A stretch of DNA of 47,443 nucleotides from PVC group bacterium. Its GTDB lineage: Bacteria; Auribacterota; Erginobacteria; Erginobacterales; PUNC01. This document shows, one piece after another, positions 1 to 47,443 of this stretch. Position numbers and translations under genes: made by a program. Position 1 is the first letter of the stretch. The number at the start of each line of letters is the position of its first letter. Below the pieces are notes generated by a model. That model saw nothing but the letters and a program-made list of their open reading frames with translations. It did no database searches and was not told the origin of the DNA. Location of the stretch: contig PUNC01000242.1 in assembly GCA_003551625.1 (NCBI GenBank), positions 1-47,443 on the forward strand, given 5' to 3'.

Positions 1-38
1 AAAACGCCCCGCCCCCGGTGGAACGGGGACGGGGCGTT
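1..38 (-). terminator. Intrinsic terminator of the outer-membrane protein gene
   Basis: Arms at 3-11 (AACGCCCCG) and 30-38 pair perfectly. Inner C-rich and G-rich stretches extend the stem with a small bulge. Read on the minus strand, the hairpin ends in a short T run at the window edge, 24 bases past the stop codon of the upstream gene. The T run may continue outside the window. Confidence 0.75.
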
Positions 39-61
39 GAACGGCGACCTTCCGGGCGCGG

Positions 62-1417
62 TTAGAAGGTGAGCCGGAGCTCGATCCGTCCTTCCACCGC
101 GTCCTTGGGATCGGGGTTGAGGGCGGTCTCGTAAGCGTCGCCCGGCGTAAACCAGGCTCCGATCAGGCGGGCGCTGAGATCCTCGCTGTAGTTATACTCG
201 AAGATGACGTCCAGTTCCATTCCCAGGTTCTTGTCGATCCCGTTGGTCATGGCCATAACGCCGCCGTTGTCCTGTCTCCAGTCACCCATCCGCATGGCGA
301 TGGCGCGGTCCTGCTGATAGTAGAAGAAGTCCAGGATCAGCAGCGTGGCCGGCGACGGGATGAAGCTCAACTGGACGTTGGCGATCCCGATATTGGAGAG
401 GCGCGGGCTGTAAGCGTAGCCGTAGTAGTTGTAGTTCCACAGAGGATTGAAGCCCTCCCGCTTGTCGCTATCCTCTTTGTCTCCGGAAGCGAAGACATAG
501 GAGAAAGCCAGGGCCGGCTCCCAGGCGGTGTCGAAGATATAGACGGCGCCGACGTCAAAGGCCAGCGCGCGGATCTTCTGGGATTCGCCCCGCACATCCA
601 CGACAAACCCCTCATCGTCCACTACCTGAAACAAGGGTTCGTATCTGCCCAGCTGGTAGCTGACCTCGCCCCAGATGTCGAGCGCCTGGACCGGGGAGGC
701 GTCGCCGCGGACACCCACGGTCACCGGGGCGTCCTTGGCGCGGTTGAACTCCTCGGCGGCGGCGTCGCGGATACCGAAGACATAACCCTCCATCGTCCAG
801 AAGTCGCTGGAATAGTTGAGATTGACTCCGAAGAGGTCGCGGTCGTCGAAAGCTTTCCGGCTTCCGGTGGTCACCCGGTCTTCGGTAGGATCGTAGGCGA
901 AAAAGTTTGTTTCATCCAGGCGGGAATAGATCAGGTCGACGGTCCAGGGATAGAAGTCGAAGACGGTCCGGACCGCGTCGAAGTTATACTCGAACTCCCG
1001 GCTGGAGATCAAAAAGCCGCGCCCGTAGTGAAGATACTGGCGGCCGACCTTGAGCGTAACCGGGCTGTAGAAGATCTCGCTGAGCTGAATGTAGGCCTCG
1101 GCGAGATTCACGTCCCATTCCGCCTCATCCTGGCCCACGGCCCTTCCCCATACTCCCTCGGCCTCGATGGTGGCCACTCCCATCACCATATCGGTAAGGT
1201 CCACCTCGGTGGTCAGGCGGGAGCGCTGCCGGATAAAGAATTCCTGAACGCCGTCTTCACCGAAATCGTCTACTCCCAGGTCCCGGAGGTAACGGCCCAG
1301 GAAGGCCCGGGTCCTCAATTCACCCCCGATGCGGACGTGCTGCACGGCGGCGGGGCTGGAAAAAACAATTCCCAGCAGCAGACCGGCGCTGATCGCCAGA
1401 ACAAAAAACTTTCTCAT
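62..1417 (-). CDS. Outer-membrane beta-barrel protein, alginate-export (AlgE)-like
   Basis: Probably a porin-like outer-membrane barrel. The ATG at 1417 is chosen over one 48 bases upstream because a purine-rich ribosome site (GGAGGGGAAGAG) sits just before it and the product then begins MRKFFVLAIS, a clean signal peptide ending near residue 24. The mature part alternates charged and aromatic residues in short strands (for example VTLKVGRQYLHYGRGF) and ends in phenylalanine (RLTF), the usual C-terminal signal of outer-membrane barrels. The pattern with a conserved GRQ..HYGRGF segment resembles the alginate-export family. The substrate cannot be read from sequence. The gene has its own promoter at 1547-1575 and a terminator at 1-38, so it appears monocistronic. 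Confidence 0.75.
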   Translation of the reverse strand: MRKFFVLAISAGLLLGIVFSSPAAVQHVRIGGELRTRAFLGRYLRDLGVDDFGEDGVQEFFIRQRSRLTTEVDLTDMVMGVATIEAEGVWGRAVGQDEAEWDVNLAEAYIQLSEIFYSPVTLKVGRQYLHYGRGFLISSREFEYNFDAVRTVFDFYPWTVDLIYSRLDETNFFAYDPTEDRVTTGSRKAFDDRDLFGVNLNYSSDFWTMEGYVFGIRDAAAEEFNRAKDAPVTVGVRGDASPVQALDIWGEVSYQLGRYEPLFQVVDDEGFVVDVRGESQKIRALAFDVGAVYIFDTAWEPALAFSYVFASGDKEDSDKREGFNPLWNYNYYGYAYSPRLSNIGIANVQLSFIPSPATLLILDFFYYQQDRAIAMRMGDWRQDNGGVMAMTNGIDKNLGMELDVIFEYNYSEDLSARLIGAWFTPGDAYETALNPDPKDAVEGRIELRLTF

Positions 1418-1546
1418 CTCTTCCCCTCCTTGCTCGGTTTGCCGATTGCGTCGCTTCGAAAACAACCTCTATATACTCATCACCGCTCCGCCGGGAGCAG
1501 GTTTAAACCCGGCCGGGCGATGGCATAAGAAATACACCACGCGGGC

Positions 1547-1575
1547 AGTCTATTAATACCGTCACCGTCTGTCAA
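1547..1575 (-). promoter_or_regulatory. Sigma-70-type promoter for the outer-membrane protein gene
   Basis: On the minus strand TTGACA (1570-1575) is followed after exactly 17 bases by TAGACT (1547-1552). This is close to the housekeeping consensus and matches the spacing of the tRNA promoter at 23884. It implies a leader of about 120 bases before the ATG at 1417. Confidence 0.65.
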
Positions 1576-1577
1576 GT

Positions 1578-2261
1578 TCAATCTACCGGCGGTTCTTCGA
1601 AGCCGATCGGCGGAAGCGGCGGCGGAGCGCCGGGATCAAGCCGTTCCAGCCGCTCCCGGGCCCGACGCGAGTAAAGGCTCCAGGGGTAACGGCGGGCCAG
1701 CTCCTCAAGGATCGTCCGCGCCTGGTCGGGACGATCGAGCTGGAGATGAACCCTCCCCAGTCCATAGGCGGCCTCGGGAGCCGTCGAGGCGTCGGCATAG
1801 CCGGCCGCCCGCCGGAACGCTTCCCCGGCCGCCTCCAGATCTCCCATCGCCTCCAGGGAATAGGCGGTCCCCAAAGCGGCGAACGGAGCGGCGGAATGTT
1901 CCGGGTAGCGGTCGAGAAAGGCCCGGTAGGCGGCCAGCGCCTGTTCGTGCGAGCCGTCCCGGAAAAAATGAGCCGCCGCGGTCATCAGGGCCAGAGGGGC
2001 GGCGGGGGTGGCGGGATAGTTTTCGTAAACCTCGACCAGTTGCCCCAGGGTCCGCGCCCGGGCGAGCAGCCGGGAAGCCTCGGCCCGGTCGCGCGAACGG
2101 CGCACCGTCGCGATCGCCAGAACCGCCGCCACGGCGACCGCCAGGGTGAGGGCGAAAAGGTAGAAACGGCGGTAACGCTGGAGATGGGACGAAACCAGCG
2201 AGACGGTATCCACCAGCCGGTCGTGCTGCAATTCTTTTCGGGTGAACCTTCTTCGGACCAT
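1578..2261 (-). CDS. Membrane-anchored TPR protein
   Basis: A 227-residue protein with a basic N-terminus, one transmembrane helix at about residues 35-53, and tetratricopeptide-like helical pairs over about 60-215 (for example AYRAFLDRYPEHSAAP and LEELARRYPWSLYSRRA). The topology of a short cytoplasmic tail and exported TPRs resembles YfgM/TPR_21-type proteins, which assist the Sec translocon or envelope assembly; that function is not established here. A GGAGAGGAGAG ribosome site lies just before the ATG. It starts 22 bases after the stop of the GT-C-like gene, so the two are probably co-transcribed. Confidence 0.65.
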   Translation of the reverse strand: MVRRRFTRKELQHDRLVDTVSLVSSHLQRYRRFYLFALTLAVAVAAVLAIATVRRSRDRAEASRLLARARTLGQLVEVYENYPATPAAPLALMTAAAHFFRDGSHEQALAAYRAFLDRYPEHSAAPFAALGTAYSLEAMGDLEAAGEAFRRAAGYADASTAPEAAYGLGRVHLQLDRPDQARTILEELARRYPWSLYSRRARERLERLDPGAPPPLPPIGFEEPPVD

Positions 2262-2283
2262 ACTCTCCTCTCCTCGCGACGGC

Positions 2284-4434
2284 TTACTGATCCAGGACCT
2301 CGAAGACCCGGTAGAACTCGGGTCGGGGCGGTTCGGATTGCTCTTCGTGCACCAGCCGGTAATTCTTAACGTTTTGAGGTTCGTAAATCAACCGGAAAAG
2401 CGTCGCGCTCCGTAATTTATCGATCGTGTCGAGGCCGAGATGCTCCGGCCGATGGATGATCTCCGGAGAGAAAACATAGCGGTATTCTCCGGTCTCCGGG
2501 TTAAAGCTGATGACCCGAAAATACTTGCTGGAGACAGTGAGATACCTGATGCCCCGGTTTCGAAGAATGCGGGCCGACCTCTCTTCCGGAATCCAGTAGA
2601 CCAGGGGAAGCTCGAAATCGATCTTTTCCGGGGAAAGCTCGGAGGGGACCCCGGAAACCGCCGTCACAAAGAAACCGTTGCTCCAGGGCACGAAAATCTT
2701 TTCCGGATCTTCCGGGACGATCTCTCCCAGGCGACGGTAAAGATGATACTCGGCCTCCGCGCTCTTGGGGGTATGGTTCATCGACGGGATCACCGCGGCG
2801 AAGACCCAGAAGACCGCGGCCGGCCCCCAGTAAAAACTTCTGCGCGGCCGGAAACGAACCGGCCAGAGGGCGATCGCCGCCGCCGCCGCGGCCAGCGGCG
2901 GAACCACGAGATGAATCCGTTTCCAGATCTCCCCCGCGGGGAATGAAAACAGCCCCCCGGCCGCCGCGACCGCGGCGATGAAAAGCAGGTTGGCCAGCCG
3001 GCCCCGCATCCGCTTCGCCTCCCGGCCCGAGGGGAGCGGCCGCCAGAAGGCGTGGACCAGCCAGACCGCTAGGGGGACGAGAACGCAGAGCTGGACGGTC
3101 CACCAGCTCCCGACCGATTCCAGCAGCGCCCGGTCTCCCCTCCCCCGGGCCTGGAAGGTGATCCAGCCCATCGCTCCCCCGAAAGCCAGCCAGAACAGCG
3201 AAATCAAGACCGCCGCCCAGTGTCCGGTCGGCCTCTTTTCGAAAGACGGCCAGCGCAGGAAGAGAAAGACGAGCAGGGCGGCCACCGGGAAGAAGACCGC
3301 GTACTCGAGCGAATACCGACCGCCCAGGACTCCGATGATCAGGCCCATCCAGGCGGGAAAGACGAAATCGAACCGGTTATCCCAATTGGTGAAGACCACC
3401 GCCCCCATCAGGGCGAAACCGAAGGTGAGCGGGCGGGTGCCCCGGTCGGCGGCCAGAGCGGCGAGAAAACCGAAGGCCAGCAGGCCGATGGTGAAAGGGT
3501 CCCGCTTGCGAACGGCAAGCCAGATTCCGAACGGCAGAAAGAAGATCAGGAAATTGAACCGCAGCCAGTAGTCCCCGAAAGAGGTGGCCAGAAGATCACC
3601 GCTTCCGGCGCGGATCTGGGCCCGCACGTCCACCCCCCGGGTCTTCAGCGCCTGGTCGAAGATCCATTCCATAAAGTCCGGCATTACCCGGTAGTGCAGC
3701 AGGACCGCGCCGGCGGCCACCACGGCGGTGAAGACCGCGAACGGAAGAAGCTTTTTCTTGAAGACCGCCCCCCCCAGGGCGGAGACCCCCTCCCAGAGAA
3801 AGACCACCGCGACCGCCCCCAGCGCCACCAGGATGCTGGGGCCGACATTGATCCCGAGAAAGAGAGCGACCGGGATCAGCGCCGGGAAAAGAACCCTCTC
3901 CCACGACCGCCCGCGCACCGCCATCAGGGCGCCGTAAAGAACCAGGACGAAATACGGCCAGGCGAAGATATCGTGGGTGACGGTGGCGGTGCTGTTGAAC
4001 ATCGGCAGGACCATCGAAGAGTAGAGTATCCCGGCCAGGAGACCGGTCTTTTTTCCGTGAAGCCGGGCGGCGAAGATTCCGAAAAGAGCGGAGTTGAGGG
4101 AGGAGTGCAGCGAGGATGCGAGGTGAACCGAGTAAAGCAGGGCCGGCCCGCTGAACATAACCCCCAGCGCCCGGAGAATCCACCAGCTGGGGTCCCAGTG
4201 GGAGTAAAGGTCGAAGGTCCCCTTGGCCACGCCGTAATAGAACCAGAGCTCGATCCCGCTGACGGTGTGCCAGCCCCACCGGGCGAAGAAGACCAGCGTG
4301 ACCAGCAGCCGGGTGGAGAGGCCGAAGAGAAAGACGAAGAGCGCCAGCTGCCACAACGGCCTCCCTTCGAGTCCATTCCAGAAGCGGGCCGGGGCGCCGC
4401 CGGAAGATCGGGCTTGTTTGTCCTTGCTTTTCAC
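2284..4434 (-). CDS. Polytopic GT-C-type glycosyltransferase-like membrane protein
   Basis: A 716-residue protein with about a dozen transmembrane helices over residues 25-545 and a soluble C-terminal domain of about 170 residues. The first external loop carries a WDPSWW segment after the first helix, and a second acidic site (VTHDIFAWPYF) follows near residue 155. Acidic residues in the first loops and a C-terminal globular domain are typical of GT-C enzymes that use lipid-linked sugars, such as the ArnT/PMT and STT3/PglB families. I see no WWDYG-type motif that would identify an oligosaccharyltransferase, so donor and acceptor are unknown. Upstream is an AT-rich divergent gap (4435-4526). 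The anchored TPR gene follows 22 bases downstream. Confidence 0.55.
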   Translation of the reverse strand: MKSKDKQARSSGGAPARFWNGLEGRPLWQLALFVFLFGLSTRLLVTLVFFARWGWHTVSGIELWFYYGVAKGTFDLYSHWDPSWWILRALGVMFSGPALLYSVHLASSLHSSLNSALFGIFAARLHGKKTGLLAGILYSSMVLPMFNSTATVTHDIFAWPYFVLVLYGALMAVRGRSWERVLFPALIPVALFLGINVGPSILVALGAVAVVFLWEGVSALGGAVFKKKLLPFAVFTAVVAAGAVLLHYRVMPDFMEWIFDQALKTRGVDVRAQIRAGSGDLLATSFGDYWLRFNFLIFFLPFGIWLAVRKRDPFTIGLLAFGFLAALAADRGTRPLTFGFALMGAVVFTNWDNRFDFVFPAWMGLIIGVLGGRYSLEYAVFFPVAALLVFLFLRWPSFEKRPTGHWAAVLISLFWLAFGGAMGWITFQARGRGDRALLESVGSWWTVQLCVLVPLAVWLVHAFWRPLPSGREAKRMRGRLANLLFIAAVAAAGGLFSFPAGEIWKRIHLVVPPLAAAAAAIALWPVRFRPRRSFYWGPAAVFWVFAAVIPSMNHTPKSAEAEYHLYRRLGEIVPEDPEKIFVPWSNGFFVTAVSGVPSELSPEKIDFELPLVYWIPEERSARILRNRGIRYLTVSSKYFRVISFNPETGEYRYVFSPEIIHRPEHLGLDTIDKLRSATLFRLIYEPQNVKNYRLVHEEQSEPPRPEFYRVFEVLDQ

Positions 4435-4526
4435 GATTCCGGGTTTATAATAAAAAATAGGGATTTATATTACTACAATACCAACCCGAAAGTTCATTAC
4501 TTTCCTCAATCTGGGAGGATATCCGG

Positions 4527-5198
4527 ATGAACAAGACCGTCGCCGTCTTCACCGTTATGGCTGTTATCGCCGTTTTGGCCGGGGCGTTCTTTCTGCCCGC
4601 GGAAGCTAACGCGCAGACCCGGAGTATGCGCTGCTGGCGCTGCCAGAGAACCTTTGAAGCCGATACCGCCGTCAGGCGGGGGAACTGCCCGCACTGCGGG
4701 GCCCAGTACGCCCTCCCCCAGCCGACCCCGACTCCCCGGGTCGTCGATCCGGACGCGCCCCCTTCGCCGACCCCGGACGCCGTGCCTTTCGAGGACGCGG
4801 AACGCTATATGGGCCAGACCATCACCATCGAGGGAAGGATCGTCGGGACCTTCCTCTCCCGCCGGAGCGGGCATCTTTATCTCAACTATCACGACGATTT
4901 CCGACGCCACGTCTCGATCAAGATTCCGGCCCCCAACCTGGCCCGGTTCCCCGCCAGCCCGGAAAGATACTATGACGGAAAGACCGTCCGGGCCACCGGC
5001 CGGATCGTGCGGGAAGGGCAGTATCTCCGCCAGGAGGTAACCGACCCCGAAAACCTGGAGGTCATCGAACCGGGGGCGGGGAGCTTCAATTTCCAGGCCC
5101 CGCCGCCGCGCTCGGCGGCCCGGCGACCGACCCGGCGGACGGCCTCCCTTTCGGAAAGCTACGGCGACCGCGATAACGGAAACGGCGATTCGGACTGA
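4527..5198 (+). CDS. Secreted zinc-ribbon plus OB-fold-like protein (copy 1)
   Basis: A 223-residue protein with a signal peptide at 1-29 (hydrophobic core, cleavage after ANA), then a zinc-ribbon motif, CWRC at about 36-39 and CPHC at about 54-57. A Pro/Thr-rich linker follows, then a beta-rich domain at about 87-170 (GQTITIEGRIVGTF, VSIKIPA, VRATGRIVREGQYLRQEV) resembling a nucleic-acid-binding-type OB fold, and a basic disordered tail. A GGGAGG ribosome site precedes the ATG. I do not recognise a named family. Exported zinc ribbons are uncommon, and the signal peptide argues for a periplasmic or surface role. The next gene is a paralogue. Confidence 0.7.
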   Translation: MNKTVAVFTVMAVIAVLAGAFFLPAEANAQTRSMRCWRCQRTFEADTAVRRGNCPHCGAQYALPQPTPTPRVVDPDAPPSPTPDAVPFEDAERYMGQTITIEGRIVGTFLSRRSGHLYLNYHDDFRRHVSIKIPAPNLARFPASPERYYDGKTVRATGRIVREGQYLRQEVTDPENLEVIEPGAGSFNFQAPPPRSAARRPTRRTASLSESYGDRDNGNGDSD

Positions 5199-5295
5199 GC
5201 CGTTCCGGAAAACCTCCCGTTGTGAGGGCGGGAGGCGCTTGAAAAAGCGGCCAACGCCACCCGCCGAACCCGGTCTTTCAAAGGAGGGGTATGGC

Positions 5296-6009
5296 GTGGG
5301 ACTATCCTCCCGGACCATCGGGCTGACAGTTGTCCTCTTTTCCGCGATCCTCACCGCCGGTTCGATCGGCGCTGAGGCGGCGGAAGAGGCGGCGGTTCTC
5401 CGTTGCTGGCGCTGCGAAATCTCCTTCCAAGTCCCGGACGGTACCGGGAGCGGAAACTGTCCGTCCTGCGACGCCCCGTTCGTCTCCGCCCCGCCGCCCG
5501 GAGAACCTCTGGCCGCCGCGGCGACGCGAGGGACTCCGCCGCCGTATGGAGTCGCCAACCTGATCCCCTTCCAGGAAGCGGAGAACCACGTGGACCGAAC
5601 GGTGACCATCGAGGCCAACATCATCGGCACCTTCCTTTCCCCTCAAAGCGGCGATCTCTTTTTGAATTATCACCGTGACTTCCGGCGCTACGTCTCGGTT
5701 ATGATCCCCGCCCAATACTTAAGCCTCTTCCCACCCAACCCGGACTCCTACTACCGCTATACCGCCGTCCGGGCCACCGGCCGGGTTCACCGGACGGGGG
5801 AATACCTGCGCCAGGTGGTGACCAGACCCGCTGATCTTGAAGTCATTGGAGAACTTGATCCGACCCTGGCTCCGATGGATGCCCCGGTCTGGGAACCCCT
5901 GGAGTTGGAACGAGAGCTTTTTGTCGACCGGTTGGATCTGGACGAAACGAGCAGCGTAGAAGAATTCAGAAACAGCCTGGAGATGCAAGAGTTCTTGCGA
6001 AGAGAATAA
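5296..6009 (+). CDS. Secreted zinc-ribbon plus OB-fold-like protein (copy 2)
   Basis: A paralogue of the preceding gene: signal peptide, CWRC/CPSC zinc ribbon, proline-rich linker, then the same OB-like domain (TVTIEANIIGTFLS, LFLNYHRDFRRYVSV, RATGRVHRTGEYLRQVV). The C-terminus differs, ending in an acidic segment of about 60 residues. I place the start at GTG 5296 because an ideal AAGGAGG lies 8 bases before it. The open frame extends to a TTG at 5239, but that has poor spacing and would bury the signal peptide behind a charged extension. The stop codon lies inside a repeated 15-17-base motif (6005-6021). The start choice is moderately sure. Confidence 0.7.
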   Translation: MGLSSRTIGLTVVLFSAILTAGSIGAEAAEEAAVLRCWRCEISFQVPDGTGSGNCPSCDAPFVSAPPPGEPLAAAATRGTPPPYGVANLIPFQEAENHVDRTVTIEANIIGTFLSPQSGDLFLNYHRDFRRYVSVMIPAQYLSLFPPNPDSYYRYTAVRATGRVHRTGEYLRQVVTRPADLEVIGELDPTLAPMDAPVWEPLELERELFVDRLDLDETSSVEEFRNSLEMQEFLRRE

Positions 6010-6021
6010 TCCGGGTTAAAG
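6005..6021. repeat. Dispersed motif AATAATCCGGGTTAAAG, copy 1
   Basis: This 17-base string occurs again exactly at 10504-10520, and its first 15 bases recur at 21926-21940. Here it lies between two converging genes and includes the stop codon of the plus-strand one. The other two copies are half of a palindrome; here the partner arm is missing. Confidence 0.6.
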
Positions 6022-6031
6022 CCATCCCCGG

Positions 6032-7771
6032 TCAGCGGAACCCCCGGCAGCGGGAGAGGAGGCGGCGGGCTTTCTCCGCCCGTTTTCCCTCGGGACTGAC
6101 CTCCAGCAGGCGGTTCAGGTGGCGGGCCGCCTCCGGCAGTCTTCCCGACTGGAAGTTGACCACGCCCAGGGCGTAATGGGCGGCCGGGTAATCGTCCTCG
6201 CCGGCCGCCCGCCCGAAAGCTTCCAGCGCCTCGCCCCGACGACCCAGACGCCATAGCGCCCAGCCCTTCCGGGTCCGGAGCAGCGCCCGGCGCGGGAGGT
6301 CGGCTCCCGCTTCGTCGAGCCTGGAATACCATTCCAGCGCCTCCTTCCACCGGCCGGAGGAGAAGAAGGAATCCGCGAGCAGGCGGGCGGCCTCGCGGTC
6401 GCGGGGTTCGGCGGCGAGGATCTCTTCCAGCCGTTCCCGGCCGGCGGATCCGTCCCCGTCGCCCAGCAGCCGCCGGGCCTCGGCCCGGGCGGCCGACCTC
6501 TCCGCCCGCCGGACGAAGGATTCCGAACGGGAGCGGAGATCGACTGTCGGGATCGTCCCGACTCCGATCCGTTCGACCTCTTCGGACGGATACTGAACCA
6601 TAACCGCCCCCTCCGACCGCTTCAGCGGGAGGCGGCGGCGCGCCCGGGAAAGGGGAAGGCCGATAATCTTTTCGTAATCCGGCGAAGAGGAGCGGGGAAC
6701 CCCCTCCAGTTTCTCCGCCAGCTCGAAAAGCAGCGGAAACTCCTCTTTCAAGCGCCGGACGGCGGGCTCGGCCCGGACCGCCTCCGAAAGGGACCGGCGG
6801 CCGCCGATAACCGGATCGAGTCTCCTCACTTCCTCCTCCCCTATCTTCAACACCGAGGAGACGGCGGCCAGGGCCCGGCCGGGGCCGATTATCTCCAGCC
6901 GGGAGGAGAAGACCGCCTCCCGGTCAGGGTCGAAAGCCCCATCCCCGGAAAACCCTCCTTCCCCCGGATTGACCCGGCAGCTCTCCGCGATCTCTTCCGT
7001 CCGGTCGAGATACTCGCCGGGAAAGCCGAGCCGGCGCATCTCCTCCTCGCTTTTCAGGTAATAGTTGCGGGCGTCGAGGGTGAATTCGGTCGGGTATCCG
7101 AAACGGGTCTTGATCAGAACATCGTGGGCCATCCAGTCCCGGGCGCGGTAGTAGTGGCAGTCGTTGGTCACCACCGGGCGGTATCCCCGGCGCTCGGCCA
7201 GCTCGATCAGCCCCCGGTTGGCCTTCTCCTCGTCGGGGATTCCGTGGCGGCCGAGTTCAAGGTAGAAGTCTTCCCCGAACAGCTCCCGGTAGCGGGCGGC
7301 CTCGGCCTCCGCCGCCGCCGCGCCTTCGACCAGGTATTTCTGGGGCACCGACCCCCAGAAGCAGCCGCTCAACGCCGTCAATCCCCGGTGATACCTCTGG
7401 AGCAGCTTCCAGTCCACCAATCCCCGAACCCGGCGAAAACTGTTCTCCAAATGGGAATCGTTTATCAGCCGGATCAGGTTGGAAAAACCCTCGTTGTTCC
7501 GGGCCAGGAGAATGAGATGGTTGCGGTAGGGGTCGTCGAGCTCGATGCTCCGGGCGGCGTCCGCCACGAAATATACCTCGCAGCCGAAAACGGGGTGAAT
7601 CCCCGCGGACCGGCAGGCCCGGTAAAACGGAAGCCAGAAGGCGAGCTCTCCGTGATCGGTAATCGCCAGGCTGCGCTGGCCCAGCCCGCGGACATAATCC
7701 GCCGCCCGCTCCGGCTCGAGCAAGCTGTCGGAATAGGATCCGAAAAAATGGCAGTGCAGGTGAGCGAACAT
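6032..7771 (-). CDS. PHP-domain protein with degenerate DnaE remnant and C-terminal TPRs
   Basis: Residues 1-215 are a DnaE-type PHP domain: HLHCH at 4-8, ITDH at 37-40, GCEVYF at 63-68, LSGC at 134-137 and NDCHYY at 203-208, so most metal ligands are present. Residues about 280-415 align with the bacterial Pol III alpha region just after the palm (ALAAVSSVLKIGEEEVRRLDP, AEKLEGVPR, MVQYPSEEVERIGVG). The intervening segment with the GPGRGSAAG and PDIDIDF motifs, which supplies the catalytic aspartates, is absent. Residues about 445-575 form TPR-like repeats. The product therefore cannot be a polymerase but could keep a phosphatase or exonuclease-like PHP activity. It is the last gene on this strand after rnhC and is read through without a stop, so it is not an obvious pseudogene. 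Confidence 0.75.
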   Translation of the reverse strand: MFAHLHCHFFGSYSDSLLEPERAADYVRGLGQRSLAITDHGELAFWLPFYRACRSAGIHPVFGCEVYFVADAARSIELDDPYRNHLILLARNNEGFSNLIRLINDSHLENSFRRVRGLVDWKLLQRYHRGLTALSGCFWGSVPQKYLVEGAAAAEAEAARYRELFGEDFYLELGRHGIPDEEKANRGLIELAERRGYRPVVTNDCHYYRARDWMAHDVLIKTRFGYPTEFTLDARNYYLKSEEEMRRLGFPGEYLDRTEEIAESCRVNPGEGGFSGDGAFDPDREAVFSSRLEIIGPGRALAAVSSVLKIGEEEVRRLDPVIGGRRSLSEAVRAEPAVRRLKEEFPLLFELAEKLEGVPRSSSPDYEKIIGLPLSRARRRLPLKRSEGAVMVQYPSEEVERIGVGTIPTVDLRSRSESFVRRAERSAARAEARRLLGDGDGSAGRERLEEILAAEPRDREAARLLADSFFSSGRWKEALEWYSRLDEAGADLPRRALLRTRKGWALWRLGRRGEALEAFGRAAGEDDYPAAHYALGVVNFQSGRLPEAARHLNRLLEVSPEGKRAEKARRLLSRCRGFR

Positions 7772-7870
7772 ATTTTAAAAACGGCTGACGGCAAACGGTT
7801 GTCCCTCAGATCCTGAGATCTTTCGGGATCGTAGGACGCGGCCGGTCTCGGCCAATGTTTAAGAATCGCA

Positions 7871-7898
7871 CTTAAAATCTTCCTTTGAAGATTTTAAG
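7871..7898 (-). terminator. Perfect 12-bp palindrome overlapping the rnhC stop
   Basis: Arms CTTAAAATCTTC (7871-7882) and its complement (7887-7898) flank a 4-base loop. The minus-strand stop codon of rnhC lies in the second arm. The stem is AT-rich and has no long T tract, so it is either a weak terminator or an mRNA 3' stabiliser. The remaining gap to 7772 shows no clear promoter. Confidence 0.45.
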
Positions 7899-8814
7899 TA
7901 GTGATAACTTCCTTGGTGGTCTTGAAGTGGACCTTGGCGACCTTGACCAGCGATTCGATTCCCCACTTCCTTACCACCTCCCGGGCGGCGGGCAGCACCT
8001 TCTCCTTGCTGTTGCCGAGCGGAAGGGAAATATCGAACTCCTTCGATTTTTTATTCAGGCCGGCCACGAACTCCCCGCGGGCCAGGACCGACGCCGCCGC
8101 CACCGCGATGTCCGCCTCTCCCCGGAACTGCTGGATAACCTCGATGGAGCGACCCTGCTTCATCAGCGCCTTCAACACCTGATCCTTGCGCCCGAACTGA
8201 TCGAGGACCGCCTTTGAACAACCGACCTTGGCCAACAGGTTCTCGATTACCCGGGCGTGCCCCCAGGCCAGAATCCGGTTCATGTTTTTCATCGTCGCGT
8301 AGAGCTGGTTGTAGCGCTCCGGGCCGATACTGACGACCGAAGAGGTGAAATCCTTCTGAATGATCCGGCAGAGTTCGGTAATGCGGCGGGCGGAGATCTT
8401 CTTGCTGTCCCGGACATTCAGGCCGCGAAGCCGCTCCTCCCCCTCCCGGTCGACGTAAACCCCGGCGATGACCAGGGGGCCGAAATAGTCCCCCTTGCCG
8501 CTTTCGTCCACCCCGATCCGATTGCCCGGAAACCCGGAAAGGATCTCTTCGTAACCGAGCCGGACCTCGCCGGTGATTCTGGGCTCCAGAACAAACTGAA
8601 CGAAATCCGCCGTCTCCCGGCCCTGGACCAGAAGCTTGCCCGAGTTGTAAAGGATGATCGAGATATTCGGCCGGCGGGCCCGGAAACGAGCGTGGGCCGC
8701 CGGGAAAAATTCATAGGAGTTCTCCCGGAGATAATCCTCGAGCAGAGAGGATTGTTCGGGAGAGAGCCGGCAGGAAAAAGTAGTAAGGCCGCTTGCTGGA
8801 TCTCTGGAGATCAT
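7894..8814 (-). CDS. rnhC: Ribonuclease HIII
   Basis: Hydrolyses the RNA strand of RNA/DNA hybrids during replication and repair. Residues 1-85 form the N-terminal TBP-like substrate-binding domain characteristic of RNase HIII (ARRPNISIILYNSGKLLVQG). The catalytic domain opens with GVDESGKGDYFGP at about 101-113, carrying the D-E pair and the GKGDYFGP signature, and continues with DSKK, LDQFG and the ADIAVAAASVLAR helix. The 306-residue length is normal for the family. There is no strong ribosome site before the ATG, and the start is kept because it gives the expected N-terminus. The gene lies 46 bases after deoC and could be co-transcribed with it. Confidence 0.93.
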   Translation of the reverse strand: MISRDPASGLTTFSCRLSPEQSSLLEDYLRENSYEFFPAAHARFRARRPNISIILYNSGKLLVQGRETADFVQFVLEPRITGEVRLGYEEILSGFPGNRIGVDESGKGDYFGPLVIAGVYVDREGEERLRGLNVRDSKKISARRITELCRIIQKDFTSSVVSIGPERYNQLYATMKNMNRILAWGHARVIENLLAKVGCSKAVLDQFGRKDQVLKALMKQGRSIEVIQQFRGEADIAVAAASVLARGEFVAGLNKKSKEFDISLPLGNSKEKVLPAAREVVRKWGIESLVKVAKVHFKTTKEVITT

Positions 8815-8860
8815 CGGTGACGGATCGGGATCCGGGCGGTTTCGCCCGCGCCGTTACAGG

Positions 8861-9760
8861 TCAGTATTTGGAGGCCGGGTCGCCCGGGGAGGAGGAAGCG
8901 CCCTGGACGATCTTTATACTGGCGCTGGCCCCGATGCGGGTGGCGCCGGCTTTCACCATCTCCCGGGCGGTCTCCAGATCCCGCACGCCGCCCGAGGCCT
9001 TGATCCCCATCTTCGGGCCGACCGCCTTCCTCATCAGGGCGATGTCGGCGGCGGTGGCGCCCCCGGCGGAAAAACCGGTGGAGGTCTTGACGAAGTCCGC
9101 CCCGGCCTCCCGGCTCATCTCGCAGGCCCTGACTTTCTCCTCGTCGGTGAGGAGGCTGGTCTCCAGGATTACCTTGACCACCACGTTGGGCCGGCTGGCC
9201 CTGACCACTCCCTGGATATCCTTTTTCACGCGGCTCCAATCGCCGGACTTCGCCGCGCCGATATTGATCACCATATCGACCTCGGCGGCGCCCTTTCCGA
9301 TCGTGTCCCGGGTCTCGTAGGCCTTGGTCTCGGAGGTGGTCGCCCCCAGGGGAAAGCCGATCACGGTGCAGACCTTGACCCCGGTCCGGCGAAGAAGACG
9401 GGCCGACAACTCCACCCAGCCGGGGTTGATGCAGACCGAGGCGAAACGGTATTCGGCGGCTTCCCGGCACAGCTCCCGGATCTGATCCTCGGTCGCCTCC
9501 GCCTTGAGGAGCGTGTGGTCGATCATCCCGGCGATCGAGGTGTCCACCTTCCCGATCCCGGGCTGGGAGCTGATCCGGCAGGCGCCTTCGGAGATAATCT
9601 TGTTCACCGCCGCCGGAACCCGGGTCACGCACTTCCCGCAGATCAGGCAGAGTTCGCTGTCGGCGGCGGGACAGAAGATCGACGGCTTCCCTCCCGCCTG
9701 CCGCCTGATGGCGTTGATGACTTCGTCGCAGACCTTGTCAACCAGGGCTTCGGTGTTCAT
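8861..9760 (-). CDS. deoC: Deoxyribose-phosphate aldolase with N-terminal targeting-like extension
   Basis: Class I aldolase that splits 2-deoxyribose-5-phosphate into glyceraldehyde-3-phosphate and acetaldehyde. The core from about residue 72 contains [11 protein letters not shown], the Schiff-base lysine region [11 protein letters not shown] and KASGGVRD. About 70 residues precede the normal DeoC start. They begin [20 protein letters not shown], an amphipathic helix much like the encapsulation peptides of microcompartment enzymes such as PduP. Next comes a CxxCxxC motif (C38, C41, C44, with C30 and C61 nearby) that could bind metal. An AAAGGA ribosome site precedes the ATG. rpiB ends 38 bases upstream. 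RpiB and DeoC together are the enzyme pair reported for sugar-phosphate-utilising (SPU) microcompartments; no shell gene lies in this window. Confidence 0.88.
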
Positions 9761-9798
9761 CGCGAATTCCTTTCCCGGCCGGGCCCGGGGATGCGGGG

Positions 9799-10371
9799 TC
9801 AGTCCGGACGGCCGGTATTTTCAATCCTCATTATCTTGTTGACCCGGGGCCAGTGGCGCCCTCCGGCGAACGGGGTGGCAAGCCAGACTTCCACGATCTC
9901 CCGGGCGGTATCCGGGGAGAGCATTTTGCCGCCCAGGGTCAGCAGGTTGGCGTTATTGTGCTCGCGGCTGTTGCGGGCGGTCGCCCGGTCGTAACACATC
10001 GCCGCCCGCACCCCCCGAACCTTGTTGGCGGCCATACAGGAGCCGATTCCGGCTCCATCCACCATAATCCCGAGGTCGCATTTCCCGGAAGCGACCGCGC
10101 GGGCGACCAGGAGTGCGAAATCGGGGTAGTCAACGGGATCTTCACCGTGAGTCCCCAGGTCGCAAACCTTTCGGCCGGAGTCCTGAAGGTATCGAGCCAG
10201 GGTTTCCTTAAGCCGGAAGCCGCCGTGGTCGGCGCCCAGCGCTATTCTTCCGGCGGGAACGGCCTTCCGCGTGACGGCGGTCAGGGAATGCTCGCTGGAT
10301 GAGCCGGAGCGAAAACCGAACTCGCCGGCCAGCACCTCTTCCACGATTCTATTTACCCGATCCTGACTCAT
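9799..10371 (-). CDS. rpiB: RpiB/LacA-type sugar-phosphate isomerase with N-terminal targeting-like extension
   Basis: A ribose-5-phosphate isomerase B family protein. The core shows [16 protein letters not shown], the phosphate loop [19 protein letters not shown] and [11 protein letters not shown]. The catalytic cysteine of E. coli RpiB (CGTGIG context) is replaced by aspartate (VDGAGIG), so the exact substrate is uncertain. I choose ATG 10371 over 10425 because a promoter (10416-10444) would place transcription initiation between the two and because AAGGG precedes it. The protein then starts [16 protein letters not shown], an amphipathic helix, followed by a Ser/Gly-rich linker of about 25 residues before the enzyme. 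That is the arrangement of a microcompartment encapsulation peptide. deoC follows 38 bases downstream and carries a similar tail. Confidence 0.85.
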
Positions 10372-10415
10372 TCCTTCCCTTAACCTTAAAGACCGGTCCT
10401 GATTCCTGTTGGCGA

Positions 10416-10444
10416 CTTCTATCATAACCTCCGGCCGCGGTCAA
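10416..10444 (-). promoter_or_regulatory. Promoter for the rpiB-deoC genes
   Basis: On the minus strand TTGACC (10439-10444), a 17-base spacer and TAGAAG (10416-10421) fit a sigma-70 promoter. Initiation would fall near 10408, upstream of the ATG at 10371 but past the alternative ATG at 10425. Confidence 0.5.
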
Positions 10445-10493
10445 GCCTGAAAAAGCCTGGCCGGGGCCGAAGCGACCCGGATATAATAGCTCC

Positions 10494-10520
10494 AACCCGG
10501 ATTAATAATCCGGGTTAAAG
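10494..10520. promoter_or_regulatory. Near-perfect palindrome ahead of the sigma-factor gene (repeat motif copy 2)
   Basis: Arms AACCCGGATTA (10494-10504) and TAATCCGGGTT (10506-10516) are perfect inverted copies around one base. A TATAAT box lies just upstream at 10482-10487, though without a good -35, and the ATG of the sigma gene follows at 10523. The palindrome would sit at or just after the transcription start, a typical operator or leader-hairpin position. Its right arm is the 17-base motif also found at 6005. Confidence 0.5.
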
Positions 10521-10522
10521 TT

Positions 10523-11170
10523 ATGCCGAAGATACCGAAAAAAACCAGGGCGCGGGATTTGAACGAAACCCCGGCCGACAGGTCTAATCCCATTGAAGAC
10601 AGCGAAAGGGAATTGGTGCGGGCGGCCCGAAACGGCGACGCCGACGCTTTCGGGAAACTGGTGGTCAAATACCAGCGCCGGATCTACGGACTGGTCAGAA
10701 GAATGACCGGAGACCACGGCCTGGCCGACGACCTGGCCCAGGAAGCTTTTATAAAGGCCTGGCGCAATATCCGGAAATACCGCGGCCGGTCGGCCTTCTA
10801 CACCTGGCTCTACCGGATCGCGATGAATACGGCTCTGACCCGGTTAAAACAGCAAAAAAGGCTGCCCTACTCGGGGGTCGAATCGCTGGAGAATATCCCC
10901 CACCCCCGCCCGGTTCCTTTTCTGGGCAGGACCCCGGAAGGCGGGGCGGACCGGCTGCGGAGGAAGGAACTTGACCGGGCCCTGGAAAAAGCCCTCCAGG
11001 GGCTTTCCTCCCGGCACCGCGCGGTGGTGGAGATGCACGTGATTGACGAAATCTCCCACCGGGAGATCGCCCGGGCCCTTAAGGTATCGGAAGGCACCGT
11101 AAGGTCCCGTCTGCATTACGCCCGCAAACAGTTGAAGAAGAGACTCAATCGTTATCTGCCGGAAGGATGA
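10523..11170 (+). CDS. ECF-family RNA polymerase sigma factor (RpoE-like)
   Basis: A 215-residue sigma factor. Region 2 spans about residues 40-115 (GDADAFGKLVVKYQRRIY, GLADDLAQEAFIKAWRNIRKY, FYTWLYRIAMNTALTRLK). Region 4 spans about 148-208 (LQGLSSRHRAVVEMHVIDEISHREIA split around the helix-turn-helix, then SEGTVRSRLHYARKQLKKRL). There is no region 3, as expected for an ECF factor. It overlaps the next gene by four bases (ATGA), so it is translationally coupled to the probable anti-sigma factor. An envelope-stress role is plausible because an HtrA homologue and the Bat genes follow on the same strand. The ribosome site is weak and the start is less certain than the identity. Confidence 0.92.
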   Translation: MPKIPKKTRARDLNETPADRSNPIEDSERELVRAARNGDADAFGKLVVKYQRRIYGLVRRMTGDHGLADDLAQEAFIKAWRNIRKYRGRSAFYTWLYRIAMNTALTRLKQQKRLPYSGVESLENIPHPRPVPFLGRTPEGGADRLRRKELDRALEKALQGLSSRHRAVVEMHVIDEISHREIARALKVSEGTVRSRLHYARKQLKKRLNRYLPEG

Positions 11171-11736
11171 TCGGGGCGATGATCGGAAAAAGAAAACGGC
11201 CCAATCAAAACCGGCAAGAGCGGGAAGACCGGGCGCTGGACCGGCTGCTGGCGGCGCTGGCCCGGCGGCCGGATCTTGAACCGCCTTCCCGTGAATACTG
11301 GGACAATTTTTGGCCCCGGCTGCGGCCGAAGCTTCTCTCCTCCGACCGCGCCGCCGCCCGGTTCGGTTTACCCCCCCTCCGCCGGGCGTGGCGGCCGGTT
11401 CCGGCCGCGGCCGGGGTCTTGCTGCTGATCGCCGCCGCGATCGTCTTCTACCATCAACCATTCGGTTCCGAATCCCCGCTCGATCCGGATCCGCCGCGGG
11501 CGGCCGTCCGGCAACCCGGGAGCGGCGAAGTCTCCTACGTCATTATCCGGGCGGGAGATCCCTCCGAGCCGGCCCGGGAAGAACCCCGCCCGGGGGGCGA
11601 TACTCTGGCCGGGACGGAGAGGTGGACGGAAGGCGATTACTTCATAGTTCCGGCCCGCCCGGACCGGGAACTACAAAGGTCGCGGCACGTTCTGACCCCC
11701 GCCGGCGCCGGCGCCGGTCGGCTGGCCGCCTGGTGA
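11167..11736 (+). CDS. Probable membrane anti-sigma factor
   Basis: A 189-residue protein with a charged cytoplasmic half (about 1-72) containing YWDNFWPRLRPKL, a pattern common in anti-sigma domains. One transmembrane helix follows at about 77-94 (VPAAAGVLLLIAAAIVFY), then a low-complexity Pro/Gly/Arg periplasmic part. The ATG overlaps the sigma stop as ATGA. No HxxxCxxC zinc motif is present, so it is not a ZAS-type anti-sigma. The identification rests mainly on topology and coupling to the sigma gene. Confidence 0.7.
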   Translation: MIGAMIGKRKRPNQNRQEREDRALDRLLAALARRPDLEPPSREYWDNFWPRLRPKLLSSDRAAARFGLPPLRRAWRPVPAAAGVLLLIAAAIVFYHQPFGSESPLDPDPPRAAVRQPGSGEVSYVIIRAGDPSEPAREEPRPGGDTLAGTERWTEGDYFIVPARPDRELQRSRHVLTPAGAGAGRLAAW

Positions 11737-11838
11737 CGATGACGACGGCGAAAGCGGCAATCCGGGGCGCGGCCGGTCCTGACGAGCGGTTTCCCGATTA
11801 ATCTTCGACCAGGGCAAAAACAACCGAGGTAAAAAGAG

Positions 11839-12987
11839 ATGAAGAAGATTGCTGCCGGTGGAACGGCGGCCGCGGCCGCCTTCACTTTATTCCTTCTCCT
11901 CCCGGCGCGGGGGTCCGTCCTCCGGCAGGTCGGGGAGGAGACCGCCCGCCTGGCGGAGAAAGCCCGGCCGGCCACCGTCAACATCCTTACCCGATCCCGC
12001 CCGTCTCCCACTGCCGAAACTCCGCCCGCTCTCCCCTTCTCTCCCGACAAGAGAAGCAGCGGCAGCGGATTCTTCGTCAGCCCCGACGGCCTGATCCTGA
12101 CCGTGGAGACCGTGGTGGCCGGCGCCGAAGAGATCACGGCGCTGACTTTCGAGGGCGAAGCGCTTCCGGCGCGGGTGGTCGGCCGGGAAGGTCACTTCAA
12201 TCTCGCCCTTCTGAAGGTGGCGGGCGAGGATCATCCTTACCTTGAGCTGGGAGACTCGAGTCTTCTTCAGGAGGGTCACCTGGTGGTGGCCGTCGGCAAC
12301 CCTTTCGGCCTTTTCGCGAGCCCGACCCTGGGCATCGTCAGCGGCCGGGGCCGCTCCGGCCTGGGGACCGCTCCCTACGAAGACCTGATCCAGATCACGG
12401 CGCCGATCAATCCCGGAGACGCGGGAGGGCCGGTCCTGAACTGGAAGGGGGAGGCGGTGGGACTGATATCCGCGGCCCTCTATCCCCCGAGCAGACTCTA
12501 CCCGGAACGGTTTCCCGGCGGATTCCGGCGACGCGGAACCCTCCACCCGTTCGATCCTTTCCCGGCCGACTCGTTCGGCGTCCCGGTCCCGGCCCAGGCG
12601 GTCGGTTTCGCCATCACCAGCGAGCTGGCCGCCGAACTTCTCGGCCGGTTCCGGGAAGAGGAGGTTCGCCCCTGGGGATGGCTGGGGGTGAGGATTGAAA
12701 GCCGCCCGCCGCGGCCGGGGGAGGAGCGGGCGGTGGTGATCCGGGAAGTTCTGCCCCGGTCGCCGGCCAAAGCCGCCGGCCTCCGGGAGGGCGACCTGAT
12801 CGGAGCGGTGGACTCGGAGACGGTCCGGCGGCCGCTCGACCTGCAGCGGGCGATTCTCTTCTCCGCCCCCGGGCGCCGGGTCGAGCTGGAGATCATCCGC
12901 GACGGGGAGCGGGTAATACTCCCGGCGGTCATCGGGCCCCCGCCCGACCTAAAGGCGGGCGACGACGGACCCGAGGCCGGAGAATAG
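11839..12987 (+). CDS. HtrA/DegP-like protein with all three catalytic residues replaced, plus PDZ domain
   Basis: Signal sequence at 1-25, a trypsin-like HtrA domain at about 35-215 and one PDZ domain at about 275-370 (GWLGVRIESRPP, VLPRSPAKAAGLREGDLIGAV). The fold signatures are clear (GSGFFVSPDGLILT, VVGREGHFNLALLK, VAVGNPFGL, NPGDAGGPVLN). The TNNHVV histidine is Thr91, the TDLAVLK aspartate is Asn121 and the GNSGGP serine is Ala195. It therefore cannot hydrolyse peptides by the known mechanism and is best described as a pseudoprotease, perhaps a chaperone or peptide sensor. The AGGTAAAAAGAG ribosome region precedes the ATG. It lies between the sigma/anti-sigma pair and moxR. Confidence 0.88.
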   Translation: MKKIAAGGTAAAAAFTLFLLLPARGSVLRQVGEETARLAEKARPATVNILTRSRPSPTAETPPALPFSPDKRSSGSGFFVSPDGLILTVETVVAGAEEITALTFEGEALPARVVGREGHFNLALLKVAGEDHPYLELGDSSLLQEGHLVVAVGNPFGLFASPTLGIVSGRGRSGLGTAPYEDLIQITAPINPGDAGGPVLNWKGEAVGLISAALYPPSRLYPERFPGGFRRRGTLHPFDPFPADSFGVPVPAQAVGFAITSELAAELLGRFREEEVRPWGWLGVRIESRPPRPGEERAVVIREVLPRSPAKAAGLREGDLIGAVDSETVRRPLDLQRAILFSAPGRRVELEIIRDGERVILPAVIGPPPDLKAGDDGPEAGE

Positions 12988-13023
12988 CGGGAGAATACTG
13001 AATCCTGAACACCGGGAGGGAAG

Positions 13024-14013
<990 letters not shown>

Positions 14014-14307
14014 TCGCGGCCTCATAAAGGCTGTAATCAGTTATCGGTAATCAGTAATCAGTGAAAGGCCCAGACCCACTGTAAGGCAAGTAATCAGTAA
14101 GCAGTTAGCAGTTAGCAGTTAGCAGTTAGCAGTGTGCAGTAATTCGTTGGTAGTTACCTAATAGTCTAACAGTCTAAACCCCTACAGCCTTATTTCCGTC
14201 TCACACGAAGGCACTAAGGCACAAAGATTTATTCCTAGATTTTCCTAATAGACTAAAAGACTAACAGGCTAAACAGTTTGTTTTAACCACAGAGATCACG
14301 AAGAAAT

Positions 14308-14566
14308 GACGAAATCCGAAACCCGAATCCCGAATGCCTGCCCGCCATAGCCTGGAGGGCGACGGCGGGACGAAATCCGAAACTTGAATCCCGAATGCCT
14401 GCCCGCCATAGCCTGGAGGGCGACGGCGGGACGAAATCCGAAACCCGAATCCCGAATGCCTGCCCGCCATAGCCTGGAGGGCGACGGCGGGACGAAATCC
14501 GAAACCCGAATCCCGAATGCCTGCCCGCCATAGCCTGGAGGGCGACGGCGGGACGTAATCCGAAAT
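14308..14566. repeat. 61-base tandem repeat, four copies plus a partial
   Basis: Units start at 14308, 14369, 14430 and 14491; a degenerate partial starts at 14552. Each unit is a 28-base core (ACGAAATCCGAAACCC then GAATCCCGAATG) followed by a 33-base palindromic module whose ends are CCCGCC and GGCGGG. Units are nearly identical, with single-base differences, so the array is recent. It is not a CRISPR because nothing unique lies between repeats. Confidence 0.9.
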
Positions 14567-14589
14567 CTAGTTCGTTGGTAAAAGAGCGA

Positions 14590-14610
14590 ATTTTTTCCGA
14601 AGGAAAAAAT
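14590..14610 (+). promoter_or_regulatory. Start-codon-proximal hairpin, copy 1
   Basis: Arms ATTTTTTCC (14590-14598) and GGAAAAAAT (14602-14610) flank a 3-base loop and end one base before the DUF58 ATG. The ribosome-binding purines AAGGA lie in the loop and second arm, so the hairpin could mask them. The same structure precedes trpC at 43351-43371. Confidence 0.6.
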
Positions 14611-14611
14611 A

Positions 14612-15490
14612 ATGATTCCCCGGGAACTGATCTCCAAGATCCGCCGGATCCAGATCTACACCAACCGGATGGTAAGCGACGTCTTCGCCGGGAGCTACCT
14701 GAGCGTCTTCAAGGGCCGGGGGATGGAGTTCGACGAGGTGCGGGAGTACCAGCCCGGCGACGAGGTCCGCGACATCGACTGGAACGTGACCGCCCGGATG
14801 GGCCGCCCTTACGTCAAGAAGTTCGTCGAGGAGCGGGAGTTGACGGTAATGCTGCTGGTCGACGGCAGCGGCTCGCAGTTCTTCGGCACCCGGGAGCGCT
14901 TCAAGGAGGAGCTGGCCGCCGAGCTGTGCGCGGTGCTGGCCTTCTCCGCCATCAACAACCAGGACAAGGTGGGGATGATAATCTTCACCGATCGAATCGA
15001 AAAGTTCGTCCCGCCCGCCAAGGGCACCCAGCACGTTCTTCGGGTGATCCGGGACGTCCTCCACCATAAAAGCCGGGGAACCGGAACCGACATCTCGCTG
15101 GCCCTGGGCTACCTCAACCGGGTGACCCCGCGACGCACGGTGGCCTTTTTGATCTCCGATTTCCTCGCCTCCGGCTATGAAAAGGCCCTGAAGATCGCCG
15201 CCCGGCGGCACGACCTGATCCCGGTCCGGCTTTTCGATCCCCGGGAGGGAAAACTGGAGGCGGCCGGCCTTATCCGGCTGGCCGATCCCGAGACCGGCCG
15301 CGCCGTCGTGATCGACAGCGGCGACCCCCGCGTGCGCGAGGAATTTTCCCGGCGGGCGCGGCGGCGGGAAGAAGAGATCCGGCGGCTCTTCGCCGCGGCC
15401 GGCGTGGACGCCATTCATATCTCCAACGGCTCCTCCTACGTTCCCGCCCTGCTTCGTTTCTTCCGCCAACGGCGGAGAAGGTTCCAGTGA
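14612..15490 (+). CDS. DUF58 protein with VWA-like fold, Bat-operon component
   Basis: A 292-residue DUF58 protein. The family signature FKGRGMEFDEVREYQPGDEV (about 36-55) and RDIDWNVTARMGRP (about 56-69) is intact. A MIDAS-type DGSGS follows at about 86-90. DUF58 proteins are regular partners of MoxR ATPases and precede BatA/BatB. The ribosome site lies inside a hairpin. Its stop overlaps the start of the next gene. Confidence 0.9.
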   Translation: MIPRELISKIRRIQIYTNRMVSDVFAGSYLSVFKGRGMEFDEVREYQPGDEVRDIDWNVTARMGRPYVKKFVEERELTVMLLVDGSGSQFFGTRERFKEELAAELCAVLAFSAINNQDKVGMIIFTDRIEKFVPPAKGTQHVLRVIRDVLHHKSRGTGTDISLALGYLNRVTPRRTVAFLISDFLASGYEKALKIAARRHDLIPVRLFDPREGKLEAAGLIRLADPETGRAVVIDSGDPRVREEFSRRARRREEEIRRLFAAAGVDAIHISNGSSYVPALLRFFRQRRRRFQ

Positions 15491-16434
15491 TGAAAACGGG
15501 GATCGCGATTCTGACGCTGCTGCTGGCGGCCGGCGCCGCCCGCGGCGGCCCGGGCGGAGGGGGCGAAATAACCGTATCGGCGCGGCTGGACCGCGAGCGG
15601 GCCCGCATCGGCGACCCGGTCCGGTTGACCCTGGAGGCGGCCGCCCCCGCCGGCTGGGAGATATCCTTCGGAGACCTGGCGGAAACGCTCGGCCCGGACT
15701 GGGAGGTCGCAGACGGGGGCGTTGAAACCGAAGCCGAGAACGGCCTCCGGGTGATCCGCAGGTGGTATTCGCTGCTGGCCTTCGATTCCGGCGAGCTCGA
15801 GCTGGCGCCGCCGCCGGTCCGCGCCCGGCTTCCGGACAGGAGCGAGATTGAAGAGGCGCCGCCGGTCCTGACCCTTCGGGTGGAGAGCCTTCTCGAGCCC
15901 GGCGCCGAAGACATCCGCGACATCAAGCCTCCCCTGGCGGTCGGGGCTTCGGGGGCCGCCGCCGTGGCGGCGACGGCGGGGGCGTTGATTATCGCCGCCG
16001 CGGTCTTCTACGCGCTCCGGAGAAGAAAGGCGCCGGAGCCGGCGACGGCGCCGCCCCGGCCCGCCGATCAGATCGCCCTGGAGGCGCTCGACGAGATCCG
16101 GCGGAAAAACCTTCCCGCCCGGGGACTGGTCAAGGAGTATTACCTCGAAATCTCCAACGTGGCCCGGCGCTACCTCGAAAACCGTTTCGGACTGCGGGCC
16201 CCGGAGCGGACTACCGAAGAGTTCCTCCAGGAACTGGCCGGCGATTACTCCTCCTTCTCCCGGCCCCACCAGGAGCTGCTGGCCGACTTCCTTACCCACT
16301 GCGACCTGGTCAAGTTTGCCCGCTACGGCCCCAGCGCCGATGAGATCGAAAACGTTTATCGCTCCGCCCGGCGGCTGGTGGTGGAGACAGCGGCGACGGC
16401 GGAAGAAGCCGACCGGCTTGGAAAAAAGGATTAA
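15490..16434 (+). CDS. BatD-like/DUF4381-like exported protein of the Bat operon
   Basis: A protein of about 314 residues with a signal peptide (1-20), an immunoglobulin-like domain at about 25-135 (ITVSARLDRERARIGDPVRL) resembling the BatD N-terminus, one transmembrane helix at about 155-178 and a helical cytoplasmic domain with YYLEISNVARRYLENRFG. That cytoplasmic segment is typical of DUF4381/BatD C-termini. I take ATG 15490, which overlaps the DUF58 stop as TGATG; a GTG three bases earlier is possible. It sits between DUF58 and batA, so it probably belongs to the same membrane complex. Confidence 0.75.
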   Translation: MKTGIAILTLLLAAGAARGGPGGGGEITVSARLDRERARIGDPVRLTLEAAAPAGWEISFGDLAETLGPDWEVADGGVETEAENGLRVIRRWYSLLAFDSGELELAPPPVRARLPDRSEIEEAPPVLTLRVESLLEPGAEDIRDIKPPLAVGASGAAAVAATAGALIIAAAVFYALRRRKAPEPATAPPRPADQIALEALDEIRRKNLPARGLVKEYYLEISNVARRYLENRFGLRAPERTTEEFLQELAGDYSSFSRPHQELLADFLTHCDLVKFARYGPSADEIENVYRSARRLVVETAATAEEADRLGKKD

Positions 16435-16612
16435 ACCACAGAGCCACCCGCCGTCGTTAGAGCTATGGCGAGGCATACGGAGATCACGGAGAAATGACGA
16501 AATCCGAATGACGAAAAACTATCGGGATCTTCGCTGGGCTGCGATAAGCAGCTGGAATCTATAATCTCAAATCTGAAATCTGCTTAACTATCCTTATCCG
16601 CTTATAAACATC
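16435..16612. repeat. Repeat mosaic before batA
   Basis: It starts with ACCACAGAG, is interrupted by a module with CCCGCCGTCG and GCTATGGCG ends (16448-16472), and resumes with ATCACGGAGAAATGACG and AAATCCGAATGACGAAA. The same text without the first module occurs at 14287-14320. The module is the inverted form of the palindrome in the 61-base array. An AAAAACTATCGGG string is shared with 43310-43320. Confidence 0.8.
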
Positions 16613-17620
16613 GTGACGGCTTTTGAGTTTCACAATCCCCGGTTTCTCTTCCTGCTCCTGCTGCTTCCGCTCTACTGGCTGGCCTACTGGAGGCAGCAGC
16701 GTCTTGGCGCGGTCCGCTTCAGCTCGCTCGACGGGCTGGAGGGGCTGCCGGTCTCCCTCCCGGTCCGCCTGCGCCACCTTACCGTCGTCGCCGGTTCCCT
16801 GGCCCTGGCCGCGCTGACCGCCGCCCTGGCCCGCCCCCGGCTGGGCGTGGGGGAGGAGCTGCTGGAGACCGAGGGGATAAATATTTCGCTGGCCGTCGAT
16901 CTTTCCACCAGTATGCTGGCCGAGGACTTCACCGTCGGTGACCGGAGAATGAACCGGCTGGAGGTCCTCAAACCGGTCATCCGCGACTTCATCGGCCGGC
17001 GGCGGGGCGACCGGATCGGCCTGGTGGCCTTCGCCGGCAGGGCCTACCCCTACGGCCCGCTCACCACCGATCACGAAGTTCTCTCCCGGATGGTGGACCG
17101 GCTCGAGATCGGGATGCTGGAGGACGGAACCGCCATCGGAATGGCGATCGTCTCGTCGCTCAATCAGCTCCGCGCCGCCGAAGGCGGCGAGAAGGTCATC
17201 CTGCTGCTTACCGACGGAATCAATAATACCGGCAAGATCGATCCCGTCACCGCCGCGGAGATGGCCCGGGGGCTGGGGGTCAGGATCTACGCGGTCGGCG
17301 CCGGCTCCCGCGATCCCGTTCCCTATCCCGCCGGACGGGACGCCCGCGGCAGAACGGTCTACCGGACGGTCTCGCTGCCGATCGACGACGATGAACTCCA
17401 GCGCCTGGCCGACCTCACCGGCGGAGCCTACTTCCGCGCCGAGGATACCGCGGGGCTGGAGGAGATCTACCGTCAAATCGACCAGCTGGAGGCGGCCCCG
17501 ATTCGGGAGAGAAGATTCACCGAATACCGGGAACTCTTCCCCGCCTTCATCTTCGCCGGCCTGGCGCTGCTGCTGACAAAGATCGTTCTCAGGGAAACCC
17601 GCTTGGGGAGTCTGCCGTGA
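16613..17620 (+). CDS. batA: BatA-type VWA-domain membrane protein
   Basis: A 335-residue protein with N-terminal helices at about 8-24 and 58-78, a von Willebrand A domain at about 90-290 with the metal-site DLSTS (about 99-103) and LLTDGINNTG, and a C-terminal helix near 310-328. This is the BatA/YfbK-like layout, with the VWA domain exposed to the periplasm. The start is GTG with no clear ribosome site. Its stop overlaps the next start (GTGA), so batA and batB are translationally coupled. Confidence 0.88.
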   Translation: MTAFEFHNPRFLFLLLLLPLYWLAYWRQQRLGAVRFSSLDGLEGLPVSLPVRLRHLTVVAGSLALAALTAALARPRLGVGEELLETEGINISLAVDLSTSMLAEDFTVGDRRMNRLEVLKPVIRDFIGRRRGDRIGLVAFAGRAYPYGPLTTDHEVLSRMVDRLEIGMLEDGTAIGMAIVSSLNQLRAAEGGEKVILLLTDGINNTGKIDPVTAAEMARGLGVRIYAVGAGSRDPVPYPAGRDARGRTVYRTVSLPIDDDELQRLADLTGGAYFRAEDTAGLEEIYRQIDQLEAAPIRERRFTEYRELFPAFIFAGLALLLTKIVLRETRLGSLP

Positions 17621-19338
17621 GATTTGAAGCGACGCATTTGGCCTGGGTCCTGCTGATCGTCCCCGCCCTGGCGATCTTCTTTCGCTTCGCCGCGGCGGCC
17701 CGGCGGAGAAGATCCTCCCGGTTCGCCGACCCCGATCTCTACCGGCGCCTTGCCGGGGGTGTCAGCGAGCGGCGGCGGCGGAAGCGACCGCCGATGGTCC
17801 TGGCGGCCTGCCTCCTGCTGGGGATCGCCCTCCTCGACCCGCAGTGGGGATACCGCCTGGAGGAGGTCTCCCGGGAGGGTATCGACCTGATGGTCGCCGT
17901 CGACACCTCCCGCAGTATGCTGGCCGACGACGTCAGCCCCAACCGCCTGGAACGCGCGAAACGGTCGGTCCGCCAGCTGGTCACCCTCCTGCGGGGCGAC
18001 CGGGTCGGTCTAATCCCCTTCGCGGGGACGGCCCACGTTTACTGCCCGCTGACCCTGGACTACCGTGTTTTTCTCCTCTTCTTGAACGATCTCTCGACCG
18101 AGACCATACCCCGGGGGGGAACCGACATCGCCTCCGCGATCGAGAAGGCCGCCGAAGCCTTCGCCCATTCCGGGCGCCGGCGGCGCGCCCTGGTCATCTT
18201 CACCGACGGCGAACACCTGGAAGGCGACCTTGACGCCGCCGTCGAAAGGGCCCGGGAAGAGGAGATCCGGATCTTCGCCATCGGCTTCGGTTCGCCGGAA
18301 GGCAAACCCCTCCGGATCGAGCGCCCGGACGGATCGGTATCCTACCTGCGGGACGCCGAGGGGAACGTGGTCGTCACCCGTCTCGACGAGTCCACGCTGG
18401 AAAGAATCGCCGTCGCCACCGGCGGCGCCTACCACCGCGCCACCCCCGGCGGGCGGGAGCTGGAACTGATCTACCGGGAGCGGATCGCCCGGATGGAGAG
18501 GGACCTTCTCGACGAAGCTCTACGCCGGGTCCGCCTCCGCCGCTTCCAGTGGCCGCTGGGACTGGGTTTGGCTCTGCTCTTCCTGGAAGGAGCGATGGGG
18601 GACGGCAAGGGAAAGCCCCTCTCTTTCCTCCGGACGGGCCGGAGACGGAAAGAGGCCGTCGCCCTGATCCCGCTGGTTTCGCTGGCGCTGCTCAACCTGG
18701 GAATGGCTAACCCCGCCGCCCGAAGCCTCCGGGAAGGCAATCGGCTCTTCCAGGAAAAGCGCTATGAGGAGGCCCGGGAAAGCTACCGGCGGGCCCGGGC
18801 GGACCGTCCGGACGCGCCCGAGTCGGTCTTCAATCTGGGCAACGTCTACTACCGGCTCGACGATTACGGGGGGGCGGAAAGCCTCTTCCGGCGGGCCGCC
18901 GAGCAACTCGACCCGGAACGGAGCGGCCGGGCCTGGTATAACCTGGGCAACTCCCTCTTTCGGGCCGGGGAGCTCCGGCCGGCCCTGGACGCCTACCGGG
19001 AAGCGATCCGGCGCGACCCGGAAGATCCCGACGCCAAGTTTAATTACGAACTGGTGAAGCGGCTGCTGGATCGGGAAGAGGAACCCCGCCCTGAGGATGA
19101 AGAAGAAGAGGAGAGGGAGCCGGAGGCGCCGGAGGAGGAACCTCCTCCCGAAGGCGAAGAGGACCCCGACGAGGAGGCTCCCGCCGATCCTGAAACCATC
19201 CCGGAAGAGATGGAGGAAGAACTGAGCCCGGAAGACATTGAAAGACTGCTGGACATCCTTCTGGGCGAGGAAGAAGATATGAAACGGCCGCTGCCGGCGG
19301 AGTTTTACGACGAGGAACCCCCGTTGAGGGACTGGTAA
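17617..19338 (+). CDS. batB: BatB VWA protein fused to a BatC-like TPR domain
   Basis: A 573-residue fusion. The BatB part (about 1-335) has two N-terminal helices, a VWA domain with DTSRS at about 90-94 and IFTDGEH, and a closing helix. The BatC part (about 370-490) has three TPR units (SLREGNRLFQEKRYEEARE, SVFNLGNVYYRLDDYGGAES, AWYNLGNSLFRAGELRPAL), followed by a highly acidic Glu/Pro tail to about 550. In Bacteroides and spirochaete Bat operons these are usually separate genes. The GTG start overlaps the batA stop. Residues about 345-360 form another hydrophobic segment, which would put the TPRs on the periplasmic side. Confidence 0.87.
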   Translation: MRFEATHLAWVLLIVPALAIFFRFAAAARRRRSSRFADPDLYRRLAGGVSERRRRKRPPMVLAACLLLGIALLDPQWGYRLEEVSREGIDLMVAVDTSRSMLADDVSPNRLERAKRSVRQLVTLLRGDRVGLIPFAGTAHVYCPLTLDYRVFLLFLNDLSTETIPRGGTDIASAIEKAAEAFAHSGRRRRALVIFTDGEHLEGDLDAAVERAREEEIRIFAIGFGSPEGKPLRIERPDGSVSYLRDAEGNVVVTRLDESTLERIAVATGGAYHRATPGGRELELIYRERIARMERDLLDEALRRVRLRRFQWPLGLGLALLFLEGAMGDGKGKPLSFLRTGRRRKEAVALIPLVSLALLNLGMANPAARSLREGNRLFQEKRYEEARESYRRARADRPDAPESVFNLGNVYYRLDDYGGAESLFRRAAEQLDPERSGRAWYNLGNSLFRAGELRPALDAYREAIRRDPEDPDAKFNYELVKRLLDREEEPRPEDEEEEEREPEAPEEEPPPEGEEDPDEEAPADPETIPEEMEEELSPEDIERLLDILLGEEEDMKRPLPAEFYDEEPPLRDW

Positions 19339-19376
19339 AAAGATAAGTACGCGGTCAACGTTGAACGGTTAAGCGG

Positions 19377-21179
19377 ATGCGAATACTCGTCTTAAAATTC
19401 ACCGTCCTTTTCATTATCACGCTGACGGGAACGCTCCCGCTCTCTTCCGCCCGCGGGGATGAGATCTCATTCACCGCCTCGGTCGATCGCCGGAGCATAA
19501 CTCCCGACGACTCCCTGATCTACACCCTGACCATCGAGGGCGGCGGGGAGGCCGTCCCGGAGCTGCCGAGGCTTGAAGGGTTCCATCTTCTGGAAACCTC
19601 GGTCGGCACCTCGATCGAGATCATCAACAACCAGCTCCGTCAAACCCGGAATTTCCGATACACCTTCCGGCCCCGGTCCCTTCTCCAACCCGGCGATTAT
19701 CGGATTCCCCCGGCGATCCTTCGCCACGGGGGGAGGACCTACGCTTCCAATCCGGTGACGGTGCGAGTGGTCGAGCGGGGGACCGCCCCGGCGCCGGAAG
19801 CCGAACCGCCCCCTCTCTTTATGGAGGCCTCCCTCGACCGGGAGGAAGCTTTCGTCAACGAGCAGGTGACCCTGGCGGTAAGGATCTTTTTCCGCCGGCC
19901 CGGCCTGGCCAATCTCAACTACTCCCCTCCCCCGGCGACGGGTATGATCGCCGAAAGCCTGGGTCCGGAACGAAGATACCAGCGGGTCATTGACGGCGCG
20001 CGTTACGAGGTGATCGAGATCCGGACGGCGATCTTCCCGATCGGCCCCGGGGAGCTTACCATCGGCCCGGCCGAACTGCGGGGAACCGTCCCCACCGAGC
20101 GCAGGGAACCCCGCCGGTCGCCCTTCGACGATTTCTTCTCCGACGATTTCTTCGGTTTCCGGCGGGATCGCGAACCGTTTCACATCGAGTCCCGGCCCGT
20201 ATCGCTCCGGGTGAAACCCTGGCCCCGGGAAGAGCGGCCGGCGGAGTTCGATGGGGCCGTGGGAAGCTTCGACCTGTCGGTGGGGGCGAACCCCCTAACC
20301 CTCGACGCGGGCGAGGCGGTAACCCTGACCATACGGGTCGAGGGCGAAGGCAACCTCGCCTTCGTCCGGCCCCCCCGGGTCGATATCGGCTCCGAGTTCC
20401 GGGTCTATCCCCCCGAGGAAGAGGTCCGGCCGGATATCCGGGAGGACCGGATCGGCGGGGAGAAGATTTTCCGCCAGGTCCTGATCCCCCAGCAGGCCGG
20501 GGAGCTGGAGATACCGGAGGTCCGCTTCGGCTTTCTCGACCCGGAGAGCGGCGACTACCGTCTCCTCCGGAGCCGCCCGGTCCGGATCACGGCGCGGCCG
20601 GTGGAAACCGAACCGGTCCGACTCGTGGAGGCCCCGGACCCGGGGATCGTCCGGCCCGGGATACCGGTTCAGGAGGCCGATATCCTCTACATCAAGGAGG
20701 GACCGGAACGCTGGAGAAGGCGGCGGGACCGGCCCCCGGCCGGGCGTTTCTGGCCTTACCTCCTTCCCTGGCCCGTAATCCTGGTCCTGCGCAAGCTTCA
20801 GGACCGGCGGGAGAGAATCCGCTCCGACCTCACCTACGCCCGGCGGCGGGCCGCCACCCGCGTGGTGAGGGAGCGGTTTCGAAAAGCGCGGAAGCTGGCC
20901 CGGGCCGGCGACCGGGAAGGGTTCCACGGCGAACTCCATCGGGCGCTGCTGCGGTATCTGAGCGACAAGTCCGGGGTCCCGGTGGGAGCGGTCGGACCGG
21001 AGACGCTCGGCGAACGGCTCGCGGGAGCGGGAGAAGGACTGAAGGAAGAGCTGGAAGAGGTCCTCCGGGCGGCCGAACACGCCCGTTACGCGCCCGGCGG
21101 CTCGGGAGCGGGAGATATGCGGACTCTGCTGGAAAAGGTGGAGCGGCTGATCGGCCGGATGGAGAAGGTGAAATGGTGA
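19377..21179 (+). CDS. batD: BatD protein
   Basis: A 600-residue protein with a signal peptide at about 1-27, then repeated beta-sandwich domains. The first opens ISFTASVDRRSITPDDSLIY and the second SLDREEAFVNEQVTL, both the oxygen-tolerance BatD pattern. An FDDFFSDDFFGF segment near 245-256 is typical of BatD. A transmembrane helix lies near 460-470 (FWPYLLPWPVILVL). A basic cytoplasmic helical domain follows, with RALLRYLSDKSGVP. BatD is thought to scaffold the BatA/BatB complex in the inner membrane. It lies 38 bases after batB and overlaps batE by seven bases. Confidence 0.9.
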   Translation: MRILVLKFTVLFIITLTGTLPLSSARGDEISFTASVDRRSITPDDSLIYTLTIEGGGEAVPELPRLEGFHLLETSVGTSIEIINNQLRQTRNFRYTFRPRSLLQPGDYRIPPAILRHGGRTYASNPVTVRVVERGTAPAPEAEPPPLFMEASLDREEAFVNEQVTLAVRIFFRRPGLANLNYSPPPATGMIAESLGPERRYQRVIDGARYEVIEIRTAIFPIGPGELTIGPAELRGTVPTERREPRRSPFDDFFSDDFFGFRRDREPFHIESRPVSLRVKPWPREERPAEFDGAVGSFDLSVGANPLTLDAGEAVTLTIRVEGEGNLAFVRPPRVDIGSEFRVYPPEEEVRPDIREDRIGGEKIFRQVLIPQQAGELEIPEVRFGFLDPESGDYRLLRSRPVRITARPVETEPVRLVEAPDPGIVRPGIPVQEADILYIKEGPERWRRRRDRPPAGRFWPYLLPWPVILVLRKLQDRRERIRSDLTYARRRAATRVVRERFRKARKLARAGDREGFHGELHRALLRYLSDKSGVPVGAVGPETLGERLAGAGEGLKEELEEVLRAAEHARYAPGGSGAGDMRTLLEKVERLIGRMEKVKW

Positions 21180-21916
21180 GACGGATGATAATATTCGCCG
21201 GGTTCTTGCTGGCCGCGGCCGCCCGGGGAGGAACGCCGGCGGCCGAATTCTCCCGCGCCAATGATTATTACTCCCGGGGGGAATACTCCCGCGCGGCCGG
21301 TATCTACCGCGACCTGGCCGAACGGGGCTGGGAGAGTCCGGAGCTTTTCTACAACCTGGGCAACGCCCACTTCAAGCTTGACGAACTGGGATACGCGATC
21401 GCCAACTACCGCCGCGCCTGGAAGCTCTCCCCCCGGGATCCCGAGATCAATTTCAACCTTTCCCACGCCCGGAGCTTTCTCCTCGACGATCTGCCGGCCC
21501 GGCCGACGGCCCCGGGGGAGCGGATTCAATATTACCTTGCCGGCCTGCTGCCGCCGGCGGCCTGGGAGACCGTCGCCGCCGCCGTTTACTTCCTTGTCGT
21601 CGGGGCGGCGGCGGCGGCGGCGCTCAGAATCCAAAGAGGGGCGGCGAAGGCGGCGATGAAATACCTGCTTCCGGTGCTGGCCCTGAGCCTGCTGACCACG
21701 GGAGCGGTCCATCATTACCACGCCCGGGAACGGGGGGTGGTGGTGGTCCCGGAACTCCCGGTCCGCTACGGCCCCGGGCTGGATGACCTGACGGCTTTCG
21801 TTCTTCACGAGGGAACCGAGGCGCGGGTGCTCCGCCGCCGGGAAGGATGGAAACAGATCCTGCTGCCGGATGGGAAGACCGGGTGGGCCCCTTCCGGCTC
21901 CCTGGAGATCATTTAA
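21173..21916 (+). CDS. batE: BatE protein: TPR plus SH3-like domain
   Basis: A 247-residue protein with an N-terminal signal or anchor (1-22), TPRs at about 24-105 (ANDYYSRGEYSRAAGIYRDL, FYNLGNAHFKLDELGYAIAN), two transmembrane helices at about 125-145 and 160-180, and a bacterial SH3-like domain at about 185-247 (PVRYGPGLDDLTAFVLHEGTE split, WKQILLPDGKTGWAPSGSLE). TPR-TM-SH3 is the standard BatE architecture. The ATG overlaps the end of batD and has GGAGAAGG just upstream. It is the last gene of the operon. Confidence 0.88.
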   Translation: MVRRMIIFAGFLLAAAARGGTPAAEFSRANDYYSRGEYSRAAGIYRDLAERGWESPELFYNLGNAHFKLDELGYAIANYRRAWKLSPRDPEINFNLSHARSFLLDDLPARPTAPGERIQYYLAGLLPPAAWETVAAAVYFLVVGAAAAAALRIQRGAAKAAMKYLLPVLALSLLTTGAVHHYHARERGVVVVPELPVRYGPGLDDLTAFVLHEGTEARVLRRREGWKQILLPDGKTGWAPSGSLEII

Positions 21917-21940
21917 CCCGGAAAAAATAATCCGGGTTAA
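21913..21940. terminator. Bidirectional terminator-like hairpin between batE and the TMTC-like gene (repeat motif copy 3)
   Basis: Arms TTAACCCGGA (21913-21922) and TCCGGGTTAA (21931-21940) pair perfectly around an A-rich loop. It lies between converging genes and includes the batE stop codon. The right arm with flanking bases is the dispersed AATAATCCGGGTTAA motif. Confidence 0.6.
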
Positions 21941-21946
21941 GCCGTC

Positions 21947-23755
21947 TCAAAACCCCCGCCGGCGGCGAAGTTCCGCCGCCTGCCGGTCGTAGCGGGCCGC
22001 CGCTTCCTCCTCTCCCCGGCGGCGCGCGATCAGCGCCAGCCGCTCGTAGTAGGCCGGTTTCTCCGGCCAGATCGCCAGCCCCCGGCGGACCCAGTCCGCC
22101 CCCTCGTCCAGCCGCCCGAGGTTGATGTAACAGGCCGAGAGATTCAGGAAGGCGGCCTGATTGCGGGGGTCGAACTCCAGCGTCCGCTTGAACTTCTCGA
22201 TCGCTTCTTCCAGCTCCCCCCGGTTGAGCCGGATCACCCCCAGATTGAGATGAGCCGGGGCGTAGCCCGGGTAAAGTTCGAGGGCGGAACGCAGATGCTC
22301 CTCCGCTCTCGAATAGTCGTTGAAGTGGTCGATGTAAAGCACCCCGAGATTGACGTGGGCCGCTCCCTGGCGGGGGTCGATCTCCAGCACCCTCTCGAAC
22401 GCTTCCACCGCCCGCCGCCGGTATCGGCTCCGCTCAGCGGGAGAGAGCGGGGGCGCGCGCTCTAAAACGTCAAGATAAGCCTTGCCCAGATTCCCCACCA
22501 CCCGGGCCTTGCCGGGGGCGCGGGCGGCGTTGTCTTCCCAGAACGCGACCGGATCGGTCCAGGCCCGGTTGCGCTGAAAGGTCAGGGCCGCCAGGCAGAG
22601 AATAACCGCGGCGGGAGCGAGCAGAAACCGGGGCCGGGGGAGAATAAACCGTTGAACCAGCAGGCCGAAGAGCAGGGCCGGACCGAAAAGCGGAAGATAA
22701 AGGCGGTGTTCGGCGATCGGGTCGAGGATCGGAACCAGGCTCGACTCGGGAAGGAGAGCGAGAAAGAACCACAGGGTTCCAAGCGCCGCCGGGGGGGAGA
22801 GAGCGGCCGCCTTCACCGCCGCCAGCAACAGGGCGGCGATCACCGCCAGGGAGAACGCCACCGGGGGTTCGACCAGGCTGGAAAAGAACGGGTAGTCGTA
22901 ATCCAGCTGCTGGGCCACGGGATAGAAGACGAGGCGGAGATAGGTCAGCGCCACCCGGGGCTGGGTCCGGAAGTAGTCGGATACCGGCACCGGAGGCGGA
23001 GACTCGGGCTCGGCCGGCGACGCGGCCTCTCTCAGCAACTGCAACTGGCCGCTGTCGCGATAGTAGGGGTTCTCCCGATGGGAAAAAACGATCATCGAAA
23101 AGATGAGCAGCAAGACGAAAAAAGGGACCAACCCCAGCCGGGACCGTCTTCCGCGTTCCCCGAAAAGCCTCTGGATCAAGAGCAGGGAAAACGGGAGCGT
23201 GACCGCGTATTCCTTGCTCAGGAAGGCGGCGGCCGCCGAGATCAGCGCCAGGAGATAAAAGGTCTTCCTCCACCCGCGGACGGGAGAAGTGCGAAAGCTT
23301 TTAAAATAGAAGAAGATCGTCGCCAGGTAAAAAAGGGCGGCCAGGGAGGCGGCCCGCTGCACGATATAGGTCACCGCCTGGGTCTGGACCGGGTGGAGAA
23401 GGAAGAAGAGCGCGCCGGCCAGGGAAGCGGAACGGGGCAGCCGGACCGGCTCGAGCAGAATCAGGTAAACCAGCAGGGCGGCGGCCAGGTGGACGACGAC
23501 ATTGAAAACACGATAGGAAGCGGGATTCAGACCCGCGCGGTGGTAGTTTAGCGCCAGCGTGAGGTAGGTTAAAAACCGGGTGGGCCAGAAATTCCAGATC
23601 GCGCCCAGGTCGGAGACGTCGGTGATGGCGTGGTTATTGACGATGGAGGGGAGATCGTCGAGGTAGAAACCGGCCTCGAGCGCGGGGCGGTAAACCGCCG
23701 AACCCGCCGCCGCGATCAGGACCGCCGCCAGCAGAATCGCCGCCGTCTTGTTCAT
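21947..23755 (-). CDS. TMTC-like polytopic membrane protein with C-terminal TPRs
   Basis: A 602-residue protein with about eleven transmembrane helices over 1-400 and TPRs at about 435-590 (HVNLGVLYIDHFNDYSRAEEHL, LNLGVIRLNRGELEEAIEKF split across repeats). The first loop carries FYLDDLPSIVNNHAI, whose adjacent aspartates are the GT-C-type acidic site seen in TMTC/PMT-like O-mannosyltransferases. Other family-like features are HPVQTQAVTYIVQRAASLAALFYL and LSKEYAVTLP. I start at ATG 23755 because it directly precedes a basic-hydrophobic segment; a GTG 30 bases upstream is possible. A glycosyltransferase role is inferred from architecture. Confidence 0.7.
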   Translation of the reverse strand: MNKTAAILLAAVLIAAAGSAVYRPALEAGFYLDDLPSIVNNHAITDVSDLGAIWNFWPTRFLTYLTLALNYHRAGLNPASYRVFNVVVHLAAALLVYLILLEPVRLPRSASLAGALFFLLHPVQTQAVTYIVQRAASLAALFYLATIFFYFKSFRTSPVRGWRKTFYLLALISAAAAFLSKEYAVTLPFSLLLIQRLFGERGRRSRLGLVPFFVLLLIFSMIVFSHRENPYYRDSGQLQLLREAASPAEPESPPPVPVSDYFRTQPRVALTYLRLVFYPVAQQLDYDYPFFSSLVEPPVAFSLAVIAALLLAAVKAAALSPPAALGTLWFFLALLPESSLVPILDPIAEHRLYLPLFGPALLFGLLVQRFILPRPRFLLAPAAVILCLAALTFQRNRAWTDPVAFWEDNAARAPGKARVVGNLGKAYLDVLERAPPLSPAERSRYRRRAVEAFERVLEIDPRQGAAHVNLGVLYIDHFNDYSRAEEHLRSALELYPGYAPAHLNLGVIRLNRGELEEAIEKFKRTLEFDPRNQAAFLNLSACYINLGRLDEGADWVRRGLAIWPEKPAYYERLALIARRRGEEEAAARYDRQAAELRRRRGF

Positions 23756-23883
23756 AAGGGATCTTTCCCGGTTGAACGAATACACGGTTGATTCTTACCG
23801 AACCGTTTCATACTAACCCGAAAAACTCACGATATCTTAAAAAAATCCGGAGAAGCGGACCATTGAAATTATTAAAATCCGGC

Positions 23884-23912
23884 TTGACAGGCCGTCCGTT
23901 ATGTTTTAGATT
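23884..23912 (+). promoter_or_regulatory. Promoter of the initiator tRNA
   Basis: TTGACA (23884-23889), a 17-base spacer and TAGATT (23907-23912). Initiation would fall near 23919, four bases before the mature tRNA. Confidence 0.75.
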
Positions 23913-23922
23913 GCTTTCACGA

Positions 23923-23996
<74 letters not shown>

Positions 23997-24000
23997 CTTG

Positions 24001-24037
24001 AAAAAGCCCGCGGTCCTTCCGCGGGCTTTTTATTTTT
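24001..24037 (+). terminator. Intrinsic terminator of the tRNA gene
   Basis: Perfect 13-base arms, AAAAAGCCCGCGG (24001-24013) and its complement (24019-24031), with loop TCCTT, followed by further T residues. Confidence 0.95.
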
Positions 24038-24107
24038 CTCCGGGAGCGGATTTCGAAATCGGCCCCCGCTCGAAGTATGGTATTGCCGACTTTGCGAGAC
24101 CAAACCG

Positions 24108-25058
24108 ATGACCGTCATTCTCACTCCGCTGGCGAAATTAAACCCAGACCGCGCCCCCTGCACCGTTGTCGCCCGGGTCAAGCTGATCCGCCCGGCTCCG
24201 CAGGCGCTGGTGCGCTGGGAAGGAATATTGAAGGACGAAAGCGGCGAAGCGATCTTCAGCGTCTGGAAGAACAGCGGAATCCGGAAACTCCGTCCCGGAA
24301 AGCGATATCTTTTTTACCGGGTCGAGGTGGGAAAACGGGAAGGCAGGAACGAGGTCCGGATCCGGCGCGAATCGGAGGTCTTTCCCTCCCCGACCGTCCG
24401 GGCTCTCGGCCGGCGTTTGACGCTGCTCAAGCGCCGGGAGGACGGGCAGCGGCAGCGGCTGGCCCGGAAGGTCAAGATCACCCCCCGGGATCGCGCTCCC
24501 CGCGATCCGGTATTCTACCGCGCGGCGGTCACGGCCGGGGTCCTGATCGCGGCGATATCGGCGGCGCTGGTCCTGAGCGGGGTCGTGACCGAAGAGAAGA
24601 TCCGGTCCTGGATTGTCGCCCGGCGCTCCCCCCCTCCCCCCCCCGCCCGTACGGAAACCGTCCGGTTTCGGGGCCGGGTTCTCGCCGTCGATCCGGAAGG
24701 CTTCCTCGAAGTCGCGATCAACGGGGAGGAGTGGATAATCCACTTTCTGGGGATCGAACTGCCGGCCCGGCCCGGCGCCGAGGAGCCCTTCGATCCTCTC
24801 GGGGAAAGAATCTACGCCTATCTCAACTACGCCTTGCTGAACCGCGAAATCGAGCTGGAGACGGAAAGCTGGCTGCCCGTCGAGGAGGAAGAGGCCTGGG
24901 CCTATGTTTTCGTCGACGACCGGCTGATGAACGCCGATCTGCTCCAAAGGGGATTCGCCCTCCCCCGGCCGGCGCCACGGACCCTGGTTCACGGCGACCG
25001 GATGCGCCGGGCCGGGGAAAACGCCCGGAGCCGCGGACTCGGTCTCTGGCGCCGGTGA
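24108..25058 (+). CDS. Membrane-anchored OB-fold plus catalytically degenerate SNase-like protein
   Basis: A 316-residue protein. Residues 1-90 look like an OB fold (TVVARVKLIRPAPQ, LKDESGEAIFSVW). A transmembrane helix lies at about 137-160, and residues 185-315 follow the staphylococcal nuclease fold (VIHFLGIELPA-like core, AYVFVDDRLMNADLLQRGFA, ENARSRGLGLW). Aligned to S. aureus nuclease, Arg35 corresponds to His212, Glu43 to Ala220 and Arg87 to Glu262, so the catalytic set is missing. A binding role for nucleic acid or protein is more likely than cleavage. The gene sits alone after the tRNA terminator and converges on the next gene. The start has no strong ribosome site. Confidence 0.7.
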   Translation: MTVILTPLAKLNPDRAPCTVVARVKLIRPAPQALVRWEGILKDESGEAIFSVWKNSGIRKLRPGKRYLFYRVEVGKREGRNEVRIRRESEVFPSPTVRALGRRLTLLKRREDGQRQRLARKVKITPRDRAPRDPVFYRAAVTAGVLIAAISAALVLSGVVTEEKIRSWIVARRSPPPPPARTETVRFRGRVLAVDPEGFLEVAINGEEWIIHFLGIELPARPGAEEPFDPLGERIYAYLNYALLNREIELETESWLPVEEEEAWAYVFVDDRLMNADLLQRGFALPRPAPRTLVHGDRMRRAGENARSRGLGLWRR

Positions 25059-25072
25059 CCCCGGCCGGCGGA

Positions 25073-25552
25073 CTAACCGCCGACGGACCGCTCTTCCCGG
25101 CGGCGGGAGTCCAGACCGTCCAGGATCTCCAGCGCCCGGGCGGCGTCGGCGGCCGGGATCACTCCCTCGATCTCCCAGGTCCCGATCCCGATGACCGGCA
25201 GTCCGAAGTTCAGGGCCAGGGCGATCTCGGAAAGGGTCCCGTGGCTGCCGTCGACGGCGATTACGGCTTCACCGGCCCGGGCCACGACCGCGTTCCGGGC
25301 CAGGCCGATCCCGGTCGGGAGAGCGATCTCCACCCAGCGGTTGGCCTCCCCGGCGTCGGTGCCCGGAAGAATGCCGACGGTCGTCCCCCCGGCTTCCCGG
25401 GCGCCCCGGCAGGCGGCTTCCATAACGCCGCCCAGGCCGCCGCAGGCCAGGACGAAACCGCGCTCGGCCAGCCCCCGGCCCAGGGCTTCCGCCTCCCGGA
25501 GATTCTCCGGGCCGGCCCGGTGGCCGCCGATCACGCTGACCATTCTTTTCAT
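25073..25552 (-). CDS. SLOG/TIGR00725-family Rossmann protein (LOG-like)
   Basis: A 159-residue protein with a Rossmann start (VSVIGG), CGGLGGVMEAACRGAREAGG near 37-56 and AVDGSHGTLSEIALALNFG near 99-117. This last motif is the SLOG-family equivalent of PGGxGTxxE seen in LOG phosphoribohydrolases and TIGR00725 proteins. The substrate is probably a nucleotide, but its exact activity is unknown. It follows a small Tudor-like gene on the same strand by 12 bases. Confidence 0.8.
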   Translation of the reverse strand: MKRMVSVIGGHRAGPENLREAEALGRGLAERGFVLACGGLGGVMEAACRGAREAGGTTVGILPGTDAGEANRWVEIALPTGIGLARNAVVARAGEAVIAVDGSHGTLSEIALALNFGLPVIGIGTWEIEGVIPAADAARALEILDGLDSRRREERSVGG

Positions 25553-25564
25553 CTTTCCGGCCGC

Positions 25565-25780
25565 CTACTCCGTCCCACTTTCCGGCCGGACCGTGGAGGT
25601 GATCCGGACCAACCGCGAGGTCTTGATCCTCTCTTCGGCCGAATCCTTTCCTCTCTGAACGCTCAAGGTGCTGGTGCCGTCGGGGTTGACGCTCTTGACC
25701 ACGCCGACTCTTGACTTCCGGCCGGCCTCCCATTGAACCAGATCGCCGGGGACGATCGCGACTTCGGGTTTTTCACTCAT
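25565..25780 (-). CDS. Small SH3/Tudor-like protein
   Basis: A 71-residue protein. I start at ATG 25780, which has an ideal GGAGGAAAGG directly upstream; the longer frame from 25852 would overlap the neighbour and adds an unlikely polar tail. The core PGDLVQWEAGRKSRVGVVKSV resembles small beta-barrel HVA1/KOW/Tudor-like domains. The function is not known. It lies between the lipoprotein gene and the SLOG gene. Confidence 0.6.
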   Translation of the reverse strand: MSEKPEVAIVPGDLVQWEAGRKSRVGVVKSVNPDGTSTLSVQRGKDSAEERIKTSRLVRITSTVRPESGTE

Positions 25781-25838
25781 CCTTTCCTCCCTGGCGGAAG
25801 TCTTCCGCCATTTTTGACCGGATTGACCCTTTTCCGGG

Positions 25839-26384
25839 TTAAAACAGTTCAAATGAATACTTGATCTCGCTTCTTTCGATGCTCCGGCGGCCGAATTCGA
25901 GAAGCAGGGACCCGTCGGAGAGAAGCCGGGGCCGGGGCCGCACCCCTCCGCTCTGATAGACCACCGCCCGCAATTCCCCCTCCCGGCCGTATACCAGAGA
26001 AGGATAGAGCCGGGACGCGAGGATCTCCGCGGCCAGCTCCCGCGTCAGCCTTGGTCCCGGTTCGCCTCCCGGCCGGTCGAGAAGAACCAGGTTCCAGCTC
26101 TGGGCCAGCGCACGGCGGCGCAGCGATTTCTCTCTCACCTTCCACTCGATGGCGCCGCTGCGGGCGGAGTCGGGCGGGGGGTTGAGCACCGCCAGCAGCA
26201 GGCGGCGGGTGTCGCGGTCGCGCAGAACGGCCGCGCCGTAACCCTCCGCCGCGAGTTCTTCGGCGGAAGCGGGAAGAACCGTCAGCGCGCGATCGCCGTG
26301 AAGCACCCGAAACGGGGAGGCGCAGCACGCCAGAAGCAGGATCAGCAGCGGGGAGAGGCCGGCTGAAACGCGGGCGGCGGTCAT
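25839..26384 (-). CDS. Predicted lipoprotein of unknown function
   Basis: A 181-residue protein whose ATG overlaps the malic enzyme stop as ATGA. A hydrophobic start ends in LLLACCAS, a usable lipobox with Cys near residue 20. The rest is a mixed alpha/beta domain with no motif I recognise. The reading frame is open far upstream, but that part is antisense-like Gly/Pro/Arg sequence overlapping malic enzyme and is rejected. Coupling to malic enzyme may only reflect operon position. Confidence 0.6.
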   Translation of the reverse strand: MTAARVSAGLSPLLILLLACCASPFRVLHGDRALTVLPASAEELAAEGYGAAVLRDRDTRRLLLAVLNPPPDSARSGAIEWKVREKSLRRRALAQSWNLVLLDRPGGEPGPRLTRELAAEILASRLYPSLVYGREGELRAVVYQSGGVRPRPRLLSDGSLLLEFGRRSIERSEIKYSFELF

Positions 26385-27727
26385 TTCGCCTTCTTGGGCT
26401 TGATCAGCCCCGAATCCCTCAATACCTGGTTCCGGCGGCGGGCCTCCTCCATCAGTTCCCGGGCCCGCTGGTAGATCCGGCGCGAAGACAGGGATACCGC
26501 GGCCACCCCCTGCTCGATCGCCCGGGCGCCGACCGCCGCCGCCACCCGGGGATGAACTTCCCATTCTTCCATAGAAGGAATGATGTAATCCCGGCGCAGA
26601 CCCCGCTCCCGCGCGCAGAGCGCGATCTCTTCGGCGGCGGCGATACACATCTCGTCGGTGATGGTGGAGGCCCTCACGTCCAGGGCCCCGCGGAAGATGC
26701 CGGGAAAACCCAGGGAATTATTGACCTGGTTGGGAAAATCACTGCGGCCGGTGGCCACGATCTTCGCCCCCGCCGCTTCCGCTTCCCAGGGCCAGAGCTC
26801 CGGTGTCGGATTGGCGCAGAGAAAACAGACCGGTTCCGGGGCCATCGCCGTAATCCACTCCGGCTTGATCGTGCCGGGTCCGGGGCGGGAGAGGGCGATC
26901 AGAACGTCGGCCCCTTCCATAGCCTCGGCGATCCCGCCCCGGCGGTTTGAAGAATTGCTCTCCCGGCAGATTTGCCATTTCCAGGGATGGCCCTCGAGGT
27001 CTTTCCGGCGGCGGTTGAGTACCCCCCGGGAATCGCAGACGACGATCCGTCCCGGCGACGCCCCGGCCTGAACCAGGATGTGAAAGATCCGGACATTGGC
27101 CGCCCCGGCGCCGATCAGGGCGATATCCACCGCTCCCAGCTTCTTCCCCGAAAGTTCCAGGGCGTTGATCAACCCGGCCAGGGTGACCGCCGCCGTGCCC
27201 TGCTGATCGTCGTGCCAGACCGGTATCGAGCATTCGGCCCGGAGACGTTCCAGGATCTTGAAACAGCGGGGCTGGGAGATATCCTCGAGGTTGATCCCCC
27301 CGAAGGTCGGTTCCAGGGCCTTGACCACGCCGATAAACTCCTCGTCGTTGGAAACCTTCAGGCAGAGCGGAACCGCGTCCACGCCCCCCAGGTATTTGAA
27401 GAGCAGGGCCTTGCCCTCCATCACCGGCAGGCCGGCTTCCGGACCGATGTCGCCCAGTCCCAGGACCCGGCTGCCGTCGGAGACGACCGCGATCGTGTTC
27501 CAGCGGGAGGTGTAGCGGTAGGAGAGTTCGGGATCCCGGGCGATCTCCCGGCAGGGGGCGGCCACCCCCGGGGTGTACCAGTGGGAAAAATCGGCCAGCG
27601 AGGAAACCCAGCACCGGGGCGCGATCTCGATCTTTCCCCGGTAGAACTCGTGCAGCCGGAGAGACTCCTTCTCCGGCGCCAGCGCCCGGGCCAGAAGCGC
27701 CCTTTCCCTGGCCGACGTCTTCTTCAT
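26381..27727 (-). CDS. NAD(P)-dependent malic enzyme
   Basis: Oxidatively decarboxylates malate to pyruvate. The 448-residue length fits the bacterial single-domain class. Signatures include LADFSHWYTPGVAAPC with the catalytic Tyr, GDIGPEAGLPVMEGKALLFKYL split over about 95-118, the metal site EDISQPRCF and HDDQQGTAAVTLAGL, and a Rossmann glycine run IALIGAGAANV. The usual H in DDQHGT is Q. I choose the ATG at 27727 because it overlaps the dehydrogenase stop as ATGA; a TTG start ten codons upstream is open. The gene continues the carbon-metabolism operon. Confidence 0.9.
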   Translation of the reverse strand: MKKTSARERALLARALAPEKESLRLHEFYRGKIEIAPRCWVSSLADFSHWYTPGVAAPCREIARDPELSYRYTSRWNTIAVVSDGSRVLGLGDIGPEAGLPVMEGKALLFKYLGGVDAVPLCLKVSNDEEFIGVVKALEPTFGGINLEDISQPRCFKILERLRAECSIPVWHDDQQGTAAVTLAGLINALELSGKKLGAVDIALIGAGAANVRIFHILVQAGASPGRIVVCDSRGVLNRRRKDLEGHPWKWQICRESNSSNRRGGIAEAMEGADVLIALSRPGPGTIKPEWITAMAPEPVCFLCANPTPELWPWEAEAAGAKIVATGRSDFPNQVNNSLGFPGIFRGALDVRASTITDEMCIAAAEEIALCARERGLRRDYIIPSMEEWEVHPRVAAAVGARAIEQGVAAVSLSSRRIYQRARELMEEARRRNQVLRDSGLIKPKKAK

Positions 27728-28938
27728 CTCCCGCGCCCGGAGCGGAACTCCTCCCAACGCGACTCCAGGTCGTCGCGGACCAGGATCTCCTGGAGGTAGG
27801 CGGTTATCTCGGCGGCGGTCGCCCCGTCGGGACGCCCGGTAACGGCGATTCTTCTCTCGAACTGGCCGCAGATGTCCAGCGCCTTATCCAGGCGGGCCGC
27901 CTTCCCGGTTTTGCCGATATGCTGCAGCAGAAGAGCCGCCGCCCGGATCATACTGAAGGGGTCGGCGTATTTATCCCTTCCCTCCTTCACCATCCGCGGG
28001 GCGCTGCCGTGAATGGCCTCGAACATCGCCCAGCGGTAGCCGATGTTGGCGCTGCCGGCGGTCCCCACCCCGCCCTGGATCTGGGCGGCCTCATCGGTGA
28101 GGATATCGCCGTAAAGGTTGGGCAGCACGAAGACCTTAAACTGGGAGCGGCGGGCGGGATCGATCAGCTTGGCGGTCATAATGTCGATATACCAGTCGTC
28201 GCTCTCGATCTCCGGATAACCGGAAGCCAGCCGGTAGAAGGCGTCCAGGAAAAGGCCGTCGGTGGTCTTGACCACGTTGGCCTTGGTGACGGCGGTCACC
28301 CGACCGATCGAATTCTTGACGGCGTAATCGAAAGCCAGCCGGATGATGCGCTCGCAGCCGGGAAGCGTGGCCACGGTGAAATCGACCGCCAACTCGTCGC
28401 CGATCAGGCTTCCGGCGCTTCCCAGAAGATAAGCTCCCTCGGTGTTCTCCCGGAAGAAGACCCAATCGATCTCCTTTTCCGGAACCCGGACCGGACGGAT
28501 GTTGGCGAACAGGTCGAGCTCCCGGCGAAGGACCACGTTGGCGCTTTCGATATTCGGACCGGCGTCCCCCTTGCGGGGAGTGGTGGTGGGCCCCTTGAGA
28601 ATGAGGTGGCACTCCTTTATCTTTTCCAGAACATCCTCGGGAACCGCCCGCGCCGCGCGCAGCCGGTTTTCGATCGTCAGACCCTCGATGTTGACGAACT
28701 CCACCCCTCCGCCCTTCACCTCGTCCCGGAGCAGGAACTCAAGGACGCTGCGGGCCTGGTCGCAGATCACCGGCCCGATACCGTCTCCACCGGCCACGCC
28801 GATCTTCAGCGGGCGGACCCCGGCGTAATCGACCGGAGCGGGGGGTTCCTTCATCTTCTCCAGTCTTTCGGCCTGCGCGGCCAGCAACTTCGCGAAATGT
28901 TCCCGGGCATTCTCGATCCCGGCCTTGTTCACACTCAT
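27724..28938 (-). CDS. icd: Isocitrate dehydrogenase (isocitrate/isopropylmalate dehydrogenase family)
   Basis: A 404-residue beta-decarboxylating dehydrogenase. The nucleotide-loop start is GVAGGDGIGPVI. The substrate loop reads IESANVVLRRELDLFANIRPV; the Ser-Asn pair ahead of LRRELDL favours isocitrate over isopropylmalate. RENTEGAY, the catalytic lysine region VTKANVVK and NLYGDILTDEAAQIQGG follow. The partner gene upstream resembles Re-citrate synthase, which supports the isocitrate assignment; 3-isopropylmalate is the alternative. An AAAGG ribosome site lies seven bases before the ATG. The 184-base gap upstream holds GATTACGGATTACGG-like repeats and no clear promoter, so it is probably co-transcribed with the synthase. 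Confidence 0.8.
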   Translation of the reverse strand: MSVNKAGIENAREHFAKLLAAQAERLEKMKEPPAPVDYAGVRPLKIGVAGGDGIGPVICDQARSVLEFLLRDEVKGGGVEFVNIEGLTIENRLRAARAVPEDVLEKIKECHLILKGPTTTPRKGDAGPNIESANVVLRRELDLFANIRPVRVPEKEIDWVFFRENTEGAYLLGSAGSLIGDELAVDFTVATLPGCERIIRLAFDYAVKNSIGRVTAVTKANVVKTTDGLFLDAFYRLASGYPEIESDDWYIDIMTAKLIDPARRSQFKVFVLPNLYGDILTDEAAQIQGGVGTAGSANIGYRWAMFEAIHGSAPRMVKEGRDKYADPFSMIRAAALLLQHIGKTGKAARLDKALDICGQFERRIAVTGRPDGATAAEITAYLQEILVRDDLESRWEEFRSGRGR

Positions 28939-29122
28939 ACTATAACCTTTTGTTTAGATTTCAGATTCGGGATTTCAGGTTACGGTTACCCCCACCTCGC
29001 CTCCCTCTTCATCTAATTAGTACTGGGACTTTTCTTGATCACCAATCACCGATTACGGATTACGGGGTTTTAAAAACCGCGGAGCAAAACCGGAATCAGG
29101 GATCCGGAACCTAAAATCCGTT

Positions 29123-30937
29123 TTAAAGCTTCGCCGCGTCCTCGAAACGGATATCCGCCCCCAAAACCCCCACGATCTCGGCCCGCTGGTTGCGGATCGG
29201 GGCGGAGACGGTTATGCATAGCGACTGGTCGATGCGGGAGATGTAGAAATCGGTGACGAAAGCCTCCCCGGTCTTCATCGGCTTTACGAACCAGCTCCGG
29301 TCGGCGAAATCCTGGTGCGGCTCGAACTGGCTGTCGTATTTGGCCTTCTCGTAGGGATGGACGACGTTCCGGGTCACCTTCTTGCCCTCAATGTCGGTGA
29401 CGTAGAGATACTTGATGAAGGGATCCTTCTCGATATATTCCTCCATCACCGCCTCCTGGCGGGTATGATCCATCGACTGCATTTCGGGATTGCCCACCAT
29501 CTCCCGGACCAGGTCGAGGGCGATATCGGCCACCTTCTCCTTGATCAGGTCGAACTCGGACTTGAACAGATGCGGCAGGTGCTTGCGGACCTGGAACATC
29601 AGCTCCTCGGAAGAGATGGTGGTGTTGCGTCCGGCACGGTAAACCTCTTCGACCCAGTCGCGGATATTGACCACCCCGGGATGGTTCTTGCTGAGCTTAG
29701 AGGTATCCATCTCGACCTGGGTCTGCAGCCAGTAAAGAATCCCCGAGATCCCCGACTTGTCGGTGATGGCGATCGAGGGCGGCCGGCTAAGGATGGCGCC
29801 GGTGTCGAAGATATTGTAGATCTCCTCGTTCTTGATCGAACCGTCGGCGTGGATCCCGGCTTTGGTCACGTTGAAATCCCTTCCCACCAGCGGCATACTG
29901 GGGGGAATCCGGAATTTAATCTCCCGGACAAAATACTCCGCCAGGTCGGTGATGGCGGTCAGGTCCATCCCGTTGACCGAGCCGGTCAGCTGCGCGTACT
30001 GGACGCAGGCCCCCTCGATCGGCGGGTTCCCGGTCCGCTCGCCGAAACCCAGCACGGTGGCGTTAAGCGCGGCGCAGCCGTAAAGCCAGGCCGAAACGCC
30101 GGCGGCCATCACCATATGAAAATCGTTGTGCCCGTGCCACTCCAGCCATTCCTTGGGAACGCCGGCTTCCCTGACCATCAACTGGACCAGTTTAGGCACG
30201 CTCCGGGGGAGCGCGGCGGCGGACCAGGGAACCCCGAACCCCATAGTGTCGCAGAGGCGGATCTTGATTTTGGTTTTGGCCTCGCGGGAAAGCTCCATCA
30301 GCTGCTGGGCGAAGGGCACGATAAATCCGTAGATATCGGCGCGGGTTACGTCTTCCAGGTGGCAACGCGGGGTAACTCCGGTCTCCAGGGCCGTTTTGAC
30401 CAGGCCGAGATACTTGTCCAGGGCCTGACGGCGGTTCAGGTTCAGTTTGAGGAAAATGTGGTAATCGGAAGCGGAGGTGAGGATACCGGTCTCCTTCAGG
30501 CCCATCTCCTTGACCAGTTCGAAGTCCTTGGCCACCGCGCGGATCCATCCGGTCACCTCCGGGTACCGGTAGCCCCGCTCCAGGCATTTCCGCACCGCCT
30601 CCTTATCCTTGTCGGTGTAGAGAAAAACCTCGCTCTGACGGATCACGCCCTGGGGTCCCCCGAGCCGGTGGAGCAGATCGAAGATCTTAACGATCTCGTC
30701 TACGCTATAGGGAGGGCGGGCCTGCTGGCCGTCCCGGAAAGTAGTGCAGGTGATGAGGAATTCTTCCGGCGGATCGGGGGGCAGGCAGATCCCGTCGAAA
30801 GGAACGCGGGGAATCTCGGTGTAGGGAAAAATTTCGCGGAGCAGCTGCGGCTGCTCGACTTCCGCCACCTCGATCTTCTTTCCCGTCGGCTCGCGCCAGA
30901 GAATCGTTGACGGCTGGATTAAATCGGTTTTTTTCAC
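29123..30937 (-). CDS. Re-citrate synthase/homocitrate-type synthase fused to a C-terminal Cache (PDC) domain
   Basis: A 604-residue protein. Residues about 55-390 are an HMGL-like TIM barrel: active-site TTFRDGQQARPP, CHLEDVTRADIYG, IRLCDTMGFG and the metal site EWHGHNDFH, followed by NATVLGFGERTGN. DGQQ rather than DGEQ, plus the isocitrate dehydrogenase neighbour, points to Re-citrate synthase, known from Clostridium kluyveri and Syntrophus; homocitrate or citramalate synthase remains possible. Residues about 490-604 replace the LeuA regulatory domain with a Cache/PDC-like sensor (PFIKYLYVTDIEGKKV, DRSWFVKPMKTGEAFVTDFY, VSAPIRNQRAEIVGVLGADI), normally extracytoplasmic in chemoreceptors. 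No membrane helix is present. The start is GTG. Confidence 0.8.
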   Translation of the reverse strand: MKKTDLIQPSTILWREPTGKKIEVAEVEQPQLLREIFPYTEIPRVPFDGICLPPDPPEEFLITCTTFRDGQQARPPYSVDEIVKIFDLLHRLGGPQGVIRQSEVFLYTDKDKEAVRKCLERGYRYPEVTGWIRAVAKDFELVKEMGLKETGILTSASDYHIFLKLNLNRRQALDKYLGLVKTALETGVTPRCHLEDVTRADIYGFIVPFAQQLMELSREAKTKIKIRLCDTMGFGVPWSAAALPRSVPKLVQLMVREAGVPKEWLEWHGHNDFHMVMAAGVSAWLYGCAALNATVLGFGERTGNPPIEGACVQYAQLTGSVNGMDLTAITDLAEYFVREIKFRIPPSMPLVGRDFNVTKAGIHADGSIKNEEIYNIFDTGAILSRPPSIAITDKSGISGILYWLQTQVEMDTSKLSKNHPGVVNIRDWVEEVYRAGRNTTISSEELMFQVRKHLPHLFKSEFDLIKEKVADIALDLVREMVGNPEMQSMDHTRQEAVMEEYIEKDPFIKYLYVTDIEGKKVTRNVVHPYEKAKYDSQFEPHQDFADRSWFVKPMKTGEAFVTDFYISRIDQSLCITVSAPIRNQRAEIVGVLGADIRFEDAAKL

Positions 30938-30991
30938 TGTCGGTCCCCCTGTTGGCGATTGTTGACGAACGAAAAACTGAGAATAATCGTT

Positions 30992-31019
30992 AAGTATAAC
31001 TCCTTTTTATAACACACCA
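30992..31019 (-). promoter_or_regulatory. Possible promoter for the citrate-synthase-like operon
   Basis: On the minus strand TTGGTG (31014-31019), a 16-base spacer and TATACT (30992-30997). The -10 is strong and the -35 moderate. The leader to the GTG at 30937 would be about 50 bases. Confidence 0.45.
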
Positions 31020-31080
31020 AAGCAAAAAAAGGGGACTTCCCGATTGTGAACCAGGTCCGGGTCGTGATAAAATTTCAGAG

Positions 31081-33630
31081 ATGAAAAGATTCTTCATCAT
31101 CCCGGCGTTCCTCGGTTTGGCTCTGACCGCCGCCGCGGCGACGCCGGCAGCTTTCCGCGGCCCGGAAGCCCGTCCTTTCGACCACCCCCACCATCCCCGC
31201 CGTTTCCTGGTCCGTTTCCGGTCCGCTCCCACCGCCGAAGTGATGAATCGGACCGGAAAACGGGCCGGAGTAACGCCGATCCGCAGGCTCCCCCTGGTTC
31301 CCGACCTCTACCTGGTAAGCGACGAAGGAAAGCACGAGCCGCCGGAAACATTGCGGCGGCTGCTGGAAGACGAAAACGTTCTCTTCGCCGAACCCGACTA
31401 TGTCTGGAAGAAGACCGGCACCGTCCCCGACGATCCGCGTTTCGGCGAATTATGGGGGTTGGAGAAGATAGCGGCCCCGAAAGCCTGGAGCCTGGCCACC
31501 GGCACCCGCGATATCGTGGTGGCCGTGATTGACACCGGAGTCGATTACACCCATCCGGACCTGAAAGACAACCTGTGGGAAAACTCCGACGGCACCCACG
31601 GCTACAACGCGCTGAACGGCAGCCGCGACCCGTTCGACGACAACTGGCACGGCACCCACGTGGCCGGAACCATCGGCGCGGCGGGCAACAACTCCCTGGG
31701 CGTGGCGGGGGTGAACTGGAACGTGCGGATAATGGCCCTGAAGTTTCTCAACTCCTTTGGCCTGGGCAGCACCTCCGGCGCCATCGATTGCATCAATTTC
31801 GCGGTCGAAAACGGCGCCCATATCCTCAACAACAGCTGGGGCGGCGGACCTTTCAGCAACGCGCTTCTCGAAGCCATCGAGGAAGCCGACCGGGCCGGGA
31901 TCCTCTTCGTGGCCGCCGCGGGCAACAGCTCCGGGAATCTTGATTCCCGGCCGTTCTACCCCGCCAGTTACCCGGCCCCCAACGTGATCGCGGTCGCCGC
32001 TACCGGACCCGACGACTCGCTCGCGCTTCTCTCCAGTTACGGCGCGGCCTCCGTACACGTGGCGGCGCCGGGAGCGAATATCCTGAGCACCAAGCCCGGT
32101 GACGACTACGGCTACGCCACCGGCACCTCGATGGCCGCGCCCCACGTCTCGGGGTTGGCGGCCCTGATCCTGGGATTCAAACCGGAACTGGATCATCTGA
32201 CCGTCAAGGAGATCGTCTTAAGCAGCGTCGACCGGATCGGCGCTCTTAACGGAAGAGTAAAAAGCGGGGGAAGAATCAATCTTTACCGGGGACTGCTCCA
32301 CTCGTCTTTCATCCCGCCTTCGGCCCAGGGTGGCTGGCGCTGGCATTTTCCCTCGATTGGAACCGGAATCGAGGAAACCGATTTTGACAGCTACCTGCTG
32401 CTCCTCAACCCGGGGCTGTATCCGGCGGAGGTCACCGTCGCCTACCAGGATGAATTCGGCCCGGCGGGGACCGGCACTGTCACGGTTCCCCCGCTCTCCC
32501 GCCACACAATCGCGCTCCGGGATATTTTCGGGGGCGGGAAACCCGGAGTCTCGGCGCTGGTCACTTCCGACCGACCGATTATATGCGAACAGGCCGCCTA
32601 CTGGCCGGCGGGGAGATTTCCCTGGCGGGGCGGCCACAACTCCCCCGGGGTGAACAGGCTGTCAAAAAGCTGGTATCTCGCCGAGGGAGCCGTTCATATC
32701 TTCGACCAATTCATCCACCTGCTGAATCCCGACCCCGACAAATCCGCTGATGTCGAGATAACCTTCTCCAGCCGGAACGGGATTATCAAGTCTTATCCCC
32801 TGAAAATCGGACCGGCCGCCAACCGCACGGTCAAGGCCAATGACATCGTGATCGGGGATCACAGTCAACTGTCCGCGATCATCACCAGCAACCTCCCGAT
32901 CGCCGCCACCCGGTCGATGTTCTGGAGCGACGGGGAAGCGGGATGGATCGGCGGCCATAGCTCCGCCGCCGCCCCGGAAACGTCCGACACCTGGTATTTC
33001 GCCGAGGGCGCAACCCATATCTTCGACCAGTATCTGGCGATCCTCAACCCCTCGGCGACCGAGACGGCCGAAGTCGAGGTTGGTTTCCGGGATTCCTCCG
33101 GTCCGATCTCCGCCCACGGTTTCTCGATCGGCCCCGGGAAGAGATTGACCGTCAAGGCCAACGATCTGGTCGGCCGAAAAGCCGAGGTATCCGCCACGGT
33201 CAATTCCAACATCGGCGTGGCGGTGGAGAGATCAATGTACTGGAGCGCCGGGGGGAAAACGTGGAGAGGCGGTCACGGCAGCCTCGGGGTAACGACCGCG
33301 GCCCCGAACTGGTATCTGGCCGAGGGGGCCACCCATCTGTTCGATCAGTATATCCTGATCTACAACCCTTCCACTTCCCGGGACGCGGTCGTCAGAATCA
33401 TTTTCCAGGACGACGCGGGCGCGATTGAACAGAAGGAACGGGTGGTGGCTCCCACGGGCAGGTTAACCGTAAACGCCGGAAGAGAAACGGGGAGCCGGGA
33501 CCAGCTGTCAACGCTGGTTGAGTCCGCAAACGGGACGGAAATAATCGTCGAACGCACGATGTATTGGGGACCCGGAGGAGGGTATTGGAACGATGGCCAC
33601 GCCTCGCCGGGTTTCCCGCTCCGAGATTAA
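31081..33630 (+). CDS. Secreted subtilisin-family serine protease with four C-terminal beta repeats
   Basis: An 849-residue protein with a signal peptide (1-20), an inhibitor-type propeptide (about 40-110) and an S8 catalytic domain (about 120-400) with an intact triad: Asp151 in VIDTGVD, His190 in WHGTHVAG, Ser350 in GTSMAAPH. Four repeats follow from about 413, 531, 638 and 744, each of about 106-118 residues; the last three begin WY(L/F)AEGA.H.FDQ and end with a W..GGH/NDGH segment. This resembles DUF5719-like beta domains attached to secreted enzymes. A TGATAAAAT box lies only about ten bases before the ATG, so the transcript may be nearly leaderless, and no ribosome site is evident. It converges on the next gene with two bases between stops. 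Confidence 0.92.
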   Translation: MKRFFIIPAFLGLALTAAAATPAAFRGPEARPFDHPHHPRRFLVRFRSAPTAEVMNRTGKRAGVTPIRRLPLVPDLYLVSDEGKHEPPETLRRLLEDENVLFAEPDYVWKKTGTVPDDPRFGELWGLEKIAAPKAWSLATGTRDIVVAVIDTGVDYTHPDLKDNLWENSDGTHGYNALNGSRDPFDDNWHGTHVAGTIGAAGNNSLGVAGVNWNVRIMALKFLNSFGLGSTSGAIDCINFAVENGAHILNNSWGGGPFSNALLEAIEEADRAGILFVAAAGNSSGNLDSRPFYPASYPAPNVIAVAATGPDDSLALLSSYGAASVHVAAPGANILSTKPGDDYGYATGTSMAAPHVSGLAALILGFKPELDHLTVKEIVLSSVDRIGALNGRVKSGGRINLYRGLLHSSFIPPSAQGGWRWHFPSIGTGIEETDFDSYLLLLNPGLYPAEVTVAYQDEFGPAGTGTVTVPPLSRHTIALRDIFGGGKPGVSALVTSDRPIICEQAAYWPAGRFPWRGGHNSPGVNRLSKSWYLAEGAVHIFDQFIHLLNPDPDKSADVEITFSSRNGIIKSYPLKIGPAANRTVKANDIVIGDHSQLSAIITSNLPIAATRSMFWSDGEAGWIGGHSSAAAPETSDTWYFAEGATHIFDQYLAILNPSATETAEVEVGFRDSSGPISAHGFSIGPGKRLTVKANDLVGRKAEVSATVNSNIGVAVERSMYWSAGGKTWRGGHGSLGVTTAAPNWYLAEGATHLFDQYILIYNPSTSRDAVVRIIFQDDAGAIEQKERVVAPTGRLTVNAGRETGSRDQLSTLVESANGTEIIVERTMYWGPGGGYWNDGHASPGFPLRD

Positions 33631-33632
33631 AC

Positions 33633-34367
33633 TCACTCCTCCAGCAGCATCCGGATCTTCCTCTCCAGCTCCGGTGAAGGCCGGTATTCCAGGCTTCGGC
33701 GCAGGTGACGGGCGGCGGTTTCGCCCTCCCCCATCTCGCCGTGGATCACCCCCAGGTGGTAGTGGGTCATACCGAGAAGATAAGCTTCCTCCTCCGGCGT
33801 GATCTCCCGGGCCTCTTCCAACGTTTGGAGCGCCTCGGCCGTCCGACCCGCCTTCCATAGTGCCCAGCCCAGGGTGTCCAGATAAAGATAACGGTGGTCG
33901 GGGTCGGCTTCGATCGCCCGCCGGGCGAGAACCAGCGACTCCTCGACCTTCTCTCCCTGCTGAAGGTAAACCCAGGCCAGGTTGTTGAGCGCCCGGGGAT
34001 GATCCTGCTCGATTTCAAGAGCTTCCCGGTAGCGGGCCGCCGCCGCCGGAAGATTTCCCATCCGCAGATTGACGTTGCCGGCGTTGATGCGCGCCACCGT
34101 CAGGAACGGGTCCAGCTCGCGGGCGCGCCGGTAGTAATCAAGAGCCTTTTCCGGCTCCCCCTGCCGCTCGAAATAAACACCCAGGTTATTGTAGCGGACC
34201 GCCCGTGACGCCTCGTCGCCTTCGGGATGAGTTCGGGAGGCCGCCGACGGCGGCAGTTCGACTCCCTGCCAGCGCACCCGGTAGGATCCGCAACCCCAGA
34301 GAAGCGCGGGCGGAAAGAGCAGGAAGGCGGCCCGGAGGGCGGCGCGGGAGGTAGACTTCAAGGCCAT
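33633..34367 (-). CDS. TPR lipoprotein, partner of the PA2778-type peptidase
   Basis: A 244-residue protein with a lipobox (LLWGC, Cys near 26) and four to five TPR units over about 55-235 (AVRYNNLGVYFERQGEPEKAL split, ARINAGNVNLRMGNLPAAAA, ALNNLAWVYLQQGEKVEESL). A GGAGG six bases before the ATG supports the start. It overlaps the upstream cysteine-peptidase gene by ten bases, indicating coupling. In PA2778-family proteins a C39-like peptidase and TPRs are commonly one polypeptide; here they are two. Confidence 0.75.
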   Translation of the reverse strand: MALKSTSRAALRAAFLLFPPALLWGCGSYRVRWQGVELPPSAASRTHPEGDEASRAVRYNNLGVYFERQGEPEKALDYYRRARELDPFLTVARINAGNVNLRMGNLPAAAARYREALEIEQDHPRALNNLAWVYLQQGEKVEESLVLARRAIEADPDHRYLYLDTLGWALWKAGRTAEALQTLEEAREITPEEEAYLLGMTHYHLGVIHGEMGEGETAARHLRRSLEYRPSPELERKIRMLLEE

Positions 34368-34903
34368 TCATCCCTCCTCTCGACCACCAGCATCCAGTTT
34401 CTCGAATCGCGCCAGGAGTCGGCGAACTCCCGGTAACTGATCCTTTGGGCGGCGGACCGCCCGGAGTGAGCGATCAACACCCTCTTCTCGTCGTCGTAAC
34501 CGTAAACCAGCAAGTAGTGGAAGTAACCCTCCCTTTCGGTCCCGATCAACGCGATCACCGGCACGTCTTCCGCGATCCGGCGCTTGAGCTCGTCCAGGTC
34601 GCCTTCAAAGGCGTCGGCCTGAAAACCCAGGCGCCGGGCGGCCAGCAGAAGATCCACGGTCACGGAACCCCGCAGGCGCCGCTGATAGACCTCTTCCGCG
34701 ACCCTTTCCTGGCTGACGCCGACCCCGTAGTAGCGGGCGGCCATCGCCAGCGTCGCGGGCCCGCACCAGTTCCTTCGCTGGGAAATGAACGGGACCCCTT
34801 CAATCACGTGACGGGATCCCGAAGCAAGGGCGGCGGGAGAGGCAAAGAGAAGAAAAGCGAAAAAAAGTTCGCGGGACTTTGTCAAAAAACAGCGGGATCT
34901 CAT
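34358..34903 (-). CDS. C39-like cysteine peptidase, PA2778 family
   Basis: A 181-residue exported protein with a signal peptide at about 10-28. The papain-like core starts VPFISQRRNWCGPATLAMA, with catalytic Cys near 47 and a Gln oxyanion residue before it. The catalytic His lies in YFHYLLVYGYDD near 128, followed by LIAHSGR. The layout matches C39_2/PA2778-family peptidases. There is no ribosome site before the ATG. The next gene is its TPR lipoprotein partner, and a PA2779-family gene lies upstream, reproducing the known PA2778-PA2779 pairing. Confidence 0.8.
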   Translation of the reverse strand: MRSRCFLTKSRELFFAFLLFASPAALASGSRHVIEGVPFISQRRNWCGPATLAMAARYYGVGVSQERVAEEVYQRRLRGSVTVDLLLAARRLGFQADAFEGDLDELKRRIAEDVPVIALIGTEREGYFHYLLVYGYDDEKRVLIAHSGRSAAQRISYREFADSWRDSRNWMLVVERRDEWP

Positions 34904-35032
34904 CGGGAGTTCAAGAGGGCGAAGTAACCTCGTTCGCTCAATCGCGGGGTATCGCCGGGGACATCCCGGATTCGGAGCGAGGCCGGTCGCGATCGCCCGG
35001 CGGAGCCCGGCAGGGGGTTAACCGGAAGAGCT

Positions 35033-35410
35033 TTACCGGTTGGCGTTATAGAAAAGATAGAGGCCGGTGATGGCGCCGATGGTGATCAGGATCACCAGCC
35101 CGACGCCGGCGGCCTTCCTGGTCTCGGACTCGCCTCCCGCCAGGACCGTGTCCAGCGAACCGGCCAGTCGATGAGCTTCGGCGTCGGAAAGCCCCTCGAG
35201 CCTCACGGCGATCTCCGCCTCTTCAAAGCCGAGACTTCCCAGGTAGTCGGCCAGAACCGCCCTGGCCGCGCCGGCGGCGCTGCCGGCGCCGGAACCGGAA
35301 GAATCAATCGGGGCGACCAGGGGCGCTCCCGCGGCGGGAGCGACACAGATTATCAGTCCGCAGAAGCCGGCCAGAAGAACGGCGGGCCACTTAAGCATAA
35401 TTTTTCTCAT
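35033..35410 (-). CDS. PA2779-family small membrane protein (DUF6627-like)
   Basis: A 125-residue protein with an N-terminal signal or anchor (about 8-28), a Gly/Ser/Ala linker, the helical core VLADYLGSLGFEEAEIAVRL then EGLSDAEAHRLAGSLD, and a C-terminal transmembrane helix (about 100-120). The core pattern, in which a helix is followed by LSDAE..RLA, is typical of PA2779-family proteins found next to PA2778 peptidases. AGGAG lies seven bases before the ATG. The molecular role is unknown. The 129-base gap to the peptidase gene shows nothing clear. Confidence 0.75.
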   Translation of the reverse strand: MRKIMLKWPAVLLAGFCGLIICVAPAAGAPLVAPIDSSGSGAGSAAGAARAVLADYLGSLGFEEAEIAVRLEGLSDAEAHRLAGSLDTVLAGGESETRKAAGVGLVILITIGAITGLYLFYNANR

Positions 35411-35538
35411 ATCCGGCTCCTAAAATATCGGTTGAACTGTATCTTAAAGAAAAGCCCCGGCAATCGCAAGGGGAAAGTCCTGCAAGGGAAAAAACTCCCG
35501 CCGGAGCGTGCTTCACCGCGCCGGCCTCCCGACCGGCC

Positions 35539-36462
35539 CTAGCTTCTCCTTTCCCGCAGCCAATCCTCCCACCGGCTGATGGCTTCGTCTCGGCGCCGGG
35601 TTGACGCCGCGGCGTCGAATCCGAAATCCTGACCGGAGATACGGCGGAGGTAAAGAGCGGCCTCTCCCCGGACCGAGGTTCGGGGGCTCTCTTCCTCCGA
35701 ACGCAGGTTCCGCACCAGGACTTCAAGTCCCCTGTCGTCGTTCATTTGATAAAGGGCGAAAGCGGAATTGTTCCTCACCCAACCATTGGTATCCTGCAGC
35801 GCGCGCCGGAGCGGCTCCAGCGCCCTTTCATCTCCGATCTCCCCCAGCGCCAGGGCGGTCGCGGAACGGACAAACGAATTATGATCGCGCAGGGCCAGGA
35901 TGAGGAAAGGCACCGCCCTCCGGTCACGGAGCTGGCCCAGAGCCTGCGCGGCGGAGGTTCTGACATAGGGGTTGTCGTCGGCCAGCGCCTCGGTCAGGGG
36001 GGTGACGGCCTCGGGGGAACCGATCCTTCCCAGTCCCTTGGCGGCGGCGTCCCGAACGTAGGAGTTGTCGTCCTGGAGGGCTTCAATGATCACCTCGATG
36101 ACGCGCGGACGGTCGAAAATACTCAAGGCCGTCACGGCTTCGAAACGAATATGGCTGCTGGGATCGTCGAGGGCTTTGATCAGGCCGTCGATCGCGGCGG
36201 GGTCTCCGATCTCTCCCAGCGATCGCGCGGAAAAACGACGAACCCGATCCTGGGGATCTTCCAGCGCGTTGATCAGGGGTCCGACGGCACGGGGGTCCTT
36301 GAGCTCTCCGAGTTCCCTGGCCGCGGCGACCCGGGTAAGAAAGACGGGCGATTGAAGATCGCCGATGGCCTTTTCGACCGGGTCCACGGGAGTGGGCCGG
36401 CAAGCGGCTGCAACCAAAACCAGCCCCGAAAACAGGACCAGAATGGTGAAGCGCCTTCTCAT
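35539..36462 (-). CDS. HEAT-repeat lipoprotein
   Basis: A 307-residue protein with a lipobox (VAAAC, Cys near 21) and about seven HEAT/PBS-lyase-type repeats over about 30-270. Each repeat has the pattern VR..AA..LG.IGD..A...L..AL.D (for example VRRFSARSLGEIGDPAAIDG and VRTSAAQALGQLRDRRAVPF). The repeats probably form a protein-binding solenoid at the outer or inner membrane. It lacks the catalytic features of lyases. The gene lies 128 bases upstream of the PA2779-family gene and may or may not share its transcript. Confidence 0.85.
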   Translation of the reverse strand: MRRRFTILVLFSGLVLVAAACRPTPVDPVEKAIGDLQSPVFLTRVAAARELGELKDPRAVGPLINALEDPQDRVRRFSARSLGEIGDPAAIDGLIKALDDPSSHIRFEAVTALSIFDRPRVIEVIIEALQDDNSYVRDAAAKGLGRIGSPEAVTPLTEALADDNPYVRTSAAQALGQLRDRRAVPFLILALRDHNSFVRSATALALGEIGDERALEPLRRALQDTNGWVRNNSAFALYQMNDDRGLEVLVRNLRSEEESPRTSVRGEAALYLRRISGQDFGFDAAASTRRRDEAISRWEDWLRERRS

Positions 36463-36583
36463 ACTGAATATACTTCCAGCCGATCAACCGCCGGTCAAGG
36501 CCTTTTTAACCCTAATTATTCCTGAAAACCGGCCCGTTCATTCGCGCGGGAAATGGGTCCGGGGGGGGGGGATGATCAGCGCC

Positions 36584-37465
36584 TCATTCCAATCCGAACT
36601 CCTTGAGGCTGGTCCGCTTCCGGCGCCAGCCCTCCCGGGTCTTTACTTTCAGTTCCAAAAATACCGGCCGCCCCAGAAGGCCTTCCATCCGGGCTCGGGC
36701 GGCGGTGCCGATCTTCTTGATCATCGCCCCTTTCTTCCCAATCAGTATTCCTTTCTGGGACGGCCGTTCCACGAAAACAGTGGCCCCGACGTAAATCTTT
36801 TCCCCTCCCCCCCCCTCCCGGAACTCGTCGATCCGGACCGCGGAGGAGTAGGGGATCTCCTGGCGGGTCAGCTGAAATACCTTCTCCCGGATAAACTCCC
36901 GAACCAGGTCGCGTTCCGGCTGGTCCGATATCTGGTCCGGCGGGAAGAGCGGGCGGCCGGGGGGAAGGTATCGCCAGAGCAGCTCCAGCAGGCGGTCGAG
37001 GTTCTCTCCGGTCAGGGCGGAGACGGGCACGATCTCCCGAAAGAGGCCGAAAGCGGCGTATTCTTCGATCAAGGGCAGAAGGCCGCTCCGGTCGATCCGG
37101 TCGATCTTGTTGATGACGAGAAAGACCGGTAGTCGCGGAGGCAGGGCGGAGAACTGCTCCCGGTCTTCGGCGGGGGAAAGCCGGCAGTCGACCAGCCAGA
37201 AGAGAAGGTCCGACTCGGAGATCGCCCGGCGAGCCTGCTTTACCATATTCCGGCCGAGGTGATCCCGGACGCGGTGGATGCCCGGTGTGTCGACGAAGAC
37301 GGCCTGCCCCTCCGGTCGGGTCAGAATACCCCTGACCACGCGCCAGGTGGTCTGAGGGCGCGGGGAGACAATCGCGATCTCCTCCCCGAGCAGCCGGTTG
37401 AGGAGGGTCGATTTGCCGACGTTGGGGGCGCCGGCGATGCCGACGAATCCGCTGCGGGTTTCCAT
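36584..37465 (-). CDS. era: GTPase Era
   Basis: An essential GTPase of 16S rRNA maturation and 30S assembly. The G domain shows G1 GAPNVGKS at about 12-19, the Era-type switch PQTTWRVVRGI, G3 DTPGIH, G4 NKID and G5 SAL. The C-terminal KH domain (about 205-293) shows VERPSQKGILIGKKGAMIKKIG, split over its GXXG loop, and the FLELKVKTREGWR end. I take ATG 37465; a GTG directly before it is also open. The length is normal. An 11-base G run lies 12 bases beyond the stop (36561-36571). Confidence 0.96.
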   Translation of the reverse strand: METRSGFVGIAGAPNVGKSTLLNRLLGEEIAIVSPRPQTTWRVVRGILTRPEGQAVFVDTPGIHRVRDHLGRNMVKQARRAISESDLLFWLVDCRLSPAEDREQFSALPPRLPVFLVINKIDRIDRSGLLPLIEEYAAFGLFREIVPVSALTGENLDRLLELLWRYLPPGRPLFPPDQISDQPERDLVREFIREKVFQLTRQEIPYSSAVRIDEFREGGGGEKIYVGATVFVERPSQKGILIGKKGAMIKKIGTAARARMEGLLGRPVFLELKVKTREGWRRKRTSLKEFGLE

Positions 37466-37526
37466 CACCGCCCGCCGCCGGGCTGGGGTATTCCGCTGTG
37501 ATCGTTTCCGGCCATCGGGGAAGGGT

Positions 37527-38084
37527 TCAACCGCGGCTGACTTCTTCCAGAAATTTACTCAAAGCCAACAGGACTTCCTCCACCAGGATATTGCCGAAGA
37601 CCCGCGGATTTCGCCAGTTGAGTTCCGGCTGAAGAAGCAGGGCGCCGATATCCCCGACCTGCTTGCCTTCCAGGGCGTGAAGCAACGGAGGGGAGAGCGC
37701 CAGTCGGGACAACGGCAGGGAGCGCAGTTTCTTGTCGGCCAGCACCCGGTCCACGCCCCGGTCGAGAAAATTAAGCGCGATGAGATACTTGAATTTTTTC
37801 CCGCCCCAGTATCGTTCCAGCTCCGCCTGGATCTCTTTTCTCACCTGCTGATCGAGGCATTTTCCCGAGACCACCTTTCTCTTCTCGGCCTCGGCCAGTT
37901 CCCCCAGGGTGCCGATGCGATGTGCTCCCAGCCATTTGCGGGCCCGGGTTCCCAGCTTGAGCACCGAGACGGGAAGCCGGCCGAGATCGGGAAGGTTCGG
38001 GGCGGTGGTTCTGAATACGGGGCGAGGCTCGCCGATGAAGGGAAACTCGGTTTGAACCGTCTTGACTTTTTTGCCGCGTTTCAT
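37527..38084 (-). CDS. Protein with two RNA-polymerase alpha-CTD-like helical domains
   Basis: A 185-residue protein with a basic N-terminus. Its two segments each follow the helix-hairpin-helix pattern of the RpoA C-terminal domain: about 36-95 (LPVSVLKLGTRARKWLGAH, IGTLGELAEAEKRKVV, VRKEIQAELERY) and about 118-180 (LRSLPLSRLALSPPLLHALE, VGDIGALLLQ, EEVLLALSKFL). It is far too short to be RpoA and has no N-terminal assembly domain. DNA or RNA binding is likely by analogy. GGAG lies six bases before the ATG. It is immediately upstream of era (61 bases) and probably in the same transcript. Confidence 0.6.
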   Translation of the reverse strand: MKRGKKVKTVQTEFPFIGEPRPVFRTTAPNLPDLGRLPVSVLKLGTRARKWLGAHRIGTLGELAEAEKRKVVSGKCLDQQVRKEIQAELERYWGGKKFKYLIALNFLDRGVDRVLADKKLRSLPLSRLALSPPLLHALEGKQVGDIGALLLQPELNWRNPRVFGNILVEEVLLALSKFLEEVSRG

Positions 38085-38131
38085 CGATACTCCGGCGCCG
38101 GAGAGCCCGGCCTTGCCCGCGATAATTCCGA

Positions 38132-38160
38132 TTGACCCGGCCGGCCGGAATGTTTAAGCT
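38132..38160 (+). promoter_or_regulatory. Possible promoter for the small zinc-ribbon gene
   Basis: TTGACC (38132-38137), a 17-base spacer and TAAGCT (38155-38160) in the divergent gap. Initiation near 38167 leaves a leader of about 30 bases. Confidence 0.4.
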
Positions 38161-38196
38161 GATGATCGCAAACGCTCAGCCCGCGGAGAAATCGGA

Positions 38197-38388
38197 ATGG
38201 ATTACTATTACTGTTTTGCCTGCAAGAAGCTGTTTAAAAGTTCCGATTCCAGCTGCGTCCGCTGCGGAAAGGGAGCGGCGGTCGCCACCAGAAAACTTGT
38301 CCGTTCCGGCCTCAAGATAGACGTCTATCAAATCTATGTGGGAGACAAGCTGGTCGGAAACCAGCGGGTGGTGAAGAGACCGGGCTAA
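38197..38388 (+). CDS. Small zinc-ribbon protein
   Basis: A 63-residue protein with CFAC (6-9) and CVRC (20-23) forming a four-cysteine zinc ribbon, followed by a short beta-rich tail with a VYQIYVGDKLVGNQRVV segment. GCGGAG lies about eight bases before the ATG. The stop overlaps the convergent MazG-like stop by a few bases. I do not recognise a specific family. Confidence 0.65.
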   Translation: MDYYYCFACKKLFKSSDSSCVRCGKGAAVATRKLVRSGLKIDVYQIYVGDKLVGNQRVVKRPG

Positions 38389-38705
38389 TCGCCTCCCTGG
38401 TATTCGGTAACCCTTACCACCCCGCCGACCCGGCGAACGGGCCGCTTCATAATCCGGCTCATCTTTTTCCAAAACGCCTGCTCGAGGTCGAAATCCAGGG
38501 CGATGGCGTTCCCGATCAGCAGGATCAGCAGGTCGGCGTGTTCCTCGATCAGCTCCTCGCGGGGGCGGCCCTTGGTCAAGCACTGGCAGATCTCCCCGAT
38601 CTCCTCCATAATCAGGTTCATCCGATGCTGCAAGTCCTCCCCCCCCCGCTTCTTGAGCTCGAACTTCCGGTGAAACTCCCTGACCGCGTCGATCAGCTCC
38701 TTCAT
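38385..38705 (-). CDS. MazG-like nucleotide pyrophosphohydrolase
   Basis: A 106-residue all-alpha protein with the EExxE...ExxD metal site of the MazG/dUTPase-2 superfamily: MEEIGEICQC at about 34-43 and EEHADLLILL at about 54-63. It is a single half-domain length, so it should act as a dimer or tetramer on (d)NTPs. The ATG at 38705 overlaps the stop of the upstream gene as ATGA, which rules out the longer frame from 38780. The substrate is unknown. Confidence 0.7.
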   Translation of the reverse strand: MKELIDAVREFHRKFELKKRGGEDLQHRMNLIMEEIGEICQCLTKGRPREELIEEHADLLILLIGNAIALDFDLEQAFWKKMSRIMKRPVRRVGGVVRVTEYQGGD

Positions 38706-38926
38706 TTGGAAAACACGTAATCGACGATCTTGTCGATATGATCGAAAAAAGCGGGCAGGTCGAATATTTCGTTCTCCCACTCCACCTCCTGCTTGATCCA
38801 GAGTTTCACCTGCCGGGGAGAATATTCAAGGTCCCGGAGAACCAGGGCCCGGTCCCGGACCTCGTACATATGCATCTTCTCGAAATCGCTTTTATACCGG
38901 TATTTCTTTTCCGGATGCTTGACCAT
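38702..38926 (-). CDS. Small conserved-looking protein, unknown
   Basis: A 74-residue, charged protein rich in Tyr, Lys and Glu (YRYKSDFEKMHMYEVRDRAL). GGAGG lies about five bases before ATG 38926, which is preferred over an upstream in-frame start. It is coupled to the MazG-like gene by an ATGA overlap and has a promoter at 38975-39004. No motif is recognised; it may be a partner of the MazG-like enzyme. Confidence 0.6.
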   Translation of the reverse strand: MVKHPEKKYRYKSDFEKMHMYEVRDRALVLRDLEYSPRQVKLWIKQEVEWENEIFDLPAFFDHIDKIVDYVFSK

Positions 38927-38974
38927 CTCGCCCTCCAACGGTAGTCGTTGATAAACAATCTTTCAAACGGCCGG

Positions 38975-39004
38975 ATTATACTTGATCGCCCCGGCGCGAA
39001 CCAA
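38975..39004 (-). promoter_or_regulatory. Promoter for the 38926 and MazG-like genes
   Basis: On the minus strand TTGGTT (38999-39004), an 18-base spacer and a perfect TATAAT (38975-38980). Confidence 0.5.
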
Positions 39005-39028
39005 GCAAATATTGTCCGGTTGTCCGGT

Positions 39029-39057
39029 TTGACATCCCGCGAAAAGAGGGGTAATTT
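39029..39057 (+). promoter_or_regulatory. Sigma-70-type promoter for the 39102 gene
   Basis: TTGACA (39029-39034), a 17-base spacer and TAATTT (39052-39057), about 45 bases before the ATG. Confidence 0.65.
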
Positions 39058-39101
39058 AAACTGGCCTTTCGTAACGGAGACAACCACCAACAGACGACGC
39101 G

Positions 39102-39359
39102 ATGGCGAAGGAAAAAAGAAAATCATACCTGCTGGGACTGGGACTCGACGGCAAGGACGGCCACCGGCGCGTTACCCGGGGCCACAATTTCCGCCTCTAC
39201 GGCGGCTCGGAGGAGACCCATTCCGTGATGCAGGAGAAGGCGATCAAGTTCAACGAGGAGCTCAAGAAAAAGGGCAAATCCCTCGACGAGGTCTCCGGGA
39301 GGGAATTCAAGGATATCGCCGAGAACATCGGGCTTAAGCCCTTTCCCCGCCAGAACTGA
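39102..39359 (+). CDS. Small basic protein, unknown
   Basis: An 85-residue lysine-rich protein starting MAKEKRKSYLLGLGLD, with a GHNFRLYGGSEETHSVMQEK segment and two predicted helices. There is no export signal and no family I recognise. A good promoter precedes it, which supports it as real. The ribosome site is weak. It lies 26 bases before the next gene. Confidence 0.6.
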   Translation: MAKEKRKSYLLGLGLDGKDGHRRVTRGHNFRLYGGSEETHSVMQEKAIKFNEELKKKGKSLDEVSGREFKDIAENIGLKPFPRQN

Positions 39360-39385
39360 CCGCAACCCGCCCGAGGAGTTTTTCC

Positions 39386-39868
39386 ATCACTCTCAGCAAC
39401 CACATCGCGGTTTCGATTCTGGGCGCCGGGCTGGTCGGGATCGCCTGGCGATCCTTCGCCGCCGCCGCCGCCTTCTTCCTGGTCGGGGTCTTCATCGACC
39501 TCGATCATCTGGTCGAGTATACCTACGCTTTCGGGCTGAAAGGCTTCAATCGCCGAAAATTTTTCCACGCCGCCTACAACCATTACTATCCCCGGTTTTT
39601 CCTGATGGGCCATTCCTGGGAGCTCTGCCTGCTGCTGTGGACGGCGGCGCTGACCGTGCTCCCCCATCCGGTGGGAACGGCCCTGGCCCTGGGATATACC
39701 ATCCACCTGGCGGCCGACAACTACATCAACCCGGTCTCCCCTTTCGCCTATTTTTTCACCTTCCGGCTCTTACACGGTTTCAGGCCGGACGTGCTCTTCT
39801 CCGAGGAAAAGCTTAAAAAAAGATCCGGCTACTGGAAAAAGAGAATGGAGCCGGGAGGAGAAATCTGA
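39386..39868 (+). CDS. Membrane protein resembling DUF457/YdjM-type metal-dependent hydrolases, apparent ATC start
   Basis: The frame is open from 39338 to 39868 but has no ATG, GTG or TTG until 39605, which would remove the conserved N-terminal half. GAGGAG at 39373-39378 lies seven bases before ATC 39386, so I place the start there; CTG 39356 is an alternative. The about 160-residue product has SNHIAVSILGAGLVGI, a helix, then VGVFIDLDHLVEY with closely spaced Asp/His, and later FHAAYNHYYPR and GYTIHLAADNYINP. The His-Asp-His set embedded in helices resembles DUF457/YdjM-like membrane hydrolases. An AUC start is rare; a C-for-G assembly error at 39388 would give ATG. Confidence 0.6.
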   Translation: MTLSNHIAVSILGAGLVGIAWRSFAAAAAFFLVGVFIDLDHLVEYTYAFGLKGFNRRKFFHAAYNHYYPRFFLMGHSWELCLLLWTAALTVLPHPVGTALALGYTIHLAADNYINPVSPFAYFFTFRLLHGFRPDVLFSEEKLKKRSGYWKKRMEPGGEI

Positions 39869-39879
39869 TTATTTTTCTC

Positions 39880-39908
39880 TTGCCGGTTTTTTGCTTTCAG
39901 GCGATTAT
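39880..39908 (+). promoter_or_regulatory. Possible trp operon promoter
   Basis: TTGCCG (39880-39885), a 17-base spacer and GATTAT (39903-39908). It is weak at both boxes but is the best candidate before the leader peptide. Confidence 0.3.
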
Positions 39909-39942
39909 GGGACAGGTTATGAAGTCTCCGGCCGAAAAAGCT

Positions 39943-40005
39943 ATGGTGAATACCACCTGGGTCTGGCGTGGCTCCACAGACGGAGTCCGCCCGCCCCGGC
40001 TTTAG
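39943..40005 (+). CDS. trpL: Tryptophan-operon leader peptide
   Basis: A 20-codon frame with two Trp codons separated by one Val (TTWVWRG) and a TAG stop at 40003-40005. In-frame ATGs also exist at 39919 and 39907; the last would overlap the proposed -10 box. Stalling at the Trp codons under tryptophan shortage is the expected sensor. The ribosome site is weak, so the exact start is unsure, but the position between a promoter candidate and two terminators ahead of trpE makes the identification likely. Confidence 0.7.
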   Translation: MVNTTWVWRGSTDGVRPPRL

Positions 40006-40026
40006 TCGGCGGAAGCGAAGATTTTT

Positions 40027-40059
40027 AGCGCGGGCTGGCTCCCAGCCCGCGCTTTTTTT
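40027..40059 (+). terminator. Attenuator terminator 1
   Basis: Perfect 12-base arms AGCGCGGGCTGG (40027-40038) and its complement (40042-40053), a 3-base loop and seven T residues. It lies between the leader peptide and trpE. Confidence 0.95.
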
Positions 40060-40061
40060 GT

Positions 40062-40087
40062 CGCGGGCGGAATCGCCCGCGTTTTTT
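40062..40087 (+). terminator. Attenuator terminator 2
   Basis: Arms CGCGGGCG (40062-40069) and CGCCCGCG (40074-40081), a 4-base loop and six T residues. It directly follows terminator 1, with trpE starting 29 bases later. Confidence 0.9.
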
Positions 40088-40115
40088 ATTGTCACCGGCA
40101 ACCGGGAGAAAAGAA

Positions 40116-41591
40116 ATGTTCTACCCTAAACTGGAAATATTCCGGAAGAAGGCGCGAGAGGGAAATCTCGTGCCGGTTTCGGCGGAACTGATCGCCGACC
40201 TGCAGACGCCGCTTTCGGCTTTCCTGAAGTTCGCCGGCGGGGAGCACGCCTTCCTGCTGGAGAGCGCGGAGACCGGAAAGGGCATCGGCCGCTACTCTTT
40301 TCTGGGTTCGGACCCCTCCCTGATCTTCCGCTCCCGCGGAAACGAGGCGCGGATCACCCGTTCCGGAAAGACCGAAACGATCCCGGCCGCCAACCCCCTG
40401 AATATTCTCCAGGGAATCCTCAAGGGCTACCGGCCGGTTCCCGACGAGACCCTCCCTCCTTTCGTCGGCGGGGCGGTGGGCTATGTCGGCTACGATTACG
40501 TCCGGTTCCTGGAGAAACTTCCGGCCTCGAAAATGGACGAGCTTAACCTGCCCGACCTCTACTTTATGATGGTGGAGAACCTGGTGGTCTTCGATCGGCT
40601 CACGAACAAGATCAAGGTGGTGGCCAACGCGCTGATCGATGGGGATCCCGATCAGGCCTACCGGGAGGCCACCGCGCGGATTGAAAACATTATGGGCCGC
40701 CTGATCGGCAGCGGAGGCGGTTCCTATCACCGTCCGGGGAAAAAGCTTTCCCCCCCGGTCCTGGTTCCGAGAAGCGATTCCGGCGATTTCGAAACCGGGG
40801 TAAAAAGGGCCCAGGAATATATCCGTTCCGGGGACATCTTCCAGGCGGTGCTCTCCCGGCGTTTCCAATGCGAGATCTCCTGCCCCCCCCTGGACATCTA
40901 CCGCGCCCTGCGGATCGTCAATCCCTCGCCGTATATGTTCTACCTCAAGCTGGACGACCTCTTCCTGATCGGTTCTTCGCCCGAGATTATGGTTCAATCG
41001 ACCGGGGACCGGGTCCGGGTCCGGCCGATCGCCGGAACCCGGCCGCGCGGGGCCTCGGCCCGGGAAGACGCCCGCCTGGAAGAGGAACTGAAAAACGACG
41101 CCAAGGAGAAAGCCGAGCATCTGATGCTGGTGGACCTGGGCCGAAACGACGTGGGCCGGGTAGCCGTCCCGGGCTCGGTCCGGATCGACGATTTTATGAG
41201 CGTGGAGAAATACTCCCACGTAATGCATTTGGTTTCGGACGTGACCGGGAAGCTCGCCCCCGGCCTGAACGCCTTCGACGCCTTCCGCGCCGGCTTCCCC
41301 GCCGGGACGGTCACCGGCGCCCCCAAGATCCGGGCGATGGAGATAATCGAAGAAATCGAGCCCGTCCGCCGGGGACCCTACGCCGGAGCGGTGGGCTACT
41401 TCAGTTTCGACGGCAACCTGGACTCCTGCATCACGATCCGGACCGTGATCGTAAAGGACAACACCGCCTTCATCCAGGCCGGCGCCGGCATCGTGGCCGA
41501 CTCGGTCCCGGACCGGGAAGACCAGGAGTGCCTCAACAAAGCGCTGGTTCTGTTCAAGGCCGTGGAGATGGCCCAGGGAGGTCTGCAATGA
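40116..41591 (+). CDS. trpE: Anthranilate synthase component I
   Basis: Converts chorismate to anthranilate with ammonia from TrpG. The 491-residue chain has the tryptophan-binding LLES motif (47-50), so feedback inhibition is expected. The chorismate-binding domain shows SPYMFYLKLDDLFLIGSSPE, PIAGTRPRGAS, EHLMLVDLGRNDVGRV, FPAGTVTGAPKIRAM and QAGAGIVADS. I take ATG 40116, with GGGAG seven bases upstream, over a TTG at 40089. It lies directly after the attenuator and overlaps trpGD by four bases (ATGA). Confidence 0.97.
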   Translation: MFYPKLEIFRKKAREGNLVPVSAELIADLQTPLSAFLKFAGGEHAFLLESAETGKGIGRYSFLGSDPSLIFRSRGNEARITRSGKTETIPAANPLNILQGILKGYRPVPDETLPPFVGGAVGYVGYDYVRFLEKLPASKMDELNLPDLYFMMVENLVVFDRLTNKIKVVANALIDGDPDQAYREATARIENIMGRLIGSGGGSYHRPGKKLSPPVLVPRSDSGDFETGVKRAQEYIRSGDIFQAVLSRRFQCEISCPPLDIYRALRIVNPSPYMFYLKLDDLFLIGSSPEIMVQSTGDRVRVRPIAGTRPRGASAREDARLEEELKNDAKEKAEHLMLVDLGRNDVGRVAVPGSVRIDDFMSVEKYSHVMHLVSDVTGKLAPGLNAFDAFRAGFPAGTVTGAPKIRAMEIIEEIEPVRRGPYAGAVGYFSFDGNLDSCITIRTVIVKDNTAFIQAGAGIVADSVPDREDQECLNKALVLFKAVEMAQGGLQ

Positions 41592-43189
41592 TCCTGCTGA
41601 TCGACAATTACGATTCCTTTGTTTACAACCTCAAGCAATACCTGGCCGAGCTGGGGCGCGACGTCGTCGTCCGCCGCAACGACGCCGTCACCCTGGAGGA
41701 GATCGAGACGCTTGATCCCGAGTTCATCGTGATCTCGCCCGGGCCGGGCCGTCCCGAGAATGCCGGAATCATCGTCGAGCTGGTCGGCAAATTCGCCGGC
41801 CGCGTCCCGATCCTGGGCGTCTGTCTCGGCCACCAGGCGATCGCCGCCGCCTTCGGCGGCAAGATCGTCCCGGCTCGCGAGTTGATGCACGGGAAGACCT
41901 CCCCGATCCATCACGACGGGAAGACCATCTTCTCCGGGATCGACAACCCCTTCTCCGCCACCAGATATCACTCGCTGATCGTGGCCGAAGAGGAGCTTCC
42001 CGCCGCGCTGGAGATCAGCGCCCGCTCGCCGAGCGGCGAGATTATGGCCCTCCGCCACCGGGACTTCCCGGTCGAAGGGGTCCAGTTTCATCCCGAATCG
42101 ATCCTGACCGGGCCCGGCAAGAGGCTGCTCCACAACTTCCTGGCCGGCAAAACCGGACAGATGGGAATCCGGGAGGCCATCGACAAGGTGATCAGCGGCG
42201 TGAATTTGAGCCGCGAGGAAGCCGCCGGGGTGATGGAGGCCATTATGAACGGCGATTCCACCCCCTCCCAGATCTCGGCCTTCATCACCGGCCTTCGGCT
42301 CAAGGGCGAAACCGTCGAAGAGATCAGCGGCTGCGCCGAGATTATGCGGGCCCGGGCGCGCGCGATCGCGGCCCCCGCCGGCCGGGTCGTAATCGACACC
42401 TGCGGCACCGGGGGCGACGGCAGCCACACCTTCAACATCTCGACCGCGGCGGCGCTGATCGCGGCCGGGGCCGGGGCCACGGTCGCCAAGCACGGCAACC
42501 GGTCGGTCTCCTCGAGCTGCGGCAGCGCCGACGTGCTCCGGGAACTCGGGGTAAACATCTCGGCCCCGCCGGAGACGATGGAACGCTGCCTGGACGAGAT
42601 CGGAATCGCCTTCCTCTTCGCGCCCCTGCTCCATTCGGCGATGAAGCACGCGCTGGGCCCGAGGCGGGAGATCGGAATCCGGACCGTCTTCAACCTGCTG
42701 GGACCTCTCTCCAACCCGGCCGGCGCCCGCGTCCAGCTCCTGGGCGTTTACGCCGAGCAGCTGACCGATACCCTGGCCCGGGTGCTGGGAAACCTGGGCA
42801 GCGAGCGCGCCTGGGTGGTCCACGGTTCCGACGGCCTGGACGAGATCACCCTGACCGGCCCCACCGTGATCTCGGAACTCAAGGACGGGCAGGTAAGAAC
42901 CTTCACCTTCGACCCGGCCGAATACGGTCTCGATCTCTGCGGGCCGGAGGATCTCAAAGGCGGGAAACCGCCGGAGAACGCCCGGCTGATCCGCGAGATC
43001 CTGGACGGAGCGAAAGGACCGAAGACCGACGCGGCCCTGCTCAACGCCGCCGCCGCGATCCACCTGGCGGGGCTGGCCGAGAATATCGCCGACGGCCTGG
43101 CCGCCGCCCGCGAAGCGGTGAAAAGCGGCCGGGCGAAGGCCAAGCTGGAGGAGCTGGCGAGGATCACCAACGAAAAGGCCGGAAAATAA
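41588..43189 (+). CDS. trpGD: Fused anthranilate synthase component II and anthranilate phosphoribosyltransferase
   Basis: A 533-residue bifunctional protein. TrpG (1-190) has Cys79 in GVCLGHQAIA and the FHPES His/Glu near 168-170, the glutaminase triad. TrpD begins near Met192 (MGIREAIDKVISGVNLSREEA) and has DTCGTGGDGSHTFNISTA near 270, the KHGNRSVSSSCGSADVLRELG core, and FNLLGPLSNPA. The two halves are separated only by a linker of a few residues. The same fusion order occurs in E. coli trpGD. Translation is coupled to trpE. Confidence 0.96.
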   Translation: MILLIDNYDSFVYNLKQYLAELGRDVVVRRNDAVTLEEIETLDPEFIVISPGPGRPENAGIIVELVGKFAGRVPILGVCLGHQAIAAAFGGKIVPARELMHGKTSPIHHDGKTIFSGIDNPFSATRYHSLIVAEEELPAALEISARSPSGEIMALRHRDFPVEGVQFHPESILTGPGKRLLHNFLAGKTGQMGIREAIDKVISGVNLSREEAAGVMEAIMNGDSTPSQISAFITGLRLKGETVEEISGCAEIMRARARAIAAPAGRVVIDTCGTGGDGSHTFNISTAAALIAAGAGATVAKHGNRSVSSSCGSADVLRELGVNISAPPETMERCLDEIGIAFLFAPLLHSAMKHALGPRREIGIRTVFNLLGPLSNPAGARVQLLGVYAEQLTDTLARVLGNLGSERAWVVHGSDGLDEITLTGPTVISELKDGQVRTFTFDPAEYGLDLCGPEDLKGGKPPENARLIREILDGAKGPKTDAALLNAAAAIHLAGLAENIADGLAAAREAVKSGRAKAKLEELARITNEKAGK

Positions 43190-43374
43190 GGAGAATACAG
43201 AAACCAGAATGCTCCGCGCCCTCATAAAGAGCGTAATCAGTAATCAGTGATCAGTGATCAGAAAAAGGCCCAGTCCCTCGGCCCCATAAACTTTAGACCC
43301 CGACAAAAAACTATCGGGGCAGGCAGGGATAACAGGAGTAACGGATACAAATTTTTTCCGCGGGAAAAAATAAG
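43190..43374. repeat. Repeat mosaic between trpGD and trpC
   Basis: CCTCATAAAGAGCGTAATC followed by TAATCAGT and TGATCAGT repeats and AAAGGCCCAG parallels 14021-14075 almost exactly; both begin soon after a stop codon. Then comes a hairpin, CCCCGA...TATCGGGG (about 43298-43319). The mosaic ends in the start-proximal hairpin. No gene is present. Confidence 0.8.
43351..43371 (+). promoter_or_regulatory. Start-codon-proximal hairpin, copy 2
   Basis: Arms ATTTTTTCC (43351-43359) and GGAAAAAAT (43363-43371) are identical to those before the DUF58 gene; only the 3-base loop differs (GCG instead of GAA). The purines of the second arm are the only ribosome-site candidate for the trpC ATG at 43375. 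Confidence 0.6.
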
Positions 43375-44151
43375 ATGAATTACCTGGAAACAATCCGGCC
43401 GCGGATCGAGCGGCGGATCTCGCGGGAGCGGGAGACTTTGCCGCCGGAGGCGGTCTGGAAGCGGCTGAAGGATCTATCCCCGGCACGCGATTTCGCCGGC
43501 GCCCTCAAGCGGCCGGGAACCGCCCTGATCGCCGAGATCAAGCGCGCCTCGCCTTCGTCCGGAACGATCCAGGCCGACTGCCGGCCCGGAGATCTGGCCC
43601 GTCTCTACCAGCGCGCCGGCGCCGCCGCGGTCTCGGTGCTGACCGAGCCGGAGGATTTCGACGGCCGCCTGGATGATCTTTCCCTGGTCCGCCGGAGTTC
43701 CGAGCTTCCGGTCTTGAGAAAAGACTTCATAATCGACGGCTACCAGGTCCTCCAGGCCCGGCTTTTCGGCGCCGACGCCTTTCTCCTGATCGCGGAGATG
43801 CTGGGAAAGAAAGATTTGGCCGGTTTGATCTCGCTGGGACGGGAACTGGGAATGGCAAGCCTGGTCGAGGCCCACGATGACGAGAACCTGGAAAAGGCGG
43901 TCGCCGCCGGTGCCGAAATAATCGGGATCAACAACCGCGATCTCAAAACGCTCAAAGTCGATCTGGAAGCCGGCCTGAGATTGCTGCCCCGGATACCCGA
44001 AGACCGGATCCGAGTCAGCGAGAGCGGTATCTCCGGCCGGGAGGACATCGAGCGGCTGAAGGCGGCCGGGGCCGACGCCTTCCTGGTGGGCGGGGCGATC
44101 CTGAAGGCGGACGACCCGGAAACGAAGATCCGGGAGCTGCGGGGGGAGTAA
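43375..44151 (+). CDS. trpC: Indole-3-glycerol-phosphate synthase
   Basis: Closes the indole ring from CdRP. A 258-residue TIM barrel with IAEIKRASPSSGTIQ at about 51-65, SVLTEPEDFDG, LPVLRKDFIIDGYQVLQA (catalytic lysines), EAHDDENLEKA, GINNRDLKTLKVDL and VSESGISGRED. The family length is standard. The mosaic gap upstream may slow or uncouple its expression from trpGD; the ribosome site is in a hairpin. trpF follows after 62 bases. Confidence 0.96.
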   Translation: MNYLETIRPRIERRISRERETLPPEAVWKRLKDLSPARDFAGALKRPGTALIAEIKRASPSSGTIQADCRPGDLARLYQRAGAAAVSVLTEPEDFDGRLDDLSLVRRSSELPVLRKDFIIDGYQVLQARLFGADAFLLIAEMLGKKDLAGLISLGRELGMASLVEAHDDENLEKAVAAGAEIIGINNRDLKTLKVDLEAGLRLLPRIPEDRIRVSESGISGREDIERLKAAGADAFLVGGAILKADDPETKIRELRGE

Positions 44152-44213
44152 AAACTGATTTCGGATTTGAGATTCGAGATTTCAGTAATTTAAATTTGGG
44201 TGATTCATAGTTA

Positions 44214-44843
44214 ATGAATATTTCCATCCAGCGCGTGACGATCAAGATCTGCGGGCTGACCCGGAGCGAGGATCTCGCCGGGCTGGCCGGTCTCGGGATC
44301 GACTTTGCCGGTTTCGTCTTCGCCCCCCGAAGCCCGCGCTTCGTCTCCCCGGAACGGGCGGCGGAGCTGAAGTCCCTCGTCCCCGCCGGCATTAAAAAGG
44401 TCGGCGTCTTCGTTAATGAGGAAAGAAAAACGGTCGAGCGCCTGGCCCGGGCGGCCGCTCTCGACCTGCTGCAGTTTCACGGCTCCGAGTCCGCGGGTTT
44501 CTGCCGGTCTTTTGGACTGCCTTTCTTCAAGGCCTTCCCGGTCACCGGCCCCTTCGACTGGAGGGCGGCGGCCCGCTACCGGCCGGGAAGAATCCTGCTC
44601 GACGCTTTTTCGCCCGCGAGAGCGGGCGGCACGGGCGTCCGTTTCAACTGGGAGCTGGCCGGGGGCGACCGATCCGGGATGGATCTGATCCTGGCCGGGG
44701 GACTTAACCCCGACAATGTCGGCGAGGCGGTGAGAAGAATCAAGCCCTGGGGGGTGGACGTCTCCACCGGTGTGGAGTCGGCGCCGGGGGTAAAGGATAT
44801 CGAAAAGATCCGCCGTTTCGTGGAGGCGGTAAGGGCGCGGTAA
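44214..44843 (+). CDS. trpF: Phosphoribosylanthranilate isomerase
   Basis: A 209-residue TIM barrel. The catalytic cysteine lies in IKICGLTRSED (about 11-14), then FAGFVFAPRSPRFVSPERA, LLQFHGSES and the catalytic Asp in ILLDAFSP. GGLNPDNVGEA and GVDVSTGVESAPGVKD follow. The ATG has no good ribosome site, and a GTG seven codons later is possible. A short repeat-like stretch (44158-44190) fills the gap to trpC. Confidence 0.95.
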   Translation: MNISIQRVTIKICGLTRSEDLAGLAGLGIDFAGFVFAPRSPRFVSPERAAELKSLVPAGIKKVGVFVNEERKTVERLARAAALDLLQFHGSESAGFCRSFGLPFFKAFPVTGPFDWRAAARYRPGRILLDAFSPARAGGTGVRFNWELAGGDRSGMDLILAGGLNPDNVGEAVRRIKPWGVDVSTGVESAPGVKDIEKIRRFVEAVRAR

Positions 44844-45166
44844 GAGCCGCGGAAGAAACGAACGAACCGGCTTGTAAATAAATTTAACTACGAATCACAC
44901 AGATTTACACAGATGCGAACCGGGTTGTTGCTCCGCACCCGATCCCCCTTATTCTCGCGCGGAGACGCGGAGACGCGGGGAATTGGATCTTTTCCTAATA
45001 GCCTACAGCCTAAGCCCCTACAGCCTGATTCCCGTCTCACACAAACCTGTCCTGAGCGAAGCCGAAGGAGGCACGAAGGCACAAAGATTTTTTATAGCTT
45101 TGCCTAAAAGGCTAAAAGACTAACAGACTAAACGGCTTATTCTAACTACGAATGTGGAGAGATGAA
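44844..45166. repeat. Repeat-filled 323-base gap between trpF and trpB
   Basis: Holds ACACAGATTTACACAGATG repeats, a segment (about 44990-45150) that matches 14155-14285 (CCCCTACAGCCT, CCCGTCTCACAC, AAGGCACAAAGATTT, CTAAAAGACTAACAG) and, inserted in it, a CCTGTCCTGAGCGAAGCCGAAGGA module absent from the other copy. No gene is present; a 64-codon frame here reads only repeat sequence. Confidence 0.85.
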
Positions 45167-46387
45167 ATGAGAACGAAGAAAAAACCGCCCGAGCGGAAAC
45201 GGCCCGGCTACTTCGGCCGTTTCGGGGGCCGATTCGTCCCGGAGACGCTCAGCGTCCCTCTGGAAGAGCTCGCCCGATCTTTTCGCCGCGTCGCCCGGGA
45301 GAAGGGCTTCCAACGCGGACTCGACACCCTGCTGAAAACCTACGCCGGGCGGCCGACGCCGCTCTTTTTCGCCCGGCGGCTGACGGAATACTGCGGCGGA
45401 GCGCGGATCTGGCTCAAGCGCGAGGACCTCCTCCACACCGGCGCCCACAAGATAAACAACTGCCTGGGCCAGGCGCTGCTGGCGGAAAGAATGGGCAAGC
45501 GGCGGATCATCGCCGAGACGGGCGCCGGCCAGCACGGCGTGGCCGCGGCCACCGCCGCCGCCCTGCTGGGGATCGAATGCGAGGTATATATGGGCGAGGA
45601 GGATATGGCCCGGCAGGAGATCAACGTCTTCCGGATGGAGGTGCTGGGGGCGAGGGTGATCCCGGTCCGGACGGGATCGAAGACCCTCAAAGACGCCTGC
45701 TCGGAAGCCCTGCGCGATTGGGCGGCCTCCTTCGCCTCCACCTACTACCTGCTCGGTTCCACCGTGGGGCCGGACCCATATCCCCGGATGGTCCGGGATT
45801 TCCAGGCGGTGATCGGACGGGAAACGAAGAGACAGTTCCGCTCGGTCGCGGGCCGGCTGCCCGACTTCCTGGTGGCCTGTGTCGGAGGGGGGTCGAACTC
45901 GCTGGGATTCTTCCACCCCTTCCGTTCCGACCCGGTCGAATTCGTCGGCGTGGAGGCCGGGGGGGCGGGCTTGAAGAGCGGCCGCCACGCCGCCTCCATC
46001 ATCCGCGGACGGCCCGGCGTCCTGCACGGCTCCTACAGCTACCTGCTTCAGGACGGCGGCGGCCAGGTCCAGCCCACCCACTCCATCTCGGCCGGCCTCG
46101 ACTATCCCGGGGTCGGCCCCGAGCACAGCCATTACTTCGCTTCCGGTCGGGCAAGCTATGTCTCCGTCACCGACCGGCAGGCCTTCGACGCGGCCCTGCT
46201 TTTAAGCCGCCGGGAAGGGATCATACCCGCCCTGGAAAGCGCCCACGCCGTCGCCTGGTCCTGCCGTCTGGCCCGGAAACTCCCGAAAAACCGGCATATC
46301 ATAATTTGCCTTTCGGGACGGGGCGACAAGGACCTGGAAACGATAAGGAAAGAAAGAGGAGGTTCTCTTCCTAATTGTGTGGGTTAA
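45167..46387 (+). CDS. trpB: Tryptophan synthase beta chain
   Basis: Condenses indole and serine in a PLP reaction. The 406-residue chain has [10 protein letters not shown] near the start, the PLP lysine in [16 protein letters not shown] (Lys near 87), [36 protein letters not shown] (phosphate loop), and [15 protein letters not shown] 45167 is preferred over 45152 because GGAGAG lies five bases before it. Standard TrpB1 length. It lies after a 323-base repeat gap. Confidence 0.96.
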
Positions 46388-46402
46388 ATACATCTATTAG
46401 GG

Positions 46403-46546
46403 GTCATTGCGAGGAGCGTTTGCCCCGAAGAATTCGGGGCAATAAGCGACGAAGCAATCTCTCGAATTAATCAAGGAATTGTATGTATAATATTTGCATT
46501 GAGGTGGATATGGCGAGATTGCTTCGGCCTCCGGCCTCGCAATGAC
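46403..46546. repeat. 144-base terminal-inverted-repeat element between trpB and trpA
   Basis: Ends GTCATTGCGAGG and CCTCGCAATGAC are perfect inverted repeats, and ACGAAGCAATCTC and GAGATTGCTTCG form an inner pair. It carries no open frame. A 25-base palindrome with TTGCCCCGAA and TTCGGGGCAA arms interrupts the left side. It resembles non-autonomous MITE or REP-like elements of the GTCATTGCGAGGAGCG type. Confidence 0.8.
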
Positions 46547-46632
46547 ATTTATTATCTCTACCCACACTAAATGGAAGAGAACCAAAGAGGATAAGTTGAT
46601 AAGATGATAAGTGGCGCGGGCCAAGGATAAAA

Positions 46633-47436
46633 ATGAACCGGATAGATAAAAAATTCCAGAAACTGCGCGCGGAAGGGAAGAAAGCCGCGATTCCCTTCCT
46701 GACGGCGGGTTTCCCCTCCCCGGCCGCGAGTTTGACCCTGGCGCGGGAGCTGGCCGAGAACGGCGCCGACATCATCGAGCTGGGGGTCCCCTTCTCCGAC
46801 CCGGTCGCCGACGGGCCGACCATCCAGGCCTCCTCCGCTGCCGCCCTGGCGCGGGGGATGACCCTGGAGAAGGTATTAAGACTGGCCGAAAATTTCCGCC
46901 GCGGGACGGAGACTCCCCTGGTCCTGATGGGCTATCTCAACCCCTTCCTGGCGATGGGAATCGGCAGGCTGGCCCGCCGGCTGGCCGCCGCCGGAGTGGA
47001 CGGCCTGATCATACCGGACCTGCCGGTTGAAGAGTCGGACTTCCTGAGGATACCGCTGGCGGCGGCGGGCATCCACCTGATCTTCCTGGCCGCCCCCAAC
47101 ACGCCGCCGAAAAAGATGGCGAGAATAGCCAAGCGGGGTCGGGGTTTTATCTATTACGTCTCGCGGGCGGGAGTGACCGGGGCGCGGGACCGCCTGGAGG
47201 CGGGACTGGCCGAAAAGGTCTCCGCGATCAAGAAGACCAGTCCCCTGCCCGTCTGCGTCGGCTTTGGCGTTTCGCGCCGGGGTCAGGTCATAAAACTCAA
47301 CCGGATCGCCGACGGCGTTATCGTCGGCAGCGCCTTGATCGCGCCGTTCCTGCGGCTCCCGCCCGGGAAAGCCCGCGCGGCGGCGATCAAGAAATGGCGG
47401 GAGCTTTTCGGCGGCGTTCCTGAAGCGGGTCGATAA
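46633..47436 (+). CDS. trpA: Tryptophan synthase alpha chain
   Basis: Cleaves indole-3-glycerol phosphate and passes indole to TrpB. A 267-residue TIM barrel with the catalytic Glu in IIELGVPFSDPVADGPTIQ (about 50-62), MGYLNPFLAMG, DGLIIPDLPVEE with the catalytic Asp, FIYYVSRAGVTGARD and VCVGFGVSRRGQV. AAGGA lies about ten bases before the ATG. The gene is complete and ends seven bases before the window edge, so what follows is unknown. Confidence 0.96.
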   Translation: MNRIDKKFQKLRAEGKKAAIPFLTAGFPSPAASLTLARELAENGADIIELGVPFSDPVADGPTIQASSAAALARGMTLEKVLRLAENFRRGTETPLVLMGYLNPFLAMGIGRLARRLAAAGVDGLIIPDLPVEESDFLRIPLAAAGIHLIFLAAPNTPPKKMARIAKRGRGFIYYVSRAGVTGARDRLEAGLAEKVSAIKKTSPLPVCVGFGVSRRGQVIKLNRIADGVIVGSALIAPFLRLPPGKARAAAIKKWRELFGGVPEAGR

Positions 47437-47443
47437 CCTCGAT

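Follow-up and report, generated by a model that had tools for sequence, protein, structure and literature searches.

The window, meaning the whole 47,443-nucleotide stretch of DNA analysed here (PUNC01000242.1), is contig C139 of a 2.80-Mb MAG that is 93% complete. Genes for an ECF sigma factor, a membrane anti-sigma factor and an HtrA-like protein are followed in it by a MoxR gene, a DUF58 gene and the Bat genes (Table 1), which is the order described in the original prediction, made from this sequence alone, of an HtrA pseudoprotease placed after sigma and anti-sigma genes and before the Bat operon. A search for an ECF promoter 5′ of the sigma gene found no GAAC-type motif shared by the upstream regions, and no sigma-70-type site was found in 10300–14700. 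A near-perfect palindrome, AACCCGGATTA/TAATCCGGGTT, is located at 10490–10520, just 5′ of the sigma start codon, and is possibly an operator or a 5′ hairpin. Within the Bat operon, between moxR and the DUF58 gene, a 61-bp tandem repeat occurs in approximately 4.2 near-identical copies (14247–14612); partial copies of it are present elsewhere in the genome. Further upstream, 4527–5198 and 5239–6009 encode two neighbouring secreted proteins that resemble each other, contain CxxC pairs and seem to have arisen by tandem duplication.

Table 1. Features of the sigma/anti-sigma/HtrA-like locus and of the genes that follow it (window coordinates).
Feature	Coordinates	Strand	Basis
ECF sigma factor, 215 aa	10523..11170	+	Sigma70_r2, 78 bits; r4_2, 54.8 bits
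Membrane anti-sigma factor, 189 aa, without the zinc-finger Cys/His	11167..11736	+	Position; alignment with zf-HC2 orthologues; model
Anti-sigma tail motif, copy 1 (SYVI)	11533..11544	+	Motif; short strand 124–128 in low-confidence model
Anti-sigma tail motif, copy 2 (DYFI)	11635..11646	+	Motif; short strand 158–162 in low-confidence model
Anti-sigma C-terminus LAAW, possible PDZ ligand	11722..11733	+	Sequence; putative function
HtrA-like pseudoprotease, 382 aa	11839..12987	+	ORF; Trypsin_2 and PDZ_2; AF2 pLDDT 83.8; Foldseek (AlgW/DegQ/DegP/MucD)
Predicted signal peptide or N-terminal hydrophobic helix, about residues 1–26	11839..11916	+	Read from sequence
Trypsin-like domain without triad, about residues 70–213	12046..12477	+	Trypsin_2
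Thr91 (ACC), catalytic His position	12109..12111	+	Alignment with HtrAs
Asn121 (AAT), catalytic Asp position	12199..12201	+	Alignment with HtrAs
Ala195 (GCG), catalytic Ser position, in NPGDAGGP	12421..12423	+	Alignment with HtrAs; Ser in 10/10 orthologues
PDZ domain, residues 282–358	12682..12912	+	PDZ_2, 49.8 bits
MoxR-type AAA+ ATPase	13024..14013	+	AAA_3, 215 bits
DUF58/VWA protein	14612..15490	+	Pfam
Bat-operon protein, no Pfam match, conserved at locus	15487..16434	+	Locus comparison
BatA-like VWA protein	16613..17620	+	VWA and BatA matches
VWA and TPR protein (BatB/BatC-like)	17617..19338	+	Domain search
BatD-like protein	19377..21179	+	BatD, 115 bits
TPR and SH3 protein (BatE-like)	21173..21916	+	Domain search

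The HtrA-like protein of the window retains the HtrA trypsin-PDZ fold and lacks the His-Asp-Ser triad: alignment, Pfam, AlphaFold and Foldseek all bear out the prediction that Thr91, Asn121 and Ala195 stand at the three catalytic positions while the fold and the PDZ domain are intact. The Trypsin_2 match (94.6 bits) is above the Pfam cut-off, and the AlphaFold model has a mean pLDDT of 83.8 and a pTM of 0.80, the poorly modelled parts being the linker at approximately 216–251, a short segment at 63–68 and the C-terminus. The closest solved structures found by Foldseek are AlgW (top), DegQ, DegP, MucD and DegS; against TIGR02037 (Do proteases), the protein scores 197.4 bits, which is far below the curated score of 416.2 bits. 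A helix is modelled at residues 7–20, and several orthologues carry clear AxA-type signal sequences.

In 11 Candidatus Auribacterota genomes from four families, an HtrA-like orthologue is positioned directly 3′ of genes for an ECF sigma factor and a membrane anti-sigma factor, and none of the 11 proteins at this locus has a complete triad. At the His-Asp-Ser positions, the window protein has T-N-A, G001 has S-N-S, G002, G003 and G004 have N-G-S, G016, G023 and G029 have D-N-S, G019 has Y-N-S, G026 has H-N-S and G009 has E-D-S. The His and/or the Asp is lost in every orthologue, and the serine is kept in all ten orthologues of the window protein and lost in the window alone; loss of all three residues, as originally described, is therefore confined to the window species, and a broken triad in a preserved fold is the property of the whole clade. 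Since the Ser-to-Ala replacement was found only in the window MAG, an assembly or sequencing error may have affected codon 12421–12423. In the tree, the 11 pseudoproteases cluster together (93/91 relative to the other labelled groups; 88/90 in the tree as drawn), separate both from the HtrAs at the recA locus and from an intact-triad HtrA that is encoded directly after the pseudoprotease in family f9 (G019, G026 and G029). A relative with an intact triad at the locus, named beforehand as contrary to the prediction, thus occurs in f9, but only as a second tandem gene belonging to another clade. These replacements fit a history in which catalytic constraint was lifted early and the triad residues then drifted, the serine being the last to go and disappearing in the window alone. 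Selection for a non-proteolytic role, as the original prediction proposed, is well supported by the existence of one conserved clade in one gene neighbourhood across four families without a single complete triad, and the search for homologues that it suggested yielded orthologues whose triads are all broken.

The clade's NPGDSG motif was also searched for across 84,980 species, an approach that finds only relatives bearing that motif, and 80 loci were recovered; outside Auribacterota, the readable HtrA-type loci keep the His and Asp except for one Rhodospirillales sequence, and the scan of species genomes detected no further clade of triad-broken HtrAs of this kind. The Rhodospirillales protein (L093:6351-8138) has an Arg at the His position (R-D-S) and is likely another pseudoprotease. 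Separately, an f9 family of HtrA-like proteins (L025, L026 and L027; G033, G035 and G011) keeps the His and Asp while its catalytic Ser is replaced by Asn (GNNGGP), and is apparently a second, independent pseudoprotease.

In 9 of the 11 genomes, moxR is located 3′ of the HtrA-like gene, either directly or after a gene for a BatD-like membrane protein (L036:8293-9222 and equivalents), which intervenes in most relatives and is absent from this position in the window. The G004 contig ends just past the BatD-like gene, and the HtrA-like gene of G026 is divided between two contigs that overlap by ten residues. In G003, the contig carrying the sigma, anti-sigma and HtrA-like genes ends inside the last of these, and the BatD-like and MoxR genes follow an unrelated dehydrogenase gene on a different contig, so that the trio seems not to be joined to the Bat operon. 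The G003 contig end (L038:8603-8745, CAKZYZ010000189.1) reads as an Illumina adapter with poly-A-like filler, and the pseudo-HtrA gene that it cuts off thereby gains a false DRKSVV C-terminus. Other Auribacterota families have MoxR/Bat genes without an adjoining sigma, anti-sigma or HtrA gene; most Bat operons of the phylum lack the pseudo-HtrA, which occurs only alongside the sigma and anti-sigma genes.

Active-looking HtrAs and a site-2-type protease are encoded elsewhere in the window MAG. Intact-triad HtrAs, for which the original prediction had recommended a search, were found between recA and alaS (C98), on C230 and, in a more distant form, on C141, and an RseP-like M50 protease is encoded on C7. 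At the sigma locus itself, no active HtrA follows the pseudoprotease in the window, G001, G002, G004 or f7; the active HtrAs of f1 and f7 are at the recA-alaS locus and belong to clades other than that of the pseudoprotease. Two HtrA genes away from the sigma locus, L041:5658-6887 (G003) and L042:5353-6336 (G004), contain internal stop codons and may be either real broken genes or MAG errors.

In the AlphaFold model, the anti-sigma factor of the window has a pair of helices at its N-terminus and a hydrophobic one at residues 79–95. The zf-HC2 domain was matched in orthologous anti-sigmas, and the helices and the hydrophobic segment are retained in the window copy; the zinc-finger Cys/His residues are lost in the window and in G002 and G004 (L037:2683-3126; L039:5604-6038) and kept in G001, G003, f7 and f9. 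We assume that the window anti-sigma still inhibits the sigma factor without the zinc finger. Its tail is predicted, with low confidence, to be disordered except for two short strands, both of which coincide with copies of a [YF][VIM][LI] strand motif. This motif is present in all 11 anti-sigmas of the locus, 17–22 residues before the C-terminus (in the window, 33), and the pattern used detects another copy, farther from the end, in f1, f2 and two of the three f9 genomes. A total of 19 matches was obtained versus 1.1 expected from shuffled tails (the largest of 2000 shuffles gave 5), and the motif occurs 1.73 times per locus anti-sigma versus 0.18 times per protein in 34 further zinc-finger proteins from these genomes. 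A C-terminal aromatic residue is present in 5 of the 11 locus anti-sigmas and in none of the 34 other proteins (p = 0.0004, with p-values here indicative only because the motif and C-terminus patterns were set after inspecting the sequences and the 11 anti-sigmas are related). The anti-sigmas end in FEV, LEV, WAV and LEV in f2, AAW in the window, IYY, IYQ and IFQ in f7, and RMY, QPY and GAY in f9; position 0 or −2 is hydrophobic or aromatic in every case, and the PDZ domains of AlgW and DegS accept large hydrophobic residues at these two positions (PMC8545111). The C-termini of the locus anti-sigmas often look like PDZ ligands; the last residues vary by family (V, W, Y or Q), and some ends are unlike a classic PDZ ligand.

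Family f4 (G006 and G021) has a different arrangement, in which the sigma and anti-sigma genes are followed by moxR with no HtrA gene in between, and the anti-sigmas (L236:6193-7014 and L246:572-1441, both on the minus strand) carry a C-terminal PDZ domain of their own. This domain is slightly under the Pfam cut-offs; PDZ domains of known structure from site-2 proteases and DegP/DegQ match it with E-values of approximately 1e-5 to 1e-4, and in hhalign its profile is similar to that of PDZ2 in the f9 pseudo-HtrAs (E 5e-6, probability 86%). The presence of a PDZ domain in cis in f4, and of a PDZ-bearing dead protease in trans elsewhere, provides an argument of the gene-fusion type that the PDZ domain acts with the anti-sigma.

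The conserved tail motif, the PDZ-ligand-like ends and the f4 anti-sigma with its own PDZ domain independently support the originally suggested link between the pseudo-HtrA and the anti-sigma, from which we infer that the former may bind, sense and control the latter. Our leading reading, to which we give a probability of about 45%, is that the pseudo-HtrA is an HtrA-derived pseudoprotease serving as a dedicated periplasmic partner of the anti-sigma, docking on its tail and gating its cleavage by active proteases. The disordered periplasmic tail would make two contacts: its short [YF][VIM][LI] (“YILP”-like) beta-strand motif would lie in what was once the substrate groove, and its last residues would occupy the PDZ pocket. 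A ligand bound at two points in this way would be degraded by an active HtrA but held uncut by the dead enzyme. In the bound state, the pseudo-HtrA would protect the tail as RseB protects RseA. Unfolded envelope proteins, through their C-termini, or other ligands would compete for the PDZ domain so that the tail is let go, and an active HtrA together with the RseP-like site-2 protease would then degrade the anti-sigma and so free the sigma factor. The switch could operate in either direction, with the pseudo-HtrA as shield or as activator. The intact HtrAs and M50 protease in the window genome and the separation of the G003 trio from the MoxR/Bat genes favour this partner model. Its generalization to an envelope-stress switch at the level of the phylum, in which a dead HtrA would take the place of an active site-1 protease as the dedicated sensor through groove and PDZ capture and non-proteolytic gating, with f4 using the anti-sigma's own PDZ domain instead, is put forward more tentatively.

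HtrAs assemble as trimers or larger oligomers. The main alternative to this partnership is a regulatory subunit: the dead protein would be a component or an activator of hetero-oligomers with an active HtrA, and only that active partner would reach the anti-sigma. The tandem intact-triad HtrA of f9 speaks for such a subunit, and MamO, which promotes proteolysis by MamE without an active site of its own, is a precedent (PMC4794232). However, the lack of a following active HtrA in the window, G001, G002, G004 and f7, where the active copies are elsewhere and of other clades, together with the failure of this model alone to explain the tail motif and the PDZ-bearing f4 anti-sigma, makes it a doubtful explanation.

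Chaperone activity is known for HtrA proteins, and the pseudo-HtrA could instead be an envelope chaperone or adaptor of the MoxR/Bat machinery, a mere output gene sharing the sigma-controlled operon. The pseudo-HtrA gene and moxR are only 36 bp apart on the same strand in the window, and a BatD-like gene comes next after the former in most orthologous loci; nevertheless, the absence of the pseudo-HtrA from most Auribacterota Bat operons, its restriction to loci with sigma and anti-sigma genes and the separate G003 trio render this role unlikely. Residual catalysis may persist in the ten orthologues with Ser, one of which (G026) also has His, and cutting by an unusual active site in all copies except that of the window would account for the retention of the NPGDSG serine in 10 of 11 proteins. 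Six different residues (T, S, N, D, Y and E) replace the His, however, and no His is conserved across the alignment, so there is no conserved general base, and the window protein is devoid of any serine nucleophile at this site; cryptic catalysis is therefore quite improbable.

Recent decay of the gene in the window lineage might be suspected from its branch, the longest in the clade (1.44), and from the other losses nearby, namely Ser195, the anti-sigma zinc finger and the BatD-like gene. Against this, the stop-rich frame that the original prediction regarded as fatal to it is not seen: the ORF is uninterrupted over 382 aa, its GC content by codon position (0.74/0.53/0.81) is of a coding type, as is that of moxR (0.64/0.37/0.81) and as opposed to the flat value of approximately 0.50 in nearby intergenic DNA, 28 of the 31 columns invariant among the ten orthologues are kept (Ser195 is among the three lost), and the fold is modelled with confidence, all of which makes decay very improbable. 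Metal binding, a known fate of an HtrA pseudoprotease in MamO (PMC4794232), can hardly apply here, since the clade alignment contains no conserved His, including the MamO-type surface pair, and the proteins have no transporter domain.

Several known systems share parts of this arrangement. In the algU-mucABCD and mycobacterial sigE-rseA-htrA loci, an HtrA gene is likewise found beside genes for an ECF sigma factor and an anti-sigma factor, but those HtrAs are described as proteases and no MoxR/Bat operon follows them, whereas here the triad is broken and MoxR/Bat genes come next. DegS and AlgW of the RseA and MucA systems are also periplasmic proteins composed of a trypsin domain and a single PDZ domain that reads hydrophobic C-termini, AlgW being the top fold match of the window protein, and they act on the anti-sigma; the window protein, by contrast, lacks the triad, which argues against its cutting the anti-sigma as a site-1 protease. 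The proposed role is shared with RseB/MucB, which shield the anti-sigma by binding its periplasmic part and blocking site-1 cleavage, but the pseudo-HtrA fold is unrelated to theirs and has no lipid-binding domain. MamO and degenerate MamE copies are, as here, HtrA folds without a triad that arose beside active HtrAs and were kept in a non-catalytic capacity (PMC4794232); the present proteins differ from them in locus and phylum, in having neither a conserved metal-binding His nor a TauE domain, and in being tied to an ECF sigma/anti-sigma pair. HtrA pseudoproteases and sigma/anti-sigma/HtrA loci are thus both already known. For a conserved clade that unites the two and comes with an anti-sigma tail resembling a held substrate, no report was found in the literature consulted on HtrA pseudoproteases, anti-sigma pseudoproteases and Auribacterota, where the useful papers concerned only MamO, AlgW/DegS and taxonomy.

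Control of sigma factors by HtrA proteins has so far been understood as a proteolytic cascade, and conserved, catalytically broken HtrAs at a sigma locus would demonstrate that the HtrA fold can sense ligands independently of cutting them. The clade offers a natural series of stages of triad loss (H-N-S, D-N-S, S-N-S and T-N-A) in which this can be tested, and it would connect the MoxR/Bat machinery, which is still poorly understood, with an envelope-stress circuit in a phylum without cultured members.
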